Of a stretch of DNA of 64,000 nt, positions 1 to 64,000 are shown piece by piece; within the stretch, counting starts at the first letter, position 1; the number at the start of each line of letters is the position of its first letter. Under the pieces are notes generated by a model, which was not told the origin of the DNA, did not search any database, and was given only the letters and a program-made list of their open reading frames with translations. The stretch spans positions 1,426,001-1,490,000 of the forward strand of contig NZ_VFON01000001.1 in NCBI RefSeq assembly GCF_006716085.1, written 5' to 3'. Both the position numbers and the translations under genes were made by a program. The stretch is from Leucobacter komagatae (GTDB taxonomy: Bacteria > Actinomycetota > Actinomycetes > Actinomycetales > Microbacteriaceae).

Positions 1-1021
1 AGGTGCTGCGGATCGCGTCGTCGATGAGGTAGAGCGCCGAGTACGCCTGTGCCGCGAACTGGTCGGGCTGTGCGCCGAACTTCTCTTCGTAGGCGGTGAG
101 GAACGCCTGGTTCTCGGCGTTGTCCGATGCCGAGTTCCAAGCAGCACCGACCACGACGCCCTCTGCGGCTGCGCCGGCGTCTGCCATGAGCTTCGGGTTG
201 TTGAAGCCGTTGCCGCCAACGATGGGCTGGTCGATGCCGAGCTCACGCGCCTGCGTGACGAGCGGGATGGCCGCCTCGATGAGCGCCGACACGACGATCG
301 CGTCGGGGTTCTTGTCTTTCGCCGCGGTGAGGAGGCTGCGGAAGTCGGTGTCGGCCTTCGAGAAGGTCAGCGTGTCGAGCACCTCGACGTCTGTATCCTC
401 AAGCGCCTCCGCCATGACCTCGTAGCCCGACTCCGTGAAGGCGTCATCGTTCGAGTACATCACGACGACCTTCTTCAGGCTGTACTCGTCGATGACCGCG
501 TCAATGGTCTGCGGAATGACCTGCGCCTCGGTGAGCGAGTCGCGGAAGACGTAGTCGCCGATGTCGGTGATACCGCCGGCTGTGGTCGAGATGCCCATGA
601 CCGGCATGGACGCCTCAGTCGCGATCGGCATGGCCGCAACGGCGGTGTTCGAGAGCGTCGGGCCGAGCACGATGCTCGTGCCATCGCCGACGAACCCCTC
701 CATCACGCTGATGCCCTGGCGCGGCTCGGATGCGTCGTCTTCGACGCTGAGCTTGTACTCAATGCCCTTCGCCTCGTTCAGCTCAGCGAGCGCAAGCTCA
801 AGACCCTGCTGCTGCGAGACACCGTAGCTGCCAGCGCCGCCGGTCAAGCTAAGCGCCGCGCCAACCTTGACAGGGCTCTCGATGACGCAGCTCTCACCCG
901 AGCCGGTGCCGACGAGGCCGCCACCGTCACCGCCCGTCCCGCCGTCACCACCGGTGCTACAACCCGCGAGCAACAGGGCCGACGCTGAGACAACGGCCGC
1001 GGCGCGAAGCTTCATCTTCAT
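1..1021 (-). CDS. Branched-chain amino acid-type ABC substrate-binding lipoprotein (3' end outside window)
   Basis: Extracellular ligand-binding lipoprotein of the Leu/Ile/Val-binding family (type I periplasmic binding fold), which would deliver a ligand to a Liv-type ABC permease. About 340 residues are visible; the C-terminus runs off the left edge. The N-terminus is a lipoprotein signal: basic MKMKLR, a hydrophobic stretch, then lipobox LLAGC with Cys21, followed by a Gly/Ser/Asp-rich linker. The mature part starts VKVGAALSLTGGAGSYG and contains GISTTAGGITDIGDYVFR, both typical of the family. An AGGAG ribosome site lies 6 nt before the ATG; a second in-frame ATG lies two codons on. No Liv permease or ATPase is visible in the window. 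The ligand is unknown; amides and short peptides are also possible for this fold. Confidence 0.88.
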   Translation of the reverse strand, partial: MKMKLRAAAVVSASALLLAGCSTGGDGGTGGDGGGLVGTGSGESCVIESPVKVGAALSLTGGAGSYGVSQQQGLELALAELNEAKGIEYKLSVEDDASEPRQGISVMEGFVGDGTSIVLGPTLSNTAVAAMPIATEASMPVMGISTTAGGITDIGDYVFRDSLTEAQVIPQTIDAVIDEYSLKKVVVMYSNDDAFTESGYEVMAEALEDTDVEVLDTLTFSKADTDFRSLLTAAKDKNPDAIVVSALIEAAIPLVTQARELGIDQPIVGGNGFNNPKLMADAGAAAEGVVVGAAWNSASDNAENQAFLTAYEEKFGAQPDQFAAQAYSALYLIDDAIRST

Positions 1022-1178
1022 TGAATTCTCCTAGCAGTTTTTGGCACGCCAAAACGTGTACGAATGAACGATATGTATTCAACAACGTGGCACAACGCAC
1101 AGCTTTTCTCAAAGCCACACCCCAGGAACTCGTGTTATGTGCCCAAATTGAAACATACGGAGTCTGTTGGGATACAGG

Positions 1179-1206
1179 AAAAGACCCCGCCGCAATGAGG
1201 CGCGGG
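1179..1206 (-). terminator. Possible weak intrinsic terminator behind the tandem ABC ATPase
   Basis: On the minus strand a GC-rich imperfect hairpin (arms CCCGC and GCGGG with bulges) is followed by TCTTTT, 25-50 nt after the stop of the ATPase gene. The stem is short and imperfect, so this is only a candidate. It would separate the ATPase from the Liv-type lipoprotein gene downstream. Confidence 0.3.
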
Positions 1207-1229
1207 AGCTCGGGTGGCCCGATGGGCGC

Positions 1230-2879
1230 TCAGGCGGCCCTGCGCGCTGACCGGGGCTCGCCCTCGATGAGGCTGCCAGCGAGAGGCACCGGCGAGCCCC
1301 CGCCGATCCTCATCTCTGCGTCGCAGCACTCACCGAGCGCATCGGCGTCACGCGAGAGCGAGAGTAGGGCGACACCGTCGCTGCGGCGGGCTCGCGCGCA
1401 GGCCGCAAAGAACTCAGCCGAGCCCTCGGCCTCGCCGGTCTCGCCGCCGTCGAGCACGAGCACGCGCGGGTCGTGGGCAAGCGCCCGCGCGAGGGCGAGC
1501 CGTAGCTGCTCAGCCCGCGACAGGTCACAGACGCGCACGAGCAGCCTGTCGGGCCCGAGCGCGACGAGCGCGAGCAACTCAGAAACGCGCGAGCCGACGG
1601 CGCTTGGCGACACCGCGGGCCGCGCCCGCCGCACTGCCCGCCGCAGGAGCGTGCGCACGGTGTGCGTCTCACTTGACGCCCGCTCCGTCGAGTAGGTCAC
1701 GAGTTGGATCGCGCGACGCTCGGCCGCGGTGCGCGCCGCGGCGCGCGACTCCTGCAGCGCGCCGTCGATGCGCAGGTCGCCGCCGATGCGCAGCGCAGAG
1801 CTGGGGCTCACGCCGCCGACGAGGGCGAGCGCGAGCATGCTTTTTCCGCTGCCTGTTGGGCCGGTGATCGCGAGCCCTCCCCCGCGCTGAAGCGCGACGG
1901 AGACCGGCGGCGTTGCACCGAGCGCCCCGGGAAGCGTCACGGCGAAATTGCGCAGTTCGAGAGCCGGGAGCGCGGCGGGCGCGGCCAGTGGGCCCTGTGC
2001 GAGCGGCCCCGACTTCGCCCGCCGTGTCGTACCACGAGTGACGGCTGCGGCTTCAGCGACGACCTTGGCGCGGGGCCGGGCAGTCGCACCAGCGACCTCC
2101 GCGACCGGGGCGTCACCGGCGCCCCGTGCGAGCGGCCGCGCCGTGACTCCGTTCGCGCGGCGCGCGGCGCGCTCCGGGCAAAAGGTCTCGACTATCTGGC
2201 CGTTTTCGAGCACGGAGATCTCGTCCGCGAAGCGCTGCGCGAGCTCAAGGTCACGGGTGAGCACGATGACCGTCGTGCGGATGGCGCGCCGCATCCCCGC
2301 GAGCGCGTCGATGACTTCGTCAGCGACGGGGCGCTCGAGGCCGGCGAGCGGCTCATCCAGCACGACGAGCTTGGGCGACCCCGCGCTCGCGGGGCGGGCA
2401 ACGGCCTGCGCGAGCGCGACCCTGCGCCGCAGCCCCGCCGGGAGCAGTTCGGGGTCGCGGTCCAGTATCTTCGGGTCGTTGATCCCGAGGCGCGCGAGTG
2501 CAGCGCACAGCGTCAAATCATCGAAGGCGATGCCCGGGAAGCGCGCGGTGAGCGCCGAGGCGAGCGCGTCGCGGACGGTGGCGGCGCCGCGCAGCTCCCC
2601 TTCGGCGTCCTCACTTAGCCAGGCGACGTGCCCCGCCGCTTCAGCTGTCGCGGCGCGAGCGAGCGGGTCGAAGTCGCCAAGCCTGACGCTGCCCGCGGTA
2701 CGGGAGAGCCCTGGGCACAGCGCACCCCGCAGCGCCCAACCGAGCACCGTCTTCCCCGCACCCTTGCCGCCGACGACGGCGCGTACCCGGCCGTGTTCGA
2801 TCCGCGCGTTGAGGTTACGAAGCACCGGCCTTTCGGCACCGGCGGCCCCGCCGACGGTCAAACGCTCACACGTAATCAT
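1230..2879 (-). CDS. ABC ATPase with two nucleotide-binding domains, second one degenerate; no permease nearby
   Basis: Cytoplasmic ABC-type ATPase of 549 residues made of two nucleotide-binding domains joined by an Ala/Arg-rich linker. The first domain has Walker A GGKGAGKT (about residues 37-44), an LxxG-type signature in LLPAGLRRRVALAQA, and Walker B LVVLDEP with its catalytic Glu. The second has Walker A GPTGSGKS (about 340-347), a poor signature LSRAEQ, and Walker B VLVLDGGE, where the usual Glu is Gly. One active site is therefore probably impaired, as in other asymmetric ABC proteins. I chose the ATG at 2879 because AGGGGAG stands 4 nt before it; a longer open frame upstream lacks such a site. 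Its layout resembles fused Dpp/Opp or ECF ATPases, but no membrane partner is adjacent. Confidence 0.8.
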   Translation of the reverse strand: MITCERLTVGGAAGAERPVLRNLNARIEHGRVRAVVGGKGAGKTVLGWALRGALCPGLSRTAGSVRLGDFDPLARAATAEAAGHVAWLSEDAEGELRGAATVRDALASALTARFPGIAFDDLTLCAALARLGINDPKILDRDPELLPAGLRRRVALAQAVARPASAGSPKLVVLDEPLAGLERPVADEVIDALAGMRRAIRTTVIVLTRDLELAQRFADEISVLENGQIVETFCPERAARRANGVTARPLARGAGDAPVAEVAGATARPRAKVVAEAAAVTRGTTRRAKSGPLAQGPLAAPAALPALELRNFAVTLPGALGATPPVSVALQRGGGLAITGPTGSGKSMLALALVGGVSPSSALRIGGDLRIDGALQESRAAARTAAERRAIQLVTYSTERASSETHTVRTLLRRAVRRARPAVSPSAVGSRVSELLALVALGPDRLLVRVCDLSRAEQLRLALARALAHDPRVLVLDGGETGEAEGSAEFFAACARARRSDGVALLSLSRDADALGECCDAEMRIGGGSPVPLAGSLIEGEPRSARRAA

Positions 2880-2949
2880 GTCTCCCCTAACAGGTGCGCG
2901 TGCGCCAGCGCTCCCCGCGGCATTCGTAGGGGTTGCACTTCGGCGCGAT

Positions 2950-3017
2950 TCATCTGATGATTGTTCTAGCCCAGATGGTAGCACCTTGTTAGGTAAACCT
3001 CACACACATCTGATGTG
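2950..3017. promoter_or_regulatory. Two related palindromes (CATC-T-GATG) upstream of the tandem ABC ATPase
   Basis: TCATC-T-GATGA at 2950-2960 and CACATC-T-GATGTG at 3005-3017 are perfect inverted repeats around a single T. They share the 9-bp core CATCTGATG and their centres are 56 bp (about 5.3 helical turns) apart. Both lie between the nagB stop and the ATPase start, so they could be a paired operator for the ATPase gene. I do not recognise the regulator. Confidence 0.45.
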
Positions 3018-3066
3018 ATCGGTGTGGCGAGCGGGTTCCGCTCCGCAAAAGGCCTCAGGTGCCGCC

Positions 3067-3807
3067 CTAGGTGGCGGCGGGCGCCGCGCTGAGCCCCGAG
3101 GCAGCGGCCTCGTCGATGAACCAGTGCACGTTCGCGTGGTTCCGCAGCCGGCTCGCGGGCACGAGCTCAGTTTCCTCGCCCTCGATCGCCGCGGCGACCG
3201 CCGCCGCCTTCGCAGCTCCGACAGCGATGACCAGCAGCTCCCGCGCCTCGAAGATCGTGCCGAGGCCCTGGGTGATCGCCTCCGTCGGCACGTCATCCGC
3301 GCGCTCGAAGAACCGCGCATTGTCTTCGATCGTCGCCTCGGCGAGCTCCACGACTCGGGTGCGCGAGTCAGCGGCTGCACCAGGCTCGTTGAACCCGAGG
3401 TGTCCGTTGCGTCCGATGCCGAGTACCTGCACGTCGATGCCACCGGCGTCCCTGATCGCCTGCTCGTACGCCTCGGCGGCGCCCGGGGCGCCCGAGCCGT
3501 CAGGGATGCGTACGAGGTCTGCGTCCAGCCCCGCACCGGCGACAGCGTCGCGGCGGATCACGGCGTGGTAGCTCCGCGGGTCCTCAGGCTCGAGGCCGAG
3601 GTACTCGTCGAGCGCGAAGCCGCGGACGCCGCTCTGGTCGAGCCCGGCCGCCCGGGCCTGCCGACCCCAAGCTGCGTAGACGGCGACAGGCGACGACCCC
3701 GTCGCGAGCCCGACGACGGCCCCGGCATCCTGCCGCACGCGGTCGACAATACGGCCCGCCGCGGCCTCAGCGAGCTCGGCTTCGGAGGAAAAGACGTGGA
3801 TGTGCAC
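3067..3807 (-). CDS. nagB: Glucosamine-6-phosphate deaminase
   Basis: Converts glucosamine-6-phosphate to fructose-6-phosphate and ammonia, the step that feeds amino sugars into glycolysis. The 246-residue protein carries the family motifs in order: GLATGSSP (about 33-40), ALDEY (about 65-69), GIGRNGHLGFNEP (about 130-142, with the catalytic Asp/His/Glu region just upstream and within) and TEAITQGLGTI (about 175-185). I chose the GTG at 3807: GGGAG sits 6 nt before it, whereas the upstream ATG at 3840 overlaps the end of the previous gene and has no ribosome site. It is the last gene of a run of same-strand genes (aminotransferase, FGGY kinase, serine hydrolase, nagB), which suggests that the imported substrate contains glucosamine or another amino sugar. 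Confidence 0.93.
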   Translation of the reverse strand: MHIHVFSSEAELAEAAAGRIVDRVRQDAGAVVGLATGSSPVAVYAAWGRQARAAGLDQSGVRGFALDEYLGLEPEDPRSYHAVIRRDAVAGAGLDADLVRIPDGSGAPGAAEAYEQAIRDAGGIDVQVLGIGRNGHLGFNEPGAAADSRTRVVELAEATIEDNARFFERADDVPTEAITQGLGTIFEARELLVIAVGAAKAAAVAAAIEGEETELVPASRLRNHANVHWFIDEAAASGLSAAPAAT

Positions 3808-3841
3808 TGCGCACTCCCTTTCTGTGCCGCCGAGCGGCACG

Positions 3842-5323
3842 CTAGCGGTCGACCACGCGTGAGTACACGCAGCCGTCGATGTCGAGCGTCTGCGCTACGC
3901 CACCGATGAAGTTTGAGAATCTCGCCCGCTCAGGCGTGCCGGGCTCGGCGCCGACGGTGTAGCCGCCCCCCTCCGCGATCGGCACGAGCGGGGTGTCTTC
4001 GGTCGGCGCTTCGACGCCGCTGTACGCGCGCAGCACGAGCCGACCGGCGACGCCCGGCTCGGAAGAGACACCGACCTCGTAGTGCGGGCACCAGGGCGTG
4101 TAACTCCGGTAGTGCCCGGCCAGGCGGGCCGCGTCGCCGGCACCTCGAGAGAGCGGGCCGCGGGTCACCCGCAGCGCGGCAATCGGGTCGGGGGCGCCCC
4201 CGGCGATGTCGCCGCCATCAGCGCCAGCGGCGCCGCCCACCTGCTCGGCAACGAGCTCCGCGTGTGCCGCCCGCGCGAGCAGCTCGGCGTGCGGCCACTC
4301 CCCCGGAGTGCTGAGCAACACGGCGACCGTGAGGTCGAGTTCGGGGTGCGCAACCAAGAACGCGCCGTAGCCGATCATGCCGCCACCGTGCGTGAGGAGG
4401 GTGCCGTGGGCCGTCGGCTCAACGTTCACGCCGAGCCCGTAGCGCGCGCCCCGCACGCGAAGGTGGGGGCCGGCCCCGAGGATGTCTTCGCCGCTCGGTG
4501 CCGTCAGCGTCGCAATCGCCGCGACGGCCGCGGGAAGCCAGGCTGACTCGCTCGCGAAGCTCGTCGGGTTGGTGAGCGCCAGCCCGAACTGGAGGAGCTC
4601 GCGCGCGCTCGCGCCCACGTTTCCATCGGCGCCCGCCGGTTCTACCCAGCTCTGCTGGCTGAGCGGATCACCCGGCGCCCACTGCGCGTCGTCGCGCGTC
4701 GGCACGGTTCCCGGGCACAACCGCGCGCGCTCCACGCCCGTCAGGCTTGCGAGCGCCCCGGGCAGCCCGAGCGGCCCGAAGAGTTCTTCTGCGAGCAGCC
4801 GCGGGAACGCCGTCCCCGCCGCCTCAGCGAGCGCGAGGCCGAGCACCACGTACCCTACGTTCGAGTAGTGAAAGCGCTCGCCGGGGGCTGTCAGGGTGCG
4901 CGTCTTCGGGAGCGAGAGGGCCTGTGCGATTTCCCCGGGAGACGCGGAGTTCCCGGAGATCCAGCCGGCGGTGTGGGCGAGCAGGTGCCGCAGGCTCGGT
5001 TCGCCTGCCCCCTCCGGCAATTCGAGCCACGGCAGGTACGTGCGCACCGGGTCGTCGAGGCTGAGCACACCCTCGGCTTCGAGCCTCGCGGCGGCGAGGG
5101 CTGCGACGGTCTTTGAGATCGAGCCGATCTCAAATCTGTCGTGGATTTCCACGGGCCGCCCGCCCGGGCCACGCGTACCGAACGCGCGCTGTTCGACGAC
5201 GCCGCCCCGAGCGATGGCGATGGTGCCGCCGCTCACCGGAGCCGCGTCAAGCAGGCCGCCGATGAGCGAGCCGATGGACCCGCCGCCGAGCAGGGCCCCG
5301 TCGGCCCCTAGCGCGCGGGTCAC
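3842..5323 (-). CDS. S12-family serine hydrolase (beta-lactamase / D-aminopeptidase / esterase fold)
   Basis: Penicillin-binding-type serine hydrolase of 493 residues. The active-site motifs are present: S-x-x-K as SISK (about 68-71), Y-x-N as HYSNVGY (about 152-158) and HGG in LLTHGGGMIGYG towards the middle of the chain. The C-terminal 120 residues form a separate beta-rich region, as in D-aminopeptidases and LACTB-like enzymes. There is no signal peptide, so it should act in the cytoplasm. The GTG start overlaps the stop of the kinase gene as GTGA, so translation is coupled. In this context a peptidase or amidase acting on D-amino-acid or aminoacyl-sugar compounds is plausible; esterase activity is equally possible from sequence alone. 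Confidence 0.82.
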   Translation of the reverse strand: MTRALGADGALLGGGSIGSLIGGLLDAAPVSGGTIAIARGGVVEQRAFGTRGPGGRPVEIHDRFEIGSISKTVAALAAARLEAEGVLSLDDPVRTYLPWLELPEGAGEPSLRHLLAHTAGWISGNSASPGEIAQALSLPKTRTLTAPGERFHYSNVGYVVLGLALAEAAGTAFPRLLAEELFGPLGLPGALASLTGVERARLCPGTVPTRDDAQWAPGDPLSQQSWVEPAGADGNVGASARELLQFGLALTNPTSFASESAWLPAAVAAIATLTAPSGEDILGAGPHLRVRGARYGLGVNVEPTAHGTLLTHGGGMIGYGAFLVAHPELDLTVAVLLSTPGEWPHAELLARAAHAELVAEQVGGAAGADGGDIAGGAPDPIAALRVTRGPLSRGAGDAARLAGHYRSYTPWCPHYEVGVSSEPGVAGRLVLRAYSGVEAPTEDTPLVPIAEGGGYTVGAEPGTPERARFSNFIGGVAQTLDIDGCVYSRVVDR

Positions 5324-6765
5324 TGCGCCGCCCCCGCGCGCTCCCGCTCGCGCGCGAGATCGCCGTCGTGCCGCGTCGCGAGCGCCCCCCACACGGCAGC
5401 CCGATCAGGATCCGGTGAGTAGCTCGTGAGCCGCTCTCGGCGCTCCGGGAGCGACATCCCCAGCCCAACGAGCAGCGTCGCGATCGCACCAAGCGCCGAG
5501 TGGTCGGCGTCGCTCTCGTCGGCGAGGACCTCGCGGCCGCAGGCGTCGGCAAGATCCTGCAGGGCGCGCGGTGAGGCGAGCGAACTGCCGGAGGCGATGA
5601 TGCGCCCACCACTGTCACCCGCGATCGCGAGGATGCAGCGGCGCAGTTCGAGAATCACGCCGGTGAGGAGCCCGCGCATGAGTGCGCCGCGGGTCGTGCC
5701 GAGGGTGAGCCCGCTGAACGAGCCGAAGATGCCCGGCTCCCACAGCGCCCCCTGTTCACCCGGCCCGACGTAGGGCAGCACGGCGGGCGCCGCGAGCGGG
5801 TCGATGGCGCTCGCTTCGCCGACGAGGTCTGCGACGCTGGCTGCGCCGGTGAGGCCCGCGAGCCACTGGAACGCAGAGCCCGTCGCGACGAGGTCCATTT
5901 CAAGCCCGTAGCCGCCGAGCGCGAGCGGGGTGACGAGAGCGCGACCCGAGGCACTCAGCTCGAGTTCGTCGCGGGTGCCGAGCACGACCGTGCTCGTGCC
6001 CGAGATGATGGCGACGTCGAGCCCCGGCCGGGCGCCGAGTGCCTCAGCCCCAAGCACCGAGTCAGCCCCGCCGAGTGCGACGGGAAGGCCCGCCCGCACG
6101 CCGATGAGCCTCGCGACCCCGGCGTCGAGGCCGCGGGACTCGGTCGATGGCCTGGTGGGCGGCAGCGCGGGCCACGGGCCCGCGGCATACTCGCCCGTCG
6201 TGAGGTCGTACACGCCGCTCCCGGCCGCCGTCGAGGGGTCGGTGAGCAGCTCGCCTGTGAGCTGTTCGAACAGGTAGTCTTTTGCGCCCGCGATCCTCGT
6301 CGTGCGCGCCGCGACCTCCGGGTCCCTGTCGCGCAGCCGCAAGAACATCGGCACAAGGTAGCGACCGTCGAACTGCTGGCCGGTGCGCTCGTAGGCCACG
6401 GCATCGGGGTACTCGCGACGCAGCCACTCGGCCTCGGGCTCGGCCCGGGTGTCTTCCCAGACAATTGCGCTCCCGACGGGTTCGCCGTCTGCGTCGAGGC
6501 AGACGAGCGTTGGGAGCATCGCCGAGAGGCCGATGCCGACCCAGCGCTCCGCCCCGGTGGCGGCGGCGAGCCGCGCGAGCGCGCCGATTGCCGCCGCCAT
6601 CCAGTCCTGCGGCGCTTGCTCTGCGGCGCCGGGTTCTGGCCGGTGCGTCGGGTACGGCTGGCGCTCCCTGAAGAGCACCCGCCCGGACTCAACCCCAACA
6701 GCTATGGCTTTGAGGCTTGAGGTGCCAAGGTCGAGTCCGATCGCGATGCCCTCGGGAGGCGTCAT
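5320..6765 (-). CDS. FGGY-family carbohydrate kinase
   Basis: ATP-dependent sugar or polyol kinase of the xylulokinase/gluconokinase family; 481 residues is the usual length. The N-terminal phosphate loop is GLDLGTSSLK (about 10-19), followed by the family motif region IVWEDTRAEPE (about 104-114) and GRYLVPMFLRLRD. The C-terminal domain contains GGADSVLGAEALG, VIISGTSTVVLG and IASGSSLASPRALQDLADACGREV, the adenosine-binding segment. A GAAAGGG site precedes the ATG. It lies 26 nt behind the aminotransferase and overlaps the serine hydrolase. Substrate cannot be read from the sequence; a keto-sugar or amino-sugar derivative produced by the neighbouring enzymes is likely. Confidence 0.85.
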   Translation of the reverse strand: MTPPEGIAIGLDLGTSSLKAIAVGVESGRVLFRERQPYPTHRPEPGAAEQAPQDWMAAAIGALARLAAATGAERWVGIGLSAMLPTLVCLDADGEPVGSAIVWEDTRAEPEAEWLRREYPDAVAYERTGQQFDGRYLVPMFLRLRDRDPEVAARTTRIAGAKDYLFEQLTGELLTDPSTAAGSGVYDLTTGEYAAGPWPALPPTRPSTESRGLDAGVARLIGVRAGLPVALGGADSVLGAEALGARPGLDVAIISGTSTVVLGTRDELELSASGRALVTPLALGGYGLEMDLVATGSAFQWLAGLTGAASVADLVGEASAIDPLAAPAVLPYVGPGEQGALWEPGIFGSFSGLTLGTTRGALMRGLLTGVILELRRCILAIAGDSGGRIIASGSSLASPRALQDLADACGREVLADESDADHSALGAIATLLVGLGMSLPERRERLTSYSPDPDRAAVWGALATRHDGDLARERERAGAAQ

Positions 6766-6791
6766 GCCGCGCCCTTTCTTCGTTGAATCGC

Positions 6792-8150
6792 TTAGCGCGA
6801 GAATTCCTGCTTGAGCACCTTCATGGCGCCCGCGGCGGCCTCGAGGGTGTCATCGATGTCGCGGTCGTCGTGTACGAGCGAGACAAAGAGGTTCTCAAAC
6901 TGTAGCGGGTGGAAGAGCACGCCGCGCACGAGCATCTCCTCGTACCACCGCTTGAACACGCCCTCGCGGGTGTGCGCGACCGCGTCGCGCCAGTTCTTGA
7001 TCGGGCCGTCCGCGAACCAGAGCTGGAAGACGGTGCCAAGGCCCGTCACGTACGCGTCGATACCGTTGTCGTTCGCGATCGATTCGAGGCCGCGTGCGAG
7101 CCGATCGCCGAGTGCGCGCTGGCGCTCATACAGGCCGGGCTCAGCGAGGAGGTCCATCGTCGCCGAGACCGCGGCGCACTGCACCACGTTGGCGTTGTAT
7201 GTGCCCGAGTGCGAATAGGTGCCGTCGGCGATGAGGCGCATGGCCTCCTTCGTACCGCCGATCGCTGCGACCGGGAACCCGCCGCCAACGCCCTTCGCGT
7301 AGGTCGTGAGGTCAGGGATCACGCCGTAGTACTCGTGCGCGCCGCCGCGGGCGATACGGAAGCCGGTGATGACCTCATCGAAGATGAGCATTGCGCCGTA
7401 CTTCGTGGTCTCGCTGCGCAGCAGTTCAAGATAGCCGGGCTCGGGCAGAATGCAGCCGGTGTTCAGCACGGCGGGCTCGGTAATGACGGCGGCGATCTCC
7501 TCGCCGCGCTCTTCCATGAGCTTCACGAAGCTTTCCGCGTCGTTCCAGGTGAGCACGACGAGGGTCTCCTCGAGCTCGGCGGGCACGCCGGGGCCCATCG
7601 CGACGGGGCGGGGGCGCTCGGCCGAGCCCGCCTTGTCGAGATCGACGTGGTTCGACCAGTACACGCTGTCTTGCCAGCCGTGATAGAGGCCCTCGAAGCG
7701 CACGATAATGCGGCGACCGGTTGTCGCGCGGGCGATACGCACGGCCTGCCCGACGGCCTCGGAGCCGGAGTTTGCGAAACGGACCTGCTCGACGCCGGGT
7801 ACGGCGGCGACGACCTTCTCGGAGGCTTCGATCTCGAGCTCGTAGGGCAGACCGAAGCTCGTACCCTGCTCTTGAATCGCCTTCACGACGGCCTCAGTGA
7901 CGACCGGGTGGCGGTGGCCGAGGATATCCGGGCCGAGGCCCAGCAGGTAGTCGACGTACTCGTTGCCGTCGACATCGGTGATGCGCGACCCCTGTCCCTG
8001 TTCGATGAACAGGGGGTACGGGTTCCAGCCGTTGCGCGGGAGGCGGGCCGTACTGCCTGCGCCGCCGGGAATCGTGAGCTTCGCGCGCTCAAAAAGTTCG
8101 CGGGAGCGCGCGGTGCGCGCGGGGAACGCTGAATCGAATGTGAGGTCCAC
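6792..8150 (-). CDS. Class III PLP aminotransferase, glutamate-1-semialdehyde aminomutase-like
   Basis: Fold-type I PLP enzyme of 452 residues related to HemL and to D-/beta-amino-acid aminotransferases. Visible features: LTIPGGAGSTAR near the N-terminus, the PLP-phosphate loop FANSGSEAV (about 125-133), AVITEPAVLNTG, FDEVITGFR (about 257-265) and the Schiff-base Lys286 in LTTYAKGVGGGFP. The start codon is GTG with AAAGG 6 nt upstream; I found no better in-frame ATG. It sits in a catabolic operon with a kinase and nagB and not with haem genes, so a role in tetrapyrrole synthesis is unlikely. An amino-sugar, D-amino acid or beta-amino acid substrate is my inference. Confidence 0.82.
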   Translation of the reverse strand: MDLTFDSAFPARTARSRELFERAKLTIPGGAGSTARLPRNGWNPYPLFIEQGQGSRITDVDGNEYVDYLLGLGPDILGHRHPVVTEAVVKAIQEQGTSFGLPYELEIEASEKVVAAVPGVEQVRFANSGSEAVGQAVRIARATTGRRIIVRFEGLYHGWQDSVYWSNHVDLDKAGSAERPRPVAMGPGVPAELEETLVVLTWNDAESFVKLMEERGEEIAAVITEPAVLNTGCILPEPGYLELLRSETTKYGAMLIFDEVITGFRIARGGAHEYYGVIPDLTTYAKGVGGGFPVAAIGGTKEAMRLIADGTYSHSGTYNANVVQCAAVSATMDLLAEPGLYERQRALGDRLARGLESIANDNGIDAYVTGLGTVFQLWFADGPIKNWRDAVAHTREGVFKRWYEEMLVRGVLFHPLQFENLFVSLVHDDRDIDDTLEAAAGAMKVLKQEFSR

Positions 8151-8195
8151 GTTGAGCCTTTCAATTACCGCGGAGGATCCTTCCCCCGCTAGCTT

Positions 8196-8233
8196 GTCAT
8201 ACTAAGCATATACACGGTGACGTGCGGATGCAA
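8196..8233 (-). promoter_or_regulatory. Promoter in front of the aminotransferase gene, with TGCTTAGTAT element
   Basis: On the minus strand TTGCAT (8228-8233) and TATGCT (8205-8210) are 17 bp apart, a good -35/-10 pair. The -10 runs into TGCTTAGTATGAC (8196-8208), which resembles TGCTAGGTATAAC at the lysA promoter and TGCTAAGTCTACT in front of the binding-protein gene. The aminotransferase-kinase-hydrolase-nagB genes may thus have their own promoter as well as read-through from the aminopeptidase gene. Confidence 0.45.
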
Positions 8234-8236
8234 TCC

Positions 8237-9673
8237 CTAGCGGAGCGACCCCGCTGCCCACGCGCGCATTGCCTCAGCCAGGGCGAGCGTCGTCGCTCCC
8301 GTCGGGCCCTCCGGCCAACCCGCGATGGGGCTCTCGAGGTACGCAACGCCACCAATGTCGAGGTGCGCCCAGGGGGTCTCCCCCACAAACTCGGCGAGGA
8401 AGGTTGCGGCGTGCCGCCCCACGTCGGGGCGGTCAAGTGGCGCGTTTTTCGCGTCGGCGACGCGGCTCTCAAGCACCGCGTCCTCGCCGTACGGGAGCGG
8501 GATTGCCCACAGCGGGTCTGCCACCTGACCCGCGAGGTTCTGGAGCCGCTCCGCGAATTCGGCATCGTTTGACCACATCCCGGCAGCGCGCAGGCCGGCG
8601 CCGCCGTCGGTGAGCGTGCCGAGGTCAACGAGCGCTGCGGCCCCCTGCGAGCGCAGCCAGGCGAGGCCGTCGGCGAGAATGAGACGCCCCTCGCAGTCGG
8701 TGTCGACGACCTCGGTCGTGCGCCCATCGGGGTGCGTGACGACATCCCCGGGCCGCACCGACGTTCCCGAGACCGCGTTGTCGCAGAGCGGCAGGATCAC
8801 CTCGACCGGCGCACCGGGTTCAGCGAGGCGTGACGCGAGGACGAGCGCGGCCGCGACCGTCGCGGCAGACGCCATATCACTCTTCATCCAGGCAAGTTCG
8901 CCCGGGTCCTTCTTCACATTCAGCCCGCCGGAGTCGAACGTGACCCCCTTGCCGACGACGCCAAGAGTTGGCCCGGTTGAGCCCGAGCCCGCCCACCGCA
9001 GTCGCGCAACAACGGGGGGCCGCGCCGATCCACCACCTACTGCGGCGAGGGCACCGAACCCGCGAGCTTCGGCGTCTTCCGCCGCCCAGAGCTCGGCGGT
9101 GACACCTTCGCCCATCCCGGCGGCGAGCGCGAGAATCTCATCACCCAGCTCCCGCGGCCCGAGCGCGCTCGCAGGCCGTTCAACGAGGTCGCGCACCCAG
9201 CCCCGGGCGACGGCACCGAGCTCGGCACCCGCTGATGGCGCTCGGCCATCACCAAAGAGGGGGCGCCGCTCTGCGTCAAGCGGCGCTGCGGGGCGTTGCG
9301 TGCCTAGCCAGGCGCCAGCCCAAAGGGCATCGTGGGCACTCGCATCCTCGCCGCCTGCGACCCACAGGGTCGCCTGGCCCACGCTCGCAGCCCCGAGCTT
9401 CAGCCCGGCCTCGAAGTAGCGCTCGGTCACGCTGGGCGCCCCCGGCCCGCGGTGGGCGGCGGTCAGCTTAACCGCCGCCACGACCGCGGGCGCTCCCTGC
9501 GCGGGGATCACAACGCGACTGGGTTCCGAGCCAGCGCCGAGCCCCGCCGCAATCGCAGCGATGAGCTCACGCTCCCCCAGGCCGAGCGCCGCGGCAAGCC
9601 CGGCGGGCCCGCCGGTGCCGACACTGCCAGAATCCCAGCCGTCAGCGAGTAGCAGGAGGTGTGTTCCCCGCAC
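8237..9673 (-). CDS. M17 leucyl aminopeptidase family protein
   Basis: Cytoplasmic di-metal aminopeptidase that removes N-terminal residues from peptides; 478 residues is normal for the family. The metal and catalytic motifs are in the C-terminal half: GKGVTFDSGGLNVK (about 241-254, with Lys242 and Asp247), MKSDMASAA (about 263-271), and VVDTDCEGRLILADGL (about 322-337), where the usual NTDAEGR reads DTDCEGR. The N-terminal domain is divergent. I chose the GTG at 9673, 15 nt behind the stop of the binding-protein gene, because GAGGGGAA lies before it. Position directly behind a peptide-binding lipoprotein suggests that it cleaves the imported peptides. Confidence 0.85.
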   Translation of the reverse strand: MRGTHLLLLADGWDSGSVGTGGPAGLAAALGLGERELIAAIAAGLGAGSEPSRVVIPAQGAPAVVAAVKLTAAHRGPGAPSVTERYFEAGLKLGAASVGQATLWVAGGEDASAHDALWAGAWLGTQRPAAPLDAERRPLFGDGRAPSAGAELGAVARGWVRDLVERPASALGPRELGDEILALAAGMGEGVTAELWAAEDAEARGFGALAAVGGGSARPPVVARLRWAGSGSTGPTLGVVGKGVTFDSGGLNVKKDPGELAWMKSDMASAATVAAALVLASRLAEPGAPVEVILPLCDNAVSGTSVRPGDVVTHPDGRTTEVVDTDCEGRLILADGLAWLRSQGAAALVDLGTLTDGGAGLRAAGMWSNDAEFAERLQNLAGQVADPLWAIPLPYGEDAVLESRVADAKNAPLDRPDVGRHAATFLAEFVGETPWAHLDIGGVAYLESPIAGWPEGPTGATTLALAEAMRAWAAGSLR

Positions 9674-9687
9674 AGTACTTCCCCTCG

Positions 9688-11346
9688 CTACTTCTCGACC
9701 CGGTACACACCCGTGAGGGTCTGCGTCGAGAGGTTGTTGATCGACCCCACAAGCGGCGACAGCACGAAGCCGTCCCATGCCGGGTTGAACGCCTCGATCA
9801 CGTTCGGGTACGCGTACACGATGTAGGGGCGGTCGTCGAAGATGATCTGCTGCATCTCGTTAATGATCTCCTGGCGCTTCGCCGCGTCGAGCTCGGTGCC
9901 CTGAGCCTTGTATAGTTCGTCGTACTTCGGGTTGCAGTAGCCGCTGTCAGAGTTTCCGCCGAGCGAGTCGCAGGTGAGCGTGCTCAGGATGAAGTCGGGC
10001 TCATACGGCGGCGCCCAGTTCCACATTGCGATGTCGAAATCGAGGTACTTGTTGTCGGGCGCGGTGATCGCATCCCACGCCGCGTCCGAGTCCATCTTGC
10101 GCTGCTCAACCTTGATGCCGAGCTTCTCCCAGCCGCGCTGCATGGTCTGGAACGCGCGGTCACCGGAGCCGGATTCCGCGGTAGGGAACACGAGTTCGTA
10201 CGCCATCTTCTCGCCGTCAGCGACTCGAATGCCGTCGTCGCCCGGCAGGTAGCCGAGGTCGTCGAGGATCTTGTTGCCCGCCTCGATGTCGAACGGCAGG
10301 CCGGGGAGCGACTCGTTCTTGAACCCCGAGATCGGGGCGAGGAGTGTCGAGCCTGGCTCGGCGTTTCCGAGGTAGGTCTGCTCCACGATCTCGTTCCGGT
10401 CGATGCCGTACTCGAGCGCCTTGCGCACCTCGGGGTTGAGGAGCTCGCGGTGCGAGGTCTTCTCGGGGTTCGTGTTGATGATGACGTTCTTGATCGACAC
10501 GCTCTGACCCGTCTGCACGGTCATGCCATCGGCCTTGAGTTTCTCGACCGCGGTCGGGGGCGTCGTCAGGCCAACCATGTCAACCTGGCCACTCTTCAGC
10601 GCCGACACCATGGCGTCGTCGTTTGCGAAGAACTGCAGGCCCCAACCCTCAATCTCTGGCGCCTTGCCGTACCAATTGGGGTTGGTCTTGTACATCATCA
10701 TCTGGTCCTTTTTGTAGGACTCAAGCGTGAATGGGCCGCCTGACACGATGGGCGGGGCGTTGTCGAAGCTCGTGAGGTCGAGGCCGTCACCGGTCGCCTT
10801 GGGCGCCCAGATGTGCTCGGGCAAGATGTGCAGTGCCTGTACCTGGGTGAGCACGTTCGCGACGGGGGCGTCGTAGGTGAAGACGACCGTGTTCGCGTCG
10901 GTTGCCTTCGCGTTGTCGAGGTGCGCCACCCAGCCCGCGAGGATGCCCGTCGGGCCGTCGGCGTATTCGAGGATGAGGTTCGCGGTGAACGCGACGTCCT
11001 CGGCGTCAAGCGCCTCGCCGTCGCTCCACTTCGCGTCCTTCACGGTGTGGAAGGTCCAGGTCGTGCCGTCCTCGCTCGATTCCCAGGACTCGGCGAATGA
11101 CGGGACGATCTCGAGGTTCTCGTCGTACTCGGTGAGGTGGGGGTAGATGTACTGGTACATCACACTCGAGTAGTCGGAGTCAGACACGAACGGGTTGAGC
11201 GAGTCGACGACCGCGGTCGCCCCGACCCGCAGGAAGTTCCCTCCCCCGCTCGCGCCTCCGGATCCGCCAGGTGAGCAGGCGGAGATTGAAACAACAAGTG
11301 CGGCCGCGGCTGCTACAGCCAGGCCCGCGCGTACTGCGATCTTCAT
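9688..11346 (-). CDS. Peptide ABC transporter substrate-binding lipoprotein (family 5)
   Basis: Extracytoplasmic solute-binding protein of the DppA/OppA family, 552 residues, anchored by lipid. The signal is MKIAVRAGLAVAAAAALVVS followed by ISAC with Cys24 and a Gly/Ser linker. Family segments are clear: LRVGATAVVDSLNPF, DGTTWTFHTVKDAKWSDGEALDAEDVAFT and a C-terminal region with CDSLGGNSDSGYCNPKYDEL. A GGAGG site stands 5 nt before the ATG. It is transcribed away from its permease genes across a 157-bp divergent promoter region, and is followed by an aminopeptidase. The cargo is likely a short peptide or peptide-sugar; the exact ligand cannot be read from sequence. Confidence 0.93.
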   Translation of the reverse strand: MKIAVRAGLAVAAAAALVVSISACSPGGSGGASGGGNFLRVGATAVVDSLNPFVSDSDYSSVMYQYIYPHLTEYDENLEIVPSFAESWESSEDGTTWTFHTVKDAKWSDGEALDAEDVAFTANLILEYADGPTGILAGWVAHLDNAKATDANTVVFTYDAPVANVLTQVQALHILPEHIWAPKATGDGLDLTSFDNAPPIVSGGPFTLESYKKDQMMMYKTNPNWYGKAPEIEGWGLQFFANDDAMVSALKSGQVDMVGLTTPPTAVEKLKADGMTVQTGQSVSIKNVIINTNPEKTSHRELLNPEVRKALEYGIDRNEIVEQTYLGNAEPGSTLLAPISGFKNESLPGLPFDIEAGNKILDDLGYLPGDDGIRVADGEKMAYELVFPTAESGSGDRAFQTMQRGWEKLGIKVEQRKMDSDAAWDAITAPDNKYLDFDIAMWNWAPPYEPDFILSTLTCDSLGGNSDSGYCNPKYDELYKAQGTELDAAKRQEIINEMQQIIFDDRPYIVYAYPNVIEAFNPAWDGFVLSPLVGSINNLSTQTLTGVYRVEK

Positions 11347-11503
11347 TGATCCTCCATCGACTGATCGGTACGCGCGGCCCGCGCACCTCTCTCAGTAGAC
11401 TTAGCATACTATATAGCGCTACTTCTCATATAGGCAGTAATGTAGTTCCATCGCCCGCGCAATCCGGGCCGCACGCACAGTCGCTGCACTGAAAGGACCA
11501 CCG
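11347..11503. promoter_or_regulatory. Divergent promoter region between binding protein and permease genes
   Basis: AT-rich stretch at about 11394-11440. It holds TGCTAAGTCTACT (minus strand, 11394-11406), the 8-bp palindrome CTATATAG, and -10-like TATGCT on the minus strand. The TGCTAAGT piece resembles elements at the aminotransferase and lysA promoters, so the same regulator, probably the adjacent GntR protein, may act here. Confidence 0.4.
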
Positions 11504-12466
11504 ATGCATCGAGGAAGATATATCTGGCGCAGGACACTGTTCGCGCTCGTCACGGTCTTTGTCGCAGTCACCATAAACTTCCTACTCTTCCGCGTGCTCC
11601 CCGGCTCGGCGGCGAATCGCCTCTCGCGCGTGCCAGGCGCCTCGGCTGAGATGAAGGCCGCGCTCGAACGGCAGTTCGGCATCGACAAGTCACTCTGGGA
11701 GCAGTACGTCCTGTACCTCAAGGGGCTCTTCACCGGAAACCTCGGCATCTCGTTCTCGAACCGGCAGCCCGTCGCAGCGAACCTCGCGGAGGCGTTCCTC
11801 AACACGCTGCCCCTTGTGCTCACCGGAACGATCATCGCTCTCGCCATCGGCATCCTCCTCGGCATCCTGAGCGCCGTGCGGCGCGGCACGTTCTTCGATC
11901 ACGCCATGACGAACATCTCGGTGCTCTTCTACGCGTTCCCCACCCAGTTCGTCGGCGCGATGCTGCTCATCTTCTTCGCGGGCGTCCTTCCCTCGGCCGG
12001 CATGGCCGATCCCTTCGCGATGGCGCTGAGCCCGGGCGAGCAGTTCGCAGACAGGCTGCGGCACCTTATCCTCCCGGTCGCGACGCTCGCGCTCACGCTC
12101 TACGCCGAGTACCTACTCATCATGCGCTCCTCGGTGTTGGAGACGCTCGGTGAGGACTACGTGCTGACCGCGCGCGCAAAGGGGCTCCCGAGGGGCCGCA
12201 TCATCCGCTCCTACTCGGTTCGCAACGCGATGCTCCCGACCGTCACGATGATCGCCCTCGCGCTCGGCACGGTCGTGAGCGGCGCGATCCTCATCGAGGT
12301 CATCTACTCGTGGCCGGGCATCGGCCGCGAGCTCTACCAAGCGGTCCTGCAGCGCGACTACCCCATGCTCCAGGGCGGGTTTCTCGTCATCACCATCACC
12401 GTCGTCGTCTTCAACTACCTCGCCGACCTCGCATACGCGTGGCTCGATCCGCGGGTATCCGATTGA
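11504..12466 (+). CDS. Peptide ABC transporter permease, DppB-like
   Basis: Inner-membrane permease of the binding-protein-dependent family, 320 residues with about six membrane segments. It has the DppB-type N-terminus (RYIWRRTLFALVTVFVAVTI), and the conserved EAA-loop region that docks the ATPase, DYVLTARAKGLPRGRIIRSY (about 215-235). An AAAGGA site precedes the ATG. It is the first gene of permease-permease-ATPase, with 14 nt before the next gene, and works with the lipoprotein encoded on the other strand. Confidence 0.93.
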   Translation: MHRGRYIWRRTLFALVTVFVAVTINFLLFRVLPGSAANRLSRVPGASAEMKAALERQFGIDKSLWEQYVLYLKGLFTGNLGISFSNRQPVAANLAEAFLNTLPLVLTGTIIALAIGILLGILSAVRRGTFFDHAMTNISVLFYAFPTQFVGAMLLIFFAGVLPSAGMADPFAMALSPGEQFADRLRHLILPVATLALTLYAEYLLIMRSSVLETLGEDYVLTARAKGLPRGRIIRSYSVRNAMLPTVTMIALALGTVVSGAILIEVIYSWPGIGRELYQAVLQRDYPMLQGGFLVITITVVVFNYLADLAYAWLDPRVSD

Positions 12467-12480
12467 GCAGGGAGCACACC

Positions 12481-13497
12481 ATGGCAGCACCGGGCACAAC
12501 ACTCTTCTCGCTCCCGCGCAGGCGCAGGCCGCGTGATCGCCGCCGCGGCGCATTCGCGACCGCGCTTCGGCAGCCAAGCGCGATCATCGGGCTCGCGATC
12601 ATCGCGATCTTCCTACTCATCTCGATCTTCGCACCGCTCCTCACACCGTATTCCGGCGGCGAGGTGAGCTGCGCCGTGTTCGAGGCACCGTCGGCCGCCC
12701 ACTGGTTCGGCTGCGACGACGGCGGCGTCGACGTGCTCACCCTCGTACTCGAGGGAGGCCGCGTCTCGATGTGGGTCGGGTTCACCGCGGCCGCGATCGC
12801 GATCGTGATCGGCTCGGCCGTCGGCATCCTCTCCGGCTACTTCGGCGGCTGGGTCGACACGGTGCTCATGCGCATCACCGACTACTTCCTCGTCATCCCG
12901 CAGATCGTACTCATGATCGTCATCGCCGCGGTCTGGGGCCCGAGCCTCAACCACGTCATCATTGTGATCGGTGTGCTCATGTGGACGGGAACCGCGCGCA
13001 TCGTGCGGTCGCAGGTGAAGAGCCTCCGCGAGCGCGTCTACGTGAAGCGCGTCGAGGCGCTCGGCGGCAGCCACCTTCGCATCATCATGCGGCACATTCT
13101 GCCGCAGCTCGGGCCGCTCCTCGCGGCGAGCGGCGTGCTCGCGATCACCGTCGCGATCTTCAATGAGACAGCGCTCGCCTTCCTTGGCCTCTCAGACCCG
13201 AACACGGTCACCTGGGGTGTCATCATGGAGCGCGCGTTCAGCCGAGCCGCGATCAGCACGGGTGCCTGGTGGGCGATCGTGCCGGCCGGAGTCGCCGTCG
13301 CGCTGCTCATTCTCGGCTGCTACCTCGTCGGCCGCGCCATCGAGGACGCGCTCAACCCGCGACTCAAGATCTCGCACCTCGCCCTGCGCACCTGGGCGAT
13401 TCGCCCGCTCGGCTCGACCGAAGACGCGAAGCCCCGCGCGAAGACGCCGCGGGCCAGCACCAGCGCAACTGACACTACGAACGGAGCGGGCGTATGA
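12481..13497 (+). CDS. Peptide ABC transporter permease, DppC-like
   Basis: Second membrane subunit of the peptide importer, 338 residues. The N-terminal arm is rich in Arg, followed by a first membrane segment (IIGLAIIAIFLLISIFAPLL), a loop with CAVFEAPSAAHWFGCDDGG that carries two Cys, and the permease core with the EAA motif YVKRVEALGGSHLRIIMRHI. I chose the ATG at 12481 with AGGGAG 8 nt upstream; the same frame is open further 5' but overlaps the first permease. The C-terminal tail of about 45 residues is charged and Thr/Ala-rich. The stop overlaps the start of the ATPase gene. Confidence 0.92.
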   Translation: MAAPGTTLFSLPRRRRPRDRRRGAFATALRQPSAIIGLAIIAIFLLISIFAPLLTPYSGGEVSCAVFEAPSAAHWFGCDDGGVDVLTLVLEGGRVSMWVGFTAAAIAIVIGSAVGILSGYFGGWVDTVLMRITDYFLVIPQIVLMIVIAAVWGPSLNHVIIVIGVLMWTGTARIVRSQVKSLRERVYVKRVEALGGSHLRIIMRHILPQLGPLLAASGVLAITVAIFNETALAFLGLSDPNTVTWGVIMERAFSRAAISTGAWWAIVPAGVAVALLILGCYLVGRAIEDALNPRLKISHLALRTWAIRPLGSTEDAKPRAKTPRASTSATDTTNGAGV

Positions 13498-15116
13498 CCG
13501 CAGCACTATCCCCCACCCCCGTGCTCGAAATCCGCGACCTGCGCGTCTGGTTCGCGAACGACCGCGGCGAAGAAACCGAGACGGTTCACGGCATCAACCT
13601 CGCGCTCGCGCCTGGCGAGCGGCTCGGCCTCGTTGGCGAGTCGGGCTGCGGCAAGACGACAACGATCCTCGCCGCGCTCGGCCTGCTGCCCGCGAACGCG
13701 ACCGTGAGCGGCCAGATCCTCCTCAACGGCACCGACATCATCGCGGGTGGCGACGCGACCGTCCGCCCCCACCGCTGGAAAGACATCGCGATGGTCTTCC
13801 AGGGCGCGATGAGCGCGTTCAACCCGGTGAAGACGATCGGCTGGCAGATCGAGGAGGCGCTGCGCTTCCACGGCTTCCCGCGCGAGACCATGCAGGCGCG
13901 CGTGCGCGAGCTGCTCGGCCTCGTCGGCCTCCCCGACGGCACCGAGAAGCGCTACCCGCACGAGCTCTCGGGCGGTATGAAGCAGCGCGCGGTCATCGCC
14001 ATGGCGCTCTCGTGCGAACCCAAGGTGCTGCTCGCCGACGAGCCGACGACCGCGCTCGACGTCGTGGTGCAAGACCAGATCCTCCGCCTCCTCGTCGACC
14101 TGTCTGACAGGCTCGGCCTCGCCGTGATCCTCGTCACCCACGACCTCGGCGTCGTCGCCCAGAGCTGCTCGCGCGCGGCGGTCATGCGCGCGGGCGACAT
14201 CGTCGAGATCGGCGAGGTCGAACAGCTCTACCGCGACCCCGCGCACTCTTACACACGCACGCTCTTCGAATCGACGCCCGACATCACCGCTGTCGCGAAC
14301 GCGACCCGGGCGAGCGAGCCCGCGACCGAACCACTCCTTTCTGTCCGTGACCTCACGGTGCAGTACGCGGGTAGGCGCGAGCATCGCGCGGTCGACGGGG
14401 TCTCCTTCCAGGTCGACCGCGGCGAGCTTGTCGCGCTCGTCGGCCAGTCGGGCTGCGGTAAGACGACGACCATGCAGTCGATCATGGGGCTCGTGCCCGA
14501 GGCGACGGGCGGCATCGAGGTCGCCGGTATCAACGCGCTCGGCGCCAAGCGAGCGGAGCGCAAGCAGCTGCGCTCGCTCGTGCAGCCGATCTTTCAGGAT
14601 CCATACGAGTCGCTCGACGTGCGCTTCACCGTGGCTGACACGCTCGAAGAGCCCCTCCTCATCCACAGGGTCGGGAAGAACCGAGCCGAGCGGCTGGCGC
14701 GAATCTCCTCGGCACTAGAGTCCGTCGGGCTCACCCCGGTTGAGCAGTACCTCGACAGGTACCCGCACCAGCTCTCCGGCGGCCAGCGGCAGCGAGTGGC
14801 GATCGCGTCGGGTCTCGTGCTGACGCCGTCGCTGCTGCTCGCGGACGAGCCGGTGAGCATGCTCGACGTGTCGGTGCGCTCGGGGGTGCTCCAGCTCCTC
14901 GCCGAACTGAAAGACACGGCGGGCCTCGGGATCCTGATGATCACGCACGACCTGTCAACGGCCGCCGAGTACGCCGACCGCATCATCGTGATGCGAGAGG
15001 GCAAGATCATCGAGTCGGGCACACCCGACGAGGTCGTGAACCGGCCTCAGGATCCGTACACGCAGCTGCTCATCAACAGCATCCCAAGCCCAGACCCGGC
15101 GCACGCGCGGGTCTAG
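13494..15116 (+). CDS. Fused peptide ABC transporter ATPase (DppD-DppF type)
   Basis: Cytoplasmic ATPase of 540 residues holding both nucleotide-binding domains of a Dpp/Opp importer in one chain. Domain 1: Walker A GESGCGKTTT (about 48-57), signature LSGGMKQR, Walker B VLLADEPTTALD, followed by the oligopeptide-type C-terminal segment PAHSYTRTLFESTPD. Domain 2: Walker A GQSGCGKTTT (about 318-327), signature LSGGQRQR, Walker B LLLADEPVSMLD and PQDPYTQLLINSIPS. Both sites look intact. ATGA overlap with the permease gene shows translational coupling. It energises the transporter formed by the two preceding genes. Confidence 0.94.
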   Translation: MTAALSPTPVLEIRDLRVWFANDRGEETETVHGINLALAPGERLGLVGESGCGKTTTILAALGLLPANATVSGQILLNGTDIIAGGDATVRPHRWKDIAMVFQGAMSAFNPVKTIGWQIEEALRFHGFPRETMQARVRELLGLVGLPDGTEKRYPHELSGGMKQRAVIAMALSCEPKVLLADEPTTALDVVVQDQILRLLVDLSDRLGLAVILVTHDLGVVAQSCSRAAVMRAGDIVEIGEVEQLYRDPAHSYTRTLFESTPDITAVANATRASEPATEPLLSVRDLTVQYAGRREHRAVDGVSFQVDRGELVALVGQSGCGKTTTMQSIMGLVPEATGGIEVAGINALGAKRAERKQLRSLVQPIFQDPYESLDVRFTVADTLEEPLLIHRVGKNRAERLARISSALESVGLTPVEQYLDRYPHQLSGGQRQRVAIASGLVLTPSLLLADEPVSMLDVSVRSGVLQLLAELKDTAGLGILMITHDLSTAAEYADRIIVMREGKIIESGTPDEVVNRPQDPYTQLLINSIPSPDPAHARV

Positions 15117-15162
15117 GGGGCGCGCGCGTTCGGCTATTCGGCGCCGAGCGCGCGCACGCCCC
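15116..15162. terminator. Long hairpin shared by convergent genes, likely bidirectional terminator
   Basis: GGGGGCGCGCGCGTTCGG (15116-15133) pairs, with small bulges, with CCGAGCGCGCGCACGCCCC (15144-15162). The stop of the ATPase gene opens the left arm and the stop codon of the convergent GntR gene lies at the start of the loop. No clear T-run follows on either side, so termination is inferred from the stem and its position. Confidence 0.5.
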
Positions 15163-15967
15163 AGGAGCCGGCAGCCTCGGGGCTCACCAGGCGCGGCGTT
15201 GAGCGCGGCCCCTGCACATGGAACAGGAACTCGTCGGCGCGGTACGACTGCTGGTACGAGTCGAAGGCTACGTCATCTTCGGTGTAGCTCACCCCGCGAA
15301 CGCGCATCACGGTGTCGCTCGGGCCAAGCCCGAGCTGCTCGCGCTCCCACTGACTCGGGCGGTCTACCTGAAAGACCTGCTCGGCGTACGCTTCCGTGAT
15401 GCCGTGCAGTTCTTCGAGCAGCTCGTAGAGCGATCGCCCGCTTGCAAGCTCGGCCTCGTCAAGCGCTGGCACGAGGCTCAGGGGAAGCGTCGCGCGCTCG
15501 GCAACGGTCGCGCGCCCTTCCCTGCTCCGCACGCGCGAGATCTCCCACACCGGCTGCCCCTCCTGAATGTCGAGGGCGCGCACGTGGTTTCGGCTTGGCA
15601 TGCCGACCGCGATCCGTACGAGCTCCGTCGTGAACTCCACGGGCCGCTCGTCTTGCGAGATGGTGCCGAGCAGCGCACCGGCGCGGCCCGGTTGGCTGAT
15701 GAGCCGCGGCTTCGCGACGAAGGTGCCGAGCCCCTGATGGCGCTCGATGACGCCGTCGTGGTCGAGTTCGTCGAGCGCGCGGCGCACGGAGATGACGCTC
15801 ACGTCGGCTAGCTTCGTGAGCTCTGCGGTGCTCGGGAGCTTGTCGCCCGGCTCGAGGCCCTGTTCTTCAATGAGGCGCAGCACGAGGTCGTAGACACGCT
15901 GGTAGCGCAACTCACGGCCAGCGCCCGGCTCCGCTGGAGCGGCTGCGCCCGATTTTGTTGACGCCAA
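15134..15967 (-). CDS. GntR-family transcriptional regulator with UTRA ligand domain (HutC subfamily)
   Basis: DNA-binding regulator of 277 residues. The N-terminal winged helix (about 20-85) shows the GntR pattern EPGDKLPSTAELTKLADVSVISVRRALDELDHDGVIERHQGLGTFV. The C-terminal 160 residues form a UTRA-type ligand domain (WEISRVRSREGRATVAERATLPLSLVPAL and a terminal ADEFLFHVQ). I chose a TTG start at 15967 because a perfect AGGAGG lies 7 nt before it. The frame is open up to an ATG at 16039, but that start would overlap the putative operator and lacks a ribosome site. The gene lies between the peptide transporter and lysA and is a natural candidate to control both. HutC-type members often bind sites built from GTATA/TATAC halves, which are present next door. 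Confidence 0.88.
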   Translation of the reverse strand: MASTKSGAAAPAEPGAGRELRYQRVYDLVLRLIEEQGLEPGDKLPSTAELTKLADVSVISVRRALDELDHDGVIERHQGLGTFVAKPRLISQPGRAGALLGTISQDERPVEFTTELVRIAVGMPSRNHVRALDIQEGQPVWEISRVRSREGRATVAERATLPLSLVPALDEAELASGRSLYELLEELHGITEAYAEQVFQVDRPSQWEREQLGLGPSDTVMRVRGVSYTEDDVAFDSYQQSYRADEFLFHVQGPRSTPRLVSPEAAGSWGVRALGAE

Positions 15968-16038
15968 GTCAGTACCTCCTGTTAGCCCAGACTCACTTAT
16001 TATTCGCAAGCCTAGGGCAGAAAGCCATTTCCGCGCCA

Positions 16039-16054
16039 TATACTGCTAGGTATA
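16039..16054. promoter_or_regulatory. Candidate GntR operator TATAC-N6-GTATA between gntR and lysA
   Basis: TATAC-TGCTAG-GTATA is a perfect 5-bp inverted repeat with a 6-bp spacer. It covers TATACT, a likely -10 box for lysA, and lies 72 bp from the gntR start. The half sites fit what is known for HutC-type regulators. The right half and centre recur in altered form at two other promoters of the island. Confidence 0.55.
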
Positions 16055-16075
16055 ACAAGAATCGAGGAAGATGTG

Positions 16076-17386
16076 ATGACCGCAGTGCCCGCTCAGGAAT
16101 CCCACGCCGCACGACTTCGCGAGGTGCTCCCAGAGCACAGCGGCGTCACCGAGGCGGGCGAGCTCACCATCGGCGGCGTCGAGGTTTCTGCCCTCGTTGA
16201 GCAGTACGGCACGCCCCTGCACGTGTTTGACGAGATCGGGCTGCGCGAGCAGGCGCGCCGTTTCGTCCGGGGCCTCCGCGAGCGCTGGCCCAACTCCGAC
16301 GTGCTGTTCGCGTCGAAGTCGCTTCCCGCCGTCGGGATGTACAAGATCGCGCAGGAGGAGGGGCTCGCGGTCGACGTTGCCGGTGCAGGTGAGCTGCACC
16401 TCGCGCTTGCCGCCGGCGTCGACCCTGCACGCATCTACTTTCACGGCAACGCGAAGACGACGGCAGAGCTCGCGTTTGCCCTTGAGCGCGGTGTCGGCAC
16501 GATCATCGTCGACAACACCGACGAGCTCGACAGGCTCGACGCGCTGCTCACCGCACCGCAAGCGCTCTTGCTCCGCGTGATTCCCGGCGTCGAGGCCGAA
16601 ACCCACGCGTCACAGGCGACGGGTGGCACCCGCTCGAAGTTCGGGCTTCCGATGGACCAGGCCCTCGCTGCAATTGAGCGCATGCGCGCGCACCCTCTCA
16701 TGCGATTTGAGGGCGTGCACCTGCACATCGGCTCACAGATTCTCAACACCGCCCAGTTCGCCGAGGCCGTCGAAAAGATCTCGAGCGCGGGCCACTTCCC
16801 CACCTACGACATTGGCGGCGGGCTCGGCGTGAAGTACACCCACGCGGATGACGCGCCGAGCGTAGAGGCGTACCTTGACGAGATCGTTGCGGCGGCGAAG
16901 GCGCACCTCCCGGAGGGGTCGCGGCTGCTCATCGAGCCAGGCCGCTCGCTCGTGGCCCGCGCCGGGGTCTCGGCCTACCGCGTCGTCTCAGTGAAGCGCA
17001 CCGGGCAGGTGTTCGTCGCGGTCGACGGCGGCATGGCAGACCAGCTCGACGTTGCCCTCACGCTGCAGCGCTACGAGGCCGTGATCGCGAACCGCGCGGC
17101 TGAGCCCGCGGCGGAAGCCGTGCAGCTCGTCGGCCGCCAGTGTGAGTCGGGCGACCTGCTCATCGACGGCGCCGACCTACCGGAGGCGCGGGTGGGCGAC
17201 GTCGTTGTCATGGCGACGACGGGCGCGTACTCGTACACGACGTCGAACAACTACAACGGCGCCCTGAAACCCGCGATCGTCTTCGTCGCGGACGGCGAGG
17301 CGCGGCTCGTCACCAGACGCGAGACGTACGCCGACCTGCTCGCGACGCACGCGCCCGCGCTTGAGGGCGGCACCGCAACCGACTAG
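16076..17386 (+). CDS. lysA: Diaminopimelate decarboxylase-like PLP enzyme
   Basis: Fold-type III (alanine-racemase-like) decarboxylase of 436 residues, expected to convert meso-diaminopimelate to lysine. Visible motifs: PLP lysine in LFASKSLPAVG (Lys81), GNAKTTAEL, HIGSQI, the glycine loop DIGGGLGV, EPGRSLVARAG, the substrate signature CESGD (about 356-360), and ATTGAYSYTTSNNYNG near the C-terminus. I prefer the ATG at 16076, with GAGGAAG upstream; a GTG one codon earlier is an alternative. lysA is usually near argS or threonine genes in Actinobacteria; here it adjoins a GntR gene and a peptide importer, which suggests a catabolic role on imported cell-wall peptides. A relative acting on another diamino acid cannot be excluded. 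Confidence 0.85.
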   Translation: MTAVPAQESHAARLREVLPEHSGVTEAGELTIGGVEVSALVEQYGTPLHVFDEIGLREQARRFVRGLRERWPNSDVLFASKSLPAVGMYKIAQEEGLAVDVAGAGELHLALAAGVDPARIYFHGNAKTTAELAFALERGVGTIIVDNTDELDRLDALLTAPQALLLRVIPGVEAETHASQATGGTRSKFGLPMDQALAAIERMRAHPLMRFEGVHLHIGSQILNTAQFAEAVEKISSAGHFPTYDIGGGLGVKYTHADDAPSVEAYLDEIVAAAKAHLPEGSRLLIEPGRSLVARAGVSAYRVVSVKRTGQVFVAVDGGMADQLDVALTLQRYEAVIANRAAEPAAEAVQLVGRQCESGDLLIDGADLPEARVGDVVVMATTGAYSYTTSNNYNGALKPAIVFVADGEARLVTRRETYADLLATHAPALEGGTATD

Positions 17387-18396
17387 CTCAGGCGGGTCTT
17401 CGGGGAGACCGTATATGTGTCTTCTGGGTCGCTGTACACCGCGTCCCCGAGCGCCTCGTCGACGGCAGCGAGGGTCGCTGCGTCGAGCGTGACGCCCGAC
17501 GCCTTCACGGTGTCGGCGAGCTGCTCTGGCCTGGACGCTCCAACAAGCGCCGACGCGACATTCGGGTGCTGCAGCACCCACGCTATTGCAAGCTGTGGCA
17601 TCGTGAGGCCGGCCTGCTCGGCGATGGGCTTCAGCCGCTGCACGGCGACGAGCAGCTCCTCTCGGAGAAAATCGTGGATGAACCTCGCGCCGCTCCGCTC
17701 GTCGGTCGCGCGCGACCCCGCGGGGAGCGGCTGGCCCGGCAGGTACTTGCCAGTGAGCACGCCCTGCGCCATTGGCGACCACACAATCTGCGAGATGCCG
17801 AGTTCCTCGGACGCTGGCACGACCTTACCCTCAATGACCCGCCAGAGCATCGAGTACTGTGGCTGGTTCGAGATGAGCTGGATCCCGAGCTGTTTCGCGA
17901 GCGCGTGGCCCTCACGCAGCTGCTCCGCCGTCCACTCCGACACCCCGATGTAGAGCGCCTTCCCCTGGCGCACGATGTCGGCGAACGCCTGGAACGTTTC
18001 CTCGAGCGGCGTCTCGTAGTCGAACCTGTGCGCCTGGTAGAGGTCGACGTAGTCGGTGCCGAGCCGGGTGAGCGAGCCGTTGATCGACTCAAAGATGTGT
18101 TTCCGGCTCAGCCCCGTGTCGTTCGGCCCCTTGGCTCCGACTGGGAAGTAGCACTTCGTGAAGATCTCGAGCCCTTCGCGCCGCTGCCCAGCGAGCGCCT
18201 TGCCGAGTACAACCTCGGCGGCCTGGTTCGCGTACGTGTCGGCGGTATCGAAGGTCGTAATTCCCGCGTCGAGCGCCGCGTGCACGGTCTTCGTCGCTGC
18301 CTCGTCGGCGACCTGCGAGGCGTGGGTGATCCAGTTGCCGTAGGTGATCTCCGAGACTTTGAGGCCGCTGTTTCCGAGGTAGCGATAGTTGACCAT
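17383..18396 (-). CDS. Aldo-keto reductase (Kv-beta/YghZ-like)
   Basis: NADPH-dependent oxidoreductase with a TIM-barrel fold, 337 residues. The catalytic tetrad is visible: Asp50 and Tyr55 in FDTADTYAN, Lys81 in FTKCY, and His123 in YQAHRFD. NADP-binding residues near the C-terminus (SALVGASRPEQLADTV) are conserved. It resembles the Kv-channel beta-subunit/YghZ branch, which reduces aldehydes such as methylglyoxal. Its stop codon overlaps that of lysA on the opposite strand (shared CTAG), so the two genes converge with no spacer. No strong ribosome site precedes the ATG. Confidence 0.9.
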   Translation of the reverse strand: MVNYRYLGNSGLKVSEITYGNWITHASQVADEAATKTVHAALDAGITTFDTADTYANQAAEVVLGKALAGQRREGLEIFTKCYFPVGAKGPNDTGLSRKHIFESINGSLTRLGTDYVDLYQAHRFDYETPLEETFQAFADIVRQGKALYIGVSEWTAEQLREGHALAKQLGIQLISNQPQYSMLWRVIEGKVVPASEELGISQIVWSPMAQGVLTGKYLPGQPLPAGSRATDERSGARFIHDFLREELLVAVQRLKPIAEQAGLTMPQLAIAWVLQHPNVASALVGASRPEQLADTVKASGVTLDAATLAAVDEALGDAVYSDPEDTYTVSPKTRLS

Positions 18397-18433
18397 GTGC
18401 CAACGCTAATACCGCTACCCCGGGAACGGAACC

Positions 18434-19264
18434 CTAGTCCAGGAAGATGTCAGGGCGCAGCTCGCTGTCCGGGGTTCCGGGCACCGCCGCGTAGCCGGAA
18501 AAGTCGGTGACGCCCTCGCCACGCAGCACGTCCTCTGCGATGAGGGACTGGCCGGTGTACTGGCCCGCTGGCTTCGTGAGCACCGTGTACGCCGCGTCAG
18601 CGTACACCGCGGGCGTGCGGCTCGCGGCCATGACTTGGTCGCCGCCGAGCAGGTTCTGCACTGCCGCGGTCGCGACGGTGGTCGCCGGCCACAGCGTGTT
18701 CGCAGCGACGCCGGTCTTCGCGAACTCAGCGGCCATGCCAAGCGTCGCCATCGTCATGCCGTACTTCGCGAGGGTGTAGCCCGTGTGCCCGCCGAGCCAC
18801 TTGGGGTCGAGGTTCAGGGGCGGCGAGAGTGACAGGATGTGGGGATTCTCGGCTTGCTGGAGCAGCGGGAGCGCCGCGCGAGAGAGCATGAAGGTGCCGC
18901 GCACGTTCACGTCTTGCATGAGGTCGTACTTCTTCGGATTGAGGTCGAGCGTGCCCGACAGGTCAATGACGCTCGCGTTGTTCACGACAATGTCGACCCC
19001 ACCAAACTCGGCACGCGCCTGCTCGACGGCCGACGCGATATCGTCGTCGTTGCGCACGTCGCCCACGATCGCAAGCGCGTTCCCGCCCGCCGCGCGGATC
19101 TCGTCTGCGGCCGTGTGGATCGTCCCAGCGAGCTTCGGGTGCGGGGTATCCGTCTTCGCGAGCATCGCGATGTTGGCGCCGTCGGCCGCGGCGCGCAACG
19201 CAATCGCAAGCCCGATTCCCCTGCTGCCGCCAGACATAAGGATCGTCTTCCCTGCCAGTGTCAT
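18434..19264 (-). CDS. Short-chain dehydrogenase/reductase, HSDL2-like
   Basis: NAD(P)-dependent SDR of 276 residues. It has the dinucleotide loop MSGGSRGIG (about 10-18), GDVRNDDD, NNAS (about 95-98), a SPPLNLDP stretch typical of the hydroxysteroid-dehydrogenase-like 2 group, and the catalytic Tyr163-xxx-Lys167 in YTLAKYG. I chose the ATG at 19264 because AAAGGAG stands 6 nt before it; an upstream extension in the same frame lacks support. The substrate is unknown; HSDL2-like proteins are linked to fatty-acid or sterol metabolism. Probably transcribed independently of the aldo-keto reductase, 37 nt downstream. Confidence 0.88.
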   Translation of the reverse strand: MTLAGKTILMSGGSRGIGLAIALRAAADGANIAMLAKTDTPHPKLAGTIHTAADEIRAAGGNALAIVGDVRNDDDIASAVEQARAEFGGVDIVVNNASVIDLSGTLDLNPKKYDLMQDVNVRGTFMLSRAALPLLQQAENPHILSLSPPLNLDPKWLGGHTGYTLAKYGMTMATLGMAAEFAKTGVAANTLWPATTVATAAVQNLLGGDQVMAASRTPAVYADAAYTVLTKPAGQYTGQSLIAEDVLRGEGVTDFSGYAAVPGTPDSELRPDIFLD

Positions 19265-19481
19265 AGCTACTCCTTTGTGCTGTGGTTCTCTGCGCAAGTC
19301 TGACACGGGCGCGACAAATGCGCGAACGTTGCGTGCAGATCGTGCACTCAGCACATCGGCGACTGACAGTATTGGTGCATGTCGCACGATTCACAGACCG
19401 GCCACCCCGGCACCGGCCGGGTGGACGGCCTCGCTCAACCCATCGAGCCCGACGGCACGCGAAAGACCGCGGAGACGGTTG

Positions 19482-19552
19482 AGGTGGGGGCAGGAGTCGA
19501 ACCTGCGTGCGCAGCCTTGCGGGCTGCTACCTGGCCACTCGGTCACCCCACC
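19482..19552 (-). tRNA. tRNA-Cys (anticodon GCA), with C at position 33
   Basis: A 71-nt cloverleaf folds on the minus strand: acceptor GGTGGGG/CCCCACC, D arm ACC/GGT, anticodon stem GCAGC/GCTGC, four-base variable loop, T arm GCAGG-TTCGACT-CCTGC, and discriminator T73, a cysteine identity base. The anticodon loop reads CCGCAAG, giving GCA. The residue before the anticodon is C, whereas U33 is almost universal. CCA is not encoded. The C32-G38 pair could extend the stem. Confidence 0.9.
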
Positions 19553-19585
19553 TGAGTCGCCAGATCATCTCGGCGACATCACCCA

Positions 19586-19608
19586 TGCTACTGTTTGTCC
19601 TATGACAA
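19586..19608. promoter_or_regulatory. Extended -10 promoter followed by palindrome TTGTC-CTAT-GACAA
   Basis: TGC-TACTGT (19586-19594) is an extended -10 box. It is followed without a gap by TTGTCCTATGACAA (19595-19608), a perfect inverted repeat with a 4-bp spacer that covers the likely transcription start and the ATG at 19602. The same palindrome, in reverse complement, sits in the same place at 24870. A repressor bound here would block RNA polymerase directly. Confidence 0.65.
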
Positions 19609-20411
19609 TGCAACTTTTGGCAGGCGCCTCCGCCGCCGAGGAGGCTCAGCCTGCGACTTCGCCGATCGCATACGTGATTCAACACGTCGCGTTCGAGGGG
19701 CCCGGCACGCTCCACGGCGTGCTCACCGAGCTCGGATACGAGGTCAGGGTTCGACTCGCTGGCCTCGACCCGCTGCACCTCAGCGCGCTCGCCGACGGCG
19801 CGCTCCTCGCCGTACTCGGCGGCCCGATTGGCGTGGCAGAGACGGCGACGTACCCCTTTCTCCACGAAGAGAAACGCCTCATTCGCAAGTGGCTCGAGCT
19901 CGATCGGCCGCTGCTCGGCATCTGCCTTGGGGCTCAGCTCATCGCTGAGGCCATGGGCGCGACGGTTGAGACGCTGCGCTCCCCCGAGATCGGCTACGCC
20001 CCGCTGACACTGACCCAGGCGGGTGCGCGTAGCGTGCTCGCCCCGCTCGCTCACCTCTCGGTACTGCACTGGCACGGAGACCACGCGAGCTTGCCCCCGG
20101 GAGCGCGGCGACTCGCGCAAACGCCAGCGACCCCCGTGCAGGCTTTCGCGAGTGGTGAGCACGTGCTCGGGCTGCAGTTTCACATCGAGGCCGACCACGC
20201 GGCCATTGAGGAGTGGCTCATCGGCCACGCAGTCGAGCTCCGCTCGGCGGGCGTCGACCCGGGCGTGATCCGTGTCCAGGCCTCCGAGTACGGCCCCGCG
20301 CTCTCGTCTGCGGGCAGGGCCGTGCTGCGCGCGTGGCTCAGGCGCCTCCCGAGCCTCCCCAGCGGCCTGGCTCCGTTGCCGGCCGTCGGAGCGGTGAACC
20401 GTGGCAGGTAG
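19602..20411 (+). CDS. Class I glutamine amidotransferase-like protein (GuaA-type domain, stand-alone)
   Basis: A 269-residue protein with a class I glutaminase fold. The nucleophile elbow is LGICLGAQL (Cys108), and the His-Glu pair is LQFHIEADH (His194, Glu196). It lacks any synthetase partner domain. Stand-alone members include gamma-glutamyl hydrolases and amidotransferases of unknown acceptor. No ribosome site is visible; the ATG lies 8 nt behind the -10 box, so the mRNA is probably leaderless. A second ATG two codons on is an alternative start. The next gene starts 11 nt inside its 3' end, indicating an operon. The promoter carries the palindrome shared with serC. Confidence 0.82.
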   Translation: MTMQLLAGASAAEEAQPATSPIAYVIQHVAFEGPGTLHGVLTELGYEVRVRLAGLDPLHLSALADGALLAVLGGPIGVAETATYPFLHEEKRLIRKWLELDRPLLGICLGAQLIAEAMGATVETLRSPEIGYAPLTLTQAGARSVLAPLAHLSVLHWHGDHASLPPGARRLAQTPATPVQAFASGEHVLGLQFHIEADHAAIEEWLIGHAVELRSAGVDPGVIRVQASEYGPALSSAGRAVLRAWLRRLPSLPSGLAPLPAVGAVNRGR

Positions 20412-21228
20412 CGACCGGACGGCCCGCTTTGCCCTCGTCGCGCGGGAGGCGGCCGAGGCGGGCCCCTCGCCGCGGCCGGTCGCGCGCTCTGAGGCCGAAG
20501 TCGAACTTGCTGCGCGGGTGCGCCAGCTCAGGGTCGGCGCCCTCGGCACGGGGTTCCAGACGACGCCGTCACCTGAGCTCAGCGAGCGCTATGCCGAGAC
20601 CCGCTCCGCTTCCGACGCGCTCGCAAGCGTGCTCGAGGTCACCGCGCCGCCCTTCGAGGCGTTCTTCGCGCTGGGTGCGAACGAGCCGACTGCGAACCGC
20701 GCGAGAGCGGACGAACTCGTCCCCGTCATCGCGCCGCACGGGCTCGGTGCCCCGGCATGGCTGCGGGTGGCTGCCGCAGACGGCGTGCTTCCACCCATCG
20801 AGTGCGCCACCGAGGTGCTGCGCTGGTTCGCGGCCCTGGATCGGCCGCCGCGAGCGTCAGCGGTACCGACCGTGCGAACCTCGAGCGCCCACGGCACCGT
20901 CTCCTGGACCCTCCGCTGGGTTTCGGCCGCCGCGAGCCCCACCCCCGAGCGCACAGCCCCTGCGAGACCATCGCCGACTCTCACGGAGCAGGGCGTTGCC
21001 CTCGCAAACTGGCCGACGCTTCCGGAGATGTTCGCGCTGCAGGCCAGGCAGCGCTCACTGACTGCTCCGCTTGTTGACGGGCGCACTTTCACCTGGCTTG
21101 CCGGGGCGCTCCCCGACCGCGCGCTCGCAGCGAGGCACACCTTCGACAGCTCCACCGGCTCGATCCGCATCAGCACCAGGGCCCGCTCTGACCGCGGCAG
21201 CCACGTCGGCGCCCGCACTGTTTTCTAA
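20401..21228 (+). CDS. Unknown protein, translationally coupled to the amidotransferase-like gene
   Basis: A 275-residue protein that I do not recognise. The GTG start lies inside the 3' end of the preceding gene, with GGAG upstream. No signal peptide or membrane segment is visible, so it is probably cytoplasmic. The N-terminal 120 residues are mostly helical and Ala/Glu-rich (SEAEVELAARVRQLRVGALG). The middle has a Ser/Pro/Ala-rich linker (about 185-200). The C-terminal part contains FTWLAGALPDRALAARHTFD and ends in a basic Ser/Thr/Arg tail. Operon position suggests that it works with the amidotransferase-like protein. Confidence 0.75.
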   Translation: MAGSDRTARFALVAREAAEAGPSPRPVARSEAEVELAARVRQLRVGALGTGFQTTPSPELSERYAETRSASDALASVLEVTAPPFEAFFALGANEPTANRARADELVPVIAPHGLGAPAWLRVAAADGVLPPIECATEVLRWFAALDRPPRASAVPTVRTSSAHGTVSWTLRWVSAAASPTPERTAPARPSPTLTEQGVALANWPTLPEMFALQARQRSLTAPLVDGRTFTWLAGALPDRALAARHTFDSSTGSIRISTRARSDRGSHVGARTVF

Positions 21229-21263
21229 GTCAGGTTGCTAGGTCAAGGCCCCGGGTCAGGCCT

Positions 21264-23174
21264 CTAAGCCGAGCCACCCTGCCCTGGCAGCGCCACACGC
21301 GCCTGGTCGCCGAGCATTTGCGCGAGCGCGGCCGGGAGTTCCCGCACCGACCCGATCAAGGTGAGTCCCGGGCGGAAGAGGCCCATTCCACCAGTCACAC
21401 CGATCCCGACTCCGTACACCTCGATCCCCGCCGCTCGAGCCCTCGCCAGTTCGCGCGCAAGGGCACGGCCCTCAACATGTTCGGGGCTACTCGCGAATCC
21501 ACCATCGCTCACGAAGACGAGCACCCGCCGCTGCGCCACCCCTGCGGGCCGCCGGGCGATCAACAGTTCACGCACCGCGAGCTCGATCGCGGGAACGGGG
21601 TGCGTCTCACCCTCCGCCGCCACCATCGCCTCGCGCAGGGCGATCCGGTGGGTGTCGGTAAGCCGTTCGTTGCAGCGCTTCACCAGCGTCGCGGCGCTGT
21701 CGAACACGACAAGGCCGGAGCGCACGGCGCTCGGCTCCCCGCCGGGGTATCGGGTTTCAAGTTCGCGGAGCTCCCTCGCCGCACCCGCGAGCGCTTCGAG
21801 GAAGACCATCGCCGCGTCCGCTGACAGCTGCGCGGCCTGGCCCTGCATCGACCCCGATCTGTCGAGCACGAGCACGGTGTCGGTCCGCCCGAGGCCAGGC
21901 CCGCTCACGGTCACCGGCATGCGCGCCCGGTACACGTTCGGCCGGGGGTCGCCGCCGCGGGCCTCAGCAACCGTCGCGGCCAGGCGACCGGTGTGGATCG
22001 GCCCCGGCTCGGGCCCGGCGAAGCGTGTCTCGCGCTGGGCGACCCGCAGACTCTCCCGCAGCAGGCGCCGCCAGACGTCCCCGACGGCCCGAATCTCCCG
22101 ACGGTACGTGCCGAGGCAGTGCCTGTATTCCGCGAGCGCGGCCGCACTGCCGCGCCGCCACTCTCCTCCGGCCTCGGCGGCCGCCTGGCCGGGCGTCGCT
22201 GCTTCGGCCGCCTCCAGCTGCGCGGTAGAACCGCCGCCCGGCGGCGTGAGCGAGGGGCGTTGAGCGGGCAACGGCGTCTCACTCAGCACTGGTGGGATGC
22301 GACCGGAATCGGCTTCAACCAGGGAACCCGGCTCGGTCGCAGCCGATGGCGGGGACCCCGAAGGATCCGGCTCGCAGAGGTCGCCCTCACGGCGCTGCTC
22401 GTCTGCGTTCGCGCGATCCGGATCCGCGTTCGTTTCACCGCCTGCGTCGTCACCAGCCGCGTTGGCGCTTCCCAGGTCGCCAAGCCCCTCGACCCCGCTC
22501 TGCCCCTCCTGCGGCGGGCCGGCACCGCCGCCCGCGGCATCGCTCAGGCCGCTGCCCGCCGCGAGCGCCTCATACGCGGGCGCAACGGCGGCGAGCAGTC
22601 GGTCGAGGCCGTCGACCGGGTCGGCCGCGCCCGTCCCGGTGAGCGCGGCGCGGGTGACGGGGGTGAACAGCTGCCCGACGGCCTCGCCCACCTGCGTGGG
22701 AAGCCCGAGCGAGGCGCGCTGCACGAGCCCCAGCCACTGCGCGTTGGGTGGCCAACTGGTGAGCGCTTCGGGAATGTCGCGGCGAACGGCCCCAATGAGT
22801 TGTCGCCCGAATCCCGGTTGCGCCTCGAGCAGCGCGCGCTGCGCCTGCACCCGGTCGAGTGTCACCATGAGCGTGTGGAGATCGGGGCGAGCCGCGAGCA
22901 CTCGCGCGCGACGGTTCTCGCGCGCCGGGGAGCAGCCCGCGCCCGTGACGAACCAGAGCTCGCGCAGCGTCAGCGCGACCGCAGCGTCGACTCCGTGCCC
23001 GCGCCGCGTGAAGTACTCGCGCCCCACAGCAAGGCGCTCACCTTCGAAGCGCCACTCCTCACCCGCGAGAGTGGTGACGCGCACCCCAAGGAGCCGGCCC
23101 GCCGCGGCGAGCGCGCCGTCAAACTCCGCCGCCTCAGCGCGCTCAGCGTCCCGCTCGCTGCCGTCTCCGCTCAC
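21264..23174 (-). CDS. VWA-domain protein with disordered linker, partner of MoxR-type ATPase
   Basis: A 636-residue protein in three parts: an N-terminal folded region (about 1-215), a long low-complexity Gly/Pro/Glu/Ala linker (about 216-345), and a C-terminal von Willebrand factor A domain. The metal-ion-dependent adhesion site looks complete: LVLDRSGSMQGQ (about 432-443), a Thr in EGETHPVPAIELA, and an Asp in VLVFVSDGGF. AAA plus VWA with an acidic linker is the plan of CobS/CobT-like and MoxR/VWA chaperone pairs. Starts with GTG overlapping the stop of the ATPase gene (GTGA). No chelatase large subunit is nearby, so the client is unknown. Confidence 0.85.
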   Translation of the reverse strand: MSGDGSERDAERAEAAEFDGALAAAGRLLGVRVTTLAGEEWRFEGERLAVGREYFTRRGHGVDAAVALTLRELWFVTGAGCSPARENRRARVLAARPDLHTLMVTLDRVQAQRALLEAQPGFGRQLIGAVRRDIPEALTSWPPNAQWLGLVQRASLGLPTQVGEAVGQLFTPVTRAALTGTGAADPVDGLDRLLAAVAPAYEALAAGSGLSDAAGGGAGPPQEGQSGVEGLGDLGSANAAGDDAGGETNADPDRANADEQRREGDLCEPDPSGSPPSAATEPGSLVEADSGRIPPVLSETPLPAQRPSLTPPGGGSTAQLEAAEAATPGQAAAEAGGEWRRGSAAALAEYRHCLGTYRREIRAVGDVWRRLLRESLRVAQRETRFAGPEPGPIHTGRLAATVAEARGGDPRPNVYRARMPVTVSGPGLGRTDTVLVLDRSGSMQGQAAQLSADAAMVFLEALAGAARELRELETRYPGGEPSAVRSGLVVFDSAATLVKRCNERLTDTHRIALREAMVAAEGETHPVPAIELAVRELLIARRPAGVAQRRVLVFVSDGGFASSPEHVEGRALARELARARAAGIEVYGVGIGVTGGMGLFRPGLTLIGSVRELPAALAQMLGDQARVALPGQGGSA

Positions 23175-24808
23175 GTGAGGAGGCCCTGTCCGACGAGAAT
23201 CAGCCTGAGCACCGCCCGGTCGGCAGCGTGCATCACCCCGGCGGTGAACCGCTCGAGTGCGCCCGTGAGTGCCGTCGCCCCGCCCTGCAACATCACCCCT
23301 TGGAGCACCGCGGCGAGCGTGCGCGGCGCGATGACGGTCTCTGCGAGGCCCGGCTCATCATCGAACTCGCGCTCGGTGCCGCGGTAGCGTTCCAGCGCCG
23401 CGTCGGGGTTCCCGACGAACACCTGCTGGCTGATGAAGGCCGCGCGTGCGAGTGGGGTGAGTTCGGCGATACCGAGGCCCTGCGGCAGCGACCCGTCCGG
23501 GGCAGACACCACCGCAGCCGCGAGCAGCAGGTTTTCGGCAGGGACGTCGGAAATGTCTGCCCCCGAATCCGGGTAGTGCACTCGGAAGGTCCCCGACCCG
23601 AATCGATTCACGAGCTCTGCGCTCAACGGCTCAATGCCGCGGTATCTGTGGGGTGCGTACTCGTTGGCCGTTGCGAGCACGACGAACCCGCTCGCAATCT
23701 CGACGGTCAACCCAGGCTGCTCCTGCACCGCGAACCGCGCTCCCGGGCGCAGCTGCAGGATGCGGTTCAGGCGCTTGAGGAACTCGGGCGGCATTGCGTT
23801 GATCTCGTCGAGGATGATGGGCACGCCGCGCTGCATCGCGCGCAGCAGCGGGCCCGGCGCGAACTCCGTCACCGTTGCATCGCCCGACGCCCGAAGCTCG
23901 TGAGCCCCGATGATCTGAGCTCCGGTGATGTCGCCGTACCCCGAGACGAACTCGTGGGTAGTGCCGCCCAGCCCGGCAAGGTGCTCGGCGAGGGCGGTCT
24001 TGGCACCGCCGGTTTCGCCGATGAGCAGGATCGGCGCGCCGGTGAGCACCGCGGGCGTCGCCGCCGCGATCAGCTCACGCATTTGCGGGTTCAGCACGAG
24101 CCCGGCCTCAAGCTCACGCCGTGCCTGTCGGATGCGAATCTGGAGCACTGCGTCAAGCACCGCATCGGGCTCCGGCGTTGGCTGGGCTGCCTGCGATGCC
24201 TGCGTTGCCTGCGGGGCATAACCGATCGAGGCGCCGCCCGCCGAGGTGCATCCGTCAGACGCTGCGATGGTCTCCTGTTCCGCACGCGTGAGCGACCGCG
24301 AACGCCTGGCCGCGTGCCGCACGAGGGCATCGACGCGATCCTCGTTCCCGGCACCATCGACCGTTCGCACCAGTGCAATCGCCCGGCGCAGCGCCCAGGC
24401 GCGCGCGGTACTCGCTGCGGCGAGCGCCCGGGCAGCTTCGGGGTCAGCGAGCAGCTGCTCCCACTGCTCGGAGAGCTCGCGCACGCGAGCGAGTCCGTGT
24501 GCGATCGACGCTTCGGCGTCGAGCTCAGGTCGGGTGCGCGGCTCACCTCGGACGCTCCCCCATTCCCGCTGAACGCGGGTCGCGGGGCGCTCGAGTTCCT
24601 CCCCGTAGTGGTGCAGCCAGTCAGCCCGGAGCACCCGCGTCGCTTCGTGGAGCGCAGCGCGCACCTCTCGGGCGTTCGTCACGAGCGGCGATTCGGGCAC
24701 CGAGAGCTGGGAGGCGTCGACCGTGTCGCCCACCCACAGCGGCGTCTCCGATGCCTGGGGCACGGCTCCCGCCGTTTGGAGGGTTGGTGCTGCGCCTAGT
24801 GCTGTCAT
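23171..24808 (-). CDS. MoxR/CobS-like AAA+ ATPase
   Basis: Cytoplasmic AAA+ ATPase of 545 residues. About 240 N-terminal residues are helical and of unknown function. The ATPase core has Walker A LLIGETGGAKTAL (about 261-273), Walker B IILDEINAMPP (about 320-330), sensor 1 VVLATANEY and an arginine-containing ELVNRFGSG. The DEIN/MPPE pattern and the following helical domain resemble AAA_5 proteins such as MoxR, GvpN and CobS. It forms an operon with the VWA gene, overlapping by 4 nt, and is divergent from serC across 127 bp that holds the TTGTC-N4-GACAA palindrome. TACGAT at 24843-24848 (minus strand) is a possible -10 box. Confidence 0.86.
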   Translation of the reverse strand: MTALGAAPTLQTAGAVPQASETPLWVGDTVDASQLSVPESPLVTNAREVRAALHEATRVLRADWLHHYGEELERPATRVQREWGSVRGEPRTRPELDAEASIAHGLARVRELSEQWEQLLADPEAARALAAASTARAWALRRAIALVRTVDGAGNEDRVDALVRHAARRSRSLTRAEQETIAASDGCTSAGGASIGYAPQATQASQAAQPTPEPDAVLDAVLQIRIRQARRELEAGLVLNPQMRELIAAATPAVLTGAPILLIGETGGAKTALAEHLAGLGGTTHEFVSGYGDITGAQIIGAHELRASGDATVTEFAPGPLLRAMQRGVPIILDEINAMPPEFLKRLNRILQLRPGARFAVQEQPGLTVEIASGFVVLATANEYAPHRYRGIEPLSAELVNRFGSGTFRVHYPDSGADISDVPAENLLLAAAVVSAPDGSLPQGLGIAELTPLARAAFISQQVFVGNPDAALERYRGTEREFDDEPGLAETVIAPRTLAAVLQGVMLQGGATALTGALERFTAGVMHAADRAVLRLILVGQGLLT

Positions 24809-24860
24809 TGTCCTTCGTCCCCACTCGGCGCGCTCGCGCCGGATCGTAGCGTCATGCCAA

Positions 24861-24883
24861 TGCTACACTTTGTCATAGGACAA
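24861..24883. promoter_or_regulatory. Extended -10 promoter followed by palindrome TTGTC-ATAG-GACAA
   Basis: TGC-TACACT (24861-24869) is directly followed by TTGTCATAGGACAA (24870-24883), the exact reverse complement of the 14-mer at 19595-19608. The site lies in the divergent region between serC and the AAA/VWA operon, 62 bp from the ATPase start, so one bound regulator could control both directions. Confidence 0.65.
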
Positions 24884-24935
24884 AAACATTCGAGGTGAGA
24901 TTTCGCCTCGCGCCACCGCGAAGGGACACTCAGAC

Positions 24936-26087
24936 ATGGATCTCACATACCCACGCACGCTCCCGCGCTACCCGCTGGGCGACGGACGATTCGGGAGCGG
25001 CCCTGCCAAGATCCGGCCCGCTCAGCTCGGGCAGCTCGCGGCCGACCCGCATCGCGTGCTGGGCACCTCCCATCGGCAGGAACCTGCAAAGCGGCTGGTC
25101 GGTCGCATTCAAGAGCAGCTGCGCGAACTCTTCGATGCCCCCGACGGGTACGAAGTCGTCCTCGGCAACGGTGGCTCCACGGCGTTCTGGGACCTCGCCG
25201 CGTTCTCGCTCATCGATCAGCGGGCCCAGTGCCTCGATTTCGGCGTCTTCGGCAACCGCTTCGCGCGGGCCGCGGCGGCGCCCTGGCTCATGACGCCAGA
25301 CGTGCGCACCGCTCCGCACGGCGAGCTCGTACTCGCCGAACACGCTGAGAGAATCGATACGTATGCGTGGCCCCACAACGAGACGTCAACGGGCGTACTG
25401 TCCCCCGTTCGGCGCGTAGGGGCCACTGACGGCGCCATCACGCTCATCGACGCGACGAGCGCGGCAGGCGGCGCCGAGTTCGATGCACGGAACGCCGATG
25501 TCTACTACTTTGCGCCGCAGAAGAACCTTGGCTCTGAAGCGGGCGTCTGGCTCGCACTGCTCTCGCCCGCGGCGATCGAGCGAACGGGCCGGATAGCGGC
25601 ATCGGGTCGGTACATCCCAGATTTTTTGAACCTCCACCTCGCCATCGAACAGTCACGCAAGCGGCAAACCCTGAACACTCCAGCGCTCGCGACCCTCATG
25701 CTGCTCGACAGCCAGCTCGGCTGGATCCTTGAGCGCGGCGGCCTCCCCTGGGCAGCCGGGCGCACCCGCTCACTGTCCGCCGCGATCTACGAGTGGGCGG
25801 ACCGCAGCGAGTACGCGGCACCGTTCGTTACGAACCCGGCGCTCCGCTCACCAACGAACGTGACCCTTGAGATCGACCCGCGCGCCGACGTCAAGACGCT
25901 CACGGCGCTCCTCCGAAGCGCAGGAATCCTCGACACCGACGGGTACAGCGGGGTCGGGCGCAATCAGCTCAGGATCGGCACGTACGTCTCCGTCGACCCA
26001 GCTGACGTCAGCCAGTTGCTGCGAAACCTCGATCTGCTCATCCCGTACACCATCGAGTCGGGCGGGCGCCTGGCACGCCAGAGCTAG
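24936..26087 (+). CDS. serC: Phosphoserine aminotransferase
   Basis: Converts 3-phosphohydroxypyruvate to phosphoserine in serine biosynthesis; 383 residues, cytoplasmic, PLP-dependent fold type I. It shows the actinobacterial SerC pattern: FGSGPAKIRPAQL near the N-terminus, GNGGSTAFWD (about 78-87), NETSTGV (about 148-154) and the Schiff-base Lys196 in YYFAPQKNLGSEAG. AAGGGA lies 10 nt before the ATG. The promoter has the same -10/palindrome block as the amidotransferase-like gene, which would tie serine supply to the function of that operon. Its stop is 22 nt from the convergent ABC-F gene. Confidence 0.93.
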   Translation: MDLTYPRTLPRYPLGDGRFGSGPAKIRPAQLGQLAADPHRVLGTSHRQEPAKRLVGRIQEQLRELFDAPDGYEVVLGNGGSTAFWDLAAFSLIDQRAQCLDFGVFGNRFARAAAAPWLMTPDVRTAPHGELVLAEHAERIDTYAWPHNETSTGVLSPVRRVGATDGAITLIDATSAAGGAEFDARNADVYYFAPQKNLGSEAGVWLALLSPAAIERTGRIAASGRYIPDFLNLHLAIEQSRKRQTLNTPALATLMLLDSQLGWILERGGLPWAAGRTRSLSAAIYEWADRSEYAAPFVTNPALRSPTNVTLEIDPRADVKTLTALLRSAGILDTDGYSGVGRNQLRIGTYVSVDPADVSQLLRNLDLLIPYTIESGGRLARQS

Positions 26088-26109
26088 GCTCTGGCCGAGT
26101 GCCGGTGTC

Positions 26110-27981
26110 TTACCCGAGCGCCTCCGAGAGCTCCAGCCAGCGCTCCTCGAGCCCCGCGACCTCCGCTTCGAGCGCGGTGATCTTCGCCATCTCCGCGTTC
26201 AGCAGCGCATAGTCCGCCTGGTCGAGGGTCGCGAGCCCGTCGCGCGACTTCGCGATATCGCCCTGCATCCTCTCCATCTTGCGCTCCACCGACGCCAGCT
26301 CCTTCTGGGCATCGCGCAGCTCGCGCCCCGACAGCTTTGGCTGCGCCGGCTGCGAAGCCTTCGAACCCTGCTGCCCGGTCTCCGAGACCGTGGGCTGGCC
26401 CGGCTTCGCCGATCCCACGCCCGCGGCAGCGGCTTCCTTCGCGCGTTCCTCGGCCTGGCGCAGCTTGAGGTACTCGTCGACGCCGTTCGGGAGGTGCCGA
26501 AGCCGCTTGTCGAGGATCGCATACTGCTGATCGGTGACGCGCTCAAGGAAGTAGCGGTCGTGCGAGACCACGATAAGGGTGCCCGGCCACGAGTCGAGCA
26601 GGTCTTCCATCGCCGCAAGCATGTCGGTGTCGAGGTCGTTAGTCGGCTCGTCGAGGATGAGCACGTTCGGCTGATTGAGCAGGATCAGGAGCAGCTGCAG
26701 GCGTCGCTTCTGACCGCCGGAAAGATCTTTCACGGGGGTCGACAGCTGCGCGCTCGTGAACCCCATCCGCTCGAGCAGCTGCCCCGGAGTGAGGTCCTGC
26801 GCCTTCGAGCCTGAGCCAACCGTGAAGCTCGTACGCAGTCGCCCGATGACGAGGCGCACCGGCTCGTTCAGGTGCGCCTCGAGCTCGTCGAGGCGCTGCG
26901 TGAGCTGCGCGACGTTCACGGTCTTGCCGGTCTTCACGGTGCCGCTCGTCGGCTCCACCGCGCCCGAGATGAGCCCGAGTAGCGTCGATTTACCCGCGCC
27001 GTTCACGCCGAGAATGCCTGTGCGCTCGCCCGGGGCGATTCGCCACTCGACGTCGCGCAGCACCTCGCGGGGTTCCCCCGAAACCGGGTCGGTGTACGAG
27101 ACGCCAACATCGAGGATGTTCACGACCTCCTTGCCGAGGCGTGAGACGGCCATCGACTGCAGTGACACCTTGTCGCGGATCTCGGGGACGTCGGCGATGA
27201 GTTCGTTCGCGGCGTCGATCCTGAACTTCGGCTTCGCCGTGCGCGCGGGCGCGCCACGCCTGAGCCACGCGAGCTCCTTGCGCGCGAGGTTCTGACGCTT
27301 CTGCTCGACAACCGCGGCCTGCCGGTCGCGCTCGACGCGCTGCAGGATGTAGGCGGCGTACCCGCCCTCGAAGGGTTCGACGATGCGGTCGTGAACCTCC
27401 CAGGTCGCCGTGCAGACCTCGTCGAGGAACCACCGGTCGTGCGTGACGACGAGCAGCGCGCCCTGCCCGTTCGGCCAGCGGCGCTTCAGGTGGTCGGCGA
27501 GCCAGGCGACGGCCTCGACATCGAGGTGGTTCGTCGGCTCGTCGAGAAACAGTACATCCCAGTCGCCGACGAGCAGGCGGGCAAGGGCAACTCGGCGGCG
27601 CTGGCCGCCCGAAAGCGACTCGAGCTCGGCGTCCCACGGCAGGTCTGAGACGAGCCCCGCGATGACCTCGCGCACCTTCGGGTCGCCCGCCCACTCGTAC
27701 TCGGGCGTATCGCCGACGATCGCGTTGCCGACGGTCTCGCCATCGTCGAACTGGTCGGCCTGGTCGAGCACCCCGATCGTGGTGCCGCCGCGGTAGGTGA
27801 CGCGGCCCGAGTCGGGCTCGCGCCGCCCGGCGAGCATCATGAGGAGGGATGACTTGCCGTCGCCGTTGCGACCGACGATGCCGATGCGATCTCCCTCGTC
27901 AACGCCGAGCGTCACCGAGTCGAACACCGTCTTCGTGGGCACCTCAAGATGCAGGGCCTCAGCCCCGAGAATATGCGCCAT
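26110..27981 (-). CDS. ABC-F family ATPase, Uup-like
   Basis: Soluble protein of 623 residues with two ABC domains and no membrane part, the ABC-F plan; these proteins act on the ribosome. Domain 1: Walker A GRNGDGKSS (about 37-45), signature LSGGQRRR, Walker B VLFLDEPTNHLD. The inter-domain arm follows. Domain 2: Walker A GVNGAGKST, signature LSGGQKRR, Walker B VLILDEPTNDLD. The C-terminal 90 residues, after an Ala/Gly/Pro/Gln-rich linker, form a coiled coil (RELRDAQKELASVERKMERM), as in Uup. In many Actinobacteria an ABC-F gene follows ispE; here 3.7 kb of other genes lie between. Confidence 0.92.
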   Translation of the reverse strand: MAHILGAEALHLEVPTKTVFDSVTLGVDEGDRIGIVGRNGDGKSSLLMMLAGRREPDSGRVTYRGGTTIGVLDQADQFDDGETVGNAIVGDTPEYEWAGDPKVREVIAGLVSDLPWDAELESLSGGQRRRVALARLLVGDWDVLFLDEPTNHLDVEAVAWLADHLKRRWPNGQGALLVVTHDRWFLDEVCTATWEVHDRIVEPFEGGYAAYILQRVERDRQAAVVEQKRQNLARKELAWLRRGAPARTAKPKFRIDAANELIADVPEIRDKVSLQSMAVSRLGKEVVNILDVGVSYTDPVSGEPREVLRDVEWRIAPGERTGILGVNGAGKSTLLGLISGAVEPTSGTVKTGKTVNVAQLTQRLDELEAHLNEPVRLVIGRLRTSFTVGSGSKAQDLTPGQLLERMGFTSAQLSTPVKDLSGGQKRRLQLLLILLNQPNVLILDEPTNDLDTDMLAAMEDLLDSWPGTLIVVSHDRYFLERVTDQQYAILDKRLRHLPNGVDEYLKLRQAEERAKEAAAAGVGSAKPGQPTVSETGQQGSKASQPAQPKLSGRELRDAQKELASVERKMERMQGDIAKSRDGLATLDQADYALLNAEMAKITALEAEVAGLEERWLELSEALG

Positions 27982-28163
27982 ACCTGCCTCAATAGTCGCG
28001 TGGATCCCCCGACGCAGTCGATCGCCACGGGCGTCGCCGCCCGATACGCGGCGCGCGTCGGAAGGAGTACCTATCGAGAATAGTCGACTGGCCTGTGTGC
28101 CGGGGGGGCCGGAGCTTCAGGGCTCGGCCGATAGATGCTGTGCACCGCCGGTACGCTTGCCGT

Positions 28164-28616
28164 ATGACCGCGCACCCAGACGTCACCCACCCGACCCTTG
28201 GCACGCTGAGCCGCTCATCGTTCACGCTCACCGACGGCGATGTCCACTTCATGGACAGCTACGGCGGCGAGATTGAGGTCGCCGGGGCAACCATCGAACT
28301 GCTCGTCGAAAGCAGTGATCCGAAGGTCGTGAAGGCCCTCGCCGAGCGGCTCGCCGCCGCCCTCGCGCAGCTGCCCGCGCTCGTGCGGCGCTCCACCGAC
28401 GCGATCGTCACCGAGTTCGGCGATGAGGATCCCACGGAGTCAGACCGCGAGGAGGCAGCCAGAGGCCTTGCGCTGCAGACCCTCGCGGCATCGCCCGGCG
28501 GCGGACTCGTGCTGCACTTTGACGATACGACGGGCGAGCACTTCCCCGAGGGCTACTGGCCCGCCGTCTACCTCGGGCCTGAGAACGAGGTGCTCGATGT
28601 CGCCGTGGAGGCGTGA
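28164..28616 (+). CDS. Conserved-looking small protein of unknown function
   Basis: A 150-residue acidic, soluble protein that I cannot assign. It has no signal peptide, membrane segment or cofactor motif. The middle (VVKALAERLAAALAQLPALVRRSTDAIVTEF) is helical, and the C-terminus GEHFPEGYWPAVYLGPENEVLDVAVEA is likely beta-rich. Acidic composition and third-codon-position GC bias support that it is a real gene. I chose the ATG at 28164: TACGCT lies 6 nt before it, so the mRNA is probably leaderless. Divergent from the ABC-F gene and upstream of the DUF308-lipase fusion on the same strand. Confidence 0.72.
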   Translation: MTAHPDVTHPTLGTLSRSSFTLTDGDVHFMDSYGGEIEVAGATIELLVESSDPKVVKALAERLAAALAQLPALVRRSTDAIVTEFGDEDPTESDREEAARGLALQTLAASPGGGLVLHFDDTTGEHFPEGYWPAVYLGPENEVLDVAVEA

Positions 28617-28698
28617 ACGCGCGGTATTCTGAACGCGTCATACCGAACGCCTTGCCCGCTCGCCCCGGGGCGACGCCGAGCCATGTGAGGGCAACGAA

Positions 28699-30468
28699 GT
28701 GCCGCTGAAATCCACGATCACCGCCTCGCTGTCATCGTTCGCGGAGCCGGTGCGTGCGCTCATCGGCGTCGCCGGCGTCGCGCTCGGCGTGCTGCTTGTC
28801 CTTGCCCCGCTGTCGACGCAGCAGATCGCGGTGGTCACGGGCATAGGGCTGGCGCTCGCCGGTATCGCGGCTGCCCTGCTACCAACGCTCGATGGTTTTA
28901 CCAGGGTGTCAGCGCGCGTCTTCGGCGCGGTGCTGTTCGTGCTCGGCACGATCATCGCGGTCTGGCCGGCTGGCGGCGCCCCGTGGATCTCGTTCGTCGT
29001 CGGCGCTTCACTCATAGGGCACGGGGTCTTGCAGACTGTCCAGGTGATCCGGCACGGAGGCGATCAGCGCGCAACGAGCGTGATCATCGCGCTCGCAAGC
29101 ATCGTCTTCGGCGTCGTCGCGCTGGCCTGGCCCGTGCTGACGCTCACGTTCTTCAGGCTCGGCGTGGGCGCGTGGTTCGTCTTCTTCGGCCTGCAATTGG
29201 TGATGGCGGCGCTCTACAGCGGCGGCCGCGACCCGGAGCGGCCCCGGGGCAGGGTCGCGCGCTGGTCGCGCACCATCGGGGCGAGCCTCGCCCTGATTCT
29301 CGCAGTCGCGGTCGCGCTGGGCTCGAACTGGGCGCTCGGCGGGGTGCCGCTCCCCCAGCCCGGGGCGTTCTACGCTGCACCAGCGAGCGTGCCCGCTGAG
29401 CCCGGAAAGCTCATCCGTTCGGAGCAGCTGCGCGAGGGCGTGCCGAGGGGTGCCGACGCCTGGCGGATCCTGTACACCACGACCAACGCCGACGGGTCTC
29501 CCGCTATCTCGAGCGGCACGATTGTCGCGCCGACGGCCCGGGGTGATGAGCCGCTGCCGCTCCTCTCCGTCGCTCACGGCACGACCGGCGTGGCCGCAAA
29601 GTGCGCGCCGTCGCTCAGCGCGACCCCGTTCGCAGACGGCGCGGGGGCCGCGCTCGAGCAACTCGTTGTCGACAACGGTTGGGCCGCGGTCACGTCGGAC
29701 TACATCGGCCTCGGCACGGCCGGCGCCCACCCATACCTCATTGGCGAAGCCGAGGCTCGCAACGTGCTCGACGCGGCCCGCGCCGCCCGCGAGTTCTCGG
29801 AGGTCACGGTCACGAACGAGACCGTCGTGTGGGGCCACTCACAGGGCGGCCAGGGCGCGCTCTGGACGGGGCAGCTCGCTGCCTCCTACGCCCCCGACGT
29901 GACCGTGCAGGGGGTCGCCGCGTTCGCACCCGCCGCTGACCTCTTCGGCCTGGCCGAGGTGAACAAGAACGACGCCGTCGGCAAGACCGTTTCCGCCTAT
30001 ATCGCGGCGACCTGGAGCGAGCTCTACCCGCAGCTCAACCTCGAGTCCCAGCTCACGCCGGGGTCGGCGCGCGGCGTCGAGAAGATCCAGAACCTGTGCT
30101 TCAACGGGAAAGACGTGCTCGGCGCTATCCTGCACGGCACGCAGGTGCCGAACCAGATCTTCCCCGACAGCCTGCTCGACGGCGAGTTCGGCGACCTGCT
30201 TCGGGCGCAGACGCCCGTCGGGCCATTCCCGGCCCCGGTGCTCGTCGCGCAGGGCTCGGCCGACCCGCTTGTGCGGCCGGAGCAGCAGCAGCGGTGGGTC
30301 GAGGAGCGCTGCGGGGCTGGCGCCGAGATCGACTACCGGGAGTTTGCGGGGCTTGACCACCTCACACTCGTCGCCGCCGAGTCACCCCTGACGCCGCAGC
30401 TCGTCGAGTGGACGCTTGCCCGGGCCGCGGGCGAGCCGGCCACCCCGAACTGCGACGCGCGGCCGTAG
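28699..30468 (+). CDS. Membrane DUF308/HdeD-like domain fused to a secretory-lipase-type alpha/beta hydrolase
   Basis: A 589-residue two-part protein. Residues 1 to about 215 form six or so hydrophobic segments of the HdeD/DUF308 type (repeats such as ALIGVAGVALGVLLVLAPL). A further membrane segment (ASLALILAVAVALGSNWALGG) leads to an extracytoplasmic alpha/beta hydrolase of the secretory lipase family. The nucleophile elbow is VVWGHSQGGQGA (Ser about 381), the acid is in VAQGSADPLV (about 520), and the base is in FAGLDHLTLV (about 553). Paired Cys in the hydrolase (AAKCAPSL, QNLCFNGK, EERCGAG) fit an exported domain. GTG start with GAGGG 8 nt upstream. Ester substrate unknown; a lipid or cell-envelope ester is likely. 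Confidence 0.83.
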   Translation: MPLKSTITASLSSFAEPVRALIGVAGVALGVLLVLAPLSTQQIAVVTGIGLALAGIAAALLPTLDGFTRVSARVFGAVLFVLGTIIAVWPAGGAPWISFVVGASLIGHGVLQTVQVIRHGGDQRATSVIIALASIVFGVVALAWPVLTLTFFRLGVGAWFVFFGLQLVMAALYSGGRDPERPRGRVARWSRTIGASLALILAVAVALGSNWALGGVPLPQPGAFYAAPASVPAEPGKLIRSEQLREGVPRGADAWRILYTTTNADGSPAISSGTIVAPTARGDEPLPLLSVAHGTTGVAAKCAPSLSATPFADGAGAALEQLVVDNGWAAVTSDYIGLGTAGAHPYLIGEAEARNVLDAARAAREFSEVTVTNETVVWGHSQGGQGALWTGQLAASYAPDVTVQGVAAFAPAADLFGLAEVNKNDAVGKTVSAYIAATWSELYPQLNLESQLTPGSARGVEKIQNLCFNGKDVLGAILHGTQVPNQIFPDSLLDGEFGDLLRAQTPVGPFPAPVLVAQGSADPLVRPEQQQRWVEERCGAGAEIDYREFAGLDHLTLVAAESPLTPQLVEWTLARAAGEPATPNCDARP

Positions 30469-30645
30469 GGGGTTCTGCCTGCCCCGGTCTGGCTCAGCCG
30501 CAGCCCGGCTCAACCCTGCCCTCAGCTCCAGCGCCTGCGATCGGCCCTAGTAATGCCGAACTCCGGGGCTTTCTGCATTGCAAGAGTCGATCGCATACGC
30601 TGTGCCGGTGCCTGCAGGGCAACGCAGTGCCGGTGCAGGCCATAC

Positions 30646-30677
30646 AAAAGGCGGCGCACCCCGAGGGGCGCGCCGCC
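30646..30677 (-). terminator. Intrinsic terminator of the Cys-rich peptide gene
   Basis: On the minus strand GGCGGCGC, a 12-nt GC-rich loop, and GCGCCGCC form a perfect 8-bp stem followed by TTTT. It begins 16 nt after the stop of the 57-codon gene and ends its transcript. Confidence 0.8.
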
Positions 30678-30692
30678 AATAGCTGTGAATCC

Positions 30693-30866
30693 TTAGCCCT
30701 CGCCGGGCATGCAGCAGCTTCCGCCGCAGCACGAGCCGCCGGTGGAGCTGTCGCCGAGCAGGTTCAGAATCTCTGCGGTCTCGGCGCCTGCGAACGCTGC
30801 TGCGCCCGCGATGCTCGCGTCGGTGTTCAGCTCGACCTGGTCAGGGGTCTCGGTCTTGTCGCTCAT
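30693..30866 (-). CDS. 57-residue Cys-rich peptide with C-terminal SCCGGSCC motif
   Basis: Small gene supported by an SD-like AGGAGAGG before the ATG, a -10-like TAGAAT further up, and a strong terminator just behind it. The peptide has an acidic, helical N-terminal part (about 1-38, with AETAEILNLLGD) and a short C-terminal tail STGGSCCGGSCCMPGEG. All four Cys lie in the tail as two CC pairs three residues apart. This leader-plus-core look recalls RiPP precursors, but no YcaO, radical-SAM or lanthionine enzyme is in the window. A metal-binding or redox peptide is also possible. It follows a DsbA-family gene by 79 nt on the same strand, which may be meaningful for a peptide with four Cys. I know no family for it. 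Confidence 0.78.
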   Translation of the reverse strand: MSDKTETPDQVELNTDASIAGAAAFAGAETAEILNLLGDSSTGGSCCGGSCCMPGEG

Positions 30867-30894
30867 AGTTGGATCCTCTCCTCTGTGAATTCTA
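30867..30894 (-). promoter_or_regulatory. -10 box and ribosome site of the Cys-rich peptide gene
   Basis: TAGAAT (minus strand, 30889-30894) lies 22 nt upstream of the ATG, followed by AGAGGAGAGG. The peptide gene can thus be transcribed apart from the DsbA-like gene. No convincing -35 box is seen. Confidence 0.5.
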
Positions 30895-30945
30895 GTTCGG
30901 CGCCCCGCTGACAGGCCGCCCGTCCACTGGCCTCTCAGTGAAGGC

Positions 30946-31623
30946 TCAGTCAGCCGAGTTCGCCTCGGCTTCGAGGGTGAGCACCTGCTCGAACGCGCTC
31001 ACGAACATCTCGGGCTGCTGGGCGCCAGAGACTCCGTACTTCTCGTTGATGAGGTAGAACGGTACACCGGTCACACCGAGCATCCGCGCGCGGGTGATGT
31101 CACTCTCGACGGACTCGCCGAAGCCCTCATCCTCGAATGCGTCGCGAACCTCATCGGGGTCGAGCCCGACCTCGTCGACAACCTTGGCGATCTGCTCGGG
31201 GTCGCCGACGTTGACGCCCTCCTCGAAGTAGGCCTTGAAGAGGCGCGCGAGTACCTCGTCGTAGATACCCTGCTCTTTCGCGAGGTGCAGCACGCGGTGC
31301 GCGGCCGCGGTGTTCGAGTGCGCGACCCTGTCGAAGTCGAAGGTGATGCCCTCGGCTGCCGCCATCGCGGTCATCTGTCCGAGCATGTCTTCAACCTGCT
31401 CGCGCGGCATGCCCTTGTGCTTAACGAGGAAGTCGATCTCGCTGCCCTCGAAGTTCAGCGGCGTGTCGGGGGCGAGCTCATAGCTGTGGCCCTCGATCTC
31501 GAACTCAACCTCGGGGTTGTCGGTGCGGAACTGCTCGACGGCCTTACGGAAGCGGTTCGCCCCGATGTAGCACCAGGGGCAGGCGATGTCTGACCAAATG
31601 TCAATGCGGATCGTATTACTCAC
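30946..31623 (-). CDS. DsbA-family oxidoreductase, FrnE-like
   Basis: Thioredoxin-fold protein of 225 residues with a helical insertion, of the FrnE/2-hydroxychromene-2-carboxylate isomerase branch. Active site DIACPWCYIG with Cys15-x-x-Cys18 and the cis-Pro loop LGVTGVPFYLINEKYGVSGAQ (about 181-201). There is no signal peptide, so it acts in the cytoplasm. GTG start; upstream ribosome site is weak. FrnE-type proteins oxidise, reduce or isomerise disulfides and some take part in stress tolerance or polyketide formation. The 57-residue CC-x3-CC peptide is encoded directly downstream and could be its substrate or partner (inference). Confidence 0.88.
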   Translation of the reverse strand: MSNTIRIDIWSDIACPWCYIGANRFRKAVEQFRTDNPEVEFEIEGHSYELAPDTPLNFEGSEIDFLVKHKGMPREQVEDMLGQMTAMAAAEGITFDFDRVAHSNTAAAHRVLHLAKEQGIYDEVLARLFKAYFEEGVNVGDPEQIAKVVDEVGLDPDEVRDAFEDEGFGESVESDITRARMLGVTGVPFYLINEKYGVSGAQQPEMFVSAFEQVLTLEAEANSAD

Positions 31624-31677
31624 GTCCCGTGCAACCCAGCCAAGACCGAAACTATTCCAAAGAACAGGGCGAAGTTT

Positions 31678-32610
31678 TTAACCTTCGATGACGCGCGCGC
31701 CGTGCACGGGGCCTGTGACGGTGAGGGCGCTCACGCCAGCCCGCATGAGCACAGACTTCAGCTCGGAGGCCTCCTGCGCGTTCTCGACCAGGAACGCGAC
31801 GGTCGGCCCTGACCCCGAGACAATGCCGGCGAGCGCGCCGCGCGACTCCCCGAGTTCGAGGAGCTTCGTGAGCTCCGGCGCGAGCCGCAGCGCGGCCGCC
31901 TGCAGGTCGTTGTGCATCGAGTCGGCGAGCGACTCGGCGTCCCCGACCCGCACGGCCTGCAGCACGGCGGTCTCAACCTTCACGTACTCGGGCTGCTCGC
32001 CAAGCTCGTTCGCGTGGTCGTCGCGGTGCCGGTCGAGCATGCTGTAGACCTCCGGCGTGCTCAGTCCGCCGTCAGACAGGGCGAGCACCCAGTGGAAGGT
32101 GCCCTTCGCGAGCGCCTGGCTCAGCTCGTCGCCGCGCCCGGTTCCCACGGCAGTGCCGCCCTCGAGCGCGAACGGCACGTCAGCGCCGAGCTCGGCGGCG
32201 AGCGAGGCTAGCCCCGAGCGCCCGACACCGGTGCTCCACAGCTCGTCGCAGGCGAGAAGGGTCGCGGCAGCGTCGGCTGACCCGCCGCCCATGCCGCCCG
32301 CGATGGGCACGCGCTTGAGCACCGTGAGGTCGACTCCGCCCTGGTAGCCCGTGTGGGCCGCGAGCAGTTTCGCCGCCCGGATAGCAAGGTTCGTGTCGTC
32401 TGTCGGAAGCCCCGCCGTTTCGATAGGGCCTCCGAACCGCAGCGAGAACGTGTCGGACTCGGTCGCCGTCACTTCCTCGAACAGCGAGACAGCCTGATAG
32501 AGCGAGGCGACCTCGTGGTAGCCATCGTCTTGGAGCGCGCCAACGCGAAAGTAGACGTTGATCTTACCGGGCGCTCGCACGGTGATCGATCTTCGCTGGT
32601 CGCTCCGCAT
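31678..32610 (-). CDS. ispE: 4-diphosphocytidyl-2-C-methyl-D-erythritol kinase
   Basis: GHMP kinase of the non-mevalonate isoprenoid pathway; phosphorylates the 2-hydroxyl of CDP-methylerythritol. 310 residues. It has the N-terminal [12 protein letters not shown] (about 12-23), the phosphate loop [16 protein letters not shown] (about 102-117), the catalytic Asp in [10 protein letters not shown], and the C-terminal glycine loop [14 protein letters not shown]. It follows rsmA after 10 nt in the common actinobacterial order tatD-rsmA-ispE, so isoprenoid supply is co-transcribed with translation genes. Confidence 0.95.
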
Positions 32611-32620
32611 GGTTCCTACG

Positions 32621-33493
32621 CTAGCGCAAGTCTGAGGCCGCGCGTGACCGCGCGATCGCGAGGAAGTCGTTGATGTGCAGCTGCTCTGCGCGCGCTGTGG
32701 GAGCGATACCCGCCTGCTCGATGATCGCGACGGCGTGTTCGGCTCCGAGTACGGGCTGGAGGGCCTGCCTGATCATCTTGCGACGCTGCGCGAACGCCGC
32801 GTTCACGAGCTCAAAGGTGAGCACGCGCTCCGCTTCAGTTCCGATGGGTTCGGCGCGTCGCTCGTATGAGACGAGCACCGAGTCGACGCCGGGCACGGGC
32901 CAGAAGATGCGGCGGCTCACGGTGCCCGCGATCCCCCACTCGCCGTACCAGGTCGCCTTCGCGCTCGGTGCGCCGTACTCCTTCGAGCCGGGCCCAGCGG
33001 CGATCCGGTAGCCGACCTCAGCCTGCACCATCACCAGCCCGCGATCCAGCGTCGGGATGAGCTCAAGGAGGTGCATGAGGATCGGCACCGACACGTTGTA
33101 CGGGAGGTTCGCGACGAGAGCCGTCGGCTGAGCGGGGAGGCCCGCGAGGTGCGCGGCGGCGAGATCGAGCGCGTCGGTGTGGATCACGCGGAACCGCTCT
33201 GCGGCCTCGGGCTGCATAGCGCGGATGGTGTTCGGTAGCTCAGCCGCCAGGCGGGAGTCAATCTCGATCGCGGTGACGTCGGCGCCGACCTCGGTGATTC
33301 CGAGCGTCAGTGAGCCGAGCCCGGGACCGATCTCGATGACAGCCGTCTCCGCGCCGACGCCCGCGAGCCGCACAATCTTGCGCACGGTGTTCGGGTCGAT
33401 CACGAAGTTCTGGCCCAGCTTCTTCGTCGGCGAGACGTCAAGCCGTTCCGCGAGTTCGCGGACCTCGACGGGGCCGAGCAGCGCGCTACTCAT
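32621..33493 (-). CDS. rsmA: 16S rRNA dimethyladenosine transferase (A1518/A1519)
   Basis: SAM-dependent methyltransferase that dimethylates two adjacent adenosines near the 3' end of 16S rRNA. 290 residues. Motifs: [10 protein letters not shown] (about 24-33), SAM motif [13 protein letters not shown] (about 52-63), acidic EID, and catalytic motif [15 protein letters not shown]. The C-terminal helical domain ends with [15 protein letters not shown] chose the ATG at 33493, which overlaps the end of tatD by 8 nt and has GGAGATGG before it; a longer open frame upstream is within tatD. Confidence 0.95.
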
Positions 33494-34430
33494 CGGTGTC
33501 CATCTCCCACGTGCCGTACACGCGCTCGGTGTTTGCGGCCAGCTGGCGGCACACGCCTTCAAGTGGCAGGCCCTGCACCTCGGCGAGGCGACGCACCGTG
33601 TGCGGCATGAGGTAGGGCGCGTTCGGGCGGCCGCGCAGCGGCTCGGGCGTGAGGAACGGCGCGTCGGTTTCGACGAGCACGAGTTCGGGCTTCGCGACCT
33701 CGAGGGCCTCGCGCAGCGCCGGTGCGTTCTTAAACGTCATGGTGCCGGCGAACGACATGTACCAGCCGCGCTCGTTGCAGATCTTCGCGAGAGCCGCGCC
33801 ACCCGAGAAGCAGTGGAACACCGTGCGTTCGGGGGCGCCGACGCGGGTGAGCGTCGCAACGACCTCGTCGTGCGCGTCGCGATCGTGGATCTGCAGCGCG
33901 ATACCGTTCGCTTTCGCGATCTCGATGTGGGTCTCGAACGACTCGTACTGGGCCTCGCGCCCGTCCTCGCCCGTGCGGAAGAAGTCAAGACCGGTCTCCC
34001 CGACCGCGCGCACGCGTGGCTGGGTCGCAAGCCTGGCGATCTCCGAGAGGTGCTCGGAGAGGGTGCCGGCTGCTGCGAGCCGCGGCGCTTCGTTCGGGTG
34101 CAGGGCGACAGCGGCGAGGACGCGCGCGTCGTTCGCCGCGAACTCGGCGCTCCAACGGCTCGTCTCCAGGTCGGTGCCCACCTGAACGACGCCGCGCACA
34201 CCAACAGCCTCGGCCCGCGCAAGCGACTCGAGCGGATCGAGCTGGGTGACGCCGTCCTCGAACTCGAGGTGCGTGTGGTTGTCGTAGAGCGGGAACGGCA
34301 GCGGCTCGGGGTTCGCGGGGCGCGTCAGATCACGCGTCTGCTTCCCGGGGCCCTCGGGCGCCTCTCGCCGCTTGCGAATCCCGCCCGCGGGAGTCTGCGA
34401 GGGCGCCGTCCCCTCAGCTGCGGGGCTCAC
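33486..34430 (-). CDS. tatD: TatD-family metal-dependent hydrolase
   Basis: TIM-barrel metallohydrolase of 314 residues; TatD proteins act as 3'-5' DNases or on damaged nucleic acid. Metal ligands are visible: DNHTHLE (His52, His54), GETGLDFF, a His in LQIHDRDAHDE, VFHCFSG, and ETDAPFL. The first 45 residues are a low-complexity basic/Pro extension not usual for the family. The GTG start overlaps the metG stop (GTGA), showing coupling. In many Actinobacteria an rpf gene stands between tatD and rsmA; here the two genes overlap instead. Confidence 0.92.
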   Translation of the reverse strand: MSPAAEGTAPSQTPAGGIRKRREAPEGPGKQTRDLTRPANPEPLPFPLYDNHTHLEFEDGVTQLDPLESLARAEAVGVRGVVQVGTDLETSRWSAEFAANDARVLAAVALHPNEAPRLAAAGTLSEHLSEIARLATQPRVRAVGETGLDFFRTGEDGREAQYESFETHIEIAKANGIALQIHDRDAHDEVVATLTRVGAPERTVFHCFSGGAALAKICNERGWYMSFAGTMTFKNAPALREALEVAKPELVLVETDAPFLTPEPLRGRPNAPYLMPHTVRRLAEVQGLPLEGVCRQLAANTERVYGTWEMDTDE

Positions 34431-36022
34431 TTACCGTCGCCCTCGGTCTCGATCCGGGGGAAGAGCACGGGCAGCGGGTGCTGGGTCGCGCCAGCCGGAA
34501 GGCGGCCCCAAGTGCCAGCCTCACGAATCGACTGGGCGGCGAGCGCGCCGAGACTCTCCTCGGCACCGAGCGCGGCCCAGAGCTTGCCCGTCGACTCAGG
34601 GATCACGGGGTGCAGCAGCTCGGCCAGCACGCGAAGCCCCTCCGACACCGTGTACAGCACGGTGCCGAGGCGCTCACGCTGCGTCTCATCCTTTGCGAGC
34701 ACCCACGGCTGCTGCTCGGTGATGTAACCGTTCAGCGCGTCGACGAGCTCCCAGATCGAGGCGAGCGCCTCGTGGATCGCGAACGCCTCGATGTGCGCGT
34801 CTGCGTCGGCAGCCGCCTTCGCGGCGAGCTCGCGGATTACGGCGTCGGCCGGCTCCTCTGCGCCCGCGGCGGGGACGACGCCGTCGAAGTACTTGACGTT
34901 CATCGCGAGCAGGCGGCTCGCGAGGTTGCCGAAGCCGTTCGCGAGCTCGGCCTGGTAGCGGGCCGCGAGGTCTTCCCAGCTGAACGAGCCGTCGTGGCCG
35001 AATGACACGGCGCGCATGAAGTAGTAGCGGAACGCGTCGGCACCAAAGGTGTCGGTGATCTCGTTCGGCGCGATGCCCGTGAGCTTCGACTTCGACATCT
35101 TCTCGCCGCCGACGAGCAGCCAGCCGTGCGCGAACACGTTCGAGGGCACCTCGAGTCCAGCGGCCATGAGCATCGCGGGCCAGATCACGGCGTGGAACCT
35201 CAGGATGTCCTTGCCGACGATCTGCACCGCCGGCCAGTGCTTCAGCTCAGCCGTCGGGTCGGTGGGGTTCTGCCCGTAACCGCGCGCGGTGATGTAGTTG
35301 AGCAGCGCGTCGAACCACACGTAGGTGACGTGCGCCGAGTCCCACGGGATGGGGATGCCCCAGTCGAACGAGGTGCGCGAGATCGACAGGTCTTCGAGAC
35401 CCTGCTGCACGAACGCGATGACCTCGTTGCGCGCGCTGGCGGGCTGCACGAAGTCGGGGCGCTCTTCGTAGAGGGCGAGCAGGCGGTCTTGGAACGCGCT
35501 CATCTTGAAGAAGTAGTTCTTCTCCTGGAGCAGCTCGAGCGGCTTCGAGTGGATCGCGCAGACCTTCTGGCCTTCGAACGCGCCCTCGCCGTCGACGATC
35601 TCGCTCTTCGGCTTGAACTCCTCACACCCGACGCAGTACAGCGCCTCGAACTCGCCGGCGTAGACGTGGCCGTCGTCGTGCAGGCGCTGCAGGAACGTCT
35701 CGACGCCGACCTTGTGGCGGTCGTCGGTCGTGCGAATGAAGTCGTCGTTCGAGATGTTGATCGTGTCGAGCAGCGGGCGCCACGACGACTCGACGAGGCG
35801 GTCTGCCCACTCCTTCGGGTGCACGCCATTCGCGGTCGCCGTGCGCAGGATCTTCTGGCCGTGCTCGTCGGTGCCGGTGAGGAAGAACGTCTCGTCGCCC
35901 GCCTGACGGTGCCAGCGTGCGAGCACGTCGGCAGCCACCTCGGTGTAGGCATGCCCGATGTGCGGGGCGTCGTTGACGTAGAAGATCGGCGTGGAGACGG
36001 AGAACGAAGAGGACTGGGCCAT
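34427..36022 (-). CDS. metG: Methionyl-tRNA synthetase
   Basis: Class I aminoacyl-tRNA synthetase charging tRNA-Met. 531 residues without the C-terminal dimerisation domain, normal for Actinobacteria. Catalytic motifs: DAPHIGHAYTE (HIGH) at the N-terminus and GGEKMSKSKLTG (KMSKS) after the connective domain; the insert keeps CVGCEEF. I prefer the second ATG at 36022: TACAAT lies 7 nt before it and no ribosome site is visible, so the mRNA is probably leaderless. The ATG at 36031 overlaps that -10 box. First gene of metG-tatD-rsmA-ispE. Confidence 0.95.
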   Translation of the reverse strand: MAQSSSFSVSTPIFYVNDAPHIGHAYTEVAADVLARWHRQAGDETFFLTGTDEHGQKILRTATANGVHPKEWADRLVESSWRPLLDTINISNDDFIRTTDDRHKVGVETFLQRLHDDGHVYAGEFEALYCVGCEEFKPKSEIVDGEGAFEGQKVCAIHSKPLELLQEKNYFFKMSAFQDRLLALYEERPDFVQPASARNEVIAFVQQGLEDLSISRTSFDWGIPIPWDSAHVTYVWFDALLNYITARGYGQNPTDPTAELKHWPAVQIVGKDILRFHAVIWPAMLMAAGLEVPSNVFAHGWLLVGGEKMSKSKLTGIAPNEITDTFGADAFRYYFMRAVSFGHDGSFSWEDLAARYQAELANGFGNLASRLLAMNVKYFDGVVPAAGAEEPADAVIRELAAKAAADADAHIEAFAIHEALASIWELVDALNGYITEQQPWVLAKDETQRERLGTVLYTVSEGLRVLAELLHPVIPESTGKLWAALGAEESLGALAAQSIREAGTWGRLPAGATQHPLPVLFPRIETEGDGK

Positions 36023-36097
36023 GGGTTCCATTGTATTGGCAGTGCGGGGCGCTCGGGACCGTGTTACGCCGACAGCGCCACCGCACCCCGCGGCACC

Positions 36098-36565
36098 CTA
36101 CCCAACCGTGACGATCGGCTCGTGCTTGACCGGGAAGTTCACCGACCGCGCGATGAAGCAGTTCTCGTACGCGTCCCTGTGCGCAGCGAGCGCGGCGTCG
36201 ACCATGGACTCGTCCGCGACCGTCACGCGCGGGTAGAGCGTCACACCCGTGAACTCGCCCCCGAGCCCCTCCTGCCGCATCACGCCTACGGCGGCGTCGC
36301 GGTAGCTCGTGACGACCACGCCTTCGCGGACCGCCATGTGCAGGTACGACAGCATGTGGCACTGCGCGAGCGCGGTCACGAGCAGCTCCTCGGGGTTCCA
36401 GCGGTCGCGGTCGCCTCGGAAGGTCGGGTCGGCGGAACCCTCGAGCTCCTCCTTGCCGGCAGCGCGAATGACAAGTTCGCGGCCGTAATCTCTGTAGCCG
36501 CTCGTGCCGGTTCCCCGGTTGCCGCGCCACTCGACTTCGATCTTGTACTCGTGCTCGTTTCCCAT
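36098..36565 (-). CDS. OsmC-family peroxiredoxin-like protein
   Basis: Small thiol peroxidase of the OsmC/Ohr superfamily, 155 residues; reduces organic peroxides. The two reactive Cys are in LAQCHMLSYLHMA and YENCFIARSVNFPV, as in the YhfA/OsmC branch. NPEELLVTALAQ is the conserved helix before the first Cys. TACGAT lies 6 nt before the ATG, so it is probably leaderless. Divergent from the aminotransferase gene at 36611 with 45 bp between. Confidence 0.9.
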   Translation of the reverse strand: MGNEHEYKIEVEWRGNRGTGTSGYRDYGRELVIRAAGKEELEGSADPTFRGDRDRWNPEELLVTALAQCHMLSYLHMAVREGVVVTSYRDAAVGVMRQEGLGGEFTGVTLYPRVTVADESMVDAALAAHRDAYENCFIARSVNFPVKHEPIVTVG

Positions 36566-36610
36566 AGCCCTATCGTAGAGTCCTCGGATAGTCGGGAGTA
36601 AGCTTGCCCC

Positions 36611-37951
36611 ATGACCTCAGACATGTTGGAAGCAGAAATTACTCAGGAGCGCAAGCTCGTCACCGAGATCCCTGGCCCGCGCTCGCGCGAGATCCACGAG
36701 CGTCGTCAGCGAGTCATCCCACCGGGCGTCCACACCGTCTTCCCCGTCTACATCGATCGCGCACACGATTCGATCGTCGTCGATGTTGATGGCAACCAGC
36801 TCATCGACGTCTGCGGTGGCATCGGCGTCACCACGATCGGCCACACCGATGAGGCAGTCGTCGCCGCCGCCCGCGAGCAGGTCGGCAAGGTCACGCACAC
36901 CCTCTTCACAATGAACGCGTACGAGCCTTACGTGCGCGTTGCCGAGCTACTCGCCGAGCACGTTCCGGGCGACGGCGAGTACAAGACGCTGCTCATGAAC
37001 TCGGGCGCGGAGGCCGTGGAGAACGGCGTGAAGATTGCGCGCAAGTTCACCGGCCGCCCCGGCGTCGCCGTGCTCGAGCACGCCTACCACGGCCGCACCA
37101 TGCTCACGAGCAGCATGAACCACAAGGGCGCACCGTACGCGCTCGGCTACGGCCCCCGCGCCGGCGACATCTACCGTGCACCGAACTCGCACCCCCTCCA
37201 CGACGGCCTGACCGGCGAAGAGGCTGCGAAGCGCACCATCAAGTACCTCGAGAAGACCGCTGGCGCATCCGATCTCGCCTGCCTCGTCGTCGAGCCGATC
37301 CAGGGCGAGGGCGGCTTCGTCGTCCCGGCCGACGGCTACCTCCCCGCGCTCGCCGCGTGGTGCAAGGAGAACGGGATCGTCTTCATCGCTGACGAGGTGC
37401 AGGCGGGCATGGCCCGTACCGGCACTATGTTCTCGATCGAGCAGTTCGGCGTGCAGCCCGACATCGTACTCTCCGCAAAGGGCATCGCCGGTGGCCTCCC
37501 GCTCGCCGGCATCACCGGCCGCGCCGAGATCATGGACAAGTCGATGCCCGGTGGCCTCGGCGGCACCTTTGGCGGCAACCCCGTCTCGTGCGCTGCAGCA
37601 GTAGCCGTCTTCGAGCGCATCGAAAGCCTCGGCCTGCTTGCTGAGGCGAAGCGCATCGAGCAGACTTTCGGCGGCGCACTGCGCGAGCTCCAGGGCGAGT
37701 TCGACGCGATCGCTGAGGTTCGCGGCAAGGGCGCCATGCTCGCGATCGAGATCGTGAAGCCGGGCACCCTTGAGCCCGACGCAGACCGCGTCAACGCGAT
37801 CATCGACTACGCGGGCAAGCAGGGCGTTATTCTACTGTCGGCTGGCCTGTACGGTGAGGCGATCCGCTTCCTGCCGTCGCTGAAGATGAGCGACGAGCTG
37901 CTGCTCGACGTTGCGAGCGTGCTTCGTGAGGCGTTCGCGGCGACCGCGTAG
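36611..37951 (+). CDS. gabT: 4-aminobutyrate-type class III aminotransferase
   Basis: PLP-dependent omega-aminotransferase of 446 residues, most like GABA aminotransferase of Actinobacteria, which turns GABA and 2-oxoglutarate into succinic semialdehyde and glutamate. Motifs: NSGAEAVENGVKIAR, EHAYHGRTMLT, VEPIQGEGGFVVP, IADEVQAGMARTG and the Schiff-base lysine (about 290) in VLSAKGIAGGLPLAG. No succinic semialdehyde dehydrogenase is adjacent. TAAGCT stands 6 nt before the ATG (leaderless). Followed by a strong hairpin terminator. Other omega-amino acids are possible substrates. Confidence 0.9.
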   Translation: MTSDMLEAEITQERKLVTEIPGPRSREIHERRQRVIPPGVHTVFPVYIDRAHDSIVVDVDGNQLIDVCGGIGVTTIGHTDEAVVAAAREQVGKVTHTLFTMNAYEPYVRVAELLAEHVPGDGEYKTLLMNSGAEAVENGVKIARKFTGRPGVAVLEHAYHGRTMLTSSMNHKGAPYALGYGPRAGDIYRAPNSHPLHDGLTGEEAAKRTIKYLEKTAGASDLACLVVEPIQGEGGFVVPADGYLPALAAWCKENGIVFIADEVQAGMARTGTMFSIEQFGVQPDIVLSAKGIAGGLPLAGITGRAEIMDKSMPGGLGGTFGGNPVSCAAAVAVFERIESLGLLAEAKRIEQTFGGALRELQGEFDAIAEVRGKGAMLAIEIVKPGTLEPDADRVNAIIDYAGKQGVILLSAGLYGEAIRFLPSLKMSDELLLDVASVLREAFAATA

Positions 37952-37971
37952 CACTTCCACGCAACACAGCA

Positions 37972-38003
37972 GGGGTCCAGGCCATGTTGGCCTGGGCCCC
38001 TTC
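37972..38003 (+). terminator. Intrinsic terminator of gabT
   Basis: GGGGTCCAGGCC, a 5-nt loop, and GGCCTGGGCCCC form a 12-bp stem with one G-T pair, 20 nt after the stop, followed by TTCT. Confidence 0.75.
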
Positions 38004-38159
38004 TGCGTCCCCGGCCCCAGGCCCACCGAAGAGCCACTTCCCTACAGGAAAGCCCCTTGCAAACCGCCCGGAAGGGGCAGCCTTGCAAGAATGGGGCTCT
38101 CTGGCCGGGGGTTGAGGGCTTGAGGGCAGGGCCGGGCAGGGCAGCCAGGTAGCGGAGCG

Positions 38160-38930
38160 CTAGACCGCGGAGGGCCCGCCCGCCCTCTCGTCCGGCGTCA
38201 GCCCGAGCAGCAGTGTCCGCAGCGCGAGCTCCGCGACCTCAGACTCGTCTCGGTCGAGCACCCGCGACTGCGTGAGCCCCGCATCACTGAGCCTGCGCTC
38301 CGCGGCCGCAAGTGCCGCAACGAGCTCCGCGACAATCGTGCGGACCTCCTCTCGCCGGTCAGGGGTACGCCGCCCAAACAGCATCGCTTCAAGGGTCAGC
38401 GTGACCGTCTGGGCAAGCCGTTGTGACTCGGGCTGCGCCGCGGCGCCGGCCGCAGCACCCGACGAGGGCTCGCCTTCGGCCTGCGCTCCATCGGGCGCGC
38501 TTCCACTCTCAGCCGACCCCTCAAGACCGAGGCCAGCGAGCTCCTCGGCAGCGGCGCGCAGGGCCGCAAGGAACGTCTGTTCCTTCGAACCGAAGTGGCT
38601 GTAGACCGCTCCCTTCGTAAAGCCCGCAGCCTGCGCGATGTCCTCGAGCGAGACGCCCGCGTAACCGCGCTCCGCAAATAGCCTGATGGCTTGCTCGAGC
38701 AGCTTCTCCTTGGTGCTCAGCGGCCGTGCCCGCTGTTCGACCCACGCGCTCGCCTGCGCGAGCGCCTGCGCCGCAGCGAGCAGCCCCTTGGTAACGCCGG
38801 TCTCCGCCTGGGCTCCAGCGCCCCCGAGTGACTGACCGAGCTGGCCGGCAGCGTCAGCAAGCGCTCGCGCGGCGTCGCGCAGGCGCTGCTCTCCGCTCGC
38901 GTCTGCGCCGTCCGAAGGTTTCGTTGCCAT
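38160..38930 (-). CDS. TetR-family regulator with long N-terminal extension
   Basis: DNA-binding regulator of 256 residues. The TetR helix-turn-helix is at about 71-122 (KEKLLEQAIRLFAERGYAGVSLEDIAQAAGFTKGAVYSHFGSKEQTF), not at the N-terminus as usual. About 70 extra residues precede it, rich in Ala/Gly and probably helical (EQRLRDAARALADAAGQLG). I start it at the ATG at 38930, with TACCCT 6 nt before it; a start four to five codons earlier is possible. It is divergent from an ABC-2 exporter and the 102-bp gap holds three ATACC-type repeats, so it probably represses that exporter. Confidence 0.88.
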   Translation of the reverse strand: MATKPSDGADASGEQRLRDAARALADAAGQLGQSLGGAGAQAETGVTKGLLAAAQALAQASAWVEQRARPLSTKEKLLEQAIRLFAERGYAGVSLEDIAQAAGFTKGAVYSHFGSKEQTFLAALRAAAEELAGLGLEGSAESGSAPDGAQAEGEPSSGAAAGAAAQPESQRLAQTVTLTLEAMLFGRRTPDRREEVRTIVAELVAALAAAERRLSDAGLTQSRVLDRDESEVAELALRTLLLGLTPDERAGGPSAV

Positions 38931-38948
38931 GCACCCAGGGTACATGAC

Positions 38949-39010
38949 ATACCAAAAGTATCCTATTGCGTCACCAGATACCGATGGGTATATTCATACC
39001 AACCAGTACC
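38949..39010. promoter_or_regulatory. Three ATACC-type half-palindromic sites, likely TetR operators
   Basis: ATAC-CAAAA-GTAT (38949-38961), ATACC-GATG-GGTAT (38978-38991, a perfect inverted repeat) and ATACC-AACCA-GTACC (38996-39010) lie between the tetR and exporter genes. Their similarity and spacing (29 and 18 bp) suggest repeated operator copies. Confidence 0.6.
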
Positions 39011-39032
39011 TCAATCTGTCAGGAGAACCGCG

Positions 39033-40022
39033 ATGTCGCCATCCCCACCACCGCAACTCGAGCTCGCCGGTCGAGCCCCATCGGGCGCACACCGCAATCC
39101 AGTACTGAGCATCGAGGGTCTCGTGAAGCGCTACCGCGGGAAGTCCGTGGCCGCCAACGACGACATCTCGCTCACCGCTCACGCGGGCCGCGTCCTTGGC
39201 GTACTCGGGCACAACGGCGCCGGCAAAACGACGATGGTCAACCAGATCGTCGGGCTGCTCAAGCCCACATCGGGCTCGATTACCGTCGGGGGCGTCGACG
39301 CGATCGCCCATCCCGCCCGCGCCCGCGAGATCGTCGCGGTGCAGGCGCAGGCGAACGTGCCGATCACCGGCCTCACCCCGCGCAAGGCTGTCGAACTCGT
39401 CGGCCGGATCCGCGGTGGCGAACCGGGTGCCGTACGCCGGCGCACCGACGAGCTTCTTGAAGCGCTCGACCTCGGGCCCTGGGCCGACACCCCCGCGGAG
39501 AAAATCTCTGGCGGGGTCGCCAGACTCACCGCATTTTGCATGACCGTCGTGCAGCCCGCGGCCCTCGTGATTCTCGACGAGCCGACAAACGATGTGGATC
39601 CCGCCCGCCGCCGACTGCTCTGGGACGCGATTCGCGACACCGCGAGCGGGGGCGCCGCGGTGCTGCTCGTCACCCACAACGTTCGCGAGGCGGAGCGCAC
39701 TGTCGACGACCTCGTCGTACTCGACAGCGGGCGTGTGCTTGCCGCCGGCAGCCCCGCGCAGCTCACCGCGCACCTGCGAGGCGAGCTCTTCCTCGAGCTT
39801 GACGGCGTCAACCTGCCCGAACTGCCAACGGGGCTTCGGGCGAGCGTGTCTCGACCCGCGCAGCGCATCGTCCCGGTACCGGCCGAACGCGGGGCCGAGG
39901 TCGTCGCGTGGGCACAGGCAGCCGTGGGGCGCGGCCAGGTCGAGCGATTCTCGCTCACCCCAGCATCGCTCGAGGACGCCTACCTTGAGCTCGTCGGAGC
40001 AGGATCGGAGGCCGCAGCATGA
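39033..40022 (+). CDS. ABC-2 type exporter ATPase
   Basis: ATP-binding subunit of a drug or lipid exporter, 329 residues. Walker A LGHNGAGKTTM (about 58-68), Q-loop in VAVQAQANVP, Walker B LVILDEPTNDVD (about 186-197), and H-loop LLVTHNV. The signature reads KISGGVARL, not the usual LSGGQxQR. A C-terminal domain of about 90 residues follows. AGGAGA precedes the ATG. Forms an operon with the permease gene (ATGA overlap) and is divergent from a TetR gene; export of a toxic compound sensed by that regulator is the simple reading. Confidence 0.9.
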   Translation: MSPSPPPQLELAGRAPSGAHRNPVLSIEGLVKRYRGKSVAANDDISLTAHAGRVLGVLGHNGAGKTTMVNQIVGLLKPTSGSITVGGVDAIAHPARAREIVAVQAQANVPITGLTPRKAVELVGRIRGGEPGAVRRRTDELLEALDLGPWADTPAEKISGGVARLTAFCMTVVQPAALVILDEPTNDVDPARRRLLWDAIRDTASGGAAVLLVTHNVREAERTVDDLVVLDSGRVLAAGSPAQLTAHLRGELFLELDGVNLPELPTGLRASVSRPAQRIVPVPAERGAEVVAWAQAAVGRGQVERFSLTPASLEDAYLELVGAGSEAAA

Positions 40023-40810
40023 GCACGATCACAGCTCTTCAGACGCCCAAGCACACATCGTCAGCCGGGCGGGCGATGCAGGGGCTCCGCGGAACCCTGC
40101 TGCTCATCCAGTGGCAGGTGCGCAGGCAGGCCCAGTTTCTCCCGCTCATGGCGGTCGTGCAGACTGCCCTCGCGGTCTCGACGGTGCTCGGCTACGGCCT
40201 GCTCATCGGTGACGTGGATCAGGAAGCGGCGCTGTTCCTCGCGACCGGCGCGCCAACAATCACGCTCATCGTGATCGGGCTCGTGATGACCCCGCAGGCG
40301 ATGGTGCAGGCGCGCACCGAGGGCAGCGCCGACTGGCTGCGAACGCTGCCTCTCCCCCGCGGCGCCTTCCTCGCCGCCGACCTGACGGTGTGGACGGCGC
40401 TCGCGCTCCCCGGGCTCGTACTGGGTACGATCGTCGGCGCCCTGCGGTACGACATCACGTATCAGCCGGCCGCGTGGGTCTTGCCGATCGCTATCCTCAT
40501 CTCCCTCACCGCGGCTTCGATCGGCTACGCCTTCGCGGCGCTCCTGCCGCCGGTGATCACGCAGCTCGTCTCACAGATGCTCGTATTTCTGCTGCTGCTG
40601 TTTTCGCCGGTGAGCTTCCCCGCCGCGAACTTGCCGGAGTGGCTGCGCGCCGCGCACGAGGTGCTTCCGATCGAGCCGATGGCGAACCTCATGCGGGCCG
40701 GGCTCGCGGGCCAGGCGTTCGAGGCGAGCGGGCGCGACCTCTTCACGGTGCTTGCCTGGTGCGTCGCCGCCGTCGCCGCGGCTGTGTTCGCCCTCAGGCG
40801 ACGCGGCTAA
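40019..40810 (+). CDS. ABC-2 type exporter permease
   Basis: Membrane subunit of 263 residues with six hydrophobic segments, starting after a 40-residue cytoplasmic N-terminus. Segments include LMAVVQTALAVSTVLGYGLLI, PTITLIVIGLVMTP, and QMLVFLLLLFSPVSFPAANLPEWL, the conserved ABC-2 region near the last third (FSPVSFP). Its start overlaps the ATPase stop. With the ATPase it should form a homodimeric exporter. Confidence 0.88.
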   Translation: MSTITALQTPKHTSSAGRAMQGLRGTLLLIQWQVRRQAQFLPLMAVVQTALAVSTVLGYGLLIGDVDQEAALFLATGAPTITLIVIGLVMTPQAMVQARTEGSADWLRTLPLPRGAFLAADLTVWTALALPGLVLGTIVGALRYDITYQPAAWVLPIAILISLTAASIGYAFAALLPPVITQLVSQMLVFLLLLFSPVSFPAANLPEWLRAAHEVLPIEPMANLMRAGLAGQAFEASGRDLFTVLAWCVAAVAAAVFALRRRG

Positions 40811-40865
40811 CAGCAGCCCGGCGAACAGCCGGGCAGCACCCCCGGAGCCAGAATAACCAAGGCCG

Positions 40866-40920
40866 AACAGTACAGGGGCCGGGGCCGCGCCACGCGCGCG
40901 ACTCCCGGCCCCTGCCTGTT
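40866..40920. terminator. Bidirectional hairpin between convergent exporter and lipoprotein genes
   Basis: AGGGGCCGGG (40874-40883) pairs perfectly with CCCGGCCCCT (40904-40913). Outer AACAG and CTGTT arms extend it across a 3-nt bulge on each side. It lies between two convergent genes and can serve both. Confidence 0.65.
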
Positions 40921-40931
40921 CACCCCCGGCG

Positions 40932-41432
40932 TTACTCGACCTCGGTAAACCCGGCGTCGGTCAGAGTCTTCACCGCCTCCTTGAGACTCACTTTGCGGGC
41001 GTCCTCGGGATCCTGCCCGGTGTCAGCACCCGTTGCCTCGGCAAGCTTTTCGACATCGAGGTCAGCGTACGTGATGGTCACCGTCTCGGTGAGCTCGGTG
41101 TCGCCGAACTCGATTGAGTGGTCGACGCCCTTGATGCCCTTGTACTGGTCAACGAGCCCGCCAACGGTCTTCTCCGCTTCGTCGCGATCGGCGATCCCGC
41201 TCGCTTCGTAGTCGACGACGTTCTCGGTCGTCTGCTTCGTCACGTTGTCCCCCTCGGCGTAGTAGGTCACGGTCGTCGCCGCGCCGCCCTGGCTCATCGT
41301 GAGGGTCGTCTCGCTCGCCTTGCCCCCTGCATCGCCACCGCTGCAGCCCGTCAGCGCGAGCGCGGCGGCGAGCACGACCGCTGCGGCCTTCCCCGCCCGG
41401 CGAGTGGACTGTGAACTAAGCTTCTTCAGCAC
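40932..41432 (-). CDS. Small lipoprotein, DUF1307/YehR-like
   Basis: Exported lipoprotein of 166 residues. Signal: basic VLKKLSSQSTRRAGK, hydrophobic AAAVVLAAALA, lipobox ALTGC with Cys30, then a Gly/Ser linker. The mature domain (TTLTMSQGGAATTVTYYAEGDNVTKQTTENVVDY) is typical of the YehR/DUF1307 group, whose function is unknown. GTG start with AGAGGAG before it; the start lies 17 nt inside the 3' end of the phosphatase gene, so the two are coupled. Confidence 0.8.
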   Translation of the reverse strand: MLKKLSSQSTRRAGKAAAVVLAAALALTGCSGGDAGGKASETTLTMSQGGAATTVTYYAEGDNVTKQTTENVVDYEASGIADRDEAEKTVGGLVDQYKGIKGVDHSIEFGDTELTETVTITYADLDVEKLAEATGADTGQDPEDARKVSLKEAVKTLTDAGFTEVE

Positions 41433-42318
41433 GTGGCTCCTCTGTGGGGTGAGCGTCGCCGCTCGGTTCGAGTTCGATCCCGCTCGAGGCGAGACTCCCG
41501 GTATCAATGACGTCGCCGACGGCGTGCACATCGATCACAACGACGGTCACGTTATCGCGGCCCGCGTTGTTCAGGGCCTGCTCGACGAGCGTCGTCGCCG
41601 CGTCTCCAGCGCTGTGCTGGGTCGAGAGGAAGTACTGAATACCGACTTCCGTCAGCTCCTTCGTGAGCCCATCAGAACAGATTAGGATCCGTTGGCCCGG
41701 GATGAGCGCGAGCGTGGTGTAATCGGGCAGCGGTGCTTCGCCGAGCCCGACGGCACGGGTGATCACGTTTGCGTGCGGGTGCACCTCGGCTTCTTCCTCG
41801 GTGATCGCGCCGGTGTCGAGCAGGTGCTGCACGACAGAGTGATCGACGGTGATCTGGCTGAGCGCGCCCTTGAAGTACTGGTAGACCCGGGAGTCGCCAA
41901 TGTTGAAGACCTTCCACACGGGGGTGTCGGCCTGCTCGCTCACGATGACGCCCGTCACCGTCGTGCCAGCGCCGAGTTCGGTGTCGCCCGTGTCGAGCTC
42001 AATGTCATCGACGGCCTGTGTGAGGATCTCGAGGAGGTCGTCCTCGGTGACCGACAGGTCACCCGCGAGCTCGTTGAGCCTGCGAACGACAGCGGCCGAA
42101 GCGACCTCGCCAGCGGAGTGCCCGCCCATGCCGTCTGCGACGGCAAACACCGGCGGCACGGTGATGAAGCTGTCTTGGTTGGTCTCGCGACGGTTGCCCA
42201 CGTGGGTAATCGCGTGCCAGGAAAGCTCAATGTCGGCCTCGCCGCCGGGCCGGTACGCGAGGCGTCGCCTCACAGCGTTCTCACCGTGGGTGGTCACCAG
42301 CTCATCTCCTGCACTCAT
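41416..42318 (-). CDS. PP2C-family protein serine/threonine phosphatase
   Basis: Metal-dependent phosphatase of 300 residues, cytoplasmic. All metal-binding motifs are present: RRETNQDSF (about 43-51), VADGMGGHSAGEVAS, GTTVTGVIV, NIGDSRVYQ, CSDGLTKEL and RDNVTVVVID. It would reverse Ser/Thr phosphorylation by Hanks-type kinases; no kinase gene lies in the window. The Glu/Ser/Pro-rich C-terminal 30 residues are probably disordered. The ATG at 42318 has no ribosome site; a GTG at 42297 with AGGAG before it is a good alternative start. Confidence 0.92.
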   Translation of the reverse strand: MSAGDELVTTHGENAVRRRLAYRPGGEADIELSWHAITHVGNRRETNQDSFITVPPVFAVADGMGGHSAGEVASAAVVRRLNELAGDLSVTEDDLLEILTQAVDDIELDTGDTELGAGTTVTGVIVSEQADTPVWKVFNIGDSRVYQYFKGALSQITVDHSVVQHLLDTGAITEEEAEVHPHANVITRAVGLGEAPLPDYTTLALIPGQRILICSDGLTKELTEVGIQYFLSTQHSAGDAATTLVEQALNNAGRDNVTVVVIDVHAVGDVIDTGSLASSGIELEPSGDAHPTEEPRAEEA

Positions 42319-42323
42319 GTATT

Positions 42324-43106
42324 CTAACGGCTCGCGGCGGGGACGCCCTGAGCCGTCACCAGGCGCAGCACGTCACTGTCGGCGCCCTCACTGATCTCGA
42401 GGCCCGCCGCTTCGGCCCACGCGAGGAAGTCTGCGCGCGACCCGATGGTCGGCGCGGAGACTGCGAGGCGGCGCACGAGGTCGCCCTTCGCTGCTTTGTT
42501 GAAGTGGTTTAGCGCCCGGACCTCGCCGTCGTCGCTGCGGGCCACGACTTCGAGGTAGTCGGTGTGCGCCGCGCCGAGCGAGTCGAGCGGGGCAAGCGCC
42601 GCGTAGTCTTTCGAACGCAGATCGAGTACGTACTGCTCGCCAGCGAGGGCGCCCTCGTGGGGCGCCGCCCACTGCTTCGCCAGGGCCGCGCCGAGATCTG
42701 GCAGTCGTGAGGATGCGGAGAGGCGGTACCCGGGGATCGCGTCGCTCGCGCGGACGAGGCCGAACAGCGCTGATTGCACGAAGACGTGCTCGCCGACCCA
42801 GGCGAGAGCCTCGTCGTCGAGCGTCTCGGTGTCGAGCGCGTCGTAGAGCACCCCCGTGTAGCGTTCGACGGCCGGCATCGCACCGCTCTCGTCGAGCTCG
42901 AGGTTGCGCAGCCGCTCGTCGCGGTTCTTCACTCCGAGCTTGAGCGCCTTCGTCGCCGAGACCTCATCGCTGCTCACCGCTTCGAGCGCGCCGCGCACCG
43001 CGTGCCGGGTGGGCGCGAGCCGCTCCCCCAGGAACAGACTTCCCGGGGTAAACGGAAGCCGCCCCCCGAGACGTTTGGTCTCAGAGGGCGGCAACAGGAT
43101 ACGCAT
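42324..43106 (-). CDS. yaaA: YaaA-family peroxide-stress protein (UPF0246)
   Basis: A 260-residue protein of the YaaA/DUF328 family, which in Escherichia coli lowers free iron and limits Fenton damage under peroxide stress. Recognisable parts: N-terminal MRILLPPSETKR, RYTGVLYDALD, the helix around VFVQSALFGLVRASDAIPGYRL, and the signature HFNKAAKGDLVRRLA near the C-terminus. It begins with an ATG 4 nt after TAGAGT, so the exact start is uncertain. Same strand as and 5 nt upstream of the phosphatase gene. Confidence 0.9.
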   Translation of the reverse strand: MRILLPPSETKRLGGRLPFTPGSLFLGERLAPTRHAVRGALEAVSSDEVSATKALKLGVKNRDERLRNLELDESGAMPAVERYTGVLYDALDTETLDDEALAWVGEHVFVQSALFGLVRASDAIPGYRLSASSRLPDLGAALAKQWAAPHEGALAGEQYVLDLRSKDYAALAPLDSLGAAHTDYLEVVARSDDGEVRALNHFNKAAKGDLVRRLAVSAPTIGSRADFLAWAEAAGLEISEGADSDVLRLVTAQGVPAASR

Positions 43107-43164
43107 AGTGACTCTAGCCTAGCGCGGGACGGGCAAGTGCCCGACCGTTGTAAGTGCTACCCGC

Positions 43165-43425
43165 CTACGCGACGAGCACGGCGTCACCGGCAACGACGGT
43201 AACGGTGTCGTGGTCTACGGACAGGAACCCGTCCTCAGCGTTTACGGTAACCTTCTCGCCCGCCTCAGTCGTCACGCGCACCTCACCCTTGGCGAGGAGA
43301 GCGAGGAACGGCTGGTGGCCCGTAAGGATACCGATCTCGCCTTCGACAGTGTTCGCGACGACCTGGCTGGCAGCGCCAGACCAGATCTCGCTTGTTGCCG
43401 AGACAACCTTGACGTTGAGCGCCAT
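43165..43425 (-). CDS. atpC: ATP synthase epsilon subunit
   Basis: Central-stalk subunit of F1, 86 residues, which is the N-terminal beta-sandwich only (LNVKVVSATSEIWSGAASQVVANTVEGEIGILTGHQPFLALL). The C-terminal helical hairpin that inhibits ATPase in many bacteria is absent, as in several Actinobacteria. Starts at the ATG at 43425, one base after the atpD stop region. Last gene of the operon. Confidence 0.95.
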   Translation of the reverse strand: MALNVKVVSATSEIWSGAASQVVANTVEGEIGILTGHQPFLALLAKGEVRVTTEAGEKVTVNAEDGFLSVDHDTVTVVAGDAVLVA

Positions 43426-43427
43426 GA

Positions 43428-44897
<1,470 letters not shown>

Positions 44898-45782
44898 TTA
44901 GGACAGCGCGTCAGCGCCGCCCACGATCTCGGAAATCTGCTGGGTGATTTCCGCCTGGCGTGCGTTGTTGGCAAGGCGGGTGAAGTCGCGGATGAGTGTG
45001 TCAGCGTTGTCACTCGCGGACTTCATCGCCTTCTGGGTTGCCGCGTGCTTTGCGGCTGCGGACTCAAGCATCGCGTTGAAAATACGCGACTCGATGTAGT
45101 CGGGCAGCAGCTTGTCGAGCACGACATCTGCCTCTGGCTCGAACTCGTACAGCGGGCTCAGGTCGTTCGCCTCGGCGACGCCCTCAACGATCTGCAGCGG
45201 CAGCAGGCGGGTAACCTGCGGTGCCTGCGTGACCATGCTGATGAAGCGGTTGTACACGAGGTGGATCTCCTGCACACCACCCTCGTCGCTGTTCCGGAGG
45301 AATGCCGAGACGACTGCCTCTGCAACTTCCTTCGCGGTCTCGAACACCGGGTTCTCGGTGTCCCCTACCCACACCCGCTCAGCAGCACGACGGCGGAAGG
45401 TGAAGTACCCCTGCGCCTTACGTCCGATGAGGTAGTACGAGATCTCCTTGCCCTCGGCACGGAGCAGCTCGCTGAGCTCCTCGGCCTCGCGCAGTACCTG
45501 CGAGTTGAACGCGCCGGCAAGGCCGCGATCGGAGGTGAAGATCACTACTGCTGCGCGCTCGACCTTGTCGGCCTCGGTCAGCAGCGGGTGGTCGGTCTTC
45601 GCGTGCGTCGCAACCGCCGATACAGCCCGGGTGATCGCCTGGGTGTAGGGGTTTGAGGCGTCGACGCGAGCCCGTGCCTTCTGAATGCGTGAGGCAGCGA
45701 TGAGCTCCATCGCACGGGTGATCTTCTTGGTCGTCTGGGCAGAGCGAATGCGCTGCCTGTAGACCCGAAGTTGCGCTCCCAT
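44898..45782 (-). CDS. atpG: ATP synthase gamma subunit
   Basis: Rotor shaft of F1, 294 residues. N-terminal helix [35 protein letters not shown] and C-terminal helix [42 protein letters not shown] are the conserved coiled coil. The middle Rossmann-like part includes [24 protein letters not shown] precedes the ATG. It is 78 nt behind atpA; a hairpin lies in this gap. Confidence 0.96.
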
Positions 45783-45828
45783 GTCTCTCCTGTGTTATTC
45801 GGTGCTGGCTAGTTGTCAAGTGGCGAGC

Positions 45829-45852
45829 AGTGGGGGCACGAACGCCCCCACT
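45829..45852 (-). other. Perfect hairpin in the atpA-atpG gap
   Basis: AGTGGGGGC, a 6-nt loop and GCCCCCACT form a perfect 9-bp stem 7 nt after the atpA stop. No T-run follows on the minus strand, so it is probably not a full terminator. It may stabilise the upstream mRNA or partly attenuate read-through, setting different levels for alpha and gamma. Confidence 0.6.
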
Positions 45853-45859
45853 GTCTCAG

Positions 45860-47485
45860 CTACTTCTTGACGACGAGCTGCTCCTGCTGGATCTCTGCCT
45901 CGTCGAGCGCGTCGAACTGCTCGTTGAGGGACTTGCCCTCAGCGGTCAGGAACTCGCTCTTGAACTTCTCGATCTGAGTGGTGAGCTCAGCGACGATGTC
46001 GTCATCAAGGACGTTCGTCTTCGCGAGCGTCGACAGCGCCTCGGAGTTGCGGCCGAGGTAGTCGAGGAACTCGCGCTCGAAACGGAGGATGTCGACAACG
46101 GGAACGTCATCAAGGAAGCCCTTGGTGCCTGCCCAGATCGAAACTGTCTGCTCCTCAACCGCGAACGGTGAGTACTGCGGCTGCTTGAGGAGCTCGGTGA
46201 GGCGTGCGCCACGCTCGAGCTGCTTGCGGCTTGCCGCGTCGAGGTCGGATGCGAACATCGCGAATGCCTCAAGCGCGCGGTACTGAGCGAGCTCAAGCTT
46301 GAGCGTGCCCGAAACCTTCTTGATCGACTTCACCTGTGCGTCGCCACCAACGCGCGACACCGAGATGCCCACGTCAACGGCGGGGCGCTGGTTCGCGTTG
46401 AAGAGGTCAGACTGGAGGAAGATCTGGCCGTCGGTGATCGAGATCACGTTGGTCGGAATGTACGCCGAGACGTCGTTCGCCTTGGTCTCGATGATCGGCA
46501 GACCGGTCATCGAACCCGCACCGAGCTCGTCGGAGAGCTTTGCACAACGCTCCAGCAGACGCGAGTGGAGGTAGAACACGTCGCCCGGGTATGCCTCGCG
46601 CCCCGGCGGGCGGCGGAGGAGCAGCGAAACGGCACGGTAAGCCTCGGCCTGCTTCGAGAGATCATCAAAGATGATGAGAACGTGCTTGCCGTCGTACATC
46701 CAGTGCTGGCCGATTGCCGAGCCGGTGTACGGAGCGAGGTACTTGAAGCCTGCCGGGTCAGATGCGGGCGAAGCAACGATGGTGGTGTACTCCATCGCGC
46801 CTGCGTCCTCGAGCGCGCCCTTCACCGAAGCGATGGTCGAACCCTTCTGGCCGATCGCGACGTAGATGCAGCGAACCTGCTTGTTCTTGTCGCCCGACTC
46901 CCAGTTGGCCTTCTGGTTGATGATCGTGTCGATCGCGAGAGCGGTCTTACCGGTCTGGCGGTCGCCGATGATGAGCTGACGCTGGCCACGGCCAACGGGG
47001 ATCATCGCGTCGATCGCCTTGATGCCGGTCTGCAGCGGCTCGTGAACCGACTTACGCTGCATCACGCCGGGAGCCTGCAGCTCGAGCGCACGACGCGACT
47101 CGATGCCGGTGATCTCGCCGAGGCCGTCGATCGGGTTGCCGAGCGGGTCGACCACGCGGCCGAGGTAGCCCTCGCCCACGGGAACCGAGAGAACCTCGCC
47201 GGTGCGGGTGACCTGCTGGCCCTCCTCGATGCCGGTGAACTGGCCGAGCACGACAACGCCGATCTCGTCCTCTTCGAGGTTCTGTGCAAGGCCGAGCGTG
47301 CCGTCTGCGAAGCGAACGAGCTCGTTGGCCATCACTCCGGGAAGCCCGGAGACGTGTGCAATGCCGTCAGCGGCGTCGACGACAGTTCCGACCTCGGTCT
47401 TCCCCGCCTGGGCCGGCTCGTACGATGCTGCGAATTCATTCAGCGCGCTACGGATCTCATCCGGGCTGATTGAGAGTTCTGCCAT
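45860..47485 (-). CDS. atpA: ATP synthase alpha subunit
   Basis: Regulatory nucleotide-binding subunit of F1, 541 residues. N-terminal [18 protein letters not shown] contacts delta. Walker [14 protein letters not shown] (about 169-181), Walker [13 protein letters not shown], and the signature [15 protein letters not shown] chose the ATG at 47485 with GAGGAAA 5 nt upstream; the frame is open another 78 codons but that part overlaps the leader and atpH and reads as noise. The C-terminal part is full length. Confidence 0.97.
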
Positions 47486-47540
47486 TTCGTTTCCTCTATC
47501 TGTTCCGGAGAGACTCTCCGGCAAGTAACTATGTTGTGCT

Positions 47541-48317
47541 CTACGCAGCGAGCCGCTGGCGGAGGTCATCCAGGCGAGCCCGGACACTTCCGTCGATAAC
47601 GTCGTCAGCCATCTGGATACGTACGCCGCCGATGAGGGCGGGATCCACAACCGTGGTGACCTTGACCTTGCGGCCAGCGGTCTGCTCGAGCAGAGCAGCC
47701 AACTTCTCCTGCTGTGCATCGGTCAGCGGAGCGGCGACCGTGACGGTCGCGAGCTCAAGCCCACCCTGGTCGGCGGCAACGCGTGCCGCCTCGGTGAGCG
47801 CTGCGTTCACGCGGCGACCGCGCGGGTTCGAGACCACGTGCGTCACGACGCCGAGGGCGCCAGCGGAGAGCTTGCCGGAGAAGATCTTCGACGCGAGCTG
47901 CGCCTTCGCGGCGGGATCGCCGAGCTTGTTGCCAAGCTCGAGCTCGAGCTCGTGGCTCGAGTTGATCGTCGCCGTCGCTGCGAGCAGCTCATCGGCAAGG
48001 CCGGGCTCTGCGAGCGACTGGGCGCGGAAGCCAAGCTCCTCAACGCCGTCAACGAATTCAGCTGCGGTCGACCAGTTCTGCTCGACTGCTGCGGTAAGCA
48101 CAGAGCGCGCGCCAGCCGACAGGCTGCCGAAGAGCTTGCCGACGACCTCTGCCTTCGCAGAAGCCGGGAGCGACGCATCGGCGAGAGCACTCACGAGAGC
48201 CGGTGAGCTCTCGATCTGCGCAGACGCCGAGAGGAGCTCTGAACCGACTGCCTTCCCGAGGCGGCCGCTGAGCGCGGACTTCGCCGCCGCGAGTGCCTCG
48301 CGTGACGCGCTGCCCAT
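47541..48317 (-). CDS. atpH: ATP synthase delta subunit
   Basis: Peripheral-stalk subunit linking b to alpha, 258 residues, longer than the roughly 180 of Proteobacteria but usual for Actinobacteria. The N-terminal helical bundle and the C-terminal OSCP motif ([49 protein letters not shown]) are clear. Its ATG shares a base with the atpF stop (TAATG), so translation is coupled. Confidence 0.95.
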
Positions 48318-48868
48318 TACTTCGCCGCCCGTTCGGACGCTTCGAGGTCGACGAGGAAGCGATCGACGAGCGCCGATGCCTTCTTGTCGTCGCTCAGGCT
48401 CTCGCCGACAACGCCGGAGGCGAGGTCGATCGCGAGCGAGCCAACATCCTTGCGCAGCGAGACAAGTGCGCTCTGGCGCTCTGCCTCAATCTGCACCTGA
48501 GCGGCCTGCGTGATGCGTGCCTGCTCGGTTGTGGCGTCTTCCTTTGCCTTCGACACGATCTTGGTCGCGTCGAGACGTGCGGACTCACGGATCTCGCCAG
48601 CTTCCTGGCGAGCGCTTGCGAGCTGCGCGGTGTACTCCTGCAAGGCAGCCTCTGCCTTTGCCTGAGCCTCATCGGCCTTTGCGATGTTCCCCTCAATCGC
48701 TTCGGCGCGCGCGTCAAGCATGACCTGCACCTTCGGGAGGAAGACCTTCCAGAATGCGATGAGGATAATGAAGAACGCGATCGCCGACCAGACGATATCG
48801 TACGTTGCCGGAAGCAGCGGGTTCTGATTAGCGCCCTCTGCAGCGGCGAACTGCACTGCGTGATTCAT
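48317..48868 (-). CDS. atpF: ATP synthase b subunit
   Basis: Peripheral-stalk subunit, 183 residues. One N-terminal membrane helix (YDIVWSAIAFFIILIAFWKVFLP, about 23-45) is followed by a long charged coiled coil (AEAIEGNIAKADEAQAKAEAAL and onward). AAAGGGAGG precedes the ATG. A separate delta gene follows, so this is not the b-delta fusion seen in mycobacteria. Confidence 0.95.
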   Translation of the reverse strand: MNHAVQFAAAEGANQNPLLPATYDIVWSAIAFFIILIAFWKVFLPKVQVMLDARAEAIEGNIAKADEAQAKAEAALQEYTAQLASARQEAGEIRESARLDATKIVSKAKEDATTEQARITQAAQVQIEAERQSALVSLRKDVGSLAIDLASGVVGESLSDDKKASALVDRFLVDLEASERAAK

Positions 48869-48905
48869 CTTGCCTCCCTTTCGAGACTAGTTGAAAGGAT
48901 GCTGG

Positions 48906-49990
<1,085 letters not shown>

Positions 49991-50211
49991 AGCGTTAGCG
50001 AACAGGCCATTCTCCTGATTCGGGGCGCGGCGTCAGCCGCACGGCATCGAACGATGGTCGCGCGCCCTGCTCGCGGGCACTCAGAAATGGCGCCACGGGG
50101 CTGGGAACGAACTAATCCTAACAAGGTTTCACTCCGAGCGAAACTCGGGAAGACCCCTCGCGGGTCAAGTTTTTACGCCGCCTGAGAATCTCCCCTCAAG
50201 CGAACGGAGGA
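49991..50211 (-). promoter_or_regulatory. Gap between atpI and atpB with hairpins and a possible promoter
   Basis: The gap holds two short perfect hairpins, CCGAG-N5-CTCGG (50134-50148) and GACCC-N5-GGGTC (50152-50166), and a -10-like TAGGAT (minus strand, 50115-50120). It contains no plausible gene. It probably carries the main promoter of the atpB-C genes; I cannot place a -35 box with confidence. Confidence 0.4.
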
Positions 50212-50712
50212 TTACGGCAGATTTACGCCGTATGGTACGCGAGCCTTGGCAACAATGACTGTGTCAATCACGATTGAGACAATTACTGTGGCGACGAGCG
50301 CGATGAAGAGCATCTTGGGGTCGAGCCAGGGCTGGTCACGCAGCAGCAGTGCGGCGGCAACGAACGCAATGAGTTTCAGCACCCATGTCCCCATCACAAT
50401 TCCCATGAAGATCTGCAGGTAGACCGGGCTCTGCACGAACCGGTTTGCGAAAGCGATGCTTCCGACCGTGGCGAGCAGCAGCGCTCCCCCGATGCCAGCA
50501 CCGAGCAGCCCTCCGACGAGCCCCGTCGAACCGCTGACGAGGAAGCCGACCCCAGCGAACACGACCATCGACGCGACGGTCGCGATAATGCCCCACCGCA
50601 CACCGCGCAGCAGCATTGGCTGGGACGACGGCATCGGGTACTCCCCGCTTCCATAAGTGGAGGGCTCGACCCCCGGCGTCTGCGGGGCGTCGGGGTGCAC
50701 GGGTGTGCTCAC
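50212..50712 (-). CDS. atpI: AtpI/UncI-like membrane protein of the ATP synthase operon
   Basis: Small membrane protein, 166 residues: a Pro/Ser-rich N-terminus of about 40 residues and four hydrophobic helices (GVRWGIIATVASMVVFAGVGFLV, GLVGGLLGAGIGGALLLATVG, IFMGIVMGTWVLKLIAFVAAALLL, MLFIALVATVIVSIVIDTVIV). Position at the head of the atp operon and topology fit AtpI, which helps c-ring assembly; sequence similarity in this family is low. GTG start overlapping the wecA stop (GTGA), with GAAAGGA upstream. Confidence 0.8.
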   Translation of the reverse strand: MSTPVHPDAPQTPGVEPSTYGSGEYPMPSSQPMLLRGVRWGIIATVASMVVFAGVGFLVSGSTGLVGGLLGAGIGGALLLATVGSIAFANRFVQSPVYLQIFMGIVMGTWVLKLIAFVAAALLLRDQPWLDPKMLFIALVATVIVSIVIDTVIVAKARVPYGVNLP

Positions 50713-51914
50713 TCAGAGGTCCTTTCGTTGGGCGCGGCAGCTAAATCTGCACTCGCGTCCTGGGCTGTGTCGGGCGCGGCCCGTTCATCTAACGCTACCA
50801 ACCCGCGCTTGGCAAGAGCTGCGCGCACCGTACTCGCCGGGAACCTGACGAGCAGCACGCCAACGGCGATACCGACGACGAGCACGACGAGCGGCAGTAC
50901 AAAGCTCTGGCTCGTGAAGACGAGCAGTCCCGCAACCGACAGCACCGCGGTGCCGAGGTAGAAGATGGACACGGCTTGGACGGGCGAGTGGCCCATGTCG
51001 AGCAGCCGGTGGTGCAGGTGCAGGCGATCCGCCTCGAATGGGCTCTTCCCCGCGCGGAGGCGCCGGAGCACGGCGAGCACGAAGTCAGCGAGCGGCATCG
51101 CGAGCACGGCAAACGGGAGAAGGATCGGGATGTAGCTCGCAAGAACGAGCTTGAGGTCGAGCGCCGCGGGGTCGAGGTCGCCCGTGACCGAGACTGTTGA
51201 AGTCGCCATGAGCATGCCAACCAGCAGCGCGCCCGTATCACCCATAAACATCTTGGCCCGGTGCCAGTTGAACGGAATAAACCCGACGCACATACCAACG
51301 AGCACGAGCGCGATCAGGCTCGCGAACGTCACCGACTGCGAGTTTCCGAGCTGCGAGTTCAGAATGATTGTGTAGACGAAGAACGTGCCGCTCGCGATGA
51401 TGGCAACGCCGGCAACGAGGCCGTCGAGCCCATCGACGAAGTTCACGGCGTTCATCACGAGCGTGATGAGAAATACCGTGAGTACGAAATTGACTGTCGA
51501 CGAGCCGATCACGAGCGTGTCGCCGACTGGGATCGACACGATCTGTACGCCATTCCAGGCGAGGAGGCCCGAGGCGACAAGTTGCGCTCCGAGCTTGATC
51601 ATCCAATCAAGGTCGAGCAGGTCGTCAAGGAAGCCGATGACAGCGATAAGCAGGCAGGCACCAATGAGTGCCCACATCTTCAGTCCGTCACGAAACAAGC
51701 CCTGAAACTCAGGGATCAGCGCCGCTGCGCCGAGCGCCGCGAGCAACCCGACGAACATTGCGACACCGCCGAGGCGGGGGGTGGGATTCTTGTGGACGTC
51801 TCGCTCTCGAATTTCAGGGGCGAGCCGGTACCTGCGGGCGAGCTTGAGTATCCCGAACGAGGCCGCCGCGGTCACGAGAACCGCTACGACAAGCACCGGC
51901 AGGTACGGAAGCAT
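50709..51914 (-). CDS. wecA: UDP-GlcNAc/MurNAc-type undecaprenyl-phosphate sugar-1-phosphate transferase (WecA/TagO family)
   Basis: Polytopic membrane enzyme of 401 residues that moves a HexNAc-1-phosphate from UDP-sugar to undecaprenyl phosphate, the first step for cell-wall glycopolymers. Motifs: HKNPTPRLGG (about 41-50), the catalytic Asp pair FLDDLLDLDW (about 95-104), MNAVNFVDGLDGLVAG, FMGDTGALLVG and the HLHHRLLDMGHS loop. About ten membrane helices. In Actinobacteria this gene commonly precedes the atp operon. The C-terminal 40 residues are a charged tail. Coupled to atpI downstream; tsaC ends 2 nt before its start. Confidence 0.93.
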   Translation of the reverse strand: MLPYLPVLVVAVLVTAAASFGILKLARRYRLAPEIRERDVHKNPTPRLGGVAMFVGLLAALGAAALIPEFQGLFRDGLKMWALIGACLLIAVIGFLDDLLDLDWMIKLGAQLVASGLLAWNGVQIVSIPVGDTLVIGSSTVNFVLTVFLITLVMNAVNFVDGLDGLVAGVAIIASGTFFVYTIILNSQLGNSQSVTFASLIALVLVGMCVGFIPFNWHRAKMFMGDTGALLVGMLMATSTVSVTGDLDPAALDLKLVLASYIPILLPFAVLAMPLADFVLAVLRRLRAGKSPFEADRLHLHHRLLDMGHSPVQAVSIFYLGTAVLSVAGLLVFTSQSFVLPLVVLVVGIAVGVLLVRFPASTVRAALAKRGLVALDERAAPDTAQDASADLAAAPNERTSE

Positions 51915-51916
51915 GG

Positions 51917-52693
51917 TTAGCCGTCGGCCCGCGAAGCCTCGATGGCTGTGGAAGCCTCTGGGGTCTCGGCAGTATCCGAGTCCTCGGGGCCCTCAACAGG
52001 GGCTTCGACCGGCACCGCGGGCGCGGCGAGTTGCTCGACGATCGTCGCATTCGGCAGCGCCTCCTGGAGCTGAGTTACCGTGACCGCGCCCTGGCGCAGC
52101 ACGCGCACGGTGCCTCCCCCGTCACCTTCGAGCGACGTCGCGTCAATGATCGTTGAAGCCTCGCCGCGGGCTTCTCCCCCATCGAGGTAGACGGCAACCG
52201 ACTGGCCAAGCATCTCGCGCGCCTCGGCCGCGGTTCCGGCTGCGGGAAGCCCCGTCTTGTTCGCCGAGGAGACGGCAAGGGGGCCGGTCTCCTGCAGCAG
52301 CTCGCGGGCGAACGCGTTGCCAGGGATGCGCAGCGCGACCGTTCCACCAGTCTCGCCAAGGTCCCAGCTCAGCGACGGGTTCGCCTGCGTGACGATCGTC
52401 AGCGCCCCGGGCCAAAACGCCTTGGCGAGCGTGTGCAGCGCTTCGCTCGCGTCGGCGGCGAGGGCTGCCAGCGTGCCAACGTTGGGAATGAGCACGGGGG
52501 GCGGCGACTGCCGTCCGCGGCCCTTCGCGTCAAGCAGCCGCTGCACCGCCTCGGGCGAAAACGCGTCTGCGGCGATGCCATAAACGGTGTCGGTCGGCAT
52601 GACGATCAGTTCGCCCCGCCCAAGGGATTGTCGGGCAAGCCTCGTTCCCTGCAGCAGTTGGGCGCCATCTGAACAGTCAAATACCTCGGACAT
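51917..52693 (-). CDS. tsaC: L-threonylcarbamoyladenylate synthase (Sua5/YrdC/YwlC)
   Basis: Makes threonylcarbamoyl-AMP for the t6A37 modification of ANN-decoding tRNAs. 258 residues. Conserved: GELIVMPTDTVYGIAADAF (about 27-45), RLLDAKGRGRQSPPPVLI, PGALTIV, TVALRIPGN, and PLAVSSANKTGLPAAG. The KxR-x-x-xK motif of the family reads AKGRGRQSP. The last 50 residues are an acidic Glu/Ala/Pro/Thr-rich tail. I use the ATG at 52693 (TAGAAT 8 nt upstream); a TTG three codons earlier is less likely. Follows prmC closely, as in most Actinobacteria. Confidence 0.93.
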   Translation of the reverse strand: MSEVFDCSDGAQLLQGTRLARQSLGRGELIVMPTDTVYGIAADAFSPEAVQRLLDAKGRGRQSPPPVLIPNVGTLAALAADASEALHTLAKAFWPGALTIVTQANPSLSWDLGETGGTVALRIPGNAFARELLQETGPLAVSSANKTGLPAAGTAAEAREMLGQSVAVYLDGGEARGEASTIIDATSLEGDGGGTVRVLRQGAVTVTQLQEALPNATIVEQLAAPAVPVEAPVEGPEDSDTAETPEASTAIEASRADG

Positions 52694-52715
52694 AGTTGGC
52701 AATTCTACTTCAGCT

Positions 52716-53606
52716 CTACTTGAGTGCGGTCGTGGCGCGGTCGCGACCCGTCAGATCGGGGTGCGTTGCCGGCGAGCGCCAGCCGTCACGCGCGAGCAGC
52801 GATCGGATGGCTTCGCCCTGCCCCTCGGCGTGCTCAAGCACGAGCGTGCCGCCCTCACGGAGCAGTTCAGCGGCGACGCCGCTGATGATCCTGATCACGT
52901 CGAGCCCATCGCTGCCGCCGTAGAGCGCGAGATCGGGGTCGTGATCGCGCACCTCGGCGTCGCGCGGCACCATCGCGTCGGGCACATAGGGAGGGTTCGA
53001 AATCACGACGTGCGTGCGCCCGGCGAGCCGCTCGGGGGCGAGCGCGCCGGGCACGAAGTCAGCGAGGTCACCGTGAATGAGGTTGACGCGCCCCCCGCCG
53101 AGCGCGGCGACGTTTTCAGCGGCCCACGCGTGTGCGTCGGAGCTTTTCTCGACAGCCCACACCTGCGCCGCGGGCACCTCGGTCGCGAGCGCGAGCGCGA
53201 TGGCCCCGCTACCCGTGCACAGGTCAACGGCCAGGGGCTCGTCACTTTGGGCAGCGAGGAGCGCGTCAATCGCAAACTGCGCGACCGTCTCGGTCTCGGG
53301 CCGCGGCACGAACACCCCTGGGCCAACGCGCAGTTCGAGGGCTCGGAACGGGGCACGACCGGTGAGGTGTTGCAGCGGAATGCGCTCGGCCCTGAGTTCG
53401 GCGAGCTCAGCGACCCGCTCGGCCTGAGCCGGCGTCAAACGCTCGCCCATGATGGCGAGCGCCTGCACCCGGCCCCTGCTCACACCGAGGATGTGCCCAA
53501 CGAGCAGCTCGGCGTCGACCTCCGGGTCGGCGATGCCGGCCTCGCCGAAGCTCTCGCGGAGGCGCCCAAGCACGCTGGTCATGAGGTGTTCACGTTCTGC
53601 TGTCAC
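52716..53606 (-). CDS. prmC: Release factor glutamine methyltransferase
   Basis: SAM-dependent enzyme that methylates the GGQ glutamine of peptide release factors. From the GTG at 53606 it has 296 residues; an ATG at 53582 is an alternative start and I cannot decide between them. Motifs: N-terminal five-helix domain, FVPRPETETV (about 99-108), SAM motif AVDLCTGSGAIALALA (about 126-141) and the catalytic NPPYVPDAMVP. prfA usually precedes prmC in this group, but here the upstream neighbour is the divergent cysK. Confidence 0.93.
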   Translation of the reverse strand: MTAEREHLMTSVLGRLRESFGEAGIADPEVDAELLVGHILGVSRGRVQALAIMGERLTPAQAERVAELAELRAERIPLQHLTGRAPFRALELRVGPGVFVPRPETETVAQFAIDALLAAQSDEPLAVDLCTGSGAIALALATEVPAAQVWAVEKSSDAHAWAAENVAALGGGRVNLIHGDLADFVPGALAPERLAGRTHVVISNPPYVPDAMVPRDAEVRDHDPDLALYGGSDGLDVIRIISGVAAELLREGGTLVLEHAEGQGEAIRSLLARDGWRSPATHPDLTGRDRATTALK

Positions 53607-53783
53607 CCTGACATTCTCTCGCACGCGCGCGGCGGGGGCGTTCAGGGGATGGCCCGGGAATACCCGAGCGCGGCCCGCGTTGTAACACAACGACGTTCAG
53701 CATAAGCATTCAGAACATTTCAGATAACCTGGTGGCATAACTCACCCGCGCTTCACCCAACTCTAACACGGAGGGCATTCCGC

Positions 53784-54719
53784 ATGGCTCGCATTCACGA
53801 CAACATCACTCAGGCGTTTGGCAACACTCCCCTCGTCCGGCTCAACCGCGTGACCGAGGGCGCGCCCGCGGAGGTGCTCGCGAAGCTCGAGTTCTACAAC
53901 CCGGCGGGCAGCGTGAAGGATCGCATCGGCGTCGCAATCATCGACGCGGCAGAGAAGTCTGGCGAATTGCAGCCCGGCGGCACGATCGTTGAGGGCACGA
54001 GCGGTAACACCGGCATCGCGCTCGCTTTCGTCGGCGCGGCCCGCGGCTACAAGGTCATTCTGACGATGCCCGAGACGATGAGCGTCGAGCGCCGCAAGCT
54101 GCTCGCCGCCTACGGCGCCGAGATCGTGCTCACCGAGGGACCCCTCGGCATGAAGGGCGCCGTCGCGAAGGCGGAGGAGATCGTCGCGAACACCCCCGGC
54201 GCGATCCTCGCGAAGCAGTTCGGCAACCCGGCGAACCCCGCCATTCACCGCGCGACGACCGGCCCCGAGATCTGGGCAGACACTGACGGCGAGGTCGACA
54301 TCTTTGTTGCCGGTATCGGCACTGGCGGCACCATTACCGGCGCCGGCGGGTACCTCAAGGAGCAGAACCCGAACGTCAAGGTGATTGCTGTCGAGCCGAT
54401 CGACTCGCCGCTGCTCACCGAGGGGAAGGCCGGCCCCCACAAGATCCAGGGGCTCGGCGCGAACTTTGTGCCCGACATCCTCGACCGCGACGTCTACGAC
54501 GAGGTCATCGATGTCGCACTGCCCGACGCGATCGCCAAGGCGCGCGCGCTCGGCACCGACGAGGGGGTCCTCGCAGGCATCTCGGGCGGCGCCGCGGTCT
54601 GGGCTGCTGTCGAGGTCGCCAAGCGGCCCGAGAACGCCGGCAAGAAGATCGTCGTGATCGTCCCCGACTTTGGTGAGCGCTACTTCTCGACGGTGCTCTA
54701 CGAGGATCTCGCAGTTTGA
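53784..54719 (+). CDS. cysK: Cysteine synthase A (O-acetylserine sulfhydrylase)
   Basis: PLP enzyme of fold type II that forms cysteine from O-acetylserine and sulfide. 311 residues. The Schiff-base lysine is Lys45 in [11 protein letters not shown], the phosphate-binding loop [10 protein letters not shown] follows (about 71-80), and the substrate loop [10 protein letters not shown] is at about 175-184. GGAGG lies 8 nt before the ATG. The 90-bp upstream region is unusually AT-rich but shows no operator that I can name. Stop overlaps the cysE start. Confidence 0.96.
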
Positions 54720-55285
54720 ACCTGTTTTCCCGTATCCGTGAGGACATCTCTTCGGCCCGCGCGCACGATCCGGCTGCGCGCGGGCCGGTTGAGGTGTTCT
54801 TTCTGTACTCAGGTCTCCACGCTGTCTGGTGGCACCGGGTGTCGCACGCGCTCTGGCGCCGTGGCCTCCGGTTCCTCCCGCGCGCGATTTCGCAGCTGAC
54901 CCGGTTCTTCACCGGCATCGAGATCCACCCGGGCGCGACGATCGGGCGGCGCCTGTTCATCGACCACGGCATGGGCATCGTCATTGGCGAGACCGCCGAG
55001 GTCGGCGACGACGTACTCATCTACCACGGTGTGACCCTCGGCGGGACGGGGCACCAGAGCGGCAAGCGCCACCCGACCGTGGGTGATCGCGTGGTGCTCG
55101 GGGCGGGCGCGAAGCTGCTCGGCGACATCGAGGTCGGCGCTGACTCGGCCGTCGGGGCGAACGCCGTCGTCGTGCGCTCGGCGGGGCCGTGGACCACGCT
55201 CACCGGGATCCCGGCGACGGGTCGCCCGCGCCGCGGCGCGCCAGTCGCCGAGCACCCGAACACCGCAAGCTTTTACATGATTTAG
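54716..55285 (+). CDS. cysE: Serine O-acetyltransferase
   Basis: Acetylates serine to O-acetylserine, the substrate of CysK; the two enzymes commonly form the cysteine synthase complex. 189 residues. N-terminal helices, then a left-handed beta helix of hexapeptide repeats ([30 protein letters not shown]) with the catalytic His region DHGMG and [10 protein letters not shown]. The C-terminus ends ASFYMI; a terminal Ile is what CysE uses to bind CysK. The TTG start overlaps the cysK stop by one to two bases (TTTGA), with GAGG about 10 nt upstream. Confidence 0.94.
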
Positions 55286-55514
55286 CAGCAGTGTTTCTGG
55301 CCGCGCCGGCCACCTGGGCTGCGTGGACCCTCGGCCTTCGACGCCAAGCCCGAATCAATGGGATCTGCAAGCCCAATGCCCTCACGAGCCAAGTTCGACA
55401 TAGGCACTGCAGATCACCTTGCCTACTGCCGCCACTCGGGCCTCCCTGGCCGCCCCAAACACCGCGAGCTTCTCCGTCATTGAGCGGCGACGCCGCGCGG
55501 CCCCCTCGCGCAGT

Positions 55515-55544
55515 TGCAATGTCACCGCACATTGCACCTATGCT
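55515..55544 (+). promoter_or_regulatory. Palindrome TGCAATGT-N6-ACATTGCA with adjacent -10 box
   Basis: An 8-bp perfect inverted repeat with 6-bp spacer (55515-55536) ends 2 bp before TATGCT (55539-55544), the likely -10 box. The ATG at 55552 is 8 nt further. The 230 bp between cysE and this site show no gene that I can recognise. The site would suit a dimeric repressor; I cannot name it. Confidence 0.55.
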
Positions 55545-55551
55545 CAGAGTT

Positions 55552-56025
55552 ATGAATGAACCAGAACTCGCAGCCCGCGTCCGCACACTCGTCGAGACGA
55601 TGTACGGGGGCTACATCGGGGGCGACCGCGACGCGATCGACGCGCTGCTTGACCCCGAGCTCACAATGTTTGACAGCGCCAGCGCCCCCGTCATCCTCGG
55701 CATGGACGCTCTCAACGAGGTTCGCGCGGGCCGCGGAAAGGCACCCGCAGATGGTGATCCCACTCCCCCGCGCGAGACCTCGCTCACGCCCGACCTCTTC
55801 ACCGCACGCCGCGTCGAGGGCGTCATCACCGCGACGTGGTGGCTGCGCATCGACGGCGTCCACGAGAACGGCGACGTCGCCGTCCCCGAGCTGGTTCGCA
55901 ACTCCGCGGTGCTCGTCGACTCAGACGGCCCGCTGCGCATCGTGCAGATCCACGAAGACGTCGTGCAGCCGATGGGCGGCCCCGTAACGGCAGGCCTCCC
56001 CGAGGTCGCAGGCCCCACGGCCTAG
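55552..56025 (+). CDS. NTF2-like (SnoaL/DUF4440-type) protein
   Basis: Small protein of 157 residues with the cone-shaped NTF2-like fold, inferred from an N-terminal helix plus GGYIGGDRDAIDALLDPELTMFDSASAPVILGMDAL and beta-strands around VITATWWLRIDGVHENGD and LRIVQIHEDVVQPMGG. Such proteins act as isomerases, hydrolases or ligand binders; no function can be assigned. Probably leaderless, with TATGCT 7 nt before the ATG, and controlled by the palindrome just upstream. Ends in a strong terminator, so it is a single-gene unit. Confidence 0.78.
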   Translation: MNEPELAARVRTLVETMYGGYIGGDRDAIDALLDPELTMFDSASAPVILGMDALNEVRAGRGKAPADGDPTPPRETSLTPDLFTARRVEGVITATWWLRIDGVHENGDVAVPELVRNSAVLVDSDGPLRIVQIHEDVVQPMGGPVTAGLPEVAGPTA

Positions 56026-56042
56026 CCGATCGCACACCCTTG

Positions 56043-56079
56043 AGGGGTGGGCAGTGCAGCTCGCACTGCCCACCCCTTT
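56043..56079 (+). terminator. Intrinsic terminator of the NTF2-like gene
   Basis: AGGGGTGGGCAGTGC, a 5-nt loop and GCACTGCCCACCCCT form a perfect 15-bp stem that ends in TTT, 17 nt after the stop. It insulates the hydantoinase operon behind it. Confidence 0.9.
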
Positions 56080-56126
56080 GTGCTGCCCGTACGCTGCCCA
56101 CAACGGCAATGAAGCAGGAGGCACCA

Positions 56127-58160
56127 TTGAGCTATCGAGTGGCCATGGATATCGGCGGGACGTTTACGGACATCGTCGTGCACAACACCGAAACAGGCGC
56201 GCTACGCGCATCAAAGGCGGACACGACGCCCGGCGACCTTACTGAGGGCGTGCTGACCGCGATCGCGCAGCTTGAGGTTCCCCCCGAGGAGATCCTGTCG
56301 TTCGTACACGGCACCACACAGGGGCTGAACGCCCTTCTCGAGCGCAGAGGTTCAAAGACACTCTTGGTCACCACGACCGGGATGGGTGATGTCTATCGCA
56401 TTGCTCGAGGCAACCGAACACGAATGTTTGACATTCACTATCGGAAACCCGAGCCCCTCGTCGCACGCGAAGACACGGTTGAGGTCGGCGGCCGACTCCG
56501 CTACGACGGCAGCGAGCTTCACCCGCTCGACGAGCAGTCAGTGCGCGACGCCGCCGGAATCGCACGCGCAGGCGGCTACGAGGCCGTTGCGGTGTGCCTG
56601 CTCTTCTCATACGCGAACGAAGCGCATGAGATCGCCGCCGAGCGAATACTGCGCGAGGAGCTCGAGGACGATGTCGCCGTGGTCCTCTCGCACCGAGTTG
56701 CTCGAGAGTGGCGCGAGTACGAGCGGACCTCGTCAACGGTGCTCGAAGCCTACACCGGCCCCGTCGTGCGCCGCTATCTCGCGCGGATCGAGGATCGGTT
56801 CGAGCGTGAAGGCATTACCAGTGGTGTGCAAGTGATGCAGTCATCCGGCGGAATCGTCGGCGCGGGCTTCGCAGCCGAGCATCCGTTGCAGACCCTGCTC
56901 TCCGGCCCTGTCGGGGGAACGGCGGGCGGCGTCGCGCTCATGCAACTCCTCGGGCGTGAGAACGCAATTTGCGTTGACATGGGTGGTACTTCGTTTGACG
57001 CATCGCTCGTACTTGAGGGGCAGCCAGACATCTCGACCGACGGCGAGGCCGACGGCTTCCCCGTGCTGATGCCGCTCGTCAACCTCCACACGATCGGTGC
57101 TGGCGGTGGCTCGGTCGCGTTCTCGGAATCTGGCGCATTGCGCGTCGGCCCACGCTCCGCAGGGGCGCAGCCAGGCCCTGCCTGCTACGGCCGAGGGGGC
57201 ACAGAACCAACTGTCACGGATGCGAACGCGGTGCTCGGCCGAGTTGATCCCGAGCACTTTGCTGGTGGCCGGTTTGCGCTCGATGTCGCAGCCTCCGAGC
57301 GCGCTATCGCGAGCCTCGGCGACGAGTTCGGCATGGACGCAGCAGACCTTGCAGAGGGCATCCTCGACATCGCGAACGCTAAGATGGCTCAGGCTATTCG
57401 CACCCTCACCGTCGACCACGGCCGGGAGCCCGGCGACTTCTCTCTCGTAGCCTTCGGCGGAGCCGGCCCAATGCATGCTGAGGCGATCGCACGTGAGCTC
57501 GGAGTCACCGAGGTACTCATCCCTGAGTTTCCCGGAGCATTCTCCGCTTGGGGCATGCTCGGCTCGGACATACGTCGCGATCTCAGCGCCCAGTACTACG
57601 TACACGAGGACCAGCTCGACGCCGATCACCTCGGCGCCGCGATCGATGCTCTCTCCGCGACCGCCGACGCGGAGCTTGACAGGCAGGGCGTCGCGCAGCA
57701 ACTTCGCCGGTTTGAGCGCGCCATTGACATGCGCTACGAGGGCCAGGACTACACGCTCACTGTGCCGTTGCACGAGGGGGAAGAACCCGGCATGCCAGGC
57801 TTTGCCGCACGCATCTCAGCCCGCTACAGCGAGCAGCACAGGCGTCGCTACGGCCACGCAACGCCCGAAGCGAAAGTCGAGCTCGTGAGCCTGCGAGTCA
57901 CCGGCCTCGGCACGAACGAGTTCGGCCACCTCACAGGCGAGCGCTACCGGGAGGACGCTATGGGTGCTCGCACCGCGCAGGTTCGTTTCGACGGGCGGGC
58001 GTGGGAGACCCCGATCCGCCGCAGGGATGCGCTTCCGATCGGCGAGACAATCGCTGGTCCTCTCCTCATCGTTGAAGACACAACCACGACCGTTGTGTCC
58101 CCTCGCGCGTCGATCAGGCGCGAAACACTCGGACATCTCACCATGGAGGTGCAGGCATGA
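56127..58160 (+). CDS. hyuA: Hydantoinase/oxoprolinase subunit A
   Basis: ATP-dependent amide-ring hydrolase subunit (N-methylhydantoinase/5-oxoprolinase family), 677 residues. The ASKHA-type N-terminal loop is VAMDIGGTFTDIVVH, followed by FVHGTTQGLNALLERRG, HTIGAGGGSVAF (metal/nucleotide loop), AGAQPGPACYGRGG and LVAFGGAGPMHA. I place the start at TTG (56127), 5 nt after a perfect AGGAGG. The ATG at 56109 is in frame but would put that ribosome site inside the gene. Overlaps hyuB as ATGA. Together with hyuB it should cleave a hydantoin, oxoproline or similar cyclic amide. Confidence 0.92.
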   Translation: MSYRVAMDIGGTFTDIVVHNTETGALRASKADTTPGDLTEGVLTAIAQLEVPPEEILSFVHGTTQGLNALLERRGSKTLLVTTTGMGDVYRIARGNRTRMFDIHYRKPEPLVAREDTVEVGGRLRYDGSELHPLDEQSVRDAAGIARAGGYEAVAVCLLFSYANEAHEIAAERILREELEDDVAVVLSHRVAREWREYERTSSTVLEAYTGPVVRRYLARIEDRFEREGITSGVQVMQSSGGIVGAGFAAEHPLQTLLSGPVGGTAGGVALMQLLGRENAICVDMGGTSFDASLVLEGQPDISTDGEADGFPVLMPLVNLHTIGAGGGSVAFSESGALRVGPRSAGAQPGPACYGRGGTEPTVTDANAVLGRVDPEHFAGGRFALDVAASERAIASLGDEFGMDAADLAEGILDIANAKMAQAIRTLTVDHGREPGDFSLVAFGGAGPMHAEAIARELGVTEVLIPEFPGAFSAWGMLGSDIRRDLSAQYYVHEDQLDADHLGAAIDALSATADAELDRQGVAQQLRRFERAIDMRYEGQDYTLTVPLHEGEEPGMPGFAARISARYSEQHRRRYGHATPEAKVELVSLRVTGLGTNEFGHLTGERYREDAMGARTAQVRFDGRAWETPIRRRDALPIGETIAGPLLIVEDTTTTVVSPRASIRRETLGHLTMEVQA

Positions 58161-59746
58161 CACCCACAATCGACCCCGTACGGACCGAAATCATTCGGAG
58201 CGCGCTGTTGCAGGCAGCCGAGGACATGAACACGACGCTCATCCGGTCGGCGTATACCCCGACGATTTACGAGGCGAAAGACTGCGCTGTTGCGATCATG
58301 GATCGCCATCACCAGGTGCTCGGACAGTCAAGTGGCCTGCCCATCTTCCTCGGCAATCTCGAGGAGGTCACTCGCGATACCGAGTCTCGCTTCGGGCGCG
58401 ACGTCTGGCAGCCCGGTGACGTATGGGTGCTCAACGACGCGTACATCGCTGGCGCACACCTCAACGACGTGACGGTCTTCGGGCCGGTCTTTGAGCGCGC
58501 CGACGGCGGCGAACTCATCGGCTTCGCCGCGAGCCGCGCACACTGGATCGACCTCGGTTCGAAAGACCCCGGTGGCTCGATGGATTCGACTTCGATCTAT
58601 CAGGAGGGCCTGCGGCTCGGTGCGACGCGTATCTACGCAGCGGGCGAACCCGTTGCCGAGGTACTCCGGCTCATAGCCACGAACTCGCGCTTCCCCGAGC
58701 CTCTGCTTGGAGATTTGCGGGCGCAGACCGCCTGCATTCGCACCGGCGCAGACAGAATGCGTGAGATTGTCTCACGGTGGGGCCTGCCCCTCGTCGAAGC
58801 TGCTCGTGACGCATTCTTTGCGCAGACCGAGCGGCTCGAGGCTGCGGCCCTCACCGGGCTCCCCGACGGAGAGTACTTCGCAGAGGGCGCGCTCGACAAC
58901 GACGGGATCGACCTCGACACTCCAATCCCAATCCGCGTGCGAGTGAGCGTCGAGGCTGGACGCATCTCGATCGACCTTACCGAGTCCGCAGACCAGACTC
59001 GGGGGCCCGTGAACTGCGGGGCGGCGCAAGCCGTCGCAGCGTGTCGAGTGGCTTACAAGGCCCTCTTGAGCCCTGACGTGGCGCTGAACGGTGGTTCGTT
59101 CAAGCACCTCGACGTCACCGTGAGGGAGGGGTCGGTGCTTGCCGCGGTCGAGCCCGCTCCCGTGCAGTACTACTACTCGCACCTCGGCCTGCTCATCGAC
59201 CTGGTTACACGCGCGCTCGCCGAGGCAATGCCCGATGCGGTTGCCGCAGCGAGCTACGGTGACTCGCTCATCGTTCAGATGATGGGCTTCGACCCGCGCA
59301 CGGGCAGGGACTTCCTGTCGCAGGAGGCAACGGTCGGCGGTTGGGGTGCTTGGAACGGCGGTGACGGTGAGACGGCGCTAATCAACAACGTGAACGGCTC
59401 GCTCCGGGACATGCCCGTGGAGGTGCTCGAGACACTGTTTCCAGTGCGGGTCGACCGGTACGAGGTGCGCGAGGGGTCGGGTGGAGCCGGCGCTTTCCGT
59501 GGCGGCGATGGCGTCGTCCGTGAGTACACCTTCGAGGCCGACCAAGACTTGTCGCTCTGGTGGGAGCGCTCGGTCACCCCGGCGTGGGGGCTATTCGGCG
59601 GCGAGTCAGGCGCGGCTCCCCGCGTCACGCTCAACCCGGGGACCGAGAGCGAGCGTACACTCCTGAAAGCAAACGCGATGCGTGTCGCCGCTGGTGACGT
59701 ACTCCGTTGCGAGTCGGGCGGGGGCGGCGGCTACGGAACCGAGTAG
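58157..59746 (+). CDS. hyuB: Hydantoinase/oxoprolinase subunit B
   Basis: Partner of HyuA, 529 residues. Family features: DPVRTEIIRSALLQAAEDMNTTLIRSAYTP at the N-terminus, WVLNDAYIAGAHLNDVTVFGPVF, AHWIDLGSKDPGGSM, DQTRGPVNCGAAQAVAACRVAYKAL, and a C-terminal EVREGSGGAGAFRGGDGVVREY and GGGGGYGTE. Length and ends are normal. A small hairpin (CCCGC/GCGGG, about 59749-59768) follows the stop before the convergent regulator gene. Confidence 0.93.
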   Translation: MTPTIDPVRTEIIRSALLQAAEDMNTTLIRSAYTPTIYEAKDCAVAIMDRHHQVLGQSSGLPIFLGNLEEVTRDTESRFGRDVWQPGDVWVLNDAYIAGAHLNDVTVFGPVFERADGGELIGFAASRAHWIDLGSKDPGGSMDSTSIYQEGLRLGATRIYAAGEPVAEVLRLIATNSRFPEPLLGDLRAQTACIRTGADRMREIVSRWGLPLVEAARDAFFAQTERLEAAALTGLPDGEYFAEGALDNDGIDLDTPIPIRVRVSVEAGRISIDLTESADQTRGPVNCGAAQAVAACRVAYKALLSPDVALNGGSFKHLDVTVREGSVLAAVEPAPVQYYYSHLGLLIDLVTRALAEAMPDAVAAASYGDSLIVQMMGFDPRTGRDFLSQEATVGGWGAWNGGDGETALINNVNGSLRDMPVEVLETLFPVRVDRYEVREGSGGAGAFRGGDGVVREYTFEADQDLSLWWERSVTPAWGLFGGESGAAPRVTLNPGTESERTLLKANAMRVAAGDVLRCESGGGGGYGTE

Positions 59747-59788
59747 ACCCCGCCTGGTTCGAGCGGGTGGTCGACACCGGGGCTTGCC

Positions 59789-61246
59789 CTAGGCGTCGAC
59801 TACCCGCTTTGCTGCGACATGGATCGCGAGCCGGTGCGCTGGGTTCGCCGGATCGATGCCGAGTCCCCGCACCCTGTCGAGCCTCGCAGTCACCGTGTTG
59901 CGGTGCACGCCGAGCACCTGTGCGACCTGCGCGGGCCTGTCGCTATGGTCGAGCGATGCCAGCAGCGTCCGCAGCAGCGACCCGTCACGATCAACCTCTA
60001 TGAGTGGCGCAAGAAGTGCCCGTGCCGCGGCATCCGCGTCAGCGCCGAGTAGCGCGGGCAGCGCGGCTTCAGGAGTGAGCCCCTCGGAGAACATGACAAG
60101 GCCCGGCGTGCTCAGCGCGATCAGGGCCGCGCGATCCGCTTCCTCGACAGCTTCGACCGGAGCCTCCCCCGCCGCAAACACCGTCGAGACGCCGACCGCC
60201 AGACGCGCAAATCGCGGATCCTCCGTTCCAAGCACCGCCGCTGCCGCTTCTGTGCGCCGCAGCTCGCCCGAGCCCTGGGCCCCCAGGAACACCACCCAAC
60301 CGTCGCCGTGCGGGGCCGCGCCGGCCGGGCCGTCGAGCTCAGCGACGCGCGCCAGCACGAGTGCGTCGAGTTCGTGGCTCCGCCCGCCTTCCGAGCGAAC
60401 CTTCACGACGCGGTATCGCGTGGCGAGGGGCCAACCGCCCGCCGCGAGCCGCCCACGCAACTTCCCTGACGGTGCGCCTTTGGCCGCGATCACACCCGCG
60501 AGCAGGGTCTGGGCGCGCACGACATCGCGGGACGTGTCAATGTAGCGCAGCGCGGCCCAGGCTGTGAGCGGCGCAATAGCGAGCCGAGCAACGGTCTCTG
60601 CCGTGGTGCGGCTTGCGTCGCGCTCACCTCGTGTGCCTCGCGGCCCGCCAAGAATCTGGGCGGGGGCGCCCGAATCAGGGAACGGTACGGCGACCGCGAT
60701 CTGGTGCGCGGTGTCCTCACGGACTCGAACGCTACCTTCGATGAGCGCGCCCGCGGAATCAACGAGCGCGAACTCGTGGTCAGGCAGCAACCTCCCAAGC
60801 GTCGCGAGCGCCCGGCGAGGGCTTGCCGCCGCGACACCGAACGCTCGCGCAGCTTCTGCGAGCGTGCCCGACGCAGATGCTTCGTCGGTTGCGACGATAG
60901 CGGCGAGTCTGACGGTCGCATCGAGTACCCCGGAGTCGAGCGTGATGAGCGCAAGCCCAAGCTTGGCTGCGAGCTCCGCTGGCTCTGGTCCGCTGGCATC
61001 GCGCGAACTGATAACGACGCACGCGACTGCGCGCTCCCAGGCAATGCGGATCGCACGCTCGAGGCGCCAGGATGCGCTCGTCGCTTCCCCAGTGAGCACC
61101 AGAGCGCAGCCCGCGGGCGCCACGGCGATATCGACGTGATTGTCTGACACTCGCACGCTATCGACCCGGGTGTCGACGGGCCCGTTCAGCGTCACGGGGG
61201 TGCCGAGACGAACCGCGAGTTCCCTCACTGTGAGACTAGATGACAT
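59789..61246 (-). CDS. PucR-type transcriptional regulator
   Basis: Regulator of 485 residues. The N-terminal half (about 1-150) is a PucR/DUF917-associated sensor region starting LTVRELAVRLGTPVTL, the middle is GGDEF-like in fold for this family, and the C-terminal helix-turn-helix (HTH_30) is SLLRTLLASLDHSDRPAQVAQVLGVHRNTVTARLDRVRGL, close to the C-terminus. PucR proteins control purine, hydantoin and amide catabolism. The ATG at 61246 has AAGGGAA before it and overlaps the preceding gene by 11 nt, so it is in an operon with the DUF917 and HyuA-like genes and probably controls hyuAB. Confidence 0.86.
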   Translation of the reverse strand: MSSSLTVRELAVRLGTPVTLNGPVDTRVDSVRVSDNHVDIAVAPAGCALVLTGEATSASWRLERAIRIAWERAVACVVISSRDASGPEPAELAAKLGLALITLDSGVLDATVRLAAIVATDEASASGTLAEAARAFGVAAASPRRALATLGRLLPDHEFALVDSAGALIEGSVRVREDTAHQIAVAVPFPDSGAPAQILGGPRGTRGERDASRTTAETVARLAIAPLTAWAALRYIDTSRDVVRAQTLLAGVIAAKGAPSGKLRGRLAAGGWPLATRYRVVKVRSEGGRSHELDALVLARVAELDGPAGAAPHGDGWVVFLGAQGSGELRRTEAAAAVLGTEDPRFARLAVGVSTVFAAGEAPVEAVEEADRAALIALSTPGLVMFSEGLTPEAALPALLGADADAAARALLAPLIEVDRDGSLLRTLLASLDHSDRPAQVAQVLGVHRNTVTARLDRVRGLGIDPANPAHRLAIHVAAKRVVDA

Positions 61247-62258
61247 CCCGTTCCCTTCCGGTCGTATGCGTACTCGCTGCCTCCCATGCGCCTGGCAGCT
61301 CGACGGCGACGAGGGCAACGCGCATCCCGGGGAGGCAACGCTCAGGATCAAGCACCTCGCCACTCTCAGAGATCACGAAGAGCTCGTGGGCCGCCGATTG
61401 CAGCGGAACTCCGTCGGCGAGTGCGCCGAGGTAACTCTCATCGGCGTCCACTCGGACTCGCCGACCGAAACCGTCAGCCACGAGCTCGGTCATGAGAATA
61501 CTCGTACGCAGGGTGACACCGTCGACGCTCTCGATATTGGTAATTGTCGCGCGGAGCAACGTGCGGTGCGGTACCCCCGCGAGTTCGTTGCCCGGCTCAG
61601 CTTCGAGGTAACGCGATATCGTACCGGGATTCGCGTGGGCTCGCACTTCCCTGCCCGTGAGCGCATAGCCCGCGAAGAATGCCCAGCCCCCACTTGCCCC
61701 GACCAGGCGCGGAACGATCTGCGCGACCCGTGCTGTCATTCCGTCGACGAGCGTCGTTTCGCCGAGTGGCGAGGCGATGGCGCACGGGGCAATCGGCACC
61801 CCCGCGAGCGTGAGGAGCGTGTCTTGAACGGTCGGGCGGACTCGACCGCACGCATCGGCGTCGACGAGGTCAACCCCCAACGCTGCGGCTGCGGCAAGGG
61901 CTAGAACGGCGTTCTCGCCCGCGGTGTTAATCGGCAGCACTCCTCGTACACTCTTGCCGACTGCTCGTTCGAGCGCTGCGACCGCGCGAACAGGTTCAGT
62001 GCCGTCGGGCAGCCCCTCAGCGAGCGCCGTTGGCGACCCAACAAGCGTCACAACGGCGTACAGCGCGTCGTCGTCAAGTTCGAAGACGGAGGGAAGTTCA
62101 ACATCCGCTGCTTCGATCTCGGACTCGGCCCAATCCCGCAGCACCTGCAGTGCCGCGCTGTTCACTCCGCTCGCGAACGGGCGAGCCCCGCGAGCGAGAC
62201 GCGCGACGTCGGCTCTGCGCAGTCGTGAAGTGTGTGGGGCTCCCTGATTCTCGGTCAC
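61236..62258 (-). CDS. DUF917 (S-methyl thiohydantoin desulfurase-like) protein
   Basis: Cytoplasmic protein of 340 residues of the DUF917 family, members of which accompany hydantoinases. Typical segments: LRRADVARLARGARPFASGV at the N-terminus, LPINTAGENAVLALAAAAALGVDLVDADACGRV, FFAGYALTGREVRAHANPGTISR and a C-terminal ISESGEVLDPERCLPGMRV. GTG start overlapping the stop of the upstream gene (GTGA). The enzymatic role is uncertain; ring opening or desulfuration of a hydantoin-like compound would fit the neighbours. Confidence 0.8.
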   Translation of the reverse strand: MTENQGAPHTSRLRRADVARLARGARPFASGVNSAALQVLRDWAESEIEAADVELPSVFELDDDALYAVVTLVGSPTALAEGLPDGTEPVRAVAALERAVGKSVRGVLPINTAGENAVLALAAAAALGVDLVDADACGRVRPTVQDTLLTLAGVPIAPCAIASPLGETTLVDGMTARVAQIVPRLVGASGGWAFFAGYALTGREVRAHANPGTISRYLEAEPGNELAGVPHRTLLRATITNIESVDGVTLRTSILMTELVADGFGRRVRVDADESYLGALADGVPLQSAAHELFVISESGEVLDPERCLPGMRVALVAVELPGAWEAASTHTTGRERDVI

Positions 62259-63532
62259 GCCGGTGCCCCCGTCACGCTGACTCGCACGGTGTCGATAGGG
62301 TCGGCGACATACGCGAGCGGGCGCACGTCAGTGGTGCGGGTCAGGCCGAGCTCGGGCGCGGCCCCGGCGAGGATCGCCCGGGTGATCGCTTCTTCAACGA
62401 GCGCTGCGGCTTTGTCGCCCCCGGCTCTGCTTCCCTGGGGGCGTCTCGCGATGCGCTCCAGTGAGACCGTGATCTTTCCGTGAGTCACCCCAAGCGCCGT
62501 CGCAAACTCGAGCGCCGAAGATCCGTTCCCGCTACTGTCGACAACGATCACGGGGTAGCCCGGCCTGCGGGAGAGCATACGCTGCACCTCAGGGGCGCGA
62601 TGAACGTCACTGGGGGTGCTGTCACACTCGACGAAATCGAGCGCAAGGTGGTTGTGCGCGATGCCCCAACGTCGCTCGACGTCAGCGCGGTCGACGTCAC
62701 CCGCTGTCACTCCAATAAGTCGCATTGCTCCACGGTCTGCGAGCGCAAGGACGAAGTCGTCCTCGCCGGTCACGAGCCGCACTCCGCGAGCGGCAGCCCG
62801 GACAACTCCATGCAGCGCTCCGAGCGGCTGTCGCATGAGCTCCGCTCCGGAACCAAACCCGCCGAGCCCGTGGGCAAACCCGATCTCCCAGTTCGGGAAC
62901 GCTTCGGTCGCCGCCCGGGCGAGATCCGCACCCCAGTCGGCAAGACCGAGATTAAGCGCGGCGGCGTGCTCGCGTTCCCGTATTCCTGTGCCCCCTGAGG
63001 CATGGGCAACCGTGACCCTAGCACCGGGTGGCGCGGTACCCGCGACGGCAATCTCGCTGGCGGCCTCACGCTCGAGCCACGGTGCCGAAGGTGCCCCCGC
63101 CGCGCTCACGATCAGGCGGTCTGCCCCCGCAGCTGTGAGCCGCTCTGCCGCGACGCGAAGCTCGGCACCGTCGGCCTGTCTCGCTTCGTTCCCAACGAAG
63201 TCGCTCCCGCCGTCGACCAGAGCGCTACGAGCCCGAAGCGACTCTCCTGTGGCACCCGGCCACGAAGCAAACGGGCGCAGAGCTGGCATGGTCGGTGGAG
63301 CGACCCGGATGAGCCCGATGCCCGCGAGTCGGAGGTCACTTTCCTCCGGGGCTGCCGCGATCCTCACTCCGGTGATCTTCGTCGCGAGCGGCGCGGACAG
63401 GCTCTCCCGCGCCGCTACCAGCGTCGCGAGGCGCGTTGCTGCGTGTGGCAGTGTGGCCGTGTGTCGCACCTCGTTGCCGTCGGTCACCGCCAGGCGAACG
63501 GTTGACGCCGTGAGATCAATTCCGAGCTGCAT
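62255..63532 (-). CDS. Short HyuA-like protein with altered phosphate loop
   Basis: A 425-residue protein that looks like the N-terminal part of hydantoinase subunit A but lacks the C-terminal third. The opening MQLGIDLTASTVRLAVTDG corresponds to the HyuA loop but lacks GGTFTD. Later segments (VAHASGGTGIREREHAAALNLGL, FAHGLGGFGSGAEL, IVVDSSGNGSSALEF) keep glycine-rich turns. Such short relatives often stand next to DUF917 genes. It may be a regulator or a non-ATP-using partner. AGAGGT precedes the ATG. Assignment is by context and partial motifs only. Confidence 0.62.
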   Translation of the reverse strand: MQLGIDLTASTVRLAVTDGNEVRHTATLPHAATRLATLVAARESLSAPLATKITGVRIAAAPEESDLRLAGIGLIRVAPPTMPALRPFASWPGATGESLRARSALVDGGSDFVGNEARQADGAELRVAAERLTAAGADRLIVSAAGAPSAPWLEREAASEIAVAGTAPPGARVTVAHASGGTGIREREHAAALNLGLADWGADLARAATEAFPNWEIGFAHGLGGFGSGAELMRQPLGALHGVVRAAARGVRLVTGEDDFVLALADRGAMRLIGVTAGDVDRADVERRWGIAHNHLALDFVECDSTPSDVHRAPEVQRMLSRRPGYPVIVVDSSGNGSSALEFATALGVTHGKITVSLERIARRPQGSRAGGDKAAALVEEAITRAILAGAAPELGLTRTTDVRPLAYVADPIDTVRVSVTGAPA

Positions 63533-63562
63533 ACCTCTATTGTCTCGCCTGGCGGGTCGGCA

Positions 63563-64000
63563 TTAGTCGAGCGGCTTCCCCTCAGTCTCTGGCAGGGTGA
63601 CCGCGGCAAGCACAGCGATCACGAGGAACACGAGAATGAACAGCACTGTCATCGTAAATGAGACCGAGGCTGCGAGCAGCGCCCCTACCGCAACAGGCGC
63701 GATCGCGTTCGAGATGAGCTGCGCCGCGGTCGCCCACGAATAACCAGCTGCGCGAACACGCGTCGGGTAAAACTCGCCGTTCCAGGTGTTCCAGACGCCC
63801 CAACCGCCAAGGATGAAGAACGACATGACGAAGTTCGCGACGTACAGCGATGGCAGATCCCACGACACCGCGAACAGCACGCCGCCGAGGATTGCGCCGA
63901 CAAGGAACGCGACGAACGTGGGCTTTCGACCGAAGCGCTTCGTGCACCACGCCGCAGCGAGGTAGCCGGGAATCATGAAGACCGCGCTGATGGCAACGAA
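63563..64000 (-). CDS. MFS transporter, C-terminal part (5' end outside window)
   Basis: The last 145 residues of a major facilitator superfamily transporter; the frame is open to the right edge. It shows the loop 8-9 repeat of motif A (CTKRFGRKPTF), four or more membrane helices, NTWNGEFYPTRVRAAGYSWA, and the ending VTLPETEGKPLD, common in sugar-porter and aromatic-acid-type carriers. It stands at the head of the HyuA-like/DUF917/PucR genes and probably imports their substrate. Confidence 0.88.
   Translation of the reverse strand, partial: FVAISAVFMIPGYLAAAWCTKRFGRKPTFVAFLVGAILGGVLFAVSWDLPSLYVANFVMSFFILGGWGVWNTWNGEFYPTRVRAAGYSWATAAQLISNAIAPVAVGALLAASVSFTMTVLFILVFLVIAVLAAVTLPETEGKPLD

Follow-up and report, generated by a model that had tools for sequence, protein, structure and literature searches.

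A 14-bp palindrome that occurs twice in the window, the 64,000-nucleotide stretch of Leucobacter komagatae DNA analyzed here, is best read as the operator of a MocR-type factor from contig C2 that presumably senses PLP; judging from sequence, we give this reading a probability of about 0.8. In the proposed mechanism, the factor would bind the 14-mer over the predicted transcription start and, given this position, most likely keep transcription from starting. It would do so while PLP is ample and let go when PLP falls. The predicted targets are yggS-alr, which is divergent from the regulator's own gene, a pyridoxal-kinase-like gene, the amidotransferase-Unk2 pair and serC, with the divergent AAA/VWA pair as a plausible further target. 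If correct, this assignment makes a testable vitamin B6 regulon out of an anonymous palindrome, supplies a candidate for its regulator, and connects both an AAA/VWA module and a family of orphan proteins with PLP metabolism.

Operator sites and genes of the window

The initial annotation had placed 14-mers directly behind extended -10 boxes at two promoters, and a sequence check confirmed both (Table 1), TTGTCATAGGACAA being the reverse complement of TTGTCCTATGACAA. Its view that the sites flank a closed block of five genes has to be revised. Four genes lie between them, and because both promoters read on the plus strand, the gene driven by the second is serC, which lies beyond the interval, so that no closed block is enclosed. 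Its placement of the second site between serC and the AAA/VWA genes holds, with that pair lying divergent across the operator.

Table 1. Promoter elements, operators and genes of the window
Feature	Position	Strand	Evidence
Extended -10 (TGC-TACTGT), amidotransferase promoter	19586..19594	+	Sequence
Operator 1, TTGTCCTATGACAA, containing the ATG (19602-19604) predicted as a leaderless start codon	19595..19608	+	Sequence, genome scan, genus sites
Class I glutamine amidotransferase, 269 aa	19602..20411	+	NCBIfam NF005458, 277.9 bits (cut-off 250)
Unk2, 275 aa, third member of the AAA-VWA-Unk2 module; second copy in genome	20401..21228	+	Profile and fold searches
VWA-domain protein, 636 aa	21264..23174	-	VWA over cut-off
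AAA ATPase (AAA_5; MoxR-like in our reading), 545 aa; second copy in genome	23171..24808	-	AAA_5 over cut-off
Extended -10 (TGC-TACACT), serC promoter	24861..24869	+	Sequence
Operator 2, TTGTCATAGGACAA, with serC and the divergent AAA/VWA pair on either side	24870..24883	+	Sequence, genome scan
serC-type phosphoserine transaminase, 383 aa; second copy in genome	24936..26087	+	TIGR01366, 439.6 bits (cut-off 401.65)

At the window G+C of 0.674, the 14-mer is expected by chance 0.0026 times in 3.75 Mb, and four copies were found. The extended form TGnTAnnnTTTGTCnTAnGACAA has exactly four perfect places genome-wide, while the reversed control pattern finds none even with 3 mismatches allowed; one more TGnTAnnnTTTGTCnTAnGACAA-type place, at 3 mismatches, is seen at C1:1902371. 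The two sites beyond the window are both on contig C2, 3.1 kb from each other, one at the pyridoxal-kinase-like gene and the other at yggS-alr, divergent from the MocR-type regulator gene. The string TANNNTTTGTCNTANGACAA was rejected as a diagnostic on its own, as it occurs in at least 118 stretches of named genomes, 80 of them given as loci, whose titles come from many unrelated taxa. A fifth exact copy of the loose palindrome TTGTC-N4-GACAA, at C1:2168084, was likewise discarded, since it lies inside a winged-helix gene and has no -10 box. Between positions 18500 and 27000 no RNA element matched Rfam at the gathering score; ARAGORN places a tRNA-Cys in the same interval.

The AAA_5 and VWA genes overlap in one operon, the arrangement that defines an AAA+/VWA module, and carry the nucleotide-binding motifs GETGGAKT and IILDE on the AAA side and DRSGS in the VWA domain. 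Against Pfam AAA_3 (PF07726), which we take to be the MoxR model, the ATPase scores 22.9 bits, below the cut-off of 27. Unk2 has neither a Pfam or NCBIfam family nor a PDB fold match at E<=0.001, the latter for a model of mean pLDDT 74.8 built from 13 sequences. A plasmid origin of the block was rejected, as a search of 72,556 plasmid records with Unk2 gave nothing at E<=1e-5. The serC leader carries GAAGGGA at 24920-24926.

The regulator and its co-occurrence with the sites

The regulator, which the initial annotation did not recognize, is a MocR-type factor related to PtsJ and PdxR (contig C2, L011 7003-8373, minus strand). It has the MocR architecture, with a GntR domain (PF00392, residues 19-81) and an aminotransferase domain (PF00155, 128-434), both over cut-off. 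An SMSKAL motif at residue 290 may hold the PLP-binding lysine. Its best family is PtsJ, the "MocR-like B6 salvage transcription factor", at 533.8 bits, below the cut-off of 573 for the equivalog NF012025, as are three relatives (494.0-514.4 bits). It also falls below the cut-offs for the PdxR equivalog NF052282 (151.3 bits against 320) and for GabR (45.9 against 600).

The regulator is present in 11 of 54 Leucobacter genomes, and the -10/operator pattern occurs in the same 11, as does a close second YggS; the reversed control gave one match in the genus scan, in G025, which lacks the regulator. Among 24 distinct Leucobacter sites, the operator is preceded by TGnTAnnnT, of which the TA and final T were fixed by the search pattern, with TC in place of TG at one site. 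At 21 of the 24, a long ORF has its start codon inside the operator; one site (L046 in G028) opens a 25-codon ORF only. Operator 2 recurs with identical place and sequence in G004 (L044), a genome that carries the same block of genes. Conservation of the putative AAA promoter stretch between that genome and this one was not visible by eye.

In the wider family, the Microbacteriaceae, 42 genomes carry the regulator: this one, 29 from other genera whose loci were read, and 12 outside that reading. In all 29 loci the element, allowing at most one mismatch (19 exact), lies within 250 bp of the start of the regulator match, and elsewhere in these loci it was found in none. The gene facing the regulator is pdxS in 26 and yggS in three. 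This genome differs from these relatives in having no such site in 18 kb around its own pdxS. An operator at pdxST and/or pdxK is the mark of a PdxR-type regulon; it lies here at the kinase gene, named at family level only, and at pdxS in the 26 loci.

The position of the element beside the regulator, facing pdxS or yggS, makes PLP the theme of the regulon, in place of the serine supply that had been suggested. Serine supply also fits poorly with the genome itself, as the other serC copy (C1:1781972) lies outside all four sites and the target genes are mostly PLP rather than serine genes. What stands of the earlier interpretation is that there is a single type of operator, very probably a single regulator, and a common function that could not be guessed from the genes taken singly.

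The same regulator and site could instead serve activation, or respond not to PLP but to an amino compound, for example GABA. PdxR proteins of Corynebacterium, Listeria and B. clausii are activators according to titles cited in PMC9997740. In this genome, as in G028, G044, G030, G033, G172, G103 and G356, the regulator gene is followed by a gene for a GabT-like class III aminotransferase. We nevertheless consider this unlikely and infer repression in response to PLP, as the site sits downstream of the -10 box over the predicted start, a repressor's position, the facing gene in other genera is mostly pdxS and not a GABA gene, and the GabR score is low. It is very improbable that another protein binds the 14-mer, such as the UTRA-type factor at 15134-16039 of the window, which is of the GntR family and close by, because operator and MocR gene share the same Leucobacter genomes and lie side by side in all 29 loci read from other genera. 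A chance origin, or membership of a repeat family that has no part in regulation, is hardly credible: the loose palindrome is indeed not enriched (genome-wide, with up to 1 mismatch allowed, it has 40 places and the reversed control 55; in the window, with up to 2 allowed, it has 8 where 12.9 would be expected), but the extended sites number four against none in the control, and position and gene content are conserved across species and genera. Occurrence at many unrelated promoters and lack of conservation upstream of orthologues, the two outcomes named in advance as refuting, were thus not seen, the extended site being confined to four places in the genome.

Second gene copies clustered with the regulator

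Second copies of serC, AAA and Unk2 occur in 4 of 54 Leucobacter genomes, all with the regulator; that of VWA was seen at the level of loci. In two of these four, G028 and G044, and in two genomes of another genus (G172, G103), the genes of Table 1 other than the amidotransferase gene are clustered with those for regulator and kinase. The cluster holds the regulator, kinase, DegT, AAA, VWA, Unk2, SerC and GabT, plus Alr in the two Leucobacter genomes or YggS in the other two. Because ORF picking merges and misplaces ORFs, these contents were taken from tblastn rows; for the neighbours of the core AAA-VWA-Unk2 module, names were assigned by eye from translations. Trees were made by a quick method from tblastn pieces (32 and 34 rows), with core copies being those given as loci; the SerC tree omits L169 and L170, duplicates of L218 and L217.

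Comparison across genomes shows, at the level of sequence, that site and regulator go together, that the gene content is related to PLP, that the -10/operator/start-codon architecture is conserved, and that second serC, AAA and Unk2 copies cluster with the regulator in two genera. The spare copies may serve to make or re-load PLP enzymes under B6 limitation, and AAA/VWA may take part in PLP-enzyme maturation. We tentatively suggest a regulon for PLP-enzyme loading or repair, possible though doubtful, in which the kinase and YggS would supply and carry PLP, while the MoxR-like ATPase, VWA and Unk2 would open or re-load the client enzymes SerC2, Alr2, DegT and GabT, switched on when PLP leaves the MocR repressor. 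For AAA/VWA, this idea is drawn from gene clustering only.

Comparison with known systems

The candidate regulon resembles that of Salmonella PtsJ, which represses pdxK (PMC13353753), in the regulator's best NCBIfam match, a B6 kinase among the targets, and proposed repression. It differs in a score below the equivalog cut-off, in the addition of yggS, alr, serC, the amidotransferase and, by position, AAA/VWA/Unk2, and in the start codon within the operator. Suvorova & Rodionov (2016, PMC5320631) list pdxK, COG325 proteins and a GuaA-family amidotransferase among the members of PdxR regulons; shared features are these members and a MocR factor beside pdxS in relatives, although the score here is far below the PdxR equivalog cut-off. 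The words serC, yggS and Leucobacter are absent from the main text of that paper, whose supplements may list the motif. Among the matches listed for MoxR, VWA, pyridoxal, vitamin B6 and PdxR, titles and abstract openings gave no such regulon, and no MoxR/VWA machine that serves an organic cofactor and is controlled by the sensor of that same cofactor, which is what the loading reading, if true, would describe.

The route of newly made PLP to apo-enzymes is described as unclear (PMC13353753), and a regulon that brings kinase, carrier and client enzymes together with an AAA+ remodeller would offer a concrete genetic system for this question. MoxR AAA+/VWA pairs such as NorQD, RavA-ViaA and CbbQO likewise join an AAA ATPase to an adjoining VWA-domain protein, their described clients being nitric oxide reductase, respiratory enzymes, rubisco and, for RavA, the lysine decarboxylase LdcI; unlike these, the module here has PLP partner genes and an attached third protein with no known fold. 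In mitochondria, ClpX opens ALAS enzymes for PLP, a case of an AAA+ unfoldase giving PLP access (PMC10743472). ClpX is not a MoxR/VWA pair, and the likeness here comes from gene clustering only. Zur regulons contain zinc-controlled backup paralogues. The candidate regulon would similarly place second copies of housekeeping genes under a cofactor-sensing repressor, with PLP as the cofactor, and the second copies may cope better with low PLP.

A shared operator and its candidate regulator

The initial annotation read two 14-bp palindromes as one operator type serving one repressor, with a shared function tied to serine supply. The 14-mer and its reverse complement were confirmed in the sequence, each immediately 3' of an extended -10 box, and both promoters are directed toward the + strand, the first reading into an amidotransferase gene and Unk2 (a 275-aa protein) and the second into serC. 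Four genes lie between the sites. Because the site 2 operator falls in the region upstream of the ATPase gene (AAA), joint control of AAA and its VWA-domain partner with serC is plausible; a by-eye comparison of the putative AAA promoter stretch with G004, another Leucobacter genome, revealed no visible conservation. The tRNA-Cys(GCA) gene beside the first promoter is absent from Rfam scan output at gathering score, and a regulator gene of the UTRA type in the window adjoins a gene for a pyridoxal phosphate (PLP) enzyme.

Features and coordinates (window positions unless a contig is named)
Feature	Position	Strand	Remark
UTRA-type GntR regulator gene	15134-16039	-	divergent from next gene
Decarboxylase-like PLP enzyme gene	16073-17386		
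tRNA-Cys(GCA) gene	19481-19552	-	divergent from first promoter, whose extended -10 is 33 bp away
Site 1	19595-19608		
Amidotransferase-Unk2	19602-21228	+	from site 1
Unk2	20401-21228		
AAA and VWA	24808 down to 21264	opposite	away from site 2
Site 2	24870-24883		
serC	24936-26087	+	from site 2
pdxS, this genome	G000:C1:1926499-1927107		
25-codon site, G028	C8:71715-71734 (L046; L388 8714-8729)		

TGnTAnnnTTTGTCnTAnGACAA matches perfectly at exactly four positions of the 3.75-Mb genome. Allowing up to 3 mismatches adds four rows, of which three read the same palindromes in reverse and the fourth is a separate position. The control with the reversed pattern gives 0 places at up to 3 mismatches, and 0.0026 copies of the 14-mer alone are expected by chance. 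Window and genome counts show no enrichment of the looser TTGTC-N4-GACAA. The remaining two perfect sites lie on contig C2, one at the start of yggS-alr, with a regulator gene divergent from there, and the other at a pyridoxal-kinase-like gene, with a DegT-type aminotransferase gene divergent. The regulator combines GntR and aminotransferase domains, its nearest NCBIfam family being PtsJ (533.8 bits, below the cut-off of 573). YggS and Alr score above their cut-offs; no named NCBIfam family passes for the kinase (best 172.3 against 342, others lower), so the name 'pyridoxal kinase' applies at family level.

The regulator occurs in 11 of 54 Leucobacter genomes (E<=1e-60) and the pattern TAnnnTTTGTCnTAnGACAA (up to 1 mismatch) in the identical 11, two counts that are not independent because one site adjoins the regulator gene; the reversed control matches once in the 54, in G025, which has no regulator. 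Orthologues at E<=1e-90 are found in 42/398 family genomes (this one included) and 12/85 genera. Among the best-scoring 29 loci outside this genome, TTTGnCnTAnGnCAA (up to 1 mismatch) lies within 250 bp of the regulator match start in all 29, 19 of them exact, and elsewhere in those loci in none (0/29). Divergent from the regulator lies pdxS in 26 of these 29 loci and yggS in the other 3, and 22 of the 29 carry a kinase-like match (26-30% identity) after or overlapping the regulator end. The comparative case for the proposed identities of operator and regulator is strong.

Start codons within the operator

A genus scan gave 31 rows, 30 as loci, which reduce to 24 sites distinct by 36-base context (G003 and G004 have one context in common at their kinase sites, counted once). 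Much of the invariance among the 24 follows from the search pattern itself, but not the TG before the -10 (23/24), which the pattern left unspecified. An ATG lies inside the operator in 22 of the 24, always equally far from the -10, and in 21 of these it begins an ORF of 259 codons or more. At the exception, in G028, a -10/operator element is present and the ATG opens just 25 codons; here a gene may have been lost, or the element may serve a different transcript. The two serC sites have the palindrome inverted, with no such ATG, and the serC leader carries GAAGGGA, which resembles a ribosome-binding site. For the ATG-containing sites, leaderless mRNAs are predicted, with the start codon lying inside the operator.

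Clusters and second gene copies

In G044, located by tblastn and site searches, GabT and the regulator diverge from Alr at one site, a second site leads to Unk2, after which VWA, AAA and DegT lie on the other strand, and a further site leads to kinase and SerC; G028 has the same order plus one small ORF between Unk2 and Alr. In G172 and G103, of another genus, SerC and kinase diverge at a site from DegT, AAA and VWA, followed by Unk2 and YggS, which diverge at another site from the regulator and GabT. In two genera, therefore, AAA, VWA, Unk2 and SerC are among the neighbours of this regulator, and the window block resembles a detached part of this cluster. The window arrangement recurs in G004 (tblastn). 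AAA/VWA in these clusters are also transcribed away from a site, on the side opposite its -10. In G033 (C6, L173) the operator is followed by yggS and then by an amidotransferase with ~54% identity to that of the window; the amidotransferase thus enters the regulon via another arrangement.

SerC, AAA and Unk2 match in 53, 49 and 48 of the 54 Leucobacter genomes, respectively, and each has a second copy in G000 (this genome), G004, G028 and G044. Double rows for AAA in G012 and G043, and for Unk2 in G005, G041, G050 and G053, represent different query parts; a second Unk2 row in G020 is weak and contains stops. In trees, the 6 operator-linked SerC rows, from 6 genomes and 2 genera, group together and are separated from 26 core SerC (SH-aLRT 100); the 6 operator-linked AAA likewise separate from 28 core AAA. 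The core AAA-VWA-Unk2 module adjoins pyr/nusB/efp-like genes in three of four places examined (this genome, G003, G028) and aro-like genes in G025, and no B6 genes were recognised near it in the four.

A close second YggS, 77-91% identical to the query (the query itself aside), occurs in exactly the 11 regulator genomes; ten also hold a distant core YggS (exception G042), and G043 has neither form. Kinase and the cluster copy of Alr are found in the identical six of the 11, with a kinase fragment in G038. PdxS is present in 31/54 genomes and 10/11 regulator genomes. Relatives carry the operator at pdxS; this genome keeps the regulator and has no operator in the 18 kb surrounding its pdxS, an apparent rewiring of the regulon.

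Proposed mechanism and relation to known PdxR systems

The site lies 3' of the -10 and covers the predicted start, a position that suggests repression. Several PdxR proteins are reportedly activators, going by titles in a reference list. PtsJ is described in PMC13353753 as a repressor of pdxK, and the same paper has data for YggS carrying PLP and PdxK donating it. PLP is suggested as effector by membership of the MocR family, as outlined in PMC5320631, and by the nature of the targets, whose theme is PLP and not the serine supply first proposed; PLP-dependent repression by the regulator is likely.

Unk2 has no Pfam, NCBIfam or PDB fold match and represents an unnamed family. MoxR/VWA pairs are presented in PMC9976466, PMC4660213 and PMC6987120 as machines for cofactor insertion or reactivation, and ClpX, according to PMC10743472, provides PLP access to ALAS. 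A putative PLP-enzyme maturation machine is an attractive reading of AAA/VWA/Unk2.

The words serC, yggS and Leucobacter are absent from the main text of PMC5320631. Among the members of the PdxR regulons that the paper describes are pdxK, COG325 proteins and a GuaA-family amidotransferase, and it assigns two-inverted-box motifs to 20% of MocR regulons; this published content and motif agree with the present operator and targets.
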